From Sharpea azabuensis DSM 18934 (GTDB lineage Bacteria; Bacillota_I; Bacilli_A; Erysipelotrichales; Coprobacillaceae), in contig NZ_KL370867.1 of NCBI RefSeq assembly GCF_000702165.1, positions 21,444 to 61,666 on the forward strand: a stretch of DNA of 40,223 bases. Reading direction: 5' to 3'. The notes under the pieces are model-generated. The model had not been told where the DNA came from. It saw only the letters and a list, made by a program, of their open reading frames with translations, and searched no databases. The translations under genes were made by a program, and so were the position numbers. This document shows positions 1 to 40,223 of this stretch, one piece after another. The stretch's first letter is position 1; the number at the start of each line of letters is the position of its first letter.

Positions 1-16
1 CTAAAGCCCCATCAAA

Positions 17-93
17 TGGTCGGGAAGACAGGATTTGAACCTGCGACCCCCTGGTCCCAAACCAGGTGCACTACCAAGCTGTGCTACTTCCCG
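17..93 (-). tRNA. tRNA-Pro (anticodon TGG)
   Basis: Read on the minus strand this is a complete cloverleaf: the 5' acceptor strand CGGGAAG pairs with CTTCCCG, the anticodon loop contains TTTGGGA with anticodon TGG, and a TTCAAAT T-loop is present. The discriminator is A (20) and the CCA end is encoded (17-19). It is the last of three closely spaced tRNA genes and probably shares their transcript. Confidence 0.95.
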
Positions 94-114
94 ATAAATA
101 AGCACCGTAAGAAA

Positions 115-203
115 TGGTGCCCTGGGCCGGAGTCGAACCGGCACGGAGTTTGAAGTCCGCGGGATTTTAAGTCCCGTGCGTCTACCAATTTCGCCACCAG
201 GGC
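115..203 (-). tRNA. tRNA-Leu (anticodon TAA)
   Basis: An 89-base tRNA with the long variable arm typical of leucine tRNAs. The acceptor GCCCTGG pairs with CCAGGGC. The anticodon stem CGGGA/TCCCG encloses loop CTTAAAA, giving anticodon TAA. CCA is encoded at 115-117. It lies 21 bases from tRNA-Pro and 2 bases from tRNA-Cys, so the three are almost certainly processed from one precursor. Confidence 0.95.
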
Positions 204-205
204 AA

Positions 206-280
206 TGGAGGTTCCAGCCGGACTTGAACCGACGATCGAAGAGTTGCAGTCTTCTGCCTTACCAACTTGGCTATGGAACC
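206..280 (-). tRNA. tRNA-Cys (anticodon GCA)
   Basis: The acceptor GGTTCCA pairs with TGGAACC, the anticodon loop CTGCAAC gives GCA, and the discriminator is U as is usual for cysteine tRNAs. CCA is encoded at 206-208. This is the promoter-proximal gene of the tRNA trio; the shared promoter lies at 302-330. Confidence 0.95.
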
Positions 281-301
281 AGCTCTTTGCGGTGCTCACT
301 T

Positions 302-330
302 AATATACACTATTATTTCTATTTATGCAA
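302..330 (-). promoter_or_regulatory. Promoter of the tRNA-Cys-Leu-Pro cluster
   Basis: Read on the minus strand: TTGCAT (325-330), a 17-base spacer, then TATATT (302-307), a near-consensus sigma-A promoter. Transcription would start about 295, 15 bases before tRNA-Cys. No other promoter is evident between the tRNAs. Confidence 0.75.
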
Positions 331-356
331 TAGCTATTTTACAAAAAATTATTTTT

Positions 357-1181
357 TTAGAGATGTTCTCTTCGTTTTGTTGATTCTCTAAAGCATTCTT
401 TCAGCGTTTCATCATCATCGTCATATATAGCTTTCTTCATAATATCAAGCTGTTTTTCAAAATGTCTGATTGATGACAAGAGATAACGTTTATTATTCAG
501 GAAGAGCTCCGTCCATAAATCTTCATTAATATTCGCTATTCTTGTTAGATCTCTAAAGGAGTCACCAATGTATTTTCCTGTATCATATTTCTGTGTATCA
601 CTATTCATAAGTGCAACAGCCATGACATGGGGCAATTGTGAAGTATAGGAAATGATTTCATCATGTTCATAAGGCGACATGATCTTGACGCTTCTAAAGC
701 CAAGCTTTCCTGCTAGATGCTGCATTTTCTTAATTTTTTGTTCATCATTCGTCTCATGCTGGATAATGATAAAATTGGCATTCTTAAAAACATCAGCCGA
801 TGCATAAGCATAGCCCTTCTTTTCTCTGCCTGCCATTGGATGAACGGAGATATACTCGACGTCCTCAGGTATCATTTCTAATGCCTGCTCAATAAAATAG
901 CTCTTTATACCAACTGCATCACTGACAACACTTCCCGATTTAAAATGGGCATTCTTAATAAAATCAAGAACAAGGGAAGGATATAGACAAATAATAGTCA
1001 AATCCGTCTCAGGTATGATCTCCTCGCCATCTACAAACCCTTCGATAATACAACCATCTTCTTTTGCTCTATTAAGCGTATCAACATCCTTATCAACACC
1101 ATAAACTTCATAGCCTTTTCCTTTAAGCGCCTTAACAAAGCTGCCACCAATAACCCCTAGTCCAACTACTGTTATTTTCAT
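357..1181 (-). CDS. tyrA: Prephenate dehydrogenase (TyrA family)
   Basis: A 274-residue protein of the TyrA family, which oxidatively decarboxylates prephenate to 4-hydroxyphenylpyruvate with NAD(P)+ in tyrosine synthesis. A Rossmann GxGxxG motif sits at residues 7-12 and the HPMAGRE segment characteristic of prephenate/arogenate dehydrogenases follows near residue 115. The length fits a dehydrogenase core without a fused chorismate mutase or an ACT regulatory domain, so feedback control, if any, is not through an ACT domain. The start has a purine-rich GGGGGA site and its own promoter (-10 TATAAT at 1203-1208). No other aromatic amino acid gene is nearby. Arogenate rather than prephenate as substrate cannot be excluded. 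Confidence 0.9.
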   Translation of the reverse strand: MKITVVGLGVIGGSFVKALKGKGYEVYGVDKDVDTLNRAKEDGCIIEGFVDGEEIIPETDLTIICLYPSLVLDFIKNAHFKSGSVVSDAVGIKSYFIEQALEMIPEDVEYISVHPMAGREKKGYAYASADVFKNANFIIIQHETNDEQKIKKMQHLAGKLGFRSVKIMSPYEHDEIISYTSQLPHVMAVALMNSDTQKYDTGKYIGDSFRDLTRIANINEDLWTELFLNNKRYLLSSIRHFEKQLDIMKKAIYDDDDETLKECFRESTKRREHL

Positions 1182-1202
1182 AAAAGCATCCCCCTTTTTG
1201 GC

Positions 1203-1208
1203 ATTATA
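1203..1208 (-). promoter_or_regulatory. -10 element of the tyrA promoter
   Basis: A perfect TATAAT read on the minus strand lies 22 bases upstream of the tyrA start codon, between the pncB terminator and tyrA. The -35 region is poor and overlaps the terminator stem, so promoter strength is uncertain. Confidence 0.55.
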
Positions 1209-1218
1209 TCATACTAAT

Positions 1219-1246
1219 GAAAAAGATGCATGATGATTCATGCACC
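1219..1246 (-). terminator. Intrinsic terminator of pncB
   Basis: Read on the minus strand: an 8-bp stem (one G-U pair) GGTGCATG/CATGCATC with a six-base loop, followed by a five-T run. It begins 6 bases after the pncB stop codon and separates pncB from tyrA. Confidence 0.8.
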
Positions 1247-1251
1247 TTAGT

Positions 1252-2712
1252 CTAATGACGTTTTTCTTCCAACATTGCCAATTTGAAATTAATCAGTTTT
1301 TCTGATAAATCAACATAGTACTGATGAGGGTATTCTAAACGGAAAATCTCATCCCATAACAGTGCTTCCTGCTCTTTTCGATATGCTCTGATTTCATCTA
1401 AAGTATATTCAGGATATACAACTTCTCCATTATGGAAAACTGGTTTCTGAAGTTCATAGTATTCATAGCTACCAGCTTTTAATGTTTTATTCTTCCAGCG
1501 GTCTAATAATGAATAGATTGTGAGATCTTTGCTGACATCAATTTTTTCATCCGCAAACATAATAATATCCGCGAAGGCCTTATTTGTTTCTTTTTCGATG
1601 AGACGATAAACCTTTTTATAGCCTGGATTTGTAATCTTTTCTGTATTTTCTGAAATCTTAATCTTTGGAATAATATGGCCAGCCACTTCCATGGCACACA
1701 TCTTATAAACACCACCAAAAACTGGTGCGCTCTTAGAAGTAATCATATTCTCGCCCACGCCAAAACTATCAATTTTAGCGCCCTGTTCAAGAACTGAACG
1801 AATAAGATATTCATCAAGTGAATTAGAGATGGAAATTTTACAATCTGTCAAGCCTGCAACATCGAGCATTGCTCTTGCTTTTTTTGTAAGATAGGCAATA
1901 TCCCCAGAATCAATACGAATGCCTGAAAGACGTTTACCCATTGGTGCTAAAACTTCTTCAGCAACCTTGATAGCATTAGGAATACCACTCTTTAATACAT
2001 CATATGTATCAACTAATAGAACGCAAGAATCAGGATAAACTTCTGCATAAGCCTTGAAAGCCTCATATTCACTATCAAACGACTGCACAAAGGAATGTGC
2101 CATTGTTCCTAAAACTGGAATTCCAAACATTTTTCCAGCTGCAACATCAGCCGTTCCAGATACACCACCGATATAGGCAGCTCTTGCCCCATAGTTTGCC
2201 CCATCATAGCCTTGCGCACGACGGCTACCAAATTCCATAACCGGTCTGCCTTTTGCTTCTTGAACAATACGGTGAGCTTTTGTTGCAATAAGGGATTGAT
2301 GATTCATTGTAATCAGCAAGAATGTTTCAATAAGCTGTGCTTCAATAAGCTTTGCACGAACTGTTACAATAGGTTCATAAGGAAATACCGGTGTTCCTTC
2401 AGGAATAGCCCAGATAGATCCCTGGAATTTAAAATGACGCAAATAATCAAGGAATTCTTCATCAAAACAATTCAAAGAACGTAAATATTCAATATCCCCT
2501 TCACTAAAATGCATATACTTGATTGCTTCAATAAGCTGTTGTAATCCCGCTGCTACAACAAAGCCCCCCTTATCCGGGTTGTTACGATAAAACATATCAA
2601 AGTATGCATACTCGTCCTGCTTATTTTTCTTATAATAACTATAAGCCATTGTGAGTTCGTAAAAGTCCATAACCAATGTTATATTTCTTTCACTATTAAC
2701 CGTTGTTTTCAT
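1252..2712 (-). CDS. pncB: Nicotinate phosphoribosyltransferase
   Basis: A 486-residue cytosolic enzyme that joins nicotinate to PRPP, with ATP use, to form nicotinate mononucleotide for NAD salvage. The N-terminal LVMDFYELTMAYSYY region, FGSRRAQG at 161-168, and GTMAHSF with the conserved active-site histidine (about H206) are hallmarks of the family, and the length is typical for the long Bacillota form. The start is preceded by GAGGTGA at good spacing. It is monocistronic, with its own terminator. The divergent region contains a perfect palindrome (2792-2803) that may be an NAD-responsive operator, which is inference. Confidence 0.95.
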   Translation of the reverse strand: MKTTVNSERNITLVMDFYELTMAYSYYKKNKQDEYAYFDMFYRNNPDKGGFVVAAGLQQLIEAIKYMHFSEGDIEYLRSLNCFDEEFLDYLRHFKFQGSIWAIPEGTPVFPYEPIVTVRAKLIEAQLIETFLLITMNHQSLIATKAHRIVQEAKGRPVMEFGSRRAQGYDGANYGARAAYIGGVSGTADVAAGKMFGIPVLGTMAHSFVQSFDSEYEAFKAYAEVYPDSCVLLVDTYDVLKSGIPNAIKVAEEVLAPMGKRLSGIRIDSGDIAYLTKKARAMLDVAGLTDCKISISNSLDEYLIRSVLEQGAKIDSFGVGENMITSKSAPVFGGVYKMCAMEVAGHIIPKIKISENTEKITNPGYKKVYRLIEKETNKAFADIIMFADEKIDVSKDLTIYSLLDRWKNKTLKAGSYEYYELQKPVFHNGEVVYPEYTLDEIRAYRKEQEALLWDEIFRLEYPHQYYVDLSEKLINFKLAMLEEKRH

Positions 2713-2782
2713 TTATTTCACCTCATAACATGAATTCATCATACGCTTTTATTTTCCAAAAATAAAGCAATATGTGAATTTT

Positions 2783-2810
2783 ATGACTATAATGTCATGA
2801 CATCTGTCAT
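2783..2810. promoter_or_regulatory. Palindromic operator-like site between pncB and the DUF1275 gene
   Basis: The 12-base sequence ATGTCATGACAT (2792-2803) is a perfect palindrome. It is flanked by ATGAC (2783-2787) and GTCAT (2806-2810), which form an outer inverted repeat. It sits 80 bases upstream of pncB and about 50 bases upstream of the DUF1275 promoter, a position suited to a repressor site. The niacin repressor NiaR is a candidate because it controls pncB in other Bacillota, but I cannot confirm the motif. Confidence 0.45.
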
Positions 2811-2856
2811 TAACCAAATTGAAATCACTTACATTTCATAATCTTAAAAGACTTAC

Positions 2857-2884
2857 TTGTAAATGAAAAATAAAGGTATAAAAT
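2857..2884 (+). promoter_or_regulatory. Promoter of the DUF1275 gene
   Basis: TTGTAA (2857-2862), a 16-base spacer, then TAAAAT (2879-2884). The start codon at 2903 follows an AGGAG site at 2891-2895, giving a very short leader. Confidence 0.55.
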
Positions 2885-2902
2885 GACTTCAGGAGTAAAA
2901 AC

Positions 2903-3610
2903 ATGAACAAAGAATATCTGGAATGTGAGAAATATTATATATTTGCCGCACTGATCTTTATTGCAGGATTCTATGGCGGTTATACAATGACTGTGCGTGG
3001 CGGCTTGTTTGCGAATGCTGCGAGTGCCAACATGGTCTTATTTGCGATTGCGATAGCAATGCATAAATTCGAAAAAATTCATGTCTATATCCTGAGCTTT
3101 TTAGCCTACATGCTTGGCACGATTGTCAGCGAGCATTGCGGTCTGCTGGCCAAAAAAATCGGCCGGCTCAGATGGGATACCTATATGATTGGTATTGAAA
3201 TCATCTGGGTTATTCTTTTAGCCTTCTTGCCTTCAAGCGTTCCCGATCTTGTCTACCAGCTCTCTATTAACTTCATTTGTGCCATGCAGTTCAATACATT
3301 CCGTCAGGCTGAAGGCGTCGGTATGGCAACTGTCTTTATAACCAATCATACAAGACAGACTGGTAGCTATCTGACAAGATGGATAAGAAAGCCTTATGAA
3401 TTAACCTATCTTAAAAAATGTGCAAGACATTTTGGCATGATTCTTTGTTTCTTCCTAGGAGCACTGACTTCATCCTATTTTGGTCAATATTTGTATACAA
3501 AGACATTATTGATTGCAGTTGGCTTCTTGATAGTGATTTTTATTGATTTTGTCCATGCTGATCTTTACATTGAGAAAGATCGTATTCTTGAAACACCTCG
3601 TGGCCACTAG
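2903..3610 (+). CDS. DUF1275 (YoaK-like) family membrane protein
   Basis: A 235-residue integral membrane protein with about six hydrophobic segments. The first segment carries AGFYGGYTMTVRGGLFANA and is followed by ASANMV, the characteristic opening of the DUF1275/YoaK family, whose function is unknown. A basic cytoplasmic loop (TRWIRKPYELTYLKK) lies around residues 155-172. It has its own promoter and an AGGAG site at 2891-2895, and a terminator overlaps its stop codon. It shares its upstream region with divergent pncB, which leaves open a role in uptake of a pyridine precursor, but that is only a guess from context. Confidence 0.85.
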   Translation: MNKEYLECEKYYIFAALIFIAGFYGGYTMTVRGGLFANAASANMVLFAIAIAMHKFEKIHVYILSFLAYMLGTIVSEHCGLLAKKIGRLRWDTYMIGIEIIWVILLAFLPSSVPDLVYQLSINFICAMQFNTFRQAEGVGMATVFITNHTRQTGSYLTRWIRKPYELTYLKKCARHFGMILCFFLGALTSSYFGQYLYTKTLLIAVGFLIVIFIDFVHADLYIEKDRILETPRGH

Positions 3611-3625
3611 CCAAGGTGTTTTTTT
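3592..3625 (+). terminator. Intrinsic terminator of the DUF1275 gene
   Basis: AACACCT (3592-3598) pairs with AGGTGTT (3614-3620) and is followed by a T run to 3625. The 5' arm lies inside the last codons of the gene. Confidence 0.85.
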
Positions 3626-3648
3626 GTACAATTAAAGACGCAATTTTC

Positions 3649-3676
3649 TTGCAAATAAGAAAAAAACATCTATTAT
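3649..3676 (+). promoter_or_regulatory. Promoter of murB, predicting a leaderless transcript
   Basis: TTGCAA (3649-3654), a 16-base spacer, then TATTAT (3671-3676). The expected start of transcription, about 7 bases further on, is at or within a base or two of the murB ATG at 3684. No Shine-Dalgarno sequence precedes that ATG. Confidence 0.6.
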
Positions 3677-3683
3677 AAATGTC

Positions 3684-4706
3684 ATGGAGATTAAGAAAAA
3701 TATTGATTTAAAAGATTACCTTACCATGAAGATTGGCGGCAAAGCTGCCTATCTCGTTGATATAACAAATAAGAATGATGTTGTTGATGTTATGAATTGG
3801 GTGGAAGAACACCAAATGAAATTCTTTGTCTTGGGGGGAGGAAGCAACACTTTAGCAAAGGATGAAGGTTTTGATGGTATCATCATTCATAACATGATAA
3901 AAGGGATTGAAAAGACGGATGAAGATAGCATTTCAGCTACATATCGTGTTGGGGCTGGTGAAGTTCTTGATCATTTTATTCATTTTACGATCCAGCATAA
4001 CCTATCCGGAATGGAAGCTATGAGCATGATCCCTGGTACGATTGGGGCAACGCCGGTTCAGAATGTTGGTGCTTATGGCCAGGAAATTGCTGATACATTT
4101 GTCGAGCTGACTGCTTATGATACATTGACAAAAGCATTCGTAACATTAAGCAAAAAAGATCTGCATTTCTCTTATCGCAACTCAGTCTTAAAGCATGAAG
4201 CGTGGGGAAGATATATTATTTGTGATGTAACCGTGCGCTTGCATAAGAGCTCACCAAAGCCACCTTTCTATGCACAAGTTCAGCAACTACTTGATAAACA
4301 GCATGTTCGTGACTATACACCTCAAGTCATCCGGGAAGCTGTCATTCAGATTCGTACGAACAAATTGCCCGATCCTCATCTCATTCCAAATTCAGGTTCT
4401 TTCTTCAAGAACTCTGTCATTACTACTGATCAGCTTAATGAACTCAACAAGGAATTTCCTGATTTAAAAGGGTTTGTTGTTGATGAAAAACATGTCAAGA
4501 TTTCAACAGGCTGGCTGATTGATCAAAGCGGCCTTAAAGGACAAAAGATTGGACATATGCGTGTTCATGACAAGAATGCTCTTGTCCTGACGAATGTTGA
4601 TGCACAAAGCTATCATGATCTTGCAAGCGCAAGGGAAATCATCAAAGCGAAAGTATTTGAACGCTTTGGCATAACAATTGAACAAGAAGTACTGGAAATA
4701 GCTTAG
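3684..4706 (+). CDS. murB: UDP-N-acetylmuramate dehydrogenase, type I
   Basis: A 340-residue FAD enzyme that reduces UDP-GlcNAc-enolpyruvate to UDP-MurNAc in the cytosol, the second step of peptidoglycan precursor synthesis. An FAD-binding GGGSN sits at 51-55. Further marks are IPGTIGATPVQNVGAYGQE at 116-134, YRNSVLK with R165, SGSFFKN with the catalytic serine about S239, and the terminal glutamate about E335. The length and the tyrosine-bearing loop (PFYAQVQ, about Y196) match the E. coli-like type I enzyme. Most Bacilli carry the shorter type II form. The ATG lacks a ribosome binding site and lies where transcription should begin. A terminator overlaps the stop codon. Confidence 0.95.
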   Translation: MEIKKNIDLKDYLTMKIGGKAAYLVDITNKNDVVDVMNWVEEHQMKFFVLGGGSNTLAKDEGFDGIIIHNMIKGIEKTDEDSISATYRVGAGEVLDHFIHFTIQHNLSGMEAMSMIPGTIGATPVQNVGAYGQEIADTFVELTAYDTLTKAFVTLSKKDLHFSYRNSVLKHEAWGRYIICDVTVRLHKSSPKPPFYAQVQQLLDKQHVRDYTPQVIREAVIQIRTNKLPDPHLIPNSGSFFKNSVITTDQLNELNKEFPDLKGFVVDEKHVKISTGWLIDQSGLKGQKIGHMRVHDKNALVLTNVDAQSYHDLASAREIIKAKVFERFGITIEQEVLEIA

Positions 4707-4729
4707 TTTCACTAAGCTATTTTGTTTTT
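4697..4729 (+). terminator. Intrinsic terminator of murB
   Basis: A perfect 11-bp stem (4697-4707 with 4711-4721), a three-base loop and a T-rich tail. It starts within the last codons of murB, immediately before the oppositely oriented rnc terminator. Confidence 0.9.
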
Positions 4730-4757
4730 AAAAAAAGGAAGATCTTATTGATCTTCC
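4730..4757 (-). terminator. Intrinsic terminator of the recG-plsX-rnc operon
   Basis: Read on the minus strand: GGAAGATC pairs with GATCTTCC (4750-4757 with 4737-4744) and is followed by seven T. It overlaps the rnc stop codon. Confidence 0.9.
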
Positions 4758-5434
4758 TGCATAGCCATTTTCTTTAAGGCATCACGAGCAGCATGCTGTT
4801 CAGCGCGCTTCTTACTTGTTCCTACCCCTGTCCCAAGCACCGTATCATCCAAGACAACATTCATCGTAAACTCTGGTGCATTAGCAGGGCCGGTTTCATT
4901 CACTAGGACATAAGTCACTGACTTACGATCATCAGCCTGGATAAGTTCCTGAAGCTTTGTCTTGTAGTCAGTAATATCTTCATTATGCTTAACATCTTCT
5001 ATATGCATAAAGATTGTACGTTCTAATATTTTGAGCACTTCATCCTTACCACAATCAAGATAGATTGCTCCAACAAAAGATTCATAGATATCGCAAAGAA
5101 TGGCATCCCTATTTCTGCCCCCACTCTTCTCCTCACCAACACCCAAATAAATAAGCTGGTCAAGTCCAAGTTCTCTCGCAAAACGAGCTAACGATTCTTC
5201 ACGAACAAGTTTACTTCTCAAAGTTGTTAGCTGTCCTTCAGGATACTGAGGAAATTTCTTGAAGATATGTTCTGAAACATAAAGCTGTAAAACAGCATCA
5301 CCCATGAATTCTAGACGTTCATAGTCCTTTCCGCCTTTTTCATTTGCATAGGAAGAATGCGTAAAAGCTTCTTTATAAAGACCTAAATGGGTAAAGGGTA
5401 TATTTTCTTGAATCAGGAAATCTAGTATTTTCAT
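4745..5434 (-). CDS. rnc: Ribonuclease III
   Basis: A 229-residue double-strand-specific endoribonuclease that processes rRNA precursors and degrades RNA duplexes. The signature ERLEFMGDAV (39-48) supplies catalytic acidic residues. CDIYESFVGAIYLD near 115-128 gives the second acidic pair, and a double-stranded-RNA-binding domain occupies roughly 155-225. The start overlaps the end of plsX by four bases, implying translational coupling. It is the last gene of recG-plsX-rnc. The acpP and fab genes that usually sit between plsX and rnc in Bacillus are absent here. Confidence 0.97.
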   Translation of the reverse strand: MKILDFLIQENIPFTHLGLYKEAFTHSSYANEKGGKDYERLEFMGDAVLQLYVSEHIFKKFPQYPEGQLTTLRSKLVREESLARFARELGLDQLIYLGVGEEKSGGRNRDAILCDIYESFVGAIYLDCGKDEVLKILERTIFMHIEDVKHNEDITDYKTKLQELIQADDRKSVTYVLVNETGPANAPEFTMNVVLDDTVLGTGVGTSKKRAEQHAARDALKKMAMQEDQ

Positions 5435-6417
5435 GCTTTAAGTCCCTCTCTTAGCTGATCAACGACATGATTTTCAACCATTTTATAGGTCAGAGCCATT
5501 GCACTTTCAAAAGCCTGTGCGTCACTTGCCCCATGGGCTTTCACCAAGGCATGATCAAAGCCCATCATCAGCGCACCACCAACTGTCTTATAATCAAACT
5601 TGTCTTTAACAGAATAAATAGCTGGTTTGGCGATAAGTGCACCAATCTTGCCTCTTGTTGAACTCATCAGGCCTTCTTTGACAGCCTTCATGACAATGAG
5701 CGCTGCTCCCTCAGTTGACTTCAAGGCAATATTGCCACTAAATCCATCAGTAACAATAACATCAGCATCACCTTTTAAAATATCTCTGCCTTCTATATTA
5801 CCAACAAAGTTCACCTTTCCAGTCTCTTTCATCTCGCTTAAAAGCTTATAAGCCTCCTGATGCATTTCATCACCCTTGTGTGGCTCTGCACCAATATTAA
5901 GCAAAGCAACCTTAGGATTACCGATATCGCGCACATTCTTGCAGTAAAGTGATCCCATGATAGCAAAATCACCAAGCTGTTCAGCTGTATTTTCTGCATT
6001 TGCCCCAACATCTAACAAGCATGTCCCCTGGCCGTTAAAAGTAGGCAAGGTTGCCATTAAGCAGCTCTTTGAAACGCCTTCAATTCTTTTGACAAAAAGC
6101 ATTGCTGCTGTATAGTAGGCACCAGTTGAGCCACATGATACAACACCATCGACCTCATCATTTCTTGCCATCATCAATGCCTTTACAAGCGAAGACTCTT
6201 TCTTACGTCTTACCGACATGACACTATCTGTCATCTTGACAACATCACGCGCATCAACAATCTCTACATTCTCTAAATCTTTCAAAGATTCTAATTCTTC
6301 CTGTTTACCAACAACAACTAGTGTTGCATCTTTATGTTCATTCGCAAAATGACGGCACGCTTCTACAACTGGAGCACTGCCTAAATCACCTGACATTGCA
6401 TCTATCGCAATTCTCAT
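5431..6417 (-). CDS. plsX: Phosphate acyltransferase PlsX
   Basis: A 328-residue peripheral membrane enzyme that converts acyl-ACP and phosphate to acyl-phosphate, the acyl donor for PlsY in phospholipid synthesis. The family pattern is clear: MRIAIDAMSGDLGSAPVV at the N-terminus, then VVSCGSTGAYY, LLDVGANAE, LNIGAE and VTDGFSGNI. GAGGTGAT precedes the start. It lies 33 bases after recG with no terminator between, and overlaps rnc. No FapR-type operator is evident in the short upstream gap and no fapR gene is present in the window. Confidence 0.97.
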   Translation of the reverse strand: MRIAIDAMSGDLGSAPVVEACRHFANEHKDATLVVVGKQEELESLKDLENVEIVDARDVVKMTDSVMSVRRKKESSLVKALMMARNDEVDGVVSCGSTGAYYTAAMLFVKRIEGVSKSCLMATLPTFNGQGTCLLDVGANAENTAEQLGDFAIMGSLYCKNVRDIGNPKVALLNIGAEPHKGDEMHQEAYKLLSEMKETGKVNFVGNIEGRDILKGDADVIVTDGFSGNIALKSTEGAALIVMKAVKEGLMSSTRGKIGALIAKPAIYSVKDKFDYKTVGGALMMGFDHALVKAHGASDAQAFESAMALTYKMVENHVVDQLREGLKA

Positions 6418-6450
6418 AATATCACCTCAATTGCGCCCATTATATCATAA

Positions 6451-8457
6451 CTAATCCATATAATCATTAGCGCTTTTTATGTTTTCGATGATTGTTTGCA
6501 TATAGGATTGATATTCATCATATTTATAATAGCTTTCAATCATTTCAACAGCATCATCACGAGCCATTTCAAGAATATCAAAGTCCTTGAAGACATCACC
6601 AATCACAAATGTCGCCAAACCCGATTGTCTTGATCCTAAGACTTCCCCTGGACCACGTGTTTCCAAGTCATAACGTGAAATCTCAAAACCATCATTATGG
6701 CTCTCTAAGAACTGCAAACGTTCAATGGCTTCCTCATTTGTCGCCTTCGACAATAAATAACAATAGCCCTGTTTACTGCCTCTGCCAACACGTCCACGCA
6801 ACTGATGAATCTGGCTCATTCCAAAGCGTTCAGCATCATAAATAACCATAAAGTTCGCATTATGCACATCAATGCCCACTTCGATAACGGTTGTCGAGAC
6901 AAGAATCTGTATTTGATTGGCGGCAAATTTCTCCATAACGCTATTCTTATCCTGATCACTAAGTGCGCCATGCAACAAGCCAACATGGTAATGTGGTTCA
7001 AAATAATTTGCCATCCCCTGAGCAATCTTTATAGCCGATGTCATCTGATAGTCTTCATTATCCTCGATAGCTGGGCAAATGACATAGACCTGTCCACCCG
7101 ATTCAAGATAATCCTTAAGCTCTTTTAAGAAAGGTTTCATGCTTGAAGAACGAAAATATTTTGTAATGACCGGCTTTCTGCCTGAGGGCATTGAATGAAT
7201 TGTCGAAACATCCATATCCCCATAAAGGGATAAAGCAAGCGTTCGAGGTATTGGTGTTGCACTCATGACAAGAAAATCAACAGCTTTCCCTTTATCCTTT
7301 AGCGCTTTTCTTTGTTTAACACCAAAACGATGCTGTTCATCCGTAATCACTAAACCTAAACGCTTATACTGAACTTTTGTCTGAAAGAGCGCATGCGTTC
7401 CAACAACAATATCAATATCACCCGATGCAAGTGCCTGATAAATCTCTTCCTTTTTATTAGGCGTAAGTGCCCCCACTAATAACGCTATCTTGATATCAGT
7501 ATTCTTGAAAAACTGTGTCAAGGTGCGATAGTGCTGAGCGGCCAATACTTCCGTAGGCGCCATCAAGGCTCCCTGATAGCCCGCAAGATAATTAGCATAA
7601 AGTCCTATTGAACTGACAACCGTCTTCCCACTGCCTACATCCCCTTGCAAGAAACGATACATGATGGTTGGCTTTTCAAGATCTCTTAAAATAGCTTTTG
7701 TTGCCTCCTGCTGATCCTTAGTAAGATGGTAAGGCAGTGTTTTTAAAAACGCATTGATATCTTGATGACTGAAGACTTTAGCTTCACCTGCTTCATTTTC
7801 TCTTTGCACGCGAATATATTGCATGGTCAACTGGAATTTTAAGAATTCCTCATACTTTAAAGATTTCAGGCTTTCTACAATACGTTCTTTTTGGGTTGGA
7901 TTATGGACTTCATAGAGGGCATCTTTCTTATTCATATAATGATATTTTTCTTTGTATTCACTAGGCGTGAAGTCCACAATATGATCAGAAGAAATCATCA
8001 ATGCCTTGTTGACATATTTTTGAAACTGTTTATCCGTGATTCCTTCTTTTAGGGAATAGATCGGATAAATGCCTCCCATCTCATCTAGCGACTTCGTCAG
8101 CATCGTACTAGCTGTAATCGCATGGCCAGAAAGCTTGCCCATAATCGTTACAACAACGCCCATTGTAAGATGGGGCCTTAAGAAATGCCTATTAAAGATG
8201 ACAACATTATATTCTTCTTCCTTTATTTTTACCTTGACAGAAAGACGGGAGAAACGCCCTTTAAAGAAAATCTTAGGTGTTGAGATAATATGTCCTTCAA
8301 CGCATATTTTCCCATCTTCATTAGCTGGCCAGATTTCCTTAACTTCATCATAGCGATAGGGCAAATGCATATAGACATCTTCCAATGTATGCAAACCCAT
8401 GCTTTCTAATAAAGCCTGTCTATTTGTTGATGTTGTTAGTTTACTTAAATCATTCAT
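6451..8457 (-). CDS. recG: ATP-dependent DNA helicase RecG
   Basis: A 668-residue superfamily 2 helicase that remodels stalled replication forks and Holliday junctions. An N-terminal wedge/OB domain (about 1-230) precedes Walker A GDVGSGKT (272-279), DEQH (373-376), and the helicase C-terminal motifs QLRGRVGRG. Start choice: the frame is open to 8532, but the upstream in-frame ATGs fall in or before a TATGAT -10 element (8474-8479), so they are unlikely to be transcribed. ATG 8457 has GGTGA five bases upstream and gives the usual N-terminus. First gene of recG-plsX-rnc, divergent from the cysteine desulfurase. Confidence 0.96.
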   Translation of the reverse strand: MNDLSKLTTSTNRQALLESMGLHTLEDVYMHLPYRYDEVKEIWPANEDGKICVEGHIISTPKIFFKGRFSRLSVKVKIKEEEYNVVIFNRHFLRPHLTMGVVVTIMGKLSGHAITASTMLTKSLDEMGGIYPIYSLKEGITDKQFQKYVNKALMISSDHIVDFTPSEYKEKYHYMNKKDALYEVHNPTQKERIVESLKSLKYEEFLKFQLTMQYIRVQRENEAGEAKVFSHQDINAFLKTLPYHLTKDQQEATKAILRDLEKPTIMYRFLQGDVGSGKTVVSSIGLYANYLAGYQGALMAPTEVLAAQHYRTLTQFFKNTDIKIALLVGALTPNKKEEIYQALASGDIDIVVGTHALFQTKVQYKRLGLVITDEQHRFGVKQRKALKDKGKAVDFLVMSATPIPRTLALSLYGDMDVSTIHSMPSGRKPVITKYFRSSSMKPFLKELKDYLESGGQVYVICPAIEDNEDYQMTSAIKIAQGMANYFEPHYHVGLLHGALSDQDKNSVMEKFAANQIQILVSTTVIEVGIDVHNANFMVIYDAERFGMSQIHQLRGRVGRGSKQGYCYLLSKATNEEAIERLQFLESHNDGFEISRYDLETRGPGEVLGSRQSGLATFVIGDVFKDFDILEMARDDAVEMIESYYKYDEYQSYMQTIIENIKSANDYMD

Positions 8458-8511
8458 CTTCATCACCAAAGACATCATAACACAAAATAGTGTTGGAAAA
8501 TAGTTGCTGAA

Positions 8512-8540
8512 TTGACAACGAAAATCATTCAAGTTAAGAT
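8512..8540 (+). promoter_or_regulatory. Promoter of the cysteine desulfurase-ttcA operon
   Basis: A perfect TTGACA (8512-8517), a 17-base spacer, then TAAGAT (8535-8540). Transcription should begin about 8547, which rules out the in-frame ATG at 8541 as a start and supports ATG 8565. Confidence 0.8.
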
Positions 8541-8564
8541 ATGGTGAATGAAAGGATGATCATT

Positions 8565-9689
8565 ATGGCTTATTTTGATTTTGCAGCTAATCCCCCAGTT
8601 GACCAACGTGTCCTGGATACATATTATAAAACAACACAAGAATTCTATGCTAATCCCAACTCATTTCATGCTTTAGGCCTTGCCTCAAAGCATAAGCTTG
8701 ATGAAGCAAGTGCTCATATCGCAAAGCTTATGGGTTGTGATCAGGATGATATTATTTATACAAGCGGAGCAACAGAAGCGAACAATCTTGCTATAAAAGG
8801 TGTATGTGAGCGTTATAAGAATAGAGGTAAGCACATTCTTATTTCTTCTCTTGAACATAATTCAATCACTGCTTCCGTTACAACTTTGACCAAGCAAGGC
8901 TTTGAAGTAGAAGTAATTCCTCTTGATCGTGATGGTCGCGTTGATCAAGACGAACTGAAAGAATTGTTAAGAGAAGATACAATTCTTGTCAGCATCGTTG
9001 CCGTAGACAGCGAACTTGCGATCAGGCAGGATATTGAATCTCTTGCCCACTATGTCAAAGAGCATTCCCAGGCCTTCATGCATGTAGATGCTTCTCAGGC
9101 TATTGGCAAATGCTATATCGACTATTCAGAATGTGACCTGATTACCTTAACGCCACATAAATTCTATGGCATCAATGGTACAGGAGCATTGATTAAAAGA
9201 AGCAATGTTGGCTTGATTGCCCAGATTGATGGCGGCCGTTCCACGACAATTTATCGCAGTGGAACACCTGTTGTTGCTAATGTTGTTGCTTTTGATAAAG
9301 CATTAACGCTCGCCCTCAATGAAGAAGATGAAAGAACACAGAAAATTACAGCTTATCATGATGACCTCTTAAACTTCATTAAAGGCTATAAGCATGTCCA
9401 TATCAATACAACAAAGTATTCCCTTCCTCATATTATCAATTTCTCAATTACCGATATCACAAATGCACGATTTGCAGATAGCCTTGAAAAGCATCAAGTC
9501 TATGTTTCAGCTAAAACGTCATGCTGCCCAGCTAACATGCCAAGCAAGCTTGTATTTGCCTTAACACATAATAAGGCTTTAGCCTTAAACAGCGTCCGTG
9601 TCAGCATTTCCCATCTTAACAGTGCTGATGATATCGCCGCATTCAAGCAGGCATTCGACCTCGCCTATAAGGAGACTTTTCATGAATAA
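8565..9689 (+). CDS. Cysteine desulfurase (NifS/IscS-like)
   Basis: A 374-residue PLP enzyme of aminotransferase class V that removes sulfur from cysteine as an enzyme persulfide. Visible residues are H98 (LEHNS), D175 in VDASQ, the PLP lysine K199 in TPHKFYG, and R231 in RSGTP. The catalytic cysteine is likely C320 or C321 in a TSCCPA loop, unlike the SGSAC loop of IscS. The usual NNE segment before the cofactor site reads DSE (148-150). The start at 8565 has AAAGGA upstream and lies after the promoter. It overlaps the TtcA-like gene by 8 bases, so it is probably the dedicated sulfur donor for tRNA thiolation. Confidence 0.9.
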   Translation: MAYFDFAANPPVDQRVLDTYYKTTQEFYANPNSFHALGLASKHKLDEASAHIAKLMGCDQDDIIYTSGATEANNLAIKGVCERYKNRGKHILISSLEHNSITASVTTLTKQGFEVEVIPLDRDGRVDQDELKELLREDTILVSIVAVDSELAIRQDIESLAHYVKEHSQAFMHVDASQAIGKCYIDYSECDLITLTPHKFYGINGTGALIKRSNVGLIAQIDGGRSTTIYRSGTPVVANVVAFDKALTLALNEEDERTQKITAYHDDLLNFIKGYKHVHINTTKYSLPHIINFSITDITNARFADSLEKHQVYVSAKTSCCPANMPSKLVFALTHNKALALNSVRVSISHLNSADDIAAFKQAFDLAYKETFHE

Positions 9690-10509
9690 AACACAGGAAA
9701 TAGAAAGAAGCATTATCAAAACATATCGTAAAGACATCTGGCATAATTTTATCAAAGGTTTACAGGACTATCAGATGATTAACGAAGGTGACAATGTCAT
9801 GGTCTGTATTAGCGGCGGGAAGGATAGTTTCTTGCTGGCAAAATGCATTCAGGAATTAGAGCGCCATGGCAAAGTGCATTTCACAGCTCATTATGTTTGT
9901 ATGAATCCAGGCTATAATGAATTCAATCGTCAATTTATTGAAGATAATGCCAAGCTTCTTGGTATTCCCCTTGAAATCTTTGAAACAAACATCTTTGACG
10001 CCGTAAGCTCCGGTGATTTCAAGAATCCTTGTTATTTTTGTGCAAAAATGCGTCGTGGCTATCTTTATAAACAAGCCAAACAGCTTGGCTGCAACAAAAT
10101 TGCCCTAGGTCATCATATGGATGACGTTATTGAGACAACCCTTCTAAGCATGTTCTATGGTGCGGAAGTAAAGACCATGATGCCAAAGCTTCATTCAGAA
10201 AACTGGGATGGCGTAGAACTCATCCGTCCTCTATTCAAAGTCAGAGAAGAAGCCATTATCAGATGGCGCGATGGCAATGACCTCACATTTATCAACTGTG
10301 CATGTCGCTTTACGGAAGGCTGCTCTTTAATCAACGATGGAACAAGCAAACGTAAGGTTGTTAAAGAATTCATCAAGAAAATGAAAAAGGACAACCCCAA
10401 TATTGAACATAATATCTTTGTGGCAATGGAGAATGTCAATCTTGATTGTGTGATCAGATACAAGAAGGATGGCATTGAACATAGTTTTTTAGATGAATAT
10501 GATCTATAG
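9682..10509 (+). CDS. TtcA-like tRNA thiolation enzyme
   Basis: A 275-residue member of the TtcA/TilS PP-loop ATPase superfamily. The ATP-binding SGGKDS is at 44-49. CYFC (C117, C120) plus a downstream cysteine among C206, C208 and C214 match the three cysteines that hold the iron-sulfur cluster in TtcA, and GHHMDD follows at 143-148. TtcA makes 2-thiocytidine at position 32 of some tRNAs. The ATG at 9682 lies inside the last codons of the cysteine desulfurase and is preceded by AAGGAGA, so translation is coupled. The C32 substrate is assumed by family and not shown by sequence. Confidence 0.88.
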   Translation: MNKTQEIERSIIKTYRKDIWHNFIKGLQDYQMINEGDNVMVCISGGKDSFLLAKCIQELERHGKVHFTAHYVCMNPGYNEFNRQFIEDNAKLLGIPLEIFETNIFDAVSSGDFKNPCYFCAKMRRGYLYKQAKQLGCNKIALGHHMDDVIETTLLSMFYGAEVKTMMPKLHSENWDGVELIRPLFKVREEAIIRWRDGNDLTFINCACRFTEGCSLINDGTSKRKVVKEFIKKMKKDNPNIEHNIFVAMENVNLDCVIRYKKDGIEHSFLDEYDL

Positions 10510-10552
10510 TTTATTATAGGCTCCTCTTATTGTATTTCATAAATTTATTGTA

Positions 10553-10582
10553 TTGGTCGGTAAGCAATTGTTTTTCTATAAT
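10553..10582 (+). promoter_or_regulatory. Promoter of the ybaK-like gene
   Basis: TTGGTC (10553-10558), an 18-base spacer, then a perfect TATAAT (10577-10582). The gene starts at 10603 after AGGTGA (10592-10597). Confidence 0.65.
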
Positions 10583-10602
10583 AGTCGCATGAGGTGATAA
10601 AC

Positions 10603-11073
10603 ATGGCATTGGATGCAGTAAGAAAAACCTTCGAAAAAGAAGGTATTGCGAATCGTATTATTGAATTAGATGAATCAAGCGCAACGGTTGCTGATGCAGC
10701 AAAAGCTTTGCATACAGAAGAAGCACGTATTGCGAAATCAATGAGTTTTCTAGTTGATGATCAGGTGAATATCATTGTTATGGCTGGCGACGTCAAGATT
10801 GATAATCATAAATACAAGGAATACTTTCACAAGAAGGCAAAAATGGTGCCTTTCAACGAAGTCGAGCAATTGACAAGTCATCCCGCTGGAGGCGTATGTT
10901 CATTCGCTTTACCAAGTAATGTCAACGTCTATCTTGATCGTTCACTTAAACGTTTCAAGACCGTCTTTCCAGCCTGTGGATCTCGCAACAGTGCAATCGA
11001 ACTGAACATCAGCGAACTCGAACATTATTCAAGTAATGTCCAGGACTGGGTAGATGTCACGAAACTTGCCTAG
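10603..11073 (+). CDS. YbaK/EbsC-family aminoacyl-tRNA deacylase
   Basis: A 156-residue YbaK/EbsC-domain protein; relatives clear mischarged tRNAs such as Cys-tRNA(Pro) in trans. The family segments are present: ARIAKSMSFLVDD, VMAGDVKID followed by a lysine-rich stretch, the HPAGGVCSFA substrate loop, and YLDRSLKRF. The GTG at 10594 is in frame but lies within the ribosome binding site, so ATG 10603 is chosen. It is monocistronic with its own promoter and ends at a bidirectional terminator. Which mischarged tRNA it edits cannot be read from sequence. A proline tRNA gene is present elsewhere in the window but is not linked. Confidence 0.88.
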   Translation: MALDAVRKTFEKEGIANRIIELDESSATVADAAKALHTEEARIAKSMSFLVDDQVNIIVMAGDVKIDNHKYKEYFHKKAKMVPFNEVEQLTSHPAGGVCSFALPSNVNVYLDRSLKRFKTVFPACGSRNSAIELNISELEHYSSNVQDWVDVTKLA

Positions 11074-11115
11074 GTACTTATTGTAATCTACAAAGCTATT
11101 AGAATATTAAAAAAG

Positions 11116-11148
11116 ATGGTAAGATGCAATTGCATCCTACCATTTTTT
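11116..11148. terminator. Bidirectional intrinsic terminator
   Basis: ATGGTAAGATGC pairs with GCATCCTACCAT around an AATT loop (one internal mismatch), with T6 on the plus side and an A run on the other. It lies between the convergent ybaK-like gene and the end of the lactose operon and should stop transcription from both. Confidence 0.88.
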
Positions 11149-11162
11149 CTTATGAAAATACT

Positions 11163-11834
11163 TTACACTTTTTCATGGTTGTCGATAAGTTCTTCAAAGG
11201 TATCAATGACTTTTGTAACACCTGGTAATTTCTGATAGATTTCTTTCTTATCTGCCGAGTTCACAACAATGATATTGCGACATCCTGCCTGATAGGCACT
11301 TTCGATACCACTCAGTGAATCTTCAAAAATTGTACTTTCTTGTAAATCAATATCAAGTCTTTGAGCAGCTTTCTTAAACATCGCTATTTTATTCTCATAA
11401 CTGCCATCATCATAAACAATCTTATGAGGATCAAGCCATTGATCAAGATGGAATGATGAAACGAAGAAATCAACATTTTCCTTGATTGATGCACTCGCAA
11501 TCGTAAAAGGAATATTTGCATGCTTTAAGCAATCAAAATAAGCCTCTGCTCCTACAACAAGATGAAATGAAGCCGTATCTTCCTGACAATATTGGCGATA
11601 ATAGCTTTCTTTTAACTGCGAGTAATAAGCCAATGTTTTTTCATCACATGCTTTTTGAAATAAGTATTCGACGATTTTATTGTTTGGTACTCCATTGAAG
11701 TGTTCATGCAGTTCCTCTTCACTGATACCTTTATGGCGAATGATCTGTGATATCTTGCCCCAGGCTAATATATGCTTATCATTGTCAAAAAATAATGTTC
11801 CATTAAAATCAAAGATGACACCTTTTGTCTTCAT
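11163..11834 (-). CDS. HAD-family hydrolase in the lactose operon
   Basis: A 223-residue protein of the haloacid dehalogenase superfamily with a helical cap (about 15-85), closest in layout to beta-phosphoglucomutase-like sugar phosphatases. Motif I is DFNGT (D9-T13): the nucleophile D9 is present but the second aspartate, the usual general acid/base, is asparagine. Motif II is SAS near 131, and motif III/IV is IFEDSLSGIESAY. The start codon directly abuts lacG (one base apart), so it is translated with the lactose genes. In that setting it may dephosphorylate a hexose-6-phosphate released by LacG, which is inference. It could also act as a phosphomutase. Confidence 0.85.
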   Translation of the reverse strand: MKTKGVIFDFNGTLFFDNDKHILAWGKISQIIRHKGISEEELHEHFNGVPNNKIVEYLFQKACDEKTLAYYSQLKESYYRQYCQEDTASFHLVVGAEAYFDCLKHANIPFTIASASIKENVDFFVSSFHLDQWLDPHKIVYDDGSYENKIAMFKKAAQRLDIDLQESTIFEDSLSGIESAYQAGCRNIIVVNSADKKEIYQKLPGVTKVIDTFEELIDNHEKV

Positions 11835-11835
11835 T

Positions 11836-13236
11836 TTAAATCTCCCTGTTTCTTATGACGCGCTTATACCAATAGGCTGATGCCTTAGGATATCTCTTTT
11901 GTGTAGGATAATCGGTATAGAAAAGTCCATATCGTTTATTATAACCATTTGACCAAGAAAATACATCCATTAATGACCAAACAAAGTATCCTTTTACATA
12001 AACACCTTCTTGAATAGCCTTTAATAACCATGTAAGATGCTTGGCAATATAATCAATACGTGATTCATCATCAACCACATGATCATCATCAATAGATTCT
12101 TTCTTACCTAGACCATTCTCCGTTATATAGATGCCTTTTGTGAAAGCATATTGCTTTGAAATACGCATCAGCATATCATACATGCCTTTAGGATAGATCA
12201 GCCAATCCCAGTCAGTTGTTGGAACGCCTTCTTTCATGACACGCTCACCAACACCCTTTAGCTTAAACTTCTTTGTTCCTTTCTCACCTGTGCCATTATG
12301 AACAATTTCATTCTCACCATCATAATAACGGACAAAGTGACTTTGATAATAATTCATGCCAAGATAATCAATTTGATTAGCTGCTTCCTTCATCTCAGCG
12401 ATATCTCTTTTATCATAATGAAATGAGCCATGATTTAAATCAAGCAGTTCATGAATTGTTTGTAATGTTTCTTCACTATAGGATCCAAGCAACGTGGCAT
12501 CTAAGAGAAACTGGTTAGCAAGAATATCGTCTTTTTTTGCAGCACGGATATCATCAGAATTGGTCGGATCATAAGGATATTTTGTTTCAAGCGAATGAAT
12601 AATGCCAATTTTGCCTTTATAGCCATGGCTTTTAAAGATATTGACTGCTTTCGCATGAGCAACCATCATGCCATGCATACTCGCGACAGCCTTAGAAATA
12701 TCATATGTGATACATGGTGGGAAGACACCTTCAATATACTGGTTTGTCGCAATTGGCCAGACTTCATTAAAAGTGAACCAATAGCTTACTTCATCTTTGT
12801 ACTCTTCAAAGCAGAAATTCGCATATTTCACAAAGGCATCAATCGTTTCACGATTAAGAAAATCACCACGTTCATGAAGTGCTAAGGGTGTATCAAAGTG
12901 ATGTAATGTGACATAGGGCTCTATTCCCTCTTTGTGACATTGACGAAAGACATGATGATAGAAATCGACACCTTCCTGATTTATCACACCTTCACCAGAT
13001 GGAAAGATACGTGACCAGGCGATCGAGATACGCAAGGCCTTGATGCCAAATTGTTTCGCTAAATGAAGATCAACAGGATACTGATGATAGAAATCACTGG
13101 CTTTGTCAGCCTGAAAGCTTCCTTTTTCTAAATAATCATCCCAGGCAACCTTTCCCTTTCCATGTGTTCTTGTCTCACCTTCACATTGATAGGCTGCTGT
13201 AGCTGCCCCAAAAACAAAATCTGAATTGAATTTCAT
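11836..13236 (-). CDS. lacG: 6-phospho-beta-galactosidase
   Basis: A 466-residue glycoside hydrolase family 1 enzyme that splits lactose-6-phosphate into glucose and galactose-6-phosphate in the cytosol. The acid/base glutamate is E158 in TFNE and the nucleophile E373 in TENG. The phosphate-binding set S427, K434 and Y436 is present in SWSNGYNKRYGLFY, and W428 is the residue that marks 6-phospho-galactosidases, where glucosidases carry a small residue. It overlaps lacE by one base and abuts the HAD gene. The sequence closely follows Lactococcus/Staphylococcus LacG throughout. Confidence 0.95.
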   Translation of the reverse strand: MKFNSDFVFGAATAAYQCEGETRTHGKGKVAWDDYLEKGSFQADKASDFYHQYPVDLHLAKQFGIKALRISIAWSRIFPSGEGVINQEGVDFYHHVFRQCHKEGIEPYVTLHHFDTPLALHERGDFLNRETIDAFVKYANFCFEEYKDEVSYWFTFNEVWPIATNQYIEGVFPPCITYDISKAVASMHGMMVAHAKAVNIFKSHGYKGKIGIIHSLETKYPYDPTNSDDIRAAKKDDILANQFLLDATLLGSYSEETLQTIHELLDLNHGSFHYDKRDIAEMKEAANQIDYLGMNYYQSHFVRYYDGENEIVHNGTGEKGTKKFKLKGVGERVMKEGVPTTDWDWLIYPKGMYDMLMRISKQYAFTKGIYITENGLGKKESIDDDHVVDDESRIDYIAKHLTWLLKAIQEGVYVKGYFVWSLMDVFSWSNGYNKRYGLFYTDYPTQKRYPKASAYWYKRVIRNREI

Positions 13237-14888
13237 TATACATTTCCTCCATCATCATTCAATATAGAAAAGACAAACTCCAATGCCTTTTGTGGATCAC
13301 GCGTTAAGCCAATATACTGTTTAGACTGACAAGCTGTACATTTGATATGTAAACGATCAGTATCTTTCTTTAAATCTTCAAGATTGTTGGCAACTTGTGG
13401 AGCAAGAATGACAAGATCAAAGTTTTTCAGCATATCATAATGCGCTCCATAAGCACCAGCAGCAGTTGTCAATTTGATGCCCTTTTCCTTAGCTCCTTCA
13501 TCTAATGCATGTGCTAATAAACCGCTTGTTCCTCCCCCTGCGCAAAGCACCAAAATACGTTTTTGATCAATAACTTCATTGTTGACTTCAAGTGATTCTT
13601 CTTCATTTTGCACATCACTCGCCTCATCTTCCTCTTGCACCTTTAAGCCATCATAGACCCTAAAAAATGGATAATAGATGAGAAAATCTAAAAGCAAAGC
13701 ACATAGCACATAGATTACACATAACAATCCTAACCCACAGCCTAGAACAATACCAATTGGGGCTGGTGTCGTCCAAGGTAAAATGTACATAAAGCTATTC
13801 ATGCCTAATACATCTACAAATATCTTAAATAACCAGACATTCATGATAGGCGCTAGTACAAAAGGAATAAAGAAAACAGGATTGAGAATAAGTGGTGCAC
13901 CAAACAATATAGGTTCATTGACGCCAAAGAGGACAGGAATTGCACTCGCTCTACCGACAGCTTTCAATTCCTTTGAACGGGCCATAAAAGCGAACATAAG
14001 CGTAACGACAAGTGTTGCTCCAGTTCCACCCATCGTACAAACGAATTGCTGGACACCTGGTGTGAGAATGTTTGTTGCATGACCTCCCGCTCTAAATAAA
14101 TCAAGATTAGCGGCAATATTCATGTAGTAAATAGCAGAAACAGCTGGCTCTACAATTGAAGGCCCATGAATACCAACAAACCAGAAAAGTGAAATCGATC
14201 CATAAACAAGAGCTAGTCCCAGATAGCCATCTGCAGCAAGGAAGATAGGCTTAAAGAAAGCAATAACGCCAGCAGCAAAGCTCATCCCGACAACCTTTCT
14301 AAAAATCAGATCAAAACCTGCCAGCAATAGAATAGAGAATGCGAAAGGAATAATATCAGCAAAAGTCTGAGAGATATTAGGCGGTACTTCAGAAGGCATG
14401 TGGATCGTAATATTACGCTTAACACAATAGCGATAGATATTACAAACAAGAAAAGCTACCAAGAAACCTGTCAGCAAGCCTTTAGAGCCCATATATTCAA
14501 TCGCTAAGCCATTCTTTATAGGATCGACTGCCATAACAAGCGTCCCAACAATGCCTGCCATAAAAGTGGAAATATTGTTGATCTGAAGATTAACAGGAAG
14601 TTCGCGATTCATATTATCCGTCAAATTCTTGGCGGTAGAGCCGGCTACTAGCAAGGCAAGAATGCCCATCGAATAGTTATAAGGCTTCATAATTGCATTC
14701 TCAACATCTTTTGGCCAATAGAAACCAAAGATATTAGGAACAAATGCAATCAGCAAGAAGATACTAGAAAATAGAATAACGGGCATGGCTGACATAAAAC
14801 CATCACGAATAGATTTTAAATATTTATTGCGTGAAACACGATCAAAGAATGGCTTTGCGGATTCAATCTTAGCAATTAATGTATCCAT
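13236..14888 (-). CDS. lacE: Lactose-specific PTS EIICB component
   Basis: A 550-residue membrane permease that transports and phosphorylates lactose. The EIIC domain of the lactose/cellobiose family (about 1-420, roughly ten membrane segments) contains GVNEPILFGAPLILNP. An acidic linker (about 421-440) leads to the EIIB domain, whose phosphocysteine C449 is in VLCAGGGTSGLLAHAL. The fused C-B order is typical of LacE, as opposed to separate cellobiose IIC and IIB proteins. It sits between lacF and lacG with minimal spacing. Together with LacG's tryptophan this favours lactose over cellobiose or chitobiose as substrate. Confidence 0.93.
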   Translation of the reverse strand: MDTLIAKIESAKPFFDRVSRNKYLKSIRDGFMSAMPVILFSSIFLLIAFVPNIFGFYWPKDVENAIMKPYNYSMGILALLVAGSTAKNLTDNMNRELPVNLQINNISTFMAGIVGTLVMAVDPIKNGLAIEYMGSKGLLTGFLVAFLVCNIYRYCVKRNITIHMPSEVPPNISQTFADIIPFAFSILLLAGFDLIFRKVVGMSFAAGVIAFFKPIFLAADGYLGLALVYGSISLFWFVGIHGPSIVEPAVSAIYYMNIAANLDLFRAGGHATNILTPGVQQFVCTMGGTGATLVVTLMFAFMARSKELKAVGRASAIPVLFGVNEPILFGAPLILNPVFFIPFVLAPIMNVWLFKIFVDVLGMNSFMYILPWTTPAPIGIVLGCGLGLLCVIYVLCALLLDFLIYYPFFRVYDGLKVQEEDEASDVQNEEESLEVNNEVIDQKRILVLCAGGGTSGLLAHALDEGAKEKGIKLTTAAGAYGAHYDMLKNFDLVILAPQVANNLEDLKKDTDRLHIKCTACQSKQYIGLTRDPQKALEFVFSILNDDGGNV

Positions 14889-14897
14889 AACATGCTC

Positions 14898-15206
14898 CTA
14901 GTGGTAGATATTGATCAAATGGAAGACAATATCCTTAAGAAGAAGTGTTGTCATGAGATGATCTTGCGCATGTACTGTAATAAATCCAATTTCGATTTCT
15001 TCGCCTCTTGCTTCAAGTGATAAAAGCTCTGTCTGTGCTTTATGGGCATCATTGAGACAATCATTCGCTTGTTCGATTAAAGAATTGCATTCATCAAAAT
15101 GTTGCTCTTTGGCTTTCTCAAGTGCCAATAATAATTTACTTCTCGCCTCTCCTGAATAAGCGACGATTTCAAATCCTACCATTGTAATTTCTTCTTTAGT
15201 CATCAT
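14898..15206 (-). CDS. lacF: Lactose-specific PTS EIIA component
   Basis: A 102-residue cytosolic EIIA of the lactose/cellobiose family, which passes phosphate from HPr to the EIIB domain of LacE. The core GFEIVAYSGEARSKLLLALEKA and the active histidine in HAQDHLMTT (near residue 83) are evident. It has a strong GAGGAAAA site. Two adjacent ATGs (15206 and 15203) are possible starts. It is the first gene of lacF-lacE-lacG-HAD. The upstream region shows a weak -35 with TAGATA as a plausible -10, which would suit an activator-dependent promoter. Confidence 0.93.
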   Translation of the reverse strand: MMTKEEITMVGFEIVAYSGEARSKLLLALEKAKEQHFDECNSLIEQANDCLNDAHKAQTELLSLEARGEEIEIGFITVHAQDHLMTTLLLKDIVFHLINIYH

Positions 15207-15355
15207 TTTTTCCTCTTTTCTTCTATCTTTCCCAGGGTTATCTAAACAGTAAGATCAACAATCAACACGGAAAAACAGTTCATACCCATTCTTCATAACC
15301 ATCGCTTTCCTCAACTGGCGCCTTATCAAAGAAAGCCTTTTTATTTTCTTACTGC

Positions 15356-15401
15356 GATTATGATTATAAAGAAGAAAAGATTATGATAGAATAGAAGAAA
15401 G
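15356..15401 (+). repeat. Tandem 23-bp direct repeat upstream of the PocR-AraC gene
   Basis: Two units, 15356-15378 and 15379-15401, each GATTATGAT, six variable bases, then GAAGAAA; 18 of 23 positions are identical. A period of about two helical turns is what AraC-family activators often bind. The repeat lies between the divergent lacF and araC-like genes, so it is a candidate operator for the regulator. The rest of the 242-base gap (15207-15448) shows no gene. Confidence 0.6.
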
Positions 15402-15448
15402 TCTAAGCTAAGGGTAAAAAAGTATTATTTATACTTTTGGTAGAAAAT

Positions 15449-16273
15449 ATGGAAAACTTACAATCAATGCTTAAGGATCTTTATCTCATATCAGGATTAA
15501 ACTTATCGATATATGATATTCATGAAAACTTAATAACGTCATACCCTGAACACAACTCCCCTTTCTGTCATCTTATTAAAAGTACGCCCGAAGGAGCTGC
15601 GCAATGTCTTGCATGTGACCACAAGGCTTTTGAGCGTGTAAAATCATCAGGTCAAATTGATATCTACAATTGTGATTTTCATCTTTATGAAGCTGTTGTT
15701 CCAATCTATACTTATGGTGTGCATTCCGGTTATCTCATGATGGGGCAAACACTGACTGACTCAGCAGTGGAGAAAAAAACAATCAAAAATGCGGCAAAAG
15801 ACTACGTCGATTCTGAAAAAAGGCTTGATGAAGCTATCAGCAAGATATCATTTCACACAAAAGAACAAATTCTCTCCTTTGCATCCATTATTGATATTTG
15901 TGCAAAATATCTAACTCTCACAAATAGATTAGAAGCAAAAAATAAGAATCTTGCCATCGAAATCAAAAACTATCTCAACGTGCATTACAATCATGCAATC
16001 ACGCTCCAGCAGCTATGCAACTATTTCTATGTTTCAAAATCCACTCTACTCAACAAATTTAAAGAAGAATATGGTATAACCATCCATCAGTACTTACTTG
16101 ATTATCGTTTTCAAAAATCATTAGAGCTTCTCGCCAATAGTACACAAAGCATTCAGGAAATAGCACTCGCATGTGGCTTTCAGGATGCCAATTATTATAC
16201 AAAAGCATTCAAAGCCAAATATCAGACAACCCCAACGCATTATCGTGAAACAATAAATACCTCAAAAAAATAA
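15449..16273 (+). CDS. PocR-domain AraC-family transcriptional regulator
   Basis: A 274-residue regulator. The N-terminal half (about 1-150) is a PocR ligand-sensing domain (FCHLIKSTPEGAAQCLACDHKAF, then IYNCDFHLYEAVVPIY and SGYLMMGQ) with a cysteine-rich CLACDH. The C-terminal 100 residues carry the two AraC helix-turn-helix units (TLQQLCNYFYVSKSTLLNKF and IQEIALACGFQDANYYTKAFK). It is divergent from lacF and so is probably the activator of the lactose operon, in place of the more common LacR repressor or LacT antiterminator. No clear Shine-Dalgarno precedes ATG 15449; an in-frame TTG at 15437 is a less likely start. Confidence 0.9.
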   Translation: MENLQSMLKDLYLISGLNLSIYDIHENLITSYPEHNSPFCHLIKSTPEGAAQCLACDHKAFERVKSSGQIDIYNCDFHLYEAVVPIYTYGVHSGYLMMGQTLTDSAVEKKTIKNAAKDYVDSEKRLDEAISKISFHTKEQILSFASIIDICAKYLTLTNRLEAKNKNLAIEIKNYLNVHYNHAITLQQLCNYFYVSKSTLLNKFKEEYGITIHQYLLDYRFQKSLELLANSTQSIQEIALACGFQDANYYTKAFKAKYQTTPTHYRETINTSKK

Positions 16274-16299
16274 CATATCTTATTACAACTTCCCTATGC

Positions 16300-16337
16300 A
16301 AAAAGGACGGAGATGACCAAGATGGCCTTTCCGTCCT
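16300..16337 (-). terminator. Intrinsic terminator of yloU-fakA
   Basis: AGGACGGA (16304-16311) and TCCGTCCT (16330-16337) form an 8-bp stem with an 18-base inner segment. Read on the minus strand a TTTTT run follows. A weaker T-rich tail on the plus side may also end the convergent regulator gene. Confidence 0.75.
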
Positions 16338-16359
16338 CTTTATTTCCATATTTTTGTTT

Positions 16360-17982
16360 TTACTCTACACCAATAATAAATGAATATACTGGCTGACCAC
16401 CATCATTCATTTCAAGTTCACAATCTTCGAAGTTTTCTTCAATATAGGCTTGGGCAGCTTCTTTTTCTTCTTCAGTGACATCCTCACCACAAATAAGTGT
16501 AATGACTTCACTGTCATCATCAACTAAGCCTTCTAAAGCTTTCTTTAAAGCATCAATCTTATCAGGAACACATGCAACAATCTTCTTGTTGCATAATGCC
16601 ATATAATTATTGGCTTTAATTTCTAAGCCATCGATTGTTGTATCTTTAATCGCAAAAGTAACCTGACCAGTCTGAACGTCTTCAAGAGCTGAAGTCATTT
16701 CATTGACATTTTCATCAAGTCCTGCTTCTGTATTATACATCATGCATGCGGCTAAGCCCTGTGGAACAGTCTTTGATGGAATAACAATAACATGAATTTC
16801 ATCTTCCAATACTGTTGCAGCCTGCTGTGCAGTCATAACGATATTAGAGTTATTTGGTAAGATGATAACATTCTTGGCATTGACTTTACGAACTGCCTTG
16901 ACAATATCTTCTGTGGCAGGGTTCATTGTCTGACCACCACTTACAACATAGTCACAGCGTAAGTCTAAGAACATCTTCTTAACACCTTCACCAGCTGCTA
17001 CTGAGATAATTGCAGTTTCTTTAGCTGGCGCAGTTTTTTCTTCCTTGGCTTCTGGTTCCTTATAATCTGGTTCATTGAAGTTAACGATTGTGATATGTGC
17101 AAGTTCACCAAAACGCTGACCAACATTTAATGTATGTCCTGGTCTTTCTGTTGCTAGTGAGACGAAAATAACATCATCCTTTTGTGTGACATTCACATCA
17201 GTTGCTGGTGTTCTTTCAAGTTCATGTGTAAAGCCGTCAATTGTAAATGCCTTTGCCTTACCTTCATCGATCTTGAATGAATATTTAACCTGGTAGCCTT
17301 TTTGCTTAGAAGCTTCTTCAGCTTCTTTCATCGCAGCCTGCGCTGCAGCTACGTCAACGCGAACAACTTCTTCACCAGCAAGAGCGAGCATAAATCCTGT
17401 CAATACAACAACTAAGCCTGCTCCACCAGAGTCAACAACGCCAACTTCTTTAAGGACTGGCAACAATTCAGGTGTACGATCAAGCGCATCATTTGCTTCT
17501 TTGACAAAGTAAGAGAACCAGTCTTCTACTTCCATATCTTCTTTGACATAAGCAGAACCTGCTTCACTTGCTTCTCTGATAACTGTCAAGATTGTTCCTT
17601 CAACAGGTCTCATGACAGCTTTATAAGCCACTTTAGCACCACTCGCAAAAGCTTCCGCTAATTCAACAGCATCCGCACTTTCCTTACCTTTCAAGCTTTT
17701 TGCAACACCTCTAAAGATCTGTGAAAGGATTACTCCAGAGTTACCTCTAGCTCCCATCAATAAGCCTTTAGATAAAGTCTTTGCGACATCACCTAAATTA
17801 TCGCTCTCAAGCTTTTTTACTTCAGTAGCACCATTTGTGAATGTCAAAGACATATTTGTACCTGTATCACCATCTGGTACAGGGAATACATTTAATGCAT
17901 CAATTTCCGGATGATTGTTATGGAGCAGGTTTGCACCAGTTTCAACCATCGCACGAAACATTTTTCCGTCAATAGTTTTCAT
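16360..17982 (-). CDS. fakA: Fatty acid kinase catalytic protein FakA (YloV, DAK2 domain)
   Basis: A 540-residue protein that phosphorylates fatty acids bound to a FakB (DegV-family) partner, allowing exogenous fatty acids to enter phospholipid synthesis through PlsX/PlsY. The N-terminal DhaL-type kinase domain (about 1-200) has NVFPVPDGDTGTNM and GARGNSGVILSQ. A central domain and a C-terminal FakB-interaction domain follow, the usual order and length. It lies 11 bases after yloU, the common yloU-yloV pair. No fakB is in the window. PlsX, which handles the acyl-phosphate pool, is encoded about 10 kb away. Confidence 0.93.
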   Translation of the reverse strand: MKTIDGKMFRAMVETGANLLHNNHPEIDALNVFPVPDGDTGTNMSLTFTNGATEVKKLESDNLGDVAKTLSKGLLMGARGNSGVILSQIFRGVAKSLKGKESADAVELAEAFASGAKVAYKAVMRPVEGTILTVIREASEAGSAYVKEDMEVEDWFSYFVKEANDALDRTPELLPVLKEVGVVDSGGAGLVVVLTGFMLALAGEEVVRVDVAAAQAAMKEAEEASKQKGYQVKYSFKIDEGKAKAFTIDGFTHELERTPATDVNVTQKDDVIFVSLATERPGHTLNVGQRFGELAHITIVNFNEPDYKEPEAKEEKTAPAKETAIISVAAGEGVKKMFLDLRCDYVVSGGQTMNPATEDIVKAVRKVNAKNVIILPNNSNIVMTAQQAATVLEDEIHVIVIPSKTVPQGLAACMMYNTEAGLDENVNEMTSALEDVQTGQVTFAIKDTTIDGLEIKANNYMALCNKKIVACVPDKIDALKKALEGLVDDDSEVITLICGEDVTEEEKEAAQAYIEENFEDCELEMNDGGQPVYSFIIGVE

Positions 17983-17993
17983 TTCCTTCTCCT

Positions 17994-18350
17994 TTATTCA
18001 TCCATAATCTTGATCGATTGGACATAAACATTTACTTCTTCAACATCAATATCAAGAGTATTTTCCAATACATATTTTACTTTTTTCTGGACTTCATAGA
18101 CAATTTCAGAAATCTTAATACCATAACCAATGATAATATAAAGATTAATAATTGCACCTGTATCTCCAGCTTCAACAACAATTCCTTTTGAGTAATTGTC
18201 TCGACCTAATAAATCATAGAAACCATCACTCATTTTTTGGCTTGCCATGCCTACAACACCATAGCATTCAGTGGCTGCACCACCACATATTGTAGCGATG
18301 ACATCATTAGATAATTCAATATTTCCAAGCTCAGTTTTCTTCTGAATCAT
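17994..18350 (-). CDS. yloU: Asp23/Gls24-family envelope stress protein (YloU)
   Basis: A 118-residue Asp23/Gls24-family protein, of a type often linked to cell-envelope stress. The recognisable core runs from the N-terminal IELSNDVIATICGGAATECYGVVGM to the C-terminal VNVYVQSIKI, with a predicted alpha/beta fold and no membrane segment. Strong AGGAGG upstream. It is co-transcribed with fakA and divergent from rpmB, the conserved rpmB/yloU/yloV neighbourhood of Bacillota. Its biochemical role is not established. Confidence 0.9.
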   Translation of the reverse strand: MIQKKTELGNIELSNDVIATICGGAATECYGVVGMASQKMSDGFYDLLGRDNYSKGIVVEAGDTGAIINLYIIIGYGIKISEIVYEVQKKVKYVLENTLDIDVEEVNVYVQSIKIMDE

Positions 18351-18527
18351 TGCTAAATCCTCCTATCTCCTCATCTAGTTGCTATTATTTTACCATATTT
18401 TTATGCATAAAAAAGCACTATGCAGCAATATTATAAATTAAGCATTTCAAAATGTAAATAGATTGTTTTTTTCTTCAAAGAATCACACTATTTTTTGTGT
18501 TAGGAAGATATTTTTTTATTTAAGTGG

Positions 18528-18556
18528 TTGCTTTTTTTAAGATGTGATGGTATTAT
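18528..18556 (+). promoter_or_regulatory. Promoter of rpmB
   Basis: TTGCTT (18528-18533), a 17-base spacer, then TATTAT (18551-18556). It sets a start of transcription about 18563 and so rules out the longer open frame that begins at 18528. Confidence 0.75.
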
Positions 18557-18593
18557 ACGTGAGTATGCAATAAGCGTAAGGGGTGAGAATACA

Positions 18594-18779
18594 ATGTCAA
18601 GAAAAAGTCAGCTTAGCGGAAAAGGACCTATGTCAGGTAACACACGTTCTCATGCATTAAATTCAACTAGAAGAAAATGGAATCTAAACTTACAGAAAGT
18701 TACTATCATGGTTGATGGTAAACCAACAAAAGTAAAGATGACTGCAAGAGAATTAAGAACTCTTAGAAAAGGTGCTTAA
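18594..18779 (+). CDS. rpmB: 50S ribosomal protein L28
   Basis: A 61-residue basic ribosomal protein of the large subunit. [15 protein letters not shown] at the start, the [17 protein letters not shown] core and [10 protein letters not shown] near the end are diagnostic. ATG 18594 has AAGGGGTGAG at ideal spacing; the frame is open upstream to 18528 but that is in the promoter. It lacks the zinc-binding cysteines found in some L28 forms. Monocistronic, with a terminator 12 bases after the stop. Confidence 0.97.
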
Positions 18780-18790
18780 TATATAGGTCT

Positions 18791-18814
18791 AACGGTACTT
18801 GGTACCGTTTTTTT
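18791..18814 (+). terminator. Intrinsic terminator of rpmB
   Basis: AACGGTAC pairs with GTACCGTT around a TTG loop, followed by a run of T. Confidence 0.92.
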
Positions 18815-18820
18815 ATGCTT

Positions 18821-18846
18821 AAAAAAGGAGATGATAAGCATCTCCT
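18821..18846 (-). terminator. Intrinsic terminator of the YjjG-like gene
   Basis: Read on the minus strand: AGGAGATG pairs with CATCTCCT around a short loop, then six T. It overlaps the stop codon of the HAD gene. Confidence 0.88.
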
Positions 18847-19525
18847 AAATGATTTCAACAAGTTTTAATAAATGATCAATCTCATAGTCTACATGCACGC
18901 CTTCAATATTACGCAGATGTCCAGGATTATACCAGCAGCATTTAAGCCCTGCATAATTCCCCCCACGAATATCACTTGTTAGACCATCACCAACAACAAG
19001 TGTTGTCTCAGGATTATAATGTGTTGTCTCTCTTACCACATTGAAGAAGCGCGTATCGGGCTTTTCATAGCCTAATTCCTCACTAATGAATTCATCGCGC
19101 ATATATTGATCTAAGTGAGATTTGCGAATCTTGATGGCCTGTGCTACTTTTGAACCATTTGTAATGGCATATTGCACAATACCCATATCATCTAACTTTG
19201 CACAAATCTCCAACGCCCCCTCTTCAACAACAAAATTCCTACCTAAAGCTAACTGATATTCATCATTGAACTTCTTACAGTCAATATGCATAATGCCCTT
19301 CGAGTAGAAGAATTCCTGAAAACGCGAAACAAGCGCAATCTCTCTTTCAATCATATGGCGTTCAATCTTGGCCCAATACTGGCGATTAATCAGCTTATAG
19401 TCTTCAAGTGTTTGTTCATCAAAATCAATACCATATTTTTCAAAAAGTTCTTTCAGGCTTTTATCTTCAGCTTTTTCAAAATTCAGCAATGTACCATCTA
19501 TATCCCATAATACCGTTTTAAACAT
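18845..19525 (-). CDS. HAD-family hydrolase, YjjG/YfnB-like nucleotidase
   Basis: A 226-residue HAD hydrolase of the YjjG type, relatives of which dephosphorylate non-canonical pyrimidine nucleotides. Motif I is DIDGT (catalytic aspartates near 8 and 10), motif II ITNGS, motif III lysine in GYEKPDTRFF, and motif IV VVGDGLTSDIRGG. A GTG codon at 19537 is in frame but sits in the ribosome binding site GAGGTGG, so ATG 19525 is the start. Unlike the HAD in the lactose operon it has a complete motif I. Stand-alone gene; the substrate is unproven. Confidence 0.85.
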   Translation of the reverse strand: MFKTVLWDIDGTLLNFEKAEDKSLKELFEKYGIDFDEQTLEDYKLINRQYWAKIERHMIEREIALVSRFQEFFYSKGIMHIDCKKFNDEYQLALGRNFVVEEGALEICAKLDDMGIVQYAITNGSKVAQAIKIRKSHLDQYMRDEFISEELGYEKPDTRFFNVVRETTHYNPETTLVVGDGLTSDIRGGNYAGLKCCWYNPGHLRNIEGVHVDYEIDHLLKLVEII

Positions 19526-19560
19526 AATCCACCTCACTTGCCTTCCATTCTACCAAAAAG

Positions 19561-19590
19561 AAAAAGCCCTGTCGCTACTTTAAGCAACAG
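19561..19590 (-). terminator. Intrinsic terminator of the hrcA-grpE-dnaK-dnaJ operon
   Basis: Read on the minus strand: CTGTTGCT pairs with AGCGACAG (one G-U pair) across a six-base loop, followed by a T run. It begins 10 bases after dnaJ. Confidence 0.82.
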
Positions 19591-19599
19591 AACTTCTCA

Positions 19600-20730
19600 T
19601 TAATTTTTAAATGCATTCTTGAACGAATCAAAAATCGATCCTGACTTACCAACTTTACGTAATTGTTCGTAAAGTTCTTTTTCTTTGCGTGTTAACTTTT
19701 TAGGAATCTGGACATTGATTTTCACATATTGATCACCATAGCCATCACCACGCAAGTGTTTGACGCCCTTGCCTTTTAAACGCATAACAGCACCTGACTG
19801 TGTACCTGCAGGAATCTTCATTGTCACATCACCATAGACTGTTGGTACATCTACTTCGCATCCAAGTGTTGCATCAACACTAGAAACAGGTACTTCAATC
19901 TGGATATCATCATTATGACGAACGAAATGCTTATGTGGTCTCACATAGATTTCTACATATAAATCACCATTAGGTCCACCATTTTTGCCACGATAGCCTT
20001 TGCCGGCAACACGTAACTGCTGATGTGTATTAATACCAGCAGGAATATTCAATTCAACAGTAATGGTTTTATTGATATAGCCTTTACCATGGCAATTTGG
20101 ACACGCCTTAGTAATCTTCTTACCTGTACCATTACAATCTGGACATGTTGTCTCATTGACAAATGTTCCAAAAGGTGAACGCTGCTGTGTCCGGATTGTC
20201 CCTGTACCACCGCATCGGCTACAGTTTGTTACATCACTAGAGCTTGCTGCACCTGTACCCATGCAATGTGTACATTGTTCATCATAATTGATTTGGATTT
20301 CTGCTTTCTTGCCTTTAATAGCATCCATAAAATCAATTTCTAGTTGCACAAAGCGGTCTTCACCTTGCTGTGGTCCATTATTACGGCGTGAAGAAGCTCT
20401 TCCTCCTCCACCACCGAAGAAGGAACCAAAGATATCACCAAAATCAAAGTCCTCAAAGCCACCAGCATTGAAGCCACCAAATCCGCCAGCACCACCTGCT
20501 CCCTGTTCAAAGGCAGCATGCCCATATCGGTCATAGGCTGCTTTTTTATCTGGATCAGAAAGTACTTCATAGGCTTCATTAACTTCCTTGAATTTCTCTT
20601 CTGCATCAGCTGATTTATTGACATCGGGGTGATATTTCTTGGCCATCTTACGATAGGCACGTTTGATTTCATCGGCACTAGCATTTTTATTAATGCCTAA
20701 GACTTCATAATAATCTCTTTTATCTGCCAT
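19600..20730 (-). CDS. dnaJ: Chaperone protein DnaJ
   Basis: A 376-residue DnaK co-chaperone. The J domain (1-70) has the HPD motif in [11 protein letters not shown] long Gly/Phe-rich stretch (about 78-110) and four CxxCxGxG zinc repeats ([32 protein letters not shown]) follow, then the C-terminal substrate domain. ATG 20730 with GAGGTGGGG is preferred over upstream in-frame codons that lie in the dnaK-dnaJ gap. It is the last gene of the heat-shock operon and follows an intergenic hairpin. Confidence 0.97.
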
Positions 20731-20749
20731 ATTCCCCACCTCACAATTG

Positions 20750-20773
20750 AAAGCCAAGGTTGCCCTTGGCTTT
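20750..20773 (-). other. Perfect hairpin between dnaK and dnaJ
   Basis: AAAGCCAAGG pairs with CCTTGGCTTT around a four-base loop. On the minus strand only three T follow the hairpin, so it is at best a leaky terminator. It may instead protect the 3' end of a processed dnaK message and so lower DnaJ relative to DnaK. Confidence 0.6.
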
Positions 20774-20777
20774 TATA

Positions 20778-22607
<1,830 letters not shown>

Positions 22608-22616
22608 TTATTCCTC

Positions 22617-23189
22617 CTATTGATTAACCTTTACTAATGTCGCTCTAATTACACGTCCTTTAAGCGTATAACCTTTTTGTAATTCTTCTAAAACAATACC
22701 GTCTTCCTGATCATCAACATGTTCAGTCATGACAGCCTGATGCAAGTTTGGATCAAAAGGCTTTCCTTTTGCTTCAATAACCTGAACACCATTCTTTTCT
22801 AAAATAGCCATTAACTGTTTATGAATCATTTCCATGCCCTTCATGTAATTCTTCACTTCATCACTGTCAGTTGTGACATTTAATGAACGTTCGAAATTAT
22901 CAATGACAGGCAACAATTCTTCAATGAAATTCTGCATCGCATATTTCACTTGATTCTCATGTTCCCTTTGTAAACGTTTTTTCAAGTTCTCCATATCCGC
23001 AAATGTCTTGTAATATGCATTCTTCCATTTATCTGCTTCAGCAGTTAATGCTGCAATTTTCTCTTCTGTATTATCAGCTGCTTCTTCAACAGTTTCCTTT
23101 TCTTTTGCTTCCTTCGCATCTTCAGCCTTTTCCACTGTTTCTTCAGCCTTTTCTTCTGATAATGTTTCTTCTTTTCTTTCTTCGGCCAT
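22617..23189 (-). CDS. grpE: Nucleotide exchange factor GrpE
   Basis: A 190-residue co-chaperone that releases ADP from DnaK. An acidic, glutamate/lysine-rich N-terminus (1-55) is followed by a long coiled coil (WKNAYYKTFADMENLKKRLQ) and the beta-rich head with the signature FDPNLHQAVM. ATG 23189 has AGAGGTGAAAGC directly upstream; the open frame reaches back into the end of hrcA, but those codons lack a binding site. Second gene of the HrcA-controlled operon. Confidence 0.96.
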   Translation of the reverse strand: MAEERKEETLSEEKAEETVEKAEDAKEAKEKETVEEAADNTEEKIAALTAEADKWKNAYYKTFADMENLKKRLQREHENQVKYAMQNFIEELLPVIDNFERSLNVTTDSDEVKNYMKGMEMIHKQLMAILEKNGVQVIEAKGKPFDPNLHQAVMTEHVDDQEDGIVLEELQKGYTLKGRVIRATLVKVNQ

Positions 23190-23199
23190 GCTTTCACCT

Positions 23200-24240
23200 C
23201 TATTTTTCATTATTTTCATCTTTAATGAGTTTCTCAATATTCTCACCAATAAGTTCTACCAAACTGACAACTTGATCATATGGCATTCTTGTTGGTCCTA
23301 TGACTGATATCGAGCCTCGTGAATTCTCGCCTGTATCAAATGATGTTGAAATGATGGAAACATCATTGATGCCATCATTAAATGGCAGCTCATTACCACC
23401 AATTCTAACAACCACACCTCGCTCATCATCCTTGCTTGGTTCAAGTGATTTCCACTGTTGTGCATTTTCAAATGCACTCACGAGTTTTCTTAATTTATTG
23501 ACATCATTATATTCCGGTTGATACAACATATTGTCTTTACCAGAGAAGTAGACATTGCTTTTCGCAAATTTCATAAAAGCCTGCAAGAATGCATTGAAGA
23601 GCACTTCGTGTTCTTTAACTCGAATACTCATAATCGGCTTAACATCCTTTTCAAGCTTGTTTGCAACATCATCAATTGGTGTTCCAATAAGCGTATCATT
23701 CATAATATCAACACAAGCACTTAAATCTTCCATTGATATCTCGTTAGAGATATGGAAAATACGATTTTCTACATGTCCTTTGTCTGTGACAATAATCGCC
23801 GTCACACTGTTTGAGCCAAGAGGCACCAAAGTAATGTTCTGAAGCTTTTCATAAGATGAATTGCCTCCTAGAGCCACTGTTGTCAAATGTGTTAGCTGAC
23901 TAAGCATTTGGCAGCTTTCTTCGATGATTTCCTGAATCGATCGATTGCGATCACTGAAAAGCGTTGAGACCTGATTTTTAACCTTGTCATCAACATCCGG
24001 CTGCAGAAGCGTTTCAACATAGAAATGATAACCTTTCATCGAAGGTATACGGCCGCTTGAAGTATGTGTCTTTTCAAGATAGCCCTGCTCTTCTAGAAAA
24101 CTCATTTCATTTCTAATTGTTGCACTCGAGTAAGGAAGATTATATTTCGTCATTAAGAGCTTACTGCCAACTGGCTCTGCAGTTGCGATGTATTCTTCAA
24201 CAATGTATTTAAATATCAATAGCTGTCTTGCTGTCAACAT
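23200..24240 (-). CDS. hrcA: Heat-inducible transcription repressor HrcA
   Basis: A 346-residue repressor that binds CIRCE and depends on GroEL for activity in studied relatives. The N-terminal winged helix (LTARQLLIFKYIVEEYIATAEPVGS, then SSATIRNEM and LEKTHTSSGRIPS) is diagnostic; the C-terminal GAF-like and dimerisation regions follow. A GTG at 24249 is in frame but falls one base after AGGAGG, so ATG 24240 is preferred. It heads the operon and is preceded by two CIRCE elements, so it represses its own transcription. Confidence 0.97.
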   Translation of the reverse strand: MLTARQLLIFKYIVEEYIATAEPVGSKLLMTKYNLPYSSATIRNEMSFLEEQGYLEKTHTSSGRIPSMKGYHFYVETLLQPDVDDKVKNQVSTLFSDRNRSIQEIIEESCQMLSQLTHLTTVALGGNSSYEKLQNITLVPLGSNSVTAIIVTDKGHVENRIFHISNEISMEDLSACVDIMNDTLIGTPIDDVANKLEKDVKPIMSIRVKEHEVLFNAFLQAFMKFAKSNVYFSGKDNMLYQPEYNDVNKLRKLVSAFENAQQWKSLEPSKDDERGVVVRIGGNELPFNDGINDVSIISTSFDTGENSRGSISVIGPTRMPYDQVVSLVELIGENIEKLIKDENNEK

Positions 24241-24256
24241 CCTGCTCACTCCTCCT

Positions 24257-24283
24257 TTAGCACTCCTTTACCTTTCGTGCTAA
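24257..24283. promoter_or_regulatory. CIRCE element 1
   Basis: TTAGCACTC, nine bases, then TCGTGCTAA: a perfect left arm and two mismatches in the right arm against the TTAGCACTC-N9-GAGTGCTAA consensus. It lies between the promoter and the hrcA start, where bound HrcA would block elongation or initiation. Confidence 0.92.
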
Positions 24284-24287
24284 CTCC

Positions 24288-24315
24288 ATTATACACATAA
24301 GTTTGGCACTGTCAA
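24288..24315 (-). promoter_or_regulatory. Promoter of hrcA-grpE-dnaK-dnaJ
   Basis: Read on the minus strand: TTGACA (24310-24315), a 16-base spacer, then TATAAT (24288-24293). Both hexamers are perfect. The -35 hexamer falls inside CIRCE element 2, overlapping its left arm and spacer, and CIRCE element 1 follows just downstream of the -10. Confidence 0.9.
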
Positions 24316-24329
24316 TAATTTAGTGCTAA
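24303..24329. promoter_or_regulatory. CIRCE element 2
   Basis: TTGGCACTG, nine bases, then TAGTGCTAA: three arm mismatches to the consensus. It contains the -35 hexamer, so HrcA binding here would directly exclude RNA polymerase. The two CIRCE elements are 19 bases apart. Confidence 0.85.
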
Positions 24330-24340
24330 ATATTTTCATG

Positions 24341-24366
24341 AAAAAAGGCAATGTTTCTCCATCGCC
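24341..24366 (-). terminator. Intrinsic terminator of gpm-holA-sdaA-hemW
   Basis: Read on the minus strand: GGCGATG pairs with CATTGCC (one G-U pair), then six T. It abuts the hemW stop codon and insulates the heat-shock promoter just downstream. Confidence 0.85.
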
Positions 24367-25464
24367 CTATTCTGGTAAGAAATCCACAAGTATATCATTC
24401 AGATAAGCTATTGATGCAGGTGTTGTTCTTAGATGATGGTCTTCTATCACCAAATCTCCCTTATCCAAATGTTTCTGAAGCTGATGACCAAAAACATCTT
24501 CGACATGTTTTTGATAACGCTGATAGAAATCTTCTAGATCAAGCCCATCAACAAGTCTTAAACTCATCATCAGATGATTAAACATCGTATCTTCACTTGT
24601 CTGTGTTTCTATTTGTTCAGTATTCTCACCATTAAGATATTTTGTCATATTACGTGAATGACTGATTATTTTATCATCTATCTTGCTTGTTGCACCAATA
24701 CCTACACCAAGATAATTATGATAATGCCAGTAGGCTTTATTATGGAAGGATTCATGTTCCCCTTTCGCATAATTAGAGACTTCATATTTATGAAAGCCCA
24801 TCTTATGCAAACGATCATCAATAATATCATTCCATCGTTTATCGGTCTCATCATCAAGAGGCTGGTAGTGCTTATAATTGAGAATTGTACCTTCCTCTAA
24901 TATTAAAGAATAGTAAGATATATGATTGATCGGTAATTCAAAAATACGTTCCAAATCATGCATCAGGTCTTCTTCTTGCTGCATGGGCAAACCATACATC
25001 ATATCGATTGAAATATTTTCAAAACCTAGCTTATAGGCATTTTCAATGACTTCTATAGCCTGATAGGAATAATGCTTACGACCAATCATGTGCAAAAGAT
25101 GATCCTGGAAGCTTTGTACACCAATGGAAAGACGATTGACATGATACTTCTTCAATAATTCTAGCTTATCAATTGTTGCTGATTCCGGATTGACTTCAAC
25201 AGTGAATTCCTTTGTTCGTTTGCCGACAAATCGTTCAACTCTTTTCAATAAATATTCAAGCTGTTCATATGTCAAAGCACTTGGTGTCCCACCACCAATA
25301 TAAATCGTCTTCATTACCTGGCGCTTGATACCTGCAAGCTCTTTTGCTAGTCTTCTTAAATACTGATTGGCAACATCTTCTTTATAGAAGACTTTCGCAA
25401 AGTCACAATAGCTACAGATATGATCACAAAAAGGAATATGGATATAGAGGCTATCAGTCTTCAT
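24367..25464 (-). CDS. hemW: HemW-like radical SAM heme chaperone
   Basis: A 365-residue radical SAM protein once annotated as oxygen-independent coproporphyrinogen oxidase. The iron-sulfur motif is CDHICSYC (C13, C17, C20), and YIGGGTPSAL and SIGVQSFQDHLLHMIGR are typical of HemW. It lacks the N-terminal region with the extra residues needed by true HemN oxidases. HemW binds heme and is thought to deliver it to target proteins. The start overlaps the end of sdaA by 11 bases. Its place next to hrcA is conserved in many Bacillota, though here it is transcribed from the gpm operon. Confidence 0.92.
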   Translation of the reverse strand: MKTDSLYIHIPFCDHICSYCDFAKVFYKEDVANQYLRRLAKELAGIKRQVMKTIYIGGGTPSALTYEQLEYLLKRVERFVGKRTKEFTVEVNPESATIDKLELLKKYHVNRLSIGVQSFQDHLLHMIGRKHYSYQAIEVIENAYKLGFENISIDMMYGLPMQQEEDLMHDLERIFELPINHISYYSLILEEGTILNYKHYQPLDDETDKRWNDIIDDRLHKMGFHKYEVSNYAKGEHESFHNKAYWHYHNYLGVGIGATSKIDDKIISHSRNMTKYLNGENTEQIETQTSEDTMFNHLMMSLRLVDGLDLEDFYQRYQKHVEDVFGHQLQKHLDKGDLVIEDHHLRTTPASIAYLNDILVDFLPE

Positions 25465-26662
25465 GGAAACGATACTCCTTCGCTAGTCCACCAAGAGAAG
25501 TTTCTTTATAAGCGGATGATAAATCATGACCCGTTTCTTTCATAACAGTAACGATTGTATCGAATGAAATCTTATTCTTACGCATATAACCCAATTCTTT
25601 TGCTAGCATTGCGGCATCCTGGGCACGCAAGGCACCATAGGCATTACGTTCGATGCATGGTATTTGTACATAGCCACCAATGGGATCACATGTTAAACCA
25701 AGATTGTGTTCAAGGCCCATTTCCGCAGCATAAGCAATCAAGTCATTATTGAGCTCATTAATCCAAGCCATAGCTGCTGCTCCCATTGCGCATGCTGTTC
25801 CAACTTCTGCCTGACAGCCACCATCAGCACCGGAAATTGTTGCATTATATTTCACGACATTGCCAAAAAGCCCACCAATAGCCAATGCTTTGATCAGATC
25901 TCTTTTTTTCATACCTAACTGCTTATAAGCAAAATAGAGAACAGCTGGAACAATTCCACTCGCCCCGCACGTTGGAGCTGTTACAATCATATGTCCATCC
26001 GCATTCTCCTCAGATACTGCGTACGCATAGCTTGAAAGAAACAGCCGATCTCTTTCCATCTGATGATGTGTATTGAGGGCCTGCTGATACATCAAATTGG
26101 CAACACGCTTAATCTTCAGTCTTCCTTGAATAATGCCTTTTGTGTGAAGCCCATTTTCAACACATGTAAACATATGATCGAGAACATCAAAAAGATAATC
26201 ATCAATATTCTCATCTTCATGACATTTCATATAGTCATAAAGTGAAATACCTTCTCTTGAACAATATCGGAGGATTTCCTCCATATTCTTTTCATGATAG
26301 ATTTCTTTCTTTTCTTTAGCAAGATCACCCTTGAAGAGAATCTCACCCCCACCAATGGAATATGCTTCAATCTCCGCTAATTTTTGACCTTTTTGATAAA
26401 CATGAACAATCATGCCATTAGGATGAAAGCTTAACGCTTCACTATGCCAGCCAAATTCTACCGGCTTTTCAAAAGTTTTTTCCATTATGGCATCCGTTAA
26501 ATGCCCTTTCCCAGTCAAGGCAAGTGAACCATACAAATCCACTTTATAATGATCTGCATCAGGATAAGCCTCTTTAATACATAATGCAATCTTCATTGGT
26601 CCCATCGTATGAGAAGAAGAAGGGCCAACGCCAATTTTATACAATTCTCTTAACGATTCCAT
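25454..26662 (-). CDS. sdaA: L-serine dehydratase, single-chain iron-sulfur type
   Basis: A 402-residue enzyme that deaminates L-serine to pyruvate and ammonia using a 4Fe-4S cluster. The beta domain opens with GVGPSSSHTMGPMKIA. The alpha domain has APTCGASG (C232), CDPIGG (C325) and CIERN (C336), the three probable cluster ligands. Both domains are in one chain, as in E. coli SdaA; Bacillus uses separate SdaAB and SdaAA subunits. It is a little shorter than E. coli SdaA. It lies 9 bases after holA and overlaps hemW. The enzyme class is oxygen-sensitive, which suits an anaerobe. Confidence 0.94.
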   Translation of the reverse strand: MESLRELYKIGVGPSSSHTMGPMKIALCIKEAYPDADHYKVDLYGSLALTGKGHLTDAIMEKTFEKPVEFGWHSEALSFHPNGMIVHVYQKGQKLAEIEAYSIGGGEILFKGDLAKEKKEIYHEKNMEEILRYCSREGISLYDYMKCHEDENIDDYLFDVLDHMFTCVENGLHTKGIIQGRLKIKRVANLMYQQALNTHHQMERDRLFLSSYAYAVSEENADGHMIVTAPTCGASGIVPAVLYFAYKQLGMKKRDLIKALAIGGLFGNVVKYNATISGADGGCQAEVGTACAMGAAAMAWINELNNDLIAYAAEMGLEHNLGLTCDPIGGYVQIPCIERNAYGALRAQDAAMLAKELGYMRKNKISFDTIVTVMKETGHDLSSAYKETSLGGLAKEYRFHED

Positions 26663-26671
26663 ATTTTTCTC

Positions 26672-27625
26672 CTAAATCTGCATAAGGAATAATTCTAATC
26701 CTCGCTGCTTATCAATCTTCCCCGTCTTTATATTGATATCCAGTTCCGACAATTCATAAAGCTTACGTTCTAGCTCATCAAGCTGAAAACTGCGTGCATT
26801 TTTACGAACCGGGAATAGAGCTCTTGGATTAATACCAATAATCTTAACAATCTCTTTATCCGTATATCCTTTGCGATCAAGCAGCTTGACCTGATAGAGC
26901 TGCCGAATACTGCTCGCAATAAGACCAATCAAGGCAATAGGTTCATGATTGGTAATCATTAAATCACGATAGATAGATGAAACACGCACAAGATCATGTG
27001 CCATAATCGCATTCGTTAAAGCAAAGACATTCTCTTCTAGAGGTGGCGCAACAAGTCGTTCAACATCATGAAGTGTAATATGCTTACTATAGAGACATAG
27101 TTTTTCAACCTGGTTGCTCGCTTCGTTTAAGCTTCCCCTTGTTCTTTCTAGCAACAAATCTAGCGCATCATCATCGATCACTGCTTGACGATGAATAATA
27201 GCTTGTCTGACTGTTTTATAAATCGTATGTTCATCAACCTGATTTAGTTCAATAAACTGTGCATGTTTACGAAGATTCTTCATGACTTTCTTGCGTTCAT
27301 CAAATTTCTCACCATTGTGGTAAATAATAAAAATGGTTGTGGGATTATCATGAGCAATATAGTCATTGAAAGCGGCAATATCTTCGTCAGAAACGTTTTT
27401 TTGTTTTTCTGTCGTTAAAAATGTCGGCTTTCGCAAAATCACCATCTTATATTCCGTAAGAAAAGGTGGTGTGATGGCATCCTGAAGAATGACATCCATG
27501 CTCGTTTCATCAGGATAATAGATTGAAAGATTCATATCTTGATCATTGATTTTGTACTGCTTCTTGAATTTCTCAAGACGTTGTTTTAAAAGCAGTTCCT
27601 CACTGCCATAGAGCACTATATTCAT
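26672..27625 (-). CDS. holA: DNA polymerase III subunit delta
   Basis: A 317-residue clamp-loader subunit that opens the sliding clamp. The N-terminal NIVLYGSEELLLKQRLEKFK and the KMVILRKPTFL segment match the family. A central region with the fold of an inactive AAA+ module and a C-terminal helical collar with IASSIRQLYQVKLL complete the layout. AAAGGATGA precedes the start. In many Bacillota it follows comEC; here comEC is 3.5 kb away on the same strand but in a separate unit, so this linkage has been broken by insertion of other genes. Confidence 0.92.
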   Translation of the reverse strand: MNIVLYGSEELLLKQRLEKFKKQYKINDQDMNLSIYYPDETSMDVILQDAITPPFLTEYKMVILRKPTFLTTEKQKNVSDEDIAAFNDYIAHDNPTTIFIIYHNGEKFDERKKVMKNLRKHAQFIELNQVDEHTIYKTVRQAIIHRQAVIDDDALDLLLERTRGSLNEASNQVEKLCLYSKHITLHDVERLVAPPLEENVFALTNAIMAHDLVRVSSIYRDLMITNHEPIALIGLIASSIRQLYQVKLLDRKGYTDKEIVKIIGINPRALFPVRKNARSFQLDELERKLYELSELDINIKTGKIDKQRGLELFLMQI

Positions 27626-27654
27626 AAGCTCATCCTTTCTTAAAACATATCATT

Positions 27655-28242
27655 TTATTCAATGATATTTAAAACTGAATACTGATGATTCTTATATTCC
27701 ATATAAACTGCGCAGGCATTGCCTAAAAAGCGAAAATCAGGAAACTCTTTTTGTAATTGTTCTTCACATAAATGATGCGTTAAAGCCGTTAGTGAGAGTC
27801 CATGCCCACCAATTGCAATCGTTCTATCTTCATCGGACACAACTTCTTGCAAGAAATCAAGGTGACGTTCAACAACATCAGCAAGCTTTTCTCCATGAAA
27901 CTTACGATAATCACAGCTAGTTTCAATATTACGGAAATCTTCCTTGACCATTTTTCCCTTAAGAGCATTTGGCTGTCCTTCAAAATAGCCAAAATTCAAT
28001 TCCTTTAAACGGCGATCCCTCTTTATTGTCATAAAAGGATTATTAAGCGCAATCTCCAATGTATCATAGGCACGTTCACTCGTTGATGAATAGGCTTCAT
28101 CAATGGCAATATCTTTAATTTTCTGTGCAAGAGCTTTCGCCTGACTCATTCCTATTTCTGAAAGGGGTGAGTCACACCAGCCCTGGGTAAGATCAAGCTC
28201 GTTAAAATATGTTTTTCCATGTCTGATCAATAATAGTTTCAT
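27655..28242 (-). CDS. Histidine phosphatase (phosphoglycerate mutase-like)
   Basis: A 195-residue member of the histidine phosphatase superfamily. The RHGKTYFNE motif gives the phosphorylated H8; the partner arginine is in STSERAYDT, and GGHGLSL holds the second histidine. The chain is shorter than a classic phosphoglycerate mutase, so it may be a phosphatase rather than the glycolytic mutase. It heads the holA-sdaA-hemW transcript with a clear promoter and GGAGG site. The substrate cannot be read from sequence. Confidence 0.88.
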   Translation of the reverse strand: MKLLLIRHGKTYFNELDLTQGWCDSPLSEIGMSQAKALAQKIKDIAIDEAYSSTSERAYDTLEIALNNPFMTIKRDRRLKELNFGYFEGQPNALKGKMVKEDFRNIETSCDYRKFHGEKLADVVERHLDFLQEVVSDEDRTIAIGGHGLSLTALTHHLCEEQLQKEFPDFRFLGNACAVYMEYKNHQYSVLNIIE

Positions 28243-28261
28243 ACAGTTCCTCCAATGTATT

Positions 28262-28290
28262 TATATTAGAAAAAAATGTCATAGATTGCA
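28262..28290 (-). promoter_or_regulatory. Promoter of the gpm-like-holA-sdaA-hemW operon
   Basis: Read on the minus strand: TTGCAA (28285-28290), a 17-base spacer, then TAATAT (28262-28267), lying just downstream of the bglA terminator. Confidence 0.75.
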
Positions 28291-28303
28291 AGATAGCCGC
28301 AAA

Positions 28304-28325
28304 GAAAAACACCCCAAAAAGGGGT
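28304..28325 (-). terminator. Intrinsic terminator of the 6-phospho-beta-glucosidase gene
   Basis: Read on the minus strand: CACCCC pairs with GGGGTG around a TTTTT loop, followed by five T. It begins 7 bases after the gene. Confidence 0.9.
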
Positions 28326-28331
28326 GCTTGA

Positions 28332-29804
<1,473 letters not shown>

Positions 29805-29819
29805 TTATTCCTACAAATC

Positions 29820-29825
29820 ATTATA
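29820..29825 (-). promoter_or_regulatory. -10 element of the 6-phospho-beta-glucosidase promoter
   Basis: TATAAT read on the minus strand, 31 bases before the start codon; a GGAGG site lies between. At 17 bases upstream the -35 is a weak TTTTAT inside the cre box. Confidence 0.6.
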
Positions 29826-29842
29826 TAGTAAAGCGGAAATAA

Positions 29843-29856
29843 ATAAAACGCTTTCA
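29843..29856 (-). promoter_or_regulatory. cre box (catabolite control, CcpA)
   Basis: Read on the minus strand: TGAAAGCGTTTTAT, one mismatch to the TGWAARCGYTWNCW consensus. It overlaps the -35 region of the bglA promoter, a repressing position. This implies glucose repression through a CcpA homologue, which is not in the window. Confidence 0.75.
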
Positions 29857-30005
29857 TATAAGAAATTCTATTTTCCATGAGGCATACTCTACCACCATCT
29901 CATATATAAGCGCTCCCATTTTGTGAACCTCTTGACACATACATTAGGCTATGTTAGCTTATACAAAGTCATTTATGCCAATAATTGGATTGGCGACCCA
30001 CAAGC

Positions 30006-30058
30006 GACCGGAATCGCGATCAATGACATTCAAAACAAGGAGGTTCCGGTCTTTTTTT
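30006..30058 (+). terminator. Attenuator terminator in the ygjV leader
   Basis: GACCGGAA (30006-30013) and TTCCGGTC (30044-30051) form a perfect 8-bp stem with a 30-base loop, followed by seven T (30052-30058), all upstream of the start codon. It would end transcription before the gene unless the upstream fold prevents it. Confidence 0.7.
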
Positions 30059-30069
30059 ATACCGCAACA

Positions 30070-30084
30070 CTCCTAAAAAAGGAG
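30070..30084 (+). other. Hairpin sequestering the ygjV ribosome binding site
   Basis: CTCCT (30070-30074) pairs with AGGAG (30080-30084), the Shine-Dalgarno sequence of the gene at 30091, around an A5 loop. CTCCT can alternatively pair with AGGAG at 30038-30042 next to the terminator arm, which would free the binding site. Confidence 0.55.
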
Positions 30085-30090
30085 ATTTTT

Positions 30091-30609
30091 ATGAATATTA
30101 TTGTATTAGCGAATATCATATCACTTATTGGCGCAATCATTATGGTACTGATTGGCTTTGTAAAGGATAATAAGAAAGTTCTTGCAGGCCAGTGCGTTCA
30201 GTTTACCTTAATGGGTGTTGCCAACTTTATTCTAGGCGCAATCACCGGCTCTATTTCCAATGTCTTAAGTATTATCAGAAATGTCTATTCTATCAACAGA
30301 CCCATGAGTTTAGCTGTCAAAACTGCTCTTTCTGGACTACAGATTGGCTTATCGCTCTATGCCGGAATTGATGGACTTATTGGCTGGCTCCCAATTATCT
30401 CTAATACCATCTTTACATTTACATGTGACAGCAAGGACCAGGCATTCTTTAAATTTTCTGTCATTATTACAGGGGCAATGTGGATCTTCTATGATTTCTA
30501 TTACATGAACTTCACAAGTGCCACTTTCGATATTCTTGGCGTCATCACCAATGCTGCTACCTTAGCATTGATTCAACGAGGAAGAAAAGCAACACCGACT
30601 CTTTCCTAA
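30091..30609 (+). CDS. YgjV-like inner membrane protein, copy 1
   Basis: A 172-residue protein with about five or six hydrophobic segments, matching the Imp-YgjV family of unknown function; the IGWLPIISNTIFTF segment near 110 is characteristic. The frame is open to 29923, but the upstream part lies in the structured leader. ATG 30091 follows AGGAGA at 30080-30085, so it is the start. About half of its aligned residues match the next gene, so the pair arose by duplication. The leader with attenuator and buried binding site implies expression tied to an unknown signal. Transport or sensing of a small molecule is possible but unproven. Confidence 0.85.
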   Translation: MNIIVLANIISLIGAIIMVLIGFVKDNKKVLAGQCVQFTLMGVANFILGAITGSISNVLSIIRNVYSINRPMSLAVKTALSGLQIGLSLYAGIDGLIGWLPIISNTIFTFTCDSKDQAFFKFSVIITGAMWIFYDFYYMNFTSATFDILGVITNAATLALIQRGRKATPTLS

Positions 30610-30630
30610 CGCGTCTTGGCGCTTTTTTCT

Positions 30631-30658
30631 TTTACGCTAAAATCCTTTATGTTAGAAT
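30631..30658 (+). promoter_or_regulatory. Promoter of the second ygjV-like gene
   Basis: TTTACG (30631-30636), a 16-base spacer, then TAGAAT (30653-30658). It gives the second copy an unstructured short leader, unlike copy 1. A weak GC-rich inverted repeat with T6 at 30610-30628 may end the first transcript. Confidence 0.55.
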
Positions 30659-30679
30659 AAGGATATCGCAGAGGAGATT

Positions 30680-31177
30680 ATGAATATAACTTTTATTGCC
30701 AATATGATTTCTTTGCTTGGGGCAATTGTTATGGTTGGTATTGGCTTAATCAAAGAAAATAAACATGTCTTAGAAGTGCAATGCTTACAATTCACTTTAA
30801 TGGGTATTGCCAACTTCATGCTTAAGGCAACATCGGGCGGGATTTCCAATATCGTTGGTATTTTAAGAAATCTATATTCGCTTAAGAAGCCCATGGAAAC
30901 ACCTGTGAAAATTGGCTTTATTGTTTTACAAGTTGCCATTAGTCTTCTTGCCGGAATGAATGGTCTTATTGGTTGGCTTCCTATTATCGCAACTGTTATT
31001 TTCACAATCTTTGTTGACACGAAAAATCCCTATGTCATGAAAGGTGTGATTGTCTTTACAGTTGGATTGTGGTTTATCTATGATATGCATTTTCATAACT
31101 ACACTGCCTCACTATTTGATATCATGACAATTGTTTCTAATACTTTTACAGCCATCAAAATGTACTTCTCTCGCTAG
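30680..31177 (+). CDS. YgjV-like inner membrane protein, copy 2
   Basis: A 165-residue paralogue of the preceding gene: both open with MNI, carry an LGAI or IGAI stretch, VQFTLMG or LQFTLMG, a GGISN or GSISN segment and GLIGWLPII, and have the same hydrophobic profile. Function unknown. It has GAGGAG nine bases before the ATG and its own promoter, and so can be expressed when copy 1 is attenuated. It is convergent with comEC; the two stop regions nearly meet, and the terminator of this gene covers the last codons of comEC. Confidence 0.85.
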   Translation: MNITFIANMISLLGAIVMVGIGLIKENKHVLEVQCLQFTLMGIANFMLKATSGGISNIVGILRNLYSLKKPMETPVKIGFIVLQVAISLLAGMNGLIGWLPIIATVIFTIFVDTKNPYVMKGVIVFTVGLWFIYDMHFHNYTASLFDIMTIVSNTFTAIKMYFSR

Positions 31178-31195
31178 CAAGCTGCTAGCTTTTTT
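31173..31195 (+). terminator. Intrinsic terminator of the second ygjV-like gene
   Basis: GCTAGC (31173-31178) pairs with GCTAGC (31184-31189) around a five-base loop, followed by six T. It overlaps the end of the gene. Confidence 0.88.
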
Positions 31196-33176
31196 CATTA
31201 AGAATATAATACTCTTTGAACATATGCCGGATTGTAAAAGAACCATCCTGATCAGTACGCAATATCGTACTTCCCATGTTTTTCATACGCTTAATGACAA
31301 TTTGACTTGGATGGCCATAACGATTCTTTTTACCAACACCAATCATCGCCACCTTAGGTTTAAGCATCGTTATAAATTCCACGCTTGATGAAGTCTTAGA
31401 CCCATGATGACCAACCTTCAAAATATCAACATCCAGAGAGCCATATTTATTCATCAATGCTTCTTCACCTTCAATACCTAAATCACCAGTAAAGAGATAT
31501 TTCACATCATCAATTGTTAAATAGATAATATTAGAATTGTCATTAATATCACTAAAGACATGATCCGTTGTAAGACTTTCAATAGTAACATTCCCCTTCT
31601 GCATCTTTTTAAATGGCTTATCAATCACCTTCCTGACATCAAAATGGCTTTTTAAAGAATCAAGGGCACCACTATGATCATAATCATAATGCGAAATAAA
31701 TACAGCATCAATCCGGCTTATTCCAATCGACTTCAAATAAGGAATAATCTTATTTGTCGCTAGATCATACTTCACATTCCCACCAGTATCGATAAGGTAA
31801 TTTCCTTGATCAAAAGGCAAACGCACAAGCGTACAGTCACCTTGACCAACGTCAATCATTGTCACATCGGTATAAATCTTATAGCGGGAAAAAATCGTAA
31901 AAGAAATCATCAAGGCAACAAGAAGACAGACAGGCTTTCTTATTGATTGTTGTCTTTCTTTTTGGATGATGCAGGCAAATATACAATAATAAAATAGGCC
32001 TATAAAAAACAGAGTTGGCTTTGAAAGAACAATAAAAGAAGACAGGGCCTGAGTGAAATCAAGCATGGACACAAACAATCCAATTAATAAATTCAATAGA
32101 TATTCTAAAGGCAGAAAAAGAGAAAAAACAAAGAGAGTATAGAAAACTATAATAAAAGGCTCAAGAGCACTGCTTAAAAAGAAAGAAAAGATGTTCAACG
32201 AGGCATTCATACATAAAACAATCGGCAGTGATGATAAATAGACTATTATTGACTGCCCTTTAATATGTTTTGTAAGAATAACCATAAAATAGATAAAATA
32301 AGAGAAAACAAAGGATATATTGTAGATGACATAGGGATTATAGAGGACATGGGCAATAATGAGTATTGAGAGAAGATCTAAATCATTAAGCCGTTTATGC
32401 AAAAGACTTTTACCAATCAGCATCAGATAAGCTCTTTGTAAGGAAATATTAAATGGAATTGAGAAAACATAAAAGCCCATAACTCCTTTAGACAAATAAT
32501 CAGCATGATGCTTCTTAAGAAAAAGGGAAAAGATTTTAAAAAGAATATTATATAAGATTGTAATATGCATACCGCTCAAGGCAAAAAGATGAACTATTGA
32601 AAGTGATGTCATAACTTGATAGTCACTTTTGATAGCCTCATCTTTCATTCCAAGCAAAAACATATTCTGATAAGAACGGATCTGTTTATTGCTGGAAAAA
32701 TGCTGAACGAAAACATTTGCTAAAGAAAAATGAGGTCTTCTTTCAATAACCTTAACCATTTTCATTTTAGTGATAATATGATGTGACTTTAAATACATCT
32801 CTTCATCAAAATCACCATCATCCTTTTTCCTGTTAATTTCCACAGGTGTGACTTTAAGAATGAGTTCATCCTGATAATGAAATTTCTGCTTCGTCAGCAC
32901 CTTGATTTTACCTTGCTTTGTCTTAAGAATAAGTGATGCGTCATTCATGTCGACAACCCGGCCATGGATAATCGATGAGAACTGATAGGCTTGATAAGGA
33001 CGAATAAAAAGTGGTGTTAAACATAACACCACAGCAATCACAAAAATAAGCTTTCTCTTCAAGAGAAAGATGCAATAGAGAACAAGCGGGATGAGAAAAA
33101 CAAGGTGGACAAGACGCACTGCTACAACCAGCAAGACAAGAATGGCATAATAAATCAAATGATAAGCTACAGGCAT
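31185..33176 (-). CDS. comEC: ComEC/Rec2-family DNA uptake channel
   Basis: A 663-residue competence protein that carries single-stranded DNA across the membrane. A soluble OB-like domain (about 55-150) follows two N-terminal membrane segments. The competence domain has LFALSGMHITILYN near 195 and several membrane helices. The C-terminal metallo-beta-lactamase domain carries MIDVGQGDCTLVRLP and the metal ligands HYDYDHSGAL, with LFTGDLG and LKVGHHGS later. It is shorter than Bacillus ComEC but no domain is missing. It overlaps comEA by 10 bases, indicating coupling. No pilus or ComK-type genes are in the window, so competence itself is not shown. Confidence 0.93.
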   Translation of the reverse strand: MPVAYHLIYYAILVLLVVAVRLVHLVFLIPLVLYCIFLLKRKLIFVIAVVLCLTPLFIRPYQAYQFSSIIHGRVVDMNDASLILKTKQGKIKVLTKQKFHYQDELILKVTPVEINRKKDDGDFDEEMYLKSHHIITKMKMVKVIERRPHFSLANVFVQHFSSNKQIRSYQNMFLLGMKDEAIKSDYQVMTSLSIVHLFALSGMHITILYNILFKIFSLFLKKHHADYLSKGVMGFYVFSIPFNISLQRAYLMLIGKSLLHKRLNDLDLLSILIIAHVLYNPYVIYNISFVFSYFIYFMVILTKHIKGQSIIVYLSSLPIVLCMNASLNIFSFFLSSALEPFIIVFYTLFVFSLFLPLEYLLNLLIGLFVSMLDFTQALSSFIVLSKPTLFFIGLFYYCIFACIIQKERQQSIRKPVCLLVALMISFTIFSRYKIYTDVTMIDVGQGDCTLVRLPFDQGNYLIDTGGNVKYDLATNKIIPYLKSIGISRIDAVFISHYDYDHSGALDSLKSHFDVRKVIDKPFKKMQKGNVTIESLTTDHVFSDINDNSNIIYLTIDDVKYLFTGDLGIEGEEALMNKYGSLDVDILKVGHHGSKTSSSVEFITMLKPKVAMIGVGKKNRYGHPSQIVIKRMKNMGSTILRTDQDGSFTIRHMFKEYYILNEKS

Positions 33177-33637
33177 AATTGATCACGATAGGCTAAATAG
33201 CGTTTTTCGCCTATTCCTTCCACATTCATAATATCTTCAAGACAGGTATAAACATGTGATTTGCGATAGTCAACAATCTTCTCAGCTGTCTTTTTGCCTA
33301 TTCCTTTTAATGTCATGAAGTCTTCAACAGTACCTTTATTCAAGCTGATAACATTACTTCTTTTAAGGGGGAGATAGTAACGTGCTTCTGGCTTAAGCGT
33401 CCGTTCGAGATCAAGGGCTGCTAATGAAGCATTGTCTTTGATGCCAACCTGTTCAACAAGTTCTTTCATTCGCATTCCTTCTTTTATCTTCACCTCCCCA
33501 TTTTTCTTAAATGCCCCTTCCAATGTAACATAGAGTGCAGTTTCTTGTTTTTTTTTGATAACCTGAGGTTTTGAAAAACTATATATTGTTGAGACGATAG
33601 CTAGAAAGAGGAAACCAAAAATCTTCCATTTATGCAT
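33167..33637 (-). CDS. comEA: ComEA-family DNA receptor
   Basis: A 156-residue membrane-anchored DNA-binding protein. One N-terminal hydrophobic anchor (about 5-22) leads to an SLBB-like region (about 35-90) and a C-terminal pair of helix-hairpin-helix motifs (LKGIGKKTAEKI and VEGIGEKRY). It sits directly before comEC. The ATG has no visible Shine-Dalgarno, and the 12-base gap to ruvB is filled by the ruvB terminator and its T run, so expression must be low, leaderless or by read-through. Confidence 0.92.
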   Translation of the reverse strand: MHKWKIFGFLFLAIVSTIYSFSKPQVIKKKQETALYVTLEGAFKKNGEVKIKEGMRMKELVEQVGIKDNASLAALDLERTLKPEARYYLPLKRSNVISLNKGTVEDFMTLKGIGKKTAEKIVDYRKSHVYTCLEDIMNVEGIGEKRYLAYRDQLCL

Positions 33638-33660
33638 AAAAAAAGAGAGTTAGAACTCCC
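33638..33660 (-). terminator. Intrinsic terminator of ruvAB
   Basis: Read on the minus strand: GGGAGT pairs with ACTCTC (one G-U pair) around TCTA, followed by seven T running into the comEA start codon. The stem overlaps the last codons of ruvB. Confidence 0.75.
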
Positions 33661-34642
33661 TTTCAAGATGGAAATGGCGATAGGCAAGATCAGTTGCTAC
33701 ACGCCCTTTCGCTGTTCGTCTGATTAAGCCTTTCTGTAATAAATAAGGTTCACAGACATCTTCTAACGTATTAGGTTCCTCTCCAATACTAGCTGCTAAA
33801 GCATTCAGCCCTACCGGTCCACCTCGATAGCGCTCAATAATACCAAGTAAATATTTATGGTCAACATGATCTAATCCTAAATCATCAACCTTCAAGTTAT
33901 CCAATGCTTCTTTCGTTCTCTCTAAGGAAATCACCTTTTCCCCATAGAACATTGAGAAATCTCGCACACGTCTAAATAGCCTATTGGCGATACGTGGTGT
34001 CCCACGACTTCTTTTCGCAAGTTCATTTCTTGCATCATCAGCAATATCCATACCATAGACCTTGGATGTACGACTGATGATTTCTTCTAGTTCATCATCC
34101 TTATAATAATCAAGCTTACCAACAATGCCAAAACGGTCTCTTAAAGGCGCTGAGATATCACCCATTCTTGTCGTAGCACCGACTAAGGTAAACGGTGGTA
34201 AATCAATACGAATAGATCTCGCCGACTGATCCTTACCGATAATGACATCAACACAATAATCTTCCATAGCTGGATAAAGCACTTCTTCGACAACCTTATT
34301 CAAGCGATGTATTTCATCAATAAAAAGCACATCACCAGGTTCAAGAGATGTTAGAATAGCCACCAAATCACCAGTCTTATCGATTGAAGGACCGGAAGTG
34401 ACGCGAATATGTGTTCCCATCTCGTTGGCGATGATCATGCTCATTGTTGTCTTTCCTAAACCCGGTGGGCCATAAAGCAAGACATGATCAAGTGACTCAT
34501 CACGCATCTTAGCTGCTGTTACAAAGACTTTAAGATTCTTCTTTAAATCCTCCTGACCAATATACTGTTCAAAGGAATGTGGCCTTAGCTGGCTTTCTTC
34601 ATCTTCATCATGTTCTTCAACATCTAATAAATCACGATCCAT
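33650..34642 (-). CDS. ruvB: Holliday junction branch migration ATPase RuvB
   Basis: A 330-residue AAA+ motor that drives branch migration with RuvA. Walker A is [10 protein letters not shown] (57-66), Walker B FIDEIHR (107-113), and the sensor region [18 protein letters not shown] is near 165-182. The C-terminal winged helix includes [11 protein letters not shown]. Twelve bases after ruvA, with AGGAGG upstream. No ruvC is expected in Bacillota, which use RecU; none is present. Confidence 0.98.
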
Positions 34643-34654
34643 GAGACTCCTCCT

Positions 34655-35230
34655 TTATTTAAAACTTAGTATTTTCAATGCTTCTTTAACATAGCCATTG
34701 GTATCAAGTTTTTGATGTAACAACGTCTTCATTGCCTTATTGACATCACTATCTTTATAGCCTAAAGCAATCAGCACTTCAATTGCATCTTCGTAGTCCT
34801 GTGAAACATCTTCACTGATCGCTTCTAAACGTGTCACGCCATCAAACTTACCCTTAAGATCGAGCACCATCTGGCTTGCTGCCTTAGGACCTATTCCTGG
34901 GAATGACTTTAAGTATTTCAGATTATTATTCTCGATGGCATCAATGATCTCATTGACATCACCACTTGCTAAAATGGCGGTTGCGCTTTTAGGTCCAATG
35001 CCTTTGACTTTAATAAGCATCAAGAACAGATCTTTCTGTTTTGCCTCCTTAAAACCATAAAGACGTACGTCATTCTCACTAACAGATTGATAGATATAGA
35101 CAGTTGTATTCTCCCCCTTAGTAAACGTATAAGGATTAGGAACATAAACAAGATAACCTATCCCATTGTTTTCTATGACAATATGATTCGTATGCATTTC
35201 AACAATGGTACCTTTAATATAACTATACAT
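34655..35230 (-). CDS. ruvA: Holliday junction DNA helicase subunit RuvA
   Basis: A 191-residue junction-binding protein with three domains: an N-terminal OB fold (YSYIKGTIVEMHTNHIVIEN), a central pair of helix-hairpin-helix motifs (IKVKGIGPKSATAIL and LKSFPGIGPKAASQMV), and a C-terminal RuvB-contacting helix bundle. First gene of ruvAB, with TACAAT as a likely -10 upstream. No LexA-type box is visible in the short intergenic region, so SOS control is not evident. Confidence 0.97.
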   Translation of the reverse strand: MYSYIKGTIVEMHTNHIVIENNGIGYLVYVPNPYTFTKGENTTVYIYQSVSENDVRLYGFKEAKQKDLFLMLIKVKGIGPKSATAILASGDVNEIIDAIENNNLKYLKSFPGIGPKAASQMVLDLKGKFDGVTRLEAISEDVSQDYEDAIEVLIALGYKDSDVNKAMKTLLHQKLDTNGYVKEALKILSFK

Positions 35231-35276
35231 GTGTTAACTCCTCTAACAAACAAAGAGTATTGTATCATAAAATAGA

Positions 35277-35303
35277 GAAAAAGTATGACTTTTAGCCATA
35301 CTT
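35277..35303 (-). terminator. Intrinsic terminator of obg
   Basis: Read on the minus strand: AAGTATG pairs with CATACTT around a nine-base loop, followed by a T run. It overlaps the obg stop codon. Confidence 0.85.
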
Positions 35304-36592
35304 TAATTCATAAACTGGAATTCAAAATCAAGAATGCGTACTAAATCGCCATCCTGGCAGCCAGCTGCTCTTAAAGCCTCATCGACGCCATAGTTACGCA
35401 TTTTAATAGCAAAGTTCTTGAAGCCATCATCCGTATTGAGTGATGCCATTTGTACTGCTCTTTCAACACGTTCACCAGTGACTTCCCATACGCCATTGCC
35501 CATATTAGCAATTTCAAAGGCATTCTCATCACCAGGCTCATAGGTATAAAGAACGCTATCTTCTTCGCCTTCCTCATCATAAAGAGAAGTAATTGGTGCC
35601 TTATCCAAAGCATCGGCAATCGCATAGAGAGCCTGATCAATACCTTCATGGATTGGGGCAATCATTGGGAAGACTTTAACATCTTCGCCAACTTTCTCTT
35701 TAAATGCGGCAAGGTTTTCCTCAGCACCATCCAGATCCATTTTATTTGCGACTACAATCTGTGGTCGATCTAAAAGATGATACTGATATTCTGATAATTC
35801 CTTATTGATTGTACAGTAATCTTCATAAGGGTCACGGCCTTCACTACCTGCCATATCGACAATATGAACAATGACACGGCATCTTTCAATATGTCTTAAG
35901 AATTGATGGCCTAAGCCCTTGCCCTGTGATGCCCCTTCAATCAAGCCAGGTAAATCAGCCATGACGAATGAACGTCCATCAGGTACCTGAACAACACCTA
36001 AATTAGGAATGATTGTTGTAAAATGGTAATCTGCAATCTCTGGACGCGCACGTGAGACAACGGACAGGAATGTTGACTTACCAACACTCGGGAAACCAAC
36101 AAGACCGACATCCGCTAAAAGCTTCAATTCCACACGTAATTCATATGATAAGCCTGGTTCACCTTTTTCACAAATAGTTGGAGCCGGATTCTTGCTTGAA
36201 GCAAAACGTGTATTACCACGACCACCACGGCCACCTTTCGCAATGACAACCTGCTGATGATCTTCAGTTAAATCCGCCATCAGTTTGCCATTGACATTAT
36301 TATAAATACATGTCCCAACAGGGACTTTGATAATAAGATCCTGGGCATTCGCCCCATGCATTTTCTTTGCCATGCCATTCTGGCCAGCTCTTGCCGCATA
36401 ATGTTTATTATATCTTAAGTCCAATAATGTTGATAAGCTGTTCGTAGCTTCAAATATAATGCTTCCACCACGACCGCCATCACCTCCAGAAGGGCCTCCT
36501 TTTGGAACATGCGCTTCTCGTCTAAAGGCAACAACACCATCACCACCCTTACCGGATGTGACTTCAATGACTGCTTTATCGATAAAATTCAT
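35303..36592 (-). CDS. obg: GTPase Obg (CgtA)
   Basis: A 429-residue essential GTPase involved in 50S assembly and stress signalling. The glycine-rich Obg fold spans about 1-158 (SGKGGDGVVAFRREAHVPKGG). The G domain has GFPSVGKST (G1), DLPGLIEGA (G3) and NKMD (G4), and the C-terminal OCT domain ends in RILDFEFQF. ATG 36592 has GGTGAAGAT upstream; a longer frame to 36628 would start inside the terminator. It follows rpmA, but a strong terminator lies between, so it depends on read-through or an unseen promoter. Confidence 0.97.
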   Translation of the reverse strand: MNFIDKAVIEVTSGKGGDGVVAFRREAHVPKGGPSGGDGGRGGSIIFEATNSLSTLLDLRYNKHYAARAGQNGMAKKMHGANAQDLIIKVPVGTCIYNNVNGKLMADLTEDHQQVVIAKGGRGGRGNTRFASSKNPAPTICEKGEPGLSYELRVELKLLADVGLVGFPSVGKSTFLSVVSRARPEIADYHFTTIIPNLGVVQVPDGRSFVMADLPGLIEGASQGKGLGHQFLRHIERCRVIVHIVDMAGSEGRDPYEDYCTINKELSEYQYHLLDRPQIVVANKMDLDGAEENLAAFKEKVGEDVKVFPMIAPIHEGIDQALYAIADALDKAPITSLYDEEGEEDSVLYTYEPGDENAFEIANMGNGVWEVTGERVERAVQMASLNTDDGFKNFAIKMRNYGVDEALRAAGCQDGDLVRILDFEFQFMN

Positions 36593-36612
36593 ATCTTCAC
36601 CTCTATTTCTCG

Positions 36613-36639
36613 AAAAAAGGAATCCCAATGGGATTCCTT
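36613..36639 (-). terminator. Intrinsic terminator between rpmA and obg
   Basis: Read on the minus strand: AAGGAATCCC pairs with GGGATTCCTT (36617-36639) around a three-base loop, followed by a T run. It is one of the strongest in the window, and no promoter is visible in the 20 bases left before obg. Confidence 0.88.
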
Positions 36640-36648
36640 CCTAAAGTC

Positions 36649-36930
36649 TTAAGCTACTGGATAAACAGAAACCTGTTTCTTTTTCTTGCCGACTCTTTCG
36701 TACTTAACGACACCATCAACCTTAGCGAATAATGTGTCATCTCCGCCTCTACCTACATTATTACCAGGTAAGATCTTAGTACCTCTCTGTCTGTAGATAA
36801 TAGAACCTGCAGTACAAGTCTGTCCGTCAGATAATTTAGCTCCTAAACGTTTAGATTCAGAATCACGACCGTTCTTTGTAGAACCTACACCTTTTTTAGA
36901 AGCGAATAACTGTAAATTTAACTTTAACAT
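36649..36930 (-). CDS. rpmA: 50S ribosomal protein L27 with Prp-cleavable N-terminus
   Basis: A 93-residue ribosomal protein near the peptidyl transferase centre. The core [20 protein letters not shown] and [16 protein letters not shown] is typical. It begins with [10 protein letters not shown], the Bacillota extension that Prp removes between F9 and A10 before ribosome assembly. The gene for Prp lies directly upstream in the same transcript. Confidence 0.97.
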
Positions 36931-36935
36931 GATGA

Positions 36936-37253
36936 TTATTCCTCCATCTTTTTAATTTGAATGAAATCCCCGTAGGAATATTCGATTGTTTCAAGAGTTG
37001 TCACTAAAGTCTCTAGTATCAATTGTGACTCTCTTGTAATCTTATGAATGATAAACTCAGCAAGACCTTCTTCAACTTTAAATGTTCCTATATCCAACAT
37101 TCCAAGTTTCTCAAGCGTATTATATACACCAACGATAATAGTGGATACACCTGCACAAACAAGATCTTTTCCATACTCATCACTATTTGCATGACCACTG
37201 ACTTTTACATAAGTCAATGCATCATCATGATAAGCAAGTTTAACTTTAATCAT
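36936..37253 (-). CDS. prp: Ribosomal-processing cysteine protease Prp
   Basis: A 105-residue protease (YsxB/Prp) that trims the L27 N-terminus. The catalytic pair is H21 in [12 protein letters not shown] and C33 in DLVCAGVS, with D30 between, the family arrangement. It lies two bases after rplU and five before rpmA, the conserved order rplU-prp-rpmA. Because uncleaved L27 is harmful in studied species, this gene should be essential. Confidence 0.96.
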
Positions 37254-37255
37254 AA

Positions 37256-37564
37256 TTAAGCGTTAATAGCTTTAACTGTTAACTTTGTGAAAGGCTGTCT
37301 ATGACCCTGTTTCTTGTGATAATGCTTCTTTGGTTCATATTTATAAACAGTAACTTTCTTTTCCTTACCCTGAGCTACAACATCAGCTGTAACTGTAGCA
37401 CCTTCAACATAAGGAGCACCAATCTTAGTGCTTTCGCCACCTACAAATAAAACCTTATCGAAAGTATATTCAGTACCTTCTTCAACATCTAACTTTTCAA
37501 CGAAAATAGTGTCACCGGCTTCAACTTTTAACTGTTTTCCACCTGTTTCAATAACTGCGTACAT
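37256..37564 (-). CDS. rplU: 50S ribosomal protein L21
   Basis: A 102-residue large-subunit protein. [25 protein letters not shown] at the start and [17 protein letters not shown]-like [19 protein letters not shown] near the end are diagnostic. GGAGGTA precedes the start. It heads rplU-prp-rpmA and is preceded by a structured 100-base leader that probably binds L21 for autoregulation. Confidence 0.98.
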
Positions 37565-37664
37565 TCAAGTACCTCCTTTTTGTATTCTTAGACTCGCCAA
37601 CCGAGGCAGTACATACGTACATTTAATACCTTTTATGTGCGGTTGTAGCTAGAGGTCTACAACA
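37565..37664 (-). promoter_or_regulatory. L21 ribosomal protein leader
   Basis: The 100-base untranslated leader of rplU has a 5' hairpin TTGTAG/CTACAA followed by a longer domain closed by AACCG (37640-37644 on the reverse strand) and CGGTT (37599-37603), with an inner GTAC-GTAT-GTAC hairpin. Position and overall form match the L21 leader known from Bacillota, where L21 is thought to repress its own operon. I could not align it to the family model. Confidence 0.65.
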
Positions 37665-37670
37665 CTGTAG

Positions 37671-37699
37671 AATATATCATTTTACCTTGTTTCAGTCAA
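37671..37699 (-). promoter_or_regulatory. Promoter of rplU-prp-rpmA
   Basis: Read on the minus strand: TTGACT (37694-37699), a 17-base spacer, then TATATT (37671-37676). The -35 overlaps the stop region of xerC. Confidence 0.85.
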
Positions 37700-38633
37700 C
37701 ACTTTTTTTCTTTTCTTCAAGTCTTTCCAACGCCTGACGCGGACAAGCCTTATTATAGACTTCAATCAGTTTTTCCTGAGTCACATGAGTATATATTTGC
37801 GTTGTTGACAAAGAAGCATGACCGAGAAGTTCCTGCACAACTCTAATATCCATCCCTGCATCTAAGAGATGTGTCGCAAAGGAATGACGAATGGTATGGG
37901 GATGAATCTTGCGCGTTGGATCATAATCGCGCATGCAGCGATTCACAATATCTTCAACGCCACGATTAGTAAGCTGTTTGCCATGCTTATTAACAAAAAC
38001 TATATTGTGACTTTGATGAGTTGTCGCCATTAATTCATGGCGTGCCCCTTCTAGATAATCAACAAGCCAGACCTTAGCTTCATCATGAAACGGGACATAA
38101 CGATCTTTGTTTCCTTTACCACGAATAAAAAGAATCTGATGAACGAGATCGACATGATCGAGTGTCAAGTTAACCACTTCACTCACTCTTAGTCCACTCG
38201 CATACATCATCTCAAGCATCGCTTTATTACGCATTCCTAAATCGCTATCTGTATGAATGGAATCAAGTAAACCAAGCATATCATCAAGAAAGAGAAAGTC
38301 AGGATTGCGCTCTCCTGTTTTTAATGCACTCACAAGCATAAATGGATTATCTTCAACATATCCTTGTCTTCTTAAGAACTTAAAAAAAGAACGTAGGCTA
38401 GAAAGCTTATGATTGATAGAAGCATGGGATAAATGACGCTTGTTTAAAGCGACAAGATAGCTTCTAATAAGCGCATAGTCGCACTCTGTAAAATCTTGAT
38501 AAGCTTCTTGTCTAACATAAGCTATAAAATCATTGATCTCTCGCTGATATGAACTTACTGTCAAGGGCGAATAACGTTTTTGATAAGTAAGATAGTCAAG
38601 AAATGCATCTCTTTGTTTATCCATTGATTTCAT
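37692..38633 (-). CDS. xerC: Tyrosine recombinase XerC/CodV
   Basis: A 313-residue site-specific recombinase that resolves chromosome dimers at dif with a XerD partner. The N-terminal SAM-like core-binding domain spans about 1-105. The catalytic residues are R149 (ASGLRVSE), K173 (GKGNK), H246 and R249 (HPHTIRH), H272 (GHAS) and Y281 (IYTHV). It follows trmFO with a 17-base overlap, the trmFO-codV order of Bacillota, and this placement identifies it as a housekeeping Xer rather than a phage integrase. ATG 38624 is an alternative start; neither has a strong binding site, so coupling is likely. Confidence 0.95.
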
Positions 38634-39915
38634 CTAGGAAAGACTGCATTGTGGCAATGGCTCTTTTCGCATAGGCTTCCTTCTTTTCCTTTTTCTTAAC
38701 CTGTGGAATTAAGTCAGGTAGAATACCAAAGTTAGCCTTCATCGGCTGAAAATCAGTTGTTGAGGCATGAGTAATATAATAGCTCAAAGACCCCATCACT
38801 GTCTCTCGTGGGAAAACAAGAGGCTCTTTTTCTTGTAAGAGGCGAACCATGTTCTTTCCAGCTACAAGTCCGCTCTGGGCACTTTCAACATATCCTTCGA
38901 CGCCAGTCATCTGCCCCGCAAAAAATAAATCTTCACGATTCTTATATTGATATGTCTGTTTAAGATAGAGTGGAGAATTAAGGAAAGAATTACGATGCAT
39001 GACTCCATAACGCACAATTTTCGCATTTTCTAAGCCAGGAATCATATGAATAATTCGTTCCTGTTCACCCCATTTAAGATGCGTCTGGAAGCCAACAATA
39101 TTATAGAGCGTGCCAACCGCATTATCCTGTCGTAATTGAACAACCGCATAGGGACGTTTGCCATCATGTTCTAAGCCAACAGGCTTCATAGGACCAAAAA
39201 GCAGCGTCTGCTCACCACGGCGAGCAATCTCTTCAAAAGGCATACAGCCTTCAAAGAACTTCTCTTCACCATCATGTGGCTTCGCAACCTCAGCATGAAT
39301 CAAAGCATCATAAAATGCCTCAAATTCTTCTTTGGTCATTGGACAATTAATATATTCCGCATCCCCTTTATCATAGCGGCTCTTAAAATAAGCTTTATTC
39401 AAATCAATTGAATCCAATTCAATGATTGGTGCAGCTGCATCATAGAAATAAAAATATTCCTCCTGACCTAAAAGGCTTGCAATTTCTTTTGACAAAGCCG
39501 CACTTGTCAATGGTCCAGAAGCAATAATAGTAGGTCCTTCAGGTATCTTCGTCACTTCCTCATGAATGACATGTACAAGAGGATTTTCTGTAATTTCCTT
39601 TGTCACAGCCTTGGAAAAGCCTTCGCGATCCACCGCTAAAGAGCCACCAGCTGGTACTGCATGTAGGCGAGCTTGACGAATAATCAATGAATCATTCATT
39701 GTCATCTCTTCTTTCAAAACGCCAACAGCATTCTTCAAGCCATCCGCTCTTAGAGAGTTAGAACATACAAGTTCTGCAAATTGATCTGTCTTATGTGCTC
39801 CCGTTGACTTGACTGGGCGCATTTCATAGAGGTCAACAGCAATGCCAGCACTAACAAGCTGATGTACAGCTTCAACGCCGGCAAGACCGCCACCAATTAC
39901 ATTTACTTTTTTCAT
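38617..39915 (-). CDS. trmFO: Folate- and FAD-dependent tRNA U54 methyltransferase TrmFO
   Basis: A 432-residue flavoprotein (formerly Gid) that makes 5-methyluridine at position 54 of tRNA using methylene-tetrahydrofolate. The FAD-binding GGGLAGVEA (8-16) is followed by [13 protein letters not shown] with the conserved cysteine C51, and [17 protein letters not shown] is a family signature near 345. Start choice: the in-frame ATG at 39936 lies within the TATGAT -10 element and so is not transcribed, while ATG 39915 has GGTGA upstream. In other Bacillota topA precedes it; here a hairpin-rich IS-like block does. Confidence 0.96.
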
Positions 39916-39931
39916 TTTCATCACCGTGTGT

Positions 39932-39959
39932 ATCATAACATGTTTTTCCCTATTCGCAA
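39932..39959 (-). promoter_or_regulatory. Promoter of trmFO-xerC
   Basis: Read on the minus strand: TTGCGA (39954-39959), a 16-base spacer, then TATGAT (39932-39937). It begins only 9 bases from the hairpin block at 39968, so any insertion there left the promoter intact. Confidence 0.7.
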
Positions 39960-39967
39960 AAGAAAAT

Positions 39968-40110
39968 CAAAACCACGTCTAAAAGGCGTGGTTTGAACTG
40001 CGGCTATAAGCCTATGATACCTGCTCGCGTCTAAAGGCGCTTGCTTTCACTTCGTTCAAGCTACCGCTCTTGACGCTCGCTATCCCTCAAAGGGATTCTT
40101 TTTTTCTTTT
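39968..40110 (-). mobile_element. Probable right end of an IS200/IS605-type element (structured end)
   Basis: Hairpins are packed in series: AAACCACG/CGTGGTTT (39970-39994), GGCT/AGCC (40002-40012), a nested structure with GCGTC/GACGC outside (40027-40076) and GCTTG/CAAGC inside (40039-40061), and ATCCCT/AGGGAT (40082-40096). The CCACG...CGTGG palindrome close to GGCTTATAGCC on the minus strand resembles subterminal structures of IS605-family ends and the 3' part of TnpB guide RNAs. The element would continue beyond the window. The last hairpin also has a T-rich tail and could be a plus-strand terminator. Confidence 0.5.
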
Positions 40111-40113
40111 TTA

Positions 40114-40223
40114 CTACTTTGTTTTATTGTCTTTTATTTTTCCTTTTTCGCTTCTTTTTCTCTTCGTTGCGTTTGAAAATGGATCGCCGTATTCCTTGAC
40201 ACTCAGCTTGTCCACCATCTGGT
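40114..40223 (-). CDS. C-terminal end of an unidentified reading frame (partial)
   Basis: Read on the minus strand one frame stays open from the window edge to a TAG at 40114-40116 and encodes a lysine-rich tail of about 35 residues that begins QMVDKLSVKEYGDPF. It lies directly before the IS-like hairpin block, where the end of a tnpB or other transposase gene would be expected. A second frame is open for about 32 residues too, so the choice is uncertain. No domain can be recognised in so short a piece. Confidence 0.3.
   Translation of the reverse strand, partial: QMVDKLSVKEYGDPFSNATKRKRSEKGKIKDNKTK

Follow-up and report, generated by a model that had tools for sequence, protein, structure and literature searches.

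Which signal governs the expression of ygjV in Sharpea azabuensis, and what could this signal say about the encoded protein? The window considered here is the whole analysed stretch of 40,223 nucleotides of S. azabuensis DSM 18934, in which ygjV starts with ATG at 30091, ends at 30609 and encodes a protein of 172 amino acids (Imp-YgjV, PF10688). To our knowledge no function has been assigned to the YgjV/PF10688 family, whose members range from E. coli to gut Firmicutes. A divergent beta-glucosidase-type gene begins at 29789, leaving a gap of ca. 300 bp in front of ygjV. In the literature that was searched, no paper linked ygjV to a riboswitch. For this gap, an initial annotation had proposed a ligand-sensing leader of no known class with control of both transcription and translation. 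The three-way junction, the overlapping terminator and the paired ribosome binding site (RBS) which it had described are all present in the sequence (Table 1).

The leader and its conservation

The promoter comprises a perfect TTGACA, a 17-nt spacer and TAGCTT (29955-29960) with a TG extension, and is conserved in Sharpea porci, the one other species of the genus in the comparison. Its position predicts a transcription start near 29967, just 5' of P1 and hence not downstream of 29973, the placement that the initial annotation had set against its own proposal.

Table 1. Positions of the promoter, aptamer, expression platform and genes in the window (pocket residues in B. subtilis xpt numbering)
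Feature	Position	Strand	Description
-35 box TTGACA	29932-29937	+	from sequence; kept in S. porci
Extended -10 TGTTAGCTT	29952-29960	+	from sequence; S. porci equivalent TGCTAGCTT
P1 5' strand GUCAUU	29968-29973	+	pairs with 30022-30027; nascent folding, covariation
J1/2 UAU	29974-29976	+	U22, A23, U24; alignment to purine models
P2 5' strand	29977-29982	+	pairs with 29989-29994; both sides changed in 4/6 pairs
L2 AAUUGG	29983-29988	+	GG 29987-29988 = G37 G38, kissing with L3
P2 3' strand	29989-29994	+	covariation
J2/3 GACCCACAA	29995-30003	+	1 nt shorter than purine GUUUCUAC; alignment; C29998 = C50, C29999 = position 51, A30000 = A52, C30001 = C53
P3 hairpin GCGA-CCGGAA-UCGC	30004-30017	+	arms 30004-30007/30014-30017; both sides changed in 3/4 pairs
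L3 CCGGAA	30008-30013	+	CC 30008-30009 = C60 C61
J3/1 GAUC	30018-30021	+	C30021 = C74; alignment to purine models
P1 3' strand AAUGAC	30022-30027	+	A30022 (position 75) pairs with U29973 (position 21)
Intrinsic terminator	30006-30058	+	arms 30006-30013 (GACCGGAA)/30044-30051 (TTCCGGTC); T7/U7 30052-30058
Read-through stem	30038-30074	+	AGGAG 30038-30042 with CTCCT 30070-30074
RBS-sequestering hairpin CTCCT/AGGAG	30070-30084	+	arms 30070-30074/30080-30084; S. porci version CTCCTTTAGAAGAGGAG
ygjV	30091-30609	+	172 aa; predicted 7 TM helices, PnuC/SWEET-like
Tandem second ygjV paralogue	30680-31177	+	165 aa; Imp-YgjV, PF10688; without element copy

The stability of the single 68-mer was dropped as evidence, being at chance level among dinucleotide shuffles: 98 of 1000 were equally stable (about 10%) and 41 formed a three-way junction. 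The whole leader of 160 nt exceeded the stability of all 200 shuffles (z -3.1). Comparison, unlike single-sequence folding, lifts the junction above chance. The 68 nt from 29965 to 30032 are unchanged between the window and S. porci (69 of 70 bases for 29962-30031), whereas identity drops to 75% in the spacer upstream, to 81-85% over the terminator and RBS stretches and to 83% within ygjV. Since the mean identity of the window to S. porci is 88% and identical runs of similar length are also found elsewhere in it, what counts is how the aptamer differs from its immediate flanks. A 271-base identical run (37344-37614) common to the window and S. porci overlaps a known element, the ribosomal protein L21 leader (37580-37654, minus strand; RF00559, 60.8 bits).

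A covariance model (R1) based on the Sharpea leader, which is identical in both species, was used to search 316 genomes of the order. Apart from Sharpea, the loci L064 (3e-9) and L062 (1.8e-6 for its own genome) scored best, and applying R1 to ygjV loci added L061 (3.4e-6 among the ygjV loci searched). L061 and L062 belong to two other genera, and in both the element immediately precedes ygjV, from which it is separated by a terminator and an RBS; the L064 element lies just downstream of a ygjV and no intact gene follows it. In the four distinct homologues 95% of the pair cells are paired and both sides are changed in 8 of the 16 pairs, a level found in 0 of 500 shuffles. P1, P2 and P3 all covary strongly, with P2 and P3 of the homologues differing from Sharpea through compensatory changes, and the AAUnGG sequence in L2 is conserved across all ygjV-type members as well as in purine riboswitches. 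Covariation in these three helices is among the things for which the initial annotation had suggested looking, and the conservation of the aptamer is established.

The ygjV-type element is represented by only four distinct sequences among the matches listed, and no model match was obtained at any further ygjV locus searched, Oscillospiraceae loci among them, so the association between element and ygjV is not family-wide. DNA searches of plasmids and phages gave no homologue. A strict pattern (ATGC..AATNGG..GCGNNCCACA) was found only in both Sharpea genomes among 295 genomes from the phylum, and its 25 viral matches were rejected as incompatible with the structure model. The next-best R1 match, L081, is a coding sequence with cell-wall-binding repeats, and weaker R1 matches lacking J2/3 were discarded. 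At L124 (3638-3698, minus strand; G258:C196) an intact element with C at position 51 (see below) and a terminator is not followed by an intact ygjV. A ygjV is located immediately upstream in the same orientation, an arrangement that resembles the loss of a second, tandem copy.

Relation to the purine riboswitch fold

Searches of the window copy against RF00167, RF01510 and other Rfam families gave no relevant match at gathering or permissive thresholds; RF01510 (2'-dG-I) did not match in the window up to E 10, and RF00167 gave zero matches in both Sharpea genomes. Weak matches in the window to CRISPR, RsaJ and snoRNA families were attributed to chance. The Rfam search suggested earlier is therefore empty for the leader in the window itself, but not for its homologue L061, which Rfam assigns to RF00167 (Purine) with 44.5 bits at a gathering cut-off of 37 bits; L062 scores 31.3 bits.

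When the order was searched with R2, a covariance model of the four ygjV-type elements, five ygjV-type elements scored 77-87 bits, each of them being a training sequence or identical to one, and the rest scored at most 44 bits among the matches listed. Elsewhere in the class, R2 hit at least 13 loci above the Purine cut-off and at least one above the 2dG-I cut-off. A further model (R3) consisted of 17 elements without a Sharpea row, namely L061, L062, L064 and 14 others, mostly recognised purine-clan members. This model, of which the rows had been aligned with R2 and which is therefore mildly circular, scores 58.8 bits in the window (E 2.1e-15), and in 124 kb only the Sharpea copies match. The R3 alignment has double changes in 15 of 16 pairs.

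The leader combines a covarying three-way junction, covariance-model homology and the kissing motifs AUnnGG and CCnnAA, the features by which membership in the purine fold (clan CL00123) was judged. With regard to RF00167 proper, the window stays below the gathering score and lacks both the UUUCUAC J2/3 with U51 and the A21-U75 pair. Because L061 lies above the RF00167 cut-off and a model without Sharpea finds the window, membership of the window aptamer in the purine riboswitch fold is regarded as established with very high confidence. The leader is a variant of this fold and not a new fold; its pocket variant and the gene that it controls were not recognised before. The changed pocket makes the window copy invisible to Rfam.

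The initial annotation had set purine riboswitches aside in favour of a new class, unrelated to this fold. The missing Rfam match of the window itself would fit such a class, which is nevertheless very improbable: it is already contradicted by the RF00167 score of L061 and by the match of the window (2e-15) to a model without Sharpea rows, and the kissing-loop and J2/3 motifs are common with purine riboswitches. Control by attenuation through a leader open reading frame would have two frames at its disposal, one of 33 codons that opens with ATG 29976 and stops at TAA 30075, and another that opens with GTG at 29923 and runs into ygjV. Both are open, but no Shine-Dalgarno sequence precedes 29976, the 68 nt are without even a synonymous change between the species, the frame in S. 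porci does not extend to the same stop, and the helices covary in other genera, all of which makes attenuation of this type extremely improbable. The 33-codon frame (29976-30077) spans both aptamer and terminator and is probably fortuitous.

Binding pocket and ligand

Compared to guanine-I riboswitches (RF00167), the leader has the same three-way junction, the same AUnnGG/CCnnAA kissing loops (the pairs G37-G38/C60-C61 are retained) and likewise an aptamer that overlaps the expression platform. The pocket residues U22 (29974), C50 (29998), A52, C53 and C74 (30021) are shared, and A23 and G46 (29995) are kept as well. The differences in the pocket are a J2/3 that is 1 nt shorter, a C (29999) in front of A52 instead of U51, inversion of the usual A21-U75 pair to U29973-A30022, and U at position 24; the "C51" assignment rests on aligning the invariant C-A-C, the placement of the gap in J2/3 being ambiguous. 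Furthermore, P2 and the loops are shorter, the controlled gene is ygjV, the predicted logic is ON whereas guanine-I switches are usually OFF, and RF00167 misses the window. Position 51 is C in the window, L062 and L064, and L061 has the canonical GUUUCUAC with U51. C74, the pairing partner of the guanine ligand in known members (PMC8872408, PMC9295807), is retained in all four ygjV-type sequences.

In 2'-dG-I and 2'-dG-II riboswitches, a C at position 51 sets the preference for nucleoside over base, and the U51C substitution alone turns the guanine (xpt) aptamer into a dG aptamer (PMC8872408). The two C residues of this nucleoside-sensing pair (51/58 and 74/80/78 in the respective numberings of PMC8872408) are found in the window as C29999 and C30021, given the C-A-C alignment. 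As C51 together with C74 is the signature of known 2'-deoxyguanosine aptamers, a guanine-nucleoside sensor is predicted, and by this analogy guanosine or 2'-deoxyguanosine is somewhat favoured as the ligand. The window matches neither the RF01510 nor the 2'-dG-II model and has another gene and lineage. It also differs from 2'-dG-II in that the G-C pair closing P1 is replaced by U29973-A30022 and in that J3/1 (GAUC) is without the described two-nt UC insertion. Ligand or logic may vary within the set of elements, L061 having U51 and an apparent OFF arrangement.

Another variant of the fold, specific for 8-oxoguanine, is found in Paenibacillaceae before deaminase genes. The text of PMC9295807 counts seven purine-sensing classes on one scaffold and reports the variants xanthine-II, guanine-II and 2'-dG-III from Paenibacillus and a small number of further Firmicutes. 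According to that text, these resemble the window element in being diverged Firmicutes pockets that are predicted to act as ON switches with terminators before atypical genes. Xanthine-II riboswitches carry U51G with insertions in J2/3 and J3/1, and guanine-II riboswitches keep U51 and have a 1-nt J2/3 insertion, whereas the window has C51 and a J2/3 deletion. The 2'-dG-III variant, compared by its text description, occurs only before nucleoside hydrolase genes, unlike the element before ygjV. None of the variants of PMC9295807, as described in its text, matches the window pocket.

Two other ligand assignments on the same fold must be weighed. With the same ON logic, the natural ligand could be free guanine (or hypoxanthine or xanthine), provided that the pocket changes have a neutral or compensatory effect. 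This would agree with the retained C74 and U22, with the canonical GUUUCUAC core of L061 and with the guanine-II riboswitches, which are also predicted ON switches according to PMC9295807. However, base-sensing members have U51, the U51C exchange by itself shifts the xpt aptamer to dG (PMC8872408), and the target is not a salvage or base-permease gene; a free base is thus an unlikely ligand. A ligand new to the family, such as another purine derivative or a modified nucleoside matching an uncommon YgjV substrate, might account for the J2/3 deletion, the inverted 21-75 pair and A24U, which are unlike the variants in the text of PMC9295807 and PMC8872408, and for the association with ygjV, which is new in the literature searched. 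Since C51 and C74 carry a known meaning and no positive pointer leads elsewhere, we consider such a ligand rather improbable. A guanine nucleoside remains the preferred ligand. The variant pocket offers another test of nucleoside versus base discrimination and, as one more natural pocket that the Rfam model misses, illustrates the extent to which the purine fold can drift.

Further elements with altered cores were noted. L160 (1501-1571, minus strand; G463:C23:13218-13288) is Purine-like with 33.3 bits, below the Rfam cut-off; it has the same shortened GUUCCACA J2/3 combined with G at 74 and C at 21, immediately precedes the genes of two small membrane proteins arranged in tandem (220 and 217 aa, the first with a weak DUF6198 match) and is possibly another altered-ligand variant. 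L152 (1501-1568, minus strand; G057:C1:41806-41873) is also purine-like and sub-threshold (34.6 bits); its L3 is shortened, G replaces A before C74, and it lies upstream of a gene for an FAD-dependent dehydrogenase. L195, L196 and L197 (G253, G247 and G157) score above the Purine cut-off and have extra J3/1 bases (UUUUGC/UUUUAC before UAUAAG).

Switching and the role of YgjV

For nascent RNA ending at 30030-30040 the minimum-energy fold is exactly P1-P2-P3, and once 30051 is made the terminator forms instead. In the folding computation, forcing the aptamer at the end of the U-tract costs 6.8 kcal/mol and the terminator is lost; ligand binding and the kissing loops, which are absent from the folding model, could pay this cost. 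The 5' arm of the terminator falls within P3-L3. The bases shared by aptamer and terminator lie in P3-L3 in Sharpea and in the 3' strand of P1 in L062, and imposing the aptamer in silico abolishes the terminator in the window, S. porci and L062. The mutual exclusion of junction and terminator, as claimed initially, is thereby established in silico, and since the two structures exclude each other the leader is very probably an ON switch. Its direction may differ between relatives, given that in L061 (1353-1480), which has the canonical U51 core, the platform before ygjV appears by inspection to be of the OFF type (GGUCA-CUU-UGAUC anti-antiterminator).

Past the terminator, the read-through stem, with extensions GTT 30043-30045/AAC 30066-30068 and CGGT 30047-30050/ACCG 30061-30064 in which the 3' arm of the terminator is engaged, would free the RBS according to the pairing model. 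The proposed re-pairing of the CTCCT blocker with AGGAG 30038-30042 holds up, with a probability of ~0.99 in both Sharpea species when the aptamer is imposed. The same imposition raises the unpaired probability of the RBS from 0.04 to 0.70 in S. porci and leaves it at 0.44 in the window, where there is no computed gain because other pairings compete. These accessibility results render the translational layer less well supported than the transcriptional one; of the dual control originally proposed, the transcriptional part is the firmer and the translational part is probable.

The predicted structure of YgjV (pLDDT 89) has seven helices. Its best structural match is the nicotinamide riboside transporter PnuC (VIA-align Z 10.9, rmsd 5.2, 163 residues; next match 7.4), the Z value being below the ~13 recommended by the tool for helical bundles, and SWEET and SemiSWEET are also among the matches. 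Foldseek and sequence searches with YgjV gave no match supporting PnuC; the resemblance is one of predicted 7-TM fold only, with no sequence similarity detected. The substrate of PnuC, nicotinamide riboside, is a nucleoside. A guanine-nucleoside riboswitch before a PnuC-like protein would be coherent, but the fold match is moderate and does not by itself indicate a function.

Our main reading, to which we assign a probability of about two in three, is that of a purine-fold riboswitch with an altered pocket that acts as an ON switch, has guanosine or 2'-deoxyguanosine as likely ligand and controls a protein that moves a purine nucleoside or derivative. For the ligand, the direction in vivo and the YgjV substrate we infer the following course of events. 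The RNA would begin near 29967 and the nascent chain would fold into P1-P2-P3, with L2 AAUUGG kissing L3 CCGGAA. The ligand would pair with C30021 (C74), touch C29999 (position 51) and lock the junction, and with P3-L3 held the 5' arm of the terminator would be unavailable, allowing polymerase to read through. AGGAG 30038-30042 could then capture CTCCT 30070-30074 and thereby allow the RBS to be free. The resulting ON response is predicted firmly for transcription and as probable for translation. If no ligand is bound, GACCGGAA would leave P3-L3 for the terminator, and residual read-through RNA could hide its RBS. YgjV, once made, would transport a purine nucleoside or derivative across the membrane. 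The narrower proposal of a distinct variant class (short J2/3, C51, inverted 21-75) sensing a guanine nucleoside, with YgjV as a PnuC-like purine nucleoside transporter, is put forward tentatively, at somewhat less than even odds. A ligand read from the ygjV leader would name the likely substrate class of YgjV and provide a testable function for this orphan family. The second ygjV (30680-31177) is 48% identical to the first, and the pair is present in both Sharpea species.

Follow-up and report, generated by a model that had tools for sequence, protein, structure and literature searches.

The window, a 40,223-nucleotide stretch of a Sharpea azabuensis DSM 18934 contig (C7), ends with the last base of that contig. 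Close to this end lies trmFO (38617 to 39936, minus strand; NCBIfam TrmFO, 1.6e-198), whose true start codon is probably at 39921 or 39915, inside the listed frame. Upstream of trmFO, and in the same direction, positions 39965 to 40223 of the minus strand form the right end of an insertion sequence that is present in several copies and is truncated here where the contig stops. Alignment with other copies identifies this part as the C-terminus of tnpA followed by the right end of an IS200-type element, of which only the last 259 bases are inside the window, because the window ends with the contig. The initial annotation had noted a block of hairpins starting at 39968, a lysine-rich frame ending at 40114 on the minus strand, and a terminal palindrome; all of these are where it placed them, with the refinement that the right boundary lies at about 39965 rather than 39968. 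Matches to the other copies begin at 39957 to 39965 on the trmFO side, and the element is taken to end with the tip GATT that the copies have in common (39965 to 39968, minus strand), with up to two T ambiguous. A trmFO promoter, TTGCGA-16-TATGAT, is predicted just outside the element (39932 to 39959, minus strand) by consensus match only (9/12).

The earlier suggestion that the block resembles an IS200/IS605 right end, and that further copies should be sought in the genome, proved correct. There are eight right-end copies rather than a single one, seven of which are at contig ends, as are six of the eight left ends, which is expected for a repeat in a short-contig assembly. The lysine-rich frame had been read as a possible tnpB, but it represents the C-terminal 35 codons of tnpA (40114 to 40221, minus strand), encoding a Y1 transposase. 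The longest copy of this gene, on contig C24, matches both Pfam Y1_Tnp (1.1e-33) and NCBIfam transpos_IS200 (4.4e-37) above cut-off, with its N-terminus lost at a junction. A profile of the C24 sequence and four relatives matches eight distinct solved transposase sequences, including that of ISHp608. An HVH motif and the tyrosine of EGFYVST/EGYYVST are invariant in five transposase sequences, and we take these to be the catalytic residues. The surroundings of the C24 copy (locus L013, 1-3400) are a mosaic of transposase remnants, in which the IS200 left end has been lost at a junction with another transposase gene and the right end is situated in a third; we take the neighbours of this copy to be transposase genes.

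The tnpA of the window copy is not fully readable, as the contigs end inside the gene. Four full-length relatives, found in genomes of the same family, have tnpA as the sole gene between their ends according to the frames listed, and a copy in genome G001 spans about 0.82 kb by its coordinates. Judged from these sequences, the window element is of the IS200 type, carries tnpA only and measures roughly 0.8 kb. It shares with the E. coli IS200C and Salmonella IS200 elements the single tnpA gene, a Y1 HUH transposase, subterminal palindromes, the lack of target duplication and a left-end inverted repeat around the tnpA start, although protein identity to enterobacterial-type relatives is only about 50% (49% for L229). 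The element is an ordinary member of the IS200 group, and the variant part is its target rule, discussed below. Two kinds of shortened copy were also seen. An internally deleted IS200 in G001 (L104, C1:2451500-2454000, at about 900-1350) has its left end and tnpA start fused to the right-end block. Copies consisting only of a right end in G031, a genome of the same genus, were considered as miniature elements and rejected, all five fetched copies being at contig ends.

The ends of the element have subterminal palindromes instead of terminal inverted repeats, among them CCACCTGCATAGCAGGTGG at the left end. On the right, reading along the minus strand, folding and a scan place a first hairpin, ATCCCTTTGAGGGAT, just past the tnpA stop (40082 to 40096). 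It is followed by GCGCCTTTAGACGC (40027 to 40040), which forms consensus helix 1 of the right-end core and is backed by the consensus structure and covariation. Consensus helix 2, GGCTTATAGCC (40002 to 40012), has 100% of its cells paired and three of its four pairs changed on both sides. Consensus helix 3, also seen in the consensus structure and its covariation, is the terminal (subterminal) palindrome (39970 to 39994, with arms at 39970-39980 and 39984-39994), which is followed by the tip TTTTGATT. For the minus strand of 39965-40113, predicted folding is better than that of any of 200 dinucleotide-preserving shuffles, at z -4.5 under DNA parameters and z -3.1 under RNA parameters. In an alignment of 79 distinct rows, which are part of the loci collected and were fitted to the structure, the share of paired cells is 97.7%, and both sides have changed in 13 of 18 pairs, a result equalled by 0 of 500 shuffles; a MAFFT alignment of the 16 seed sequences, not fitted to the structure, has such changes in 5 of 18 pairs. 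A covariance model built from 16 sequences gave 126 matches at E up to 0.01, weak and opposite-strand ones included. Many non-seed loci are matched, for example in Paenibacillus, Veillonella, Tetragenococcus and Lachnospiraceae, as is, weakly, the enterobacterial-type L229 (32 bits). By this comparative evidence the block forms a subterminal structure that is conserved and covaries, although covariation does not tell action as DNA from action as RNA. The role described for such structures in this family, in passages of PMC7290912, is that of single-stranded DNA bound by TnpA.

The initial annotation had also proposed that the hairpins might form the scaffold of a TnpB guide RNA. A structured 3' end in an IS200/IS605 element could suggest such a role, and the genome has eight TnpB-domain hits, so that we weighed a scaffold serving a TnpB encoded elsewhere in the genome; we regard it as very improbable. 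The neighbouring gene is tnpA, no tnpB is present in the four full-length relatives, and the four matches that an Rfam scan gave for the block (E up to 5) are weak and below the gathering score, so that a known RNA family was rejected as well. When the eight TnpB-domain loci were searched for the scaffold, the sole strong match was an IS200 right end lying where contig C1 starts; this right end, seen via two overlapping loci, was also the only strong match in a set of 31 loci that carry TnpB genes or other Y1 genes. The next matches were the opposite strand of that right end (19.8 bits) and L305, an IS605-type viral locus with a weak match 3' of its tnpA (2973-3063; 17.9 bits, E 0.0096), which is the one locus of that type that speaks for a scaffold. 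The sites of IS200, a T-tract behind a hairpin, are also unlike the TTAC/TTAT sites of IS605-type elements. With the block 3' of tnpA and the covariance model missing the genome's TnpB loci, a TnpB guide (omega) RNA was rejected. On C1 (1-1662), the IS200 right end lies about 100 nt upstream of another element, which has a tnpA (C1:195-554) and a TnpB domain (C1:1459-1662).

Where the element was inserted can be read from its flanks. The usual neighbour topA had been thought displaced or further out; it is found on contig C20 (TIGR01051, 2.4e-147), directly before a left end of the element. Synteny suggests that C20 and C7 carry the two ends of one copy. In G031, topA and trmFO adjoin without the element and with a terminator between them, the spacer reading GGGGTATGCCAATCCATACCTCTTTTGTATTTCTTTTTGCGA. 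The S. azabuensis genome has GGAGGTATGAAATCATACCTCTTTTGTA on the topA side up to the left end and, beyond the right end, TTTTCTTTTGCGA or TTCTTTTGCGA, depending on where two T are counted. Both topA sites carry a terminator-like hairpin, and the comparison with the empty site indicates an insertion into the T-tract of the topA terminator that duplicated no target sequence. The predicted trmFO promoter, whose motif and spacing are identical at the empty site, was left just outside the element. Three further left ends (on C44, C38 and C6), whose right-end partners on C68, C70 and C36 were recognised from flanking sequence, were compared in the same way. Their sites are empty in G031 in all three cases, with a hairpin and T-run present, and a target site duplication is absent in the four left/right pairs against the G031 empty sites, again with up to two T ambiguous. 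We consider it very probable that an IS200-type element occupies the T-tract at the topA intrinsic terminator, ahead of trmFO and co-directional with it, and that TnpA inserts 3' of the T-rich tail of the hairpin. The element, its transposase, the right-end hairpins, the left end, the empty site and the lack of a target duplication are visible in the DNA itself; the action of TnpA is our inference.

The same arrangement recurs at other copies. With a terminator score of 16 as the threshold, chosen after seeing the score table (12 to 20), 13 of 15 copies in the S. azabuensis and G031 genomes stand immediately behind a terminator-like hairpin, the exceptions being C65 and G031:C21. These 15 come from 16 left ends listed; G031:C76:31604 was left out, its first bases being unmatched and its site the same as that of C37, and C76:70354 in the G031 list is a match of only 29 bases. 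For related IS200s in named genomes and viral contigs, 80 of 506 loci were kept and 42 added, and of these 122, 111 had at least 400 nt upstream and 92 a left boundary, giving 89 distinct sites. A first score used fixed boundaries, and at the threshold of 16 was passed by 62 of 89 left ends, compared with 28 of 3340 random positions and 179 of 4000 control positions with T-rich tails. As its misses showed misplaced boundaries, a span of 50 positions was scored instead, and controls were put through the same span. Scored in this way, 79 of the 89 distinct left-end sites are terminator-like, whereas control spans taken from these loci pass in 82 of 4256 cases; 80 to 74 of the 89 sites pass at thresholds of 12 to 20. 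Ten of the 89 sites and two of the 15 fail the score, and several of the ten show a hairpin and T-run missed by the boundary or the loop limit. At the 48 of 79 sites placeable by motif, the left end lies 0-10 nt behind the stem, with a median of 5. IS200 copies were also found directly behind the right end of another IS200, at G001:C1:1216073-1217296, L152 and L207, as if that right-end hairpin had served as the target.

The IS605-type elements, such as IS608 and ISDra2, belong to the same transposase superfamily and have subterminal hairpins as well, but they carry tnpB in addition to tnpA and differ in their sites, which are rarely terminator-like. For this control, 28 loci were fetched and 23 used; with nine lacking the left-end motif and two duplicates, 12 rows were scored, and as L290 and L296 are one site these correspond to 11 distinct sites. 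Only one of the 11 is terminator-like (two of the 12 rows), while TTAC or TTAT precedes the element at 10 of the 11, as judged by eye. The single exception among the 11 is the L290/L296 site on viral contigs, where an IS605-type element lies behind a terminator-like hairpin.

The rule extends to IS200C of E. coli, where an IS200C-like match is present in 2477 of 5426 complete genomes. This set was fetched later and evaluated with the same score function and threshold; it comprises 27 regions fetched among the 60 rows listed of 2773 records, and represents 20 distinct sites, with the boundary put at the match start for L340 and L341, which are without the boundary motif. Nineteen of the 20 are terminator-like, compared with 2 of 960 control spans of equal length (15 positions), or 1 of 280 controls when a span of 44 positions is used. 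If a hairpin with any tail is accepted, all 20 sites pass, as do 95 of 960 controls at span 15 and 61 of 280 at span 44, so that the long span discriminates little without the T-tail. The sole site failing the terminator score is still behind a hairpin. The query included about six T of flank, so that rows flanked by T-rich sequence may have been favoured; rows whose match begins at base 14 or later represent 6 distinct sites, 5 of them terminator-like. At 17 of the 20 sites the annotated upstream gene is co-directional (galU, pgm, ydcL, csgA, yfeX, guaA, kdsA, fdnI, emrB, carB, potE, plaP, iolB and four others). IS200C is found at the pgm/potE intergenic hairpin in two strains, standing on its pgm side in one and on its potE side in the other (L317 and L334; NZ_OZ547164.1 and NZ_CP037910.1). 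Two plasmid copies, L332 and L333, seem to break up coding regions of the opposite strand: for L333 the record gives two gene pieces, and L332 is between or overlapping two hypothetical genes. Both lie behind a stem of about ten pairs, that of L332 having one mismatch and a poor T-tail.

A preference of this kind could arise as a by-product, if TnpA needed only a short T-rich motif and selection purged insertions from genes and promoters, so that those behind terminators survived. IS608 and other members of the family pick a short sequence by base pairing, according to passages of PMC7290912, intergenic T-runs are often terminators, and the placement of 17 of the 20 distinct E. coli sites behind a co-directional gene would fit as well. 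We nevertheless find this account unlikely: with the fixed-boundary score, positions with T-rich tails pass in far fewer cases than left ends do (179/4000 against 62/89), the left end stays within about 10 nt of the stem, the pgm/potE terminator hairpin is used from either side in different strains, and a hairpin also precedes the two plasmid copies that apparently interrupt coding regions. The association surely owes something to selection against harmful insertions, but such selection alone would not account for the tight spacing, the contrast with IS605-type elements or the two coding-region sites.

Alternatively, targeting might be coupled to transcription, with RNA polymerase pausing or release at terminators exposing single-stranded DNA or an RNA-DNA hybrid for TnpA. 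That nearly all targets are terminators read in the direction of tnpA would agree with this. The hairpins at L332 and L333, however, are inside coding regions on the other strand and are not terminators of co-directional genes, the copies at L152 and L207 lie behind the right end of another IS200, and passages of PMC5371812 describe the family as coupled to replication and the lagging-strand template. Disfavoured by these two pairs of sites, the coupling to transcription seems to us quite unlikely.

The reading that we prefer is recognition of DNA structure. From the insertion positions of surviving copies, rather than from new insertions, we infer that the target chosen by the IS200 TnpA is a DNA hairpin whose 3' side is T-rich. 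Elements of the IS200/IS605 family transpose by a peel-and-paste route via single-stranded DNA. TnpA, an HUH enzyme with one catalytic tyrosine, would bind the subterminal hairpins of the single-stranded element DNA, excise the element, and insert it on the 3' side of the T-rich tail of a DNA hairpin. A terminator resembles the element's own right end, in which a hairpin is followed by a T-rich tip ending in ATT. As a hairpin with a T-rich 3' side imitates the right end in this way, intrinsic terminators would be general landing sites. We think it likely that target choice in the IS200 group is made by such imitation, with terminators as general landing sites from Bacillota to E. coli and comparable hairpins serving also within genes.

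Landing behind a terminator would spare genes and may shield tnpA from read-through transcription. At the left end, an inverted repeat, ATCACCGTTCCTT...AAGGAACGGTGAT, surrounds a TATAAT motif before tnpA. In read-through RNA this repeat would cover the tnpA ribosome-binding site, while in RNA from the element's own predicted promoter, which lies inside the repeat, the site would stay uncovered. Sequestration of the ribosome-binding site is described for Salmonella IS200, and IS200 as apparently not mobile, in PMC12594629. The upstream terminator and the left-end inverted repeat fit a picture of self-restraint.

Insertion behind terminator stem-loops is described for group IIC introns (in part of PMC7923331), but these are retroelements that use reverse splicing and a reverse transcriptase, and the machinery is unrelated. 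"Mobile attenuators" are insertion-sequence 3' terminators located upstream of cellular genes, comparable in position to the right end upstream of trmFO, although our terminator scan did not list the right-end palindrome as a terminator; a figure legend of that paper takes insertion of the insertion sequences as nearly random. Our searches of an open-access library found no statement of a terminator preference for IS200, and the rule may already have been published elsewhere, for example in subscription journals.

If TnpA recognises a hairpin together with a T-tract, this would explain how the very common IS200-type elements spread with little harm. The target rule would separate the tnpA-only elements from their TnpB-bearing relatives, and it would predict where IS200 elements can alter termination between genes. 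It would also mean that these elements represent a structure-guided system for the insertion of single-stranded DNA, one that is directly testable.
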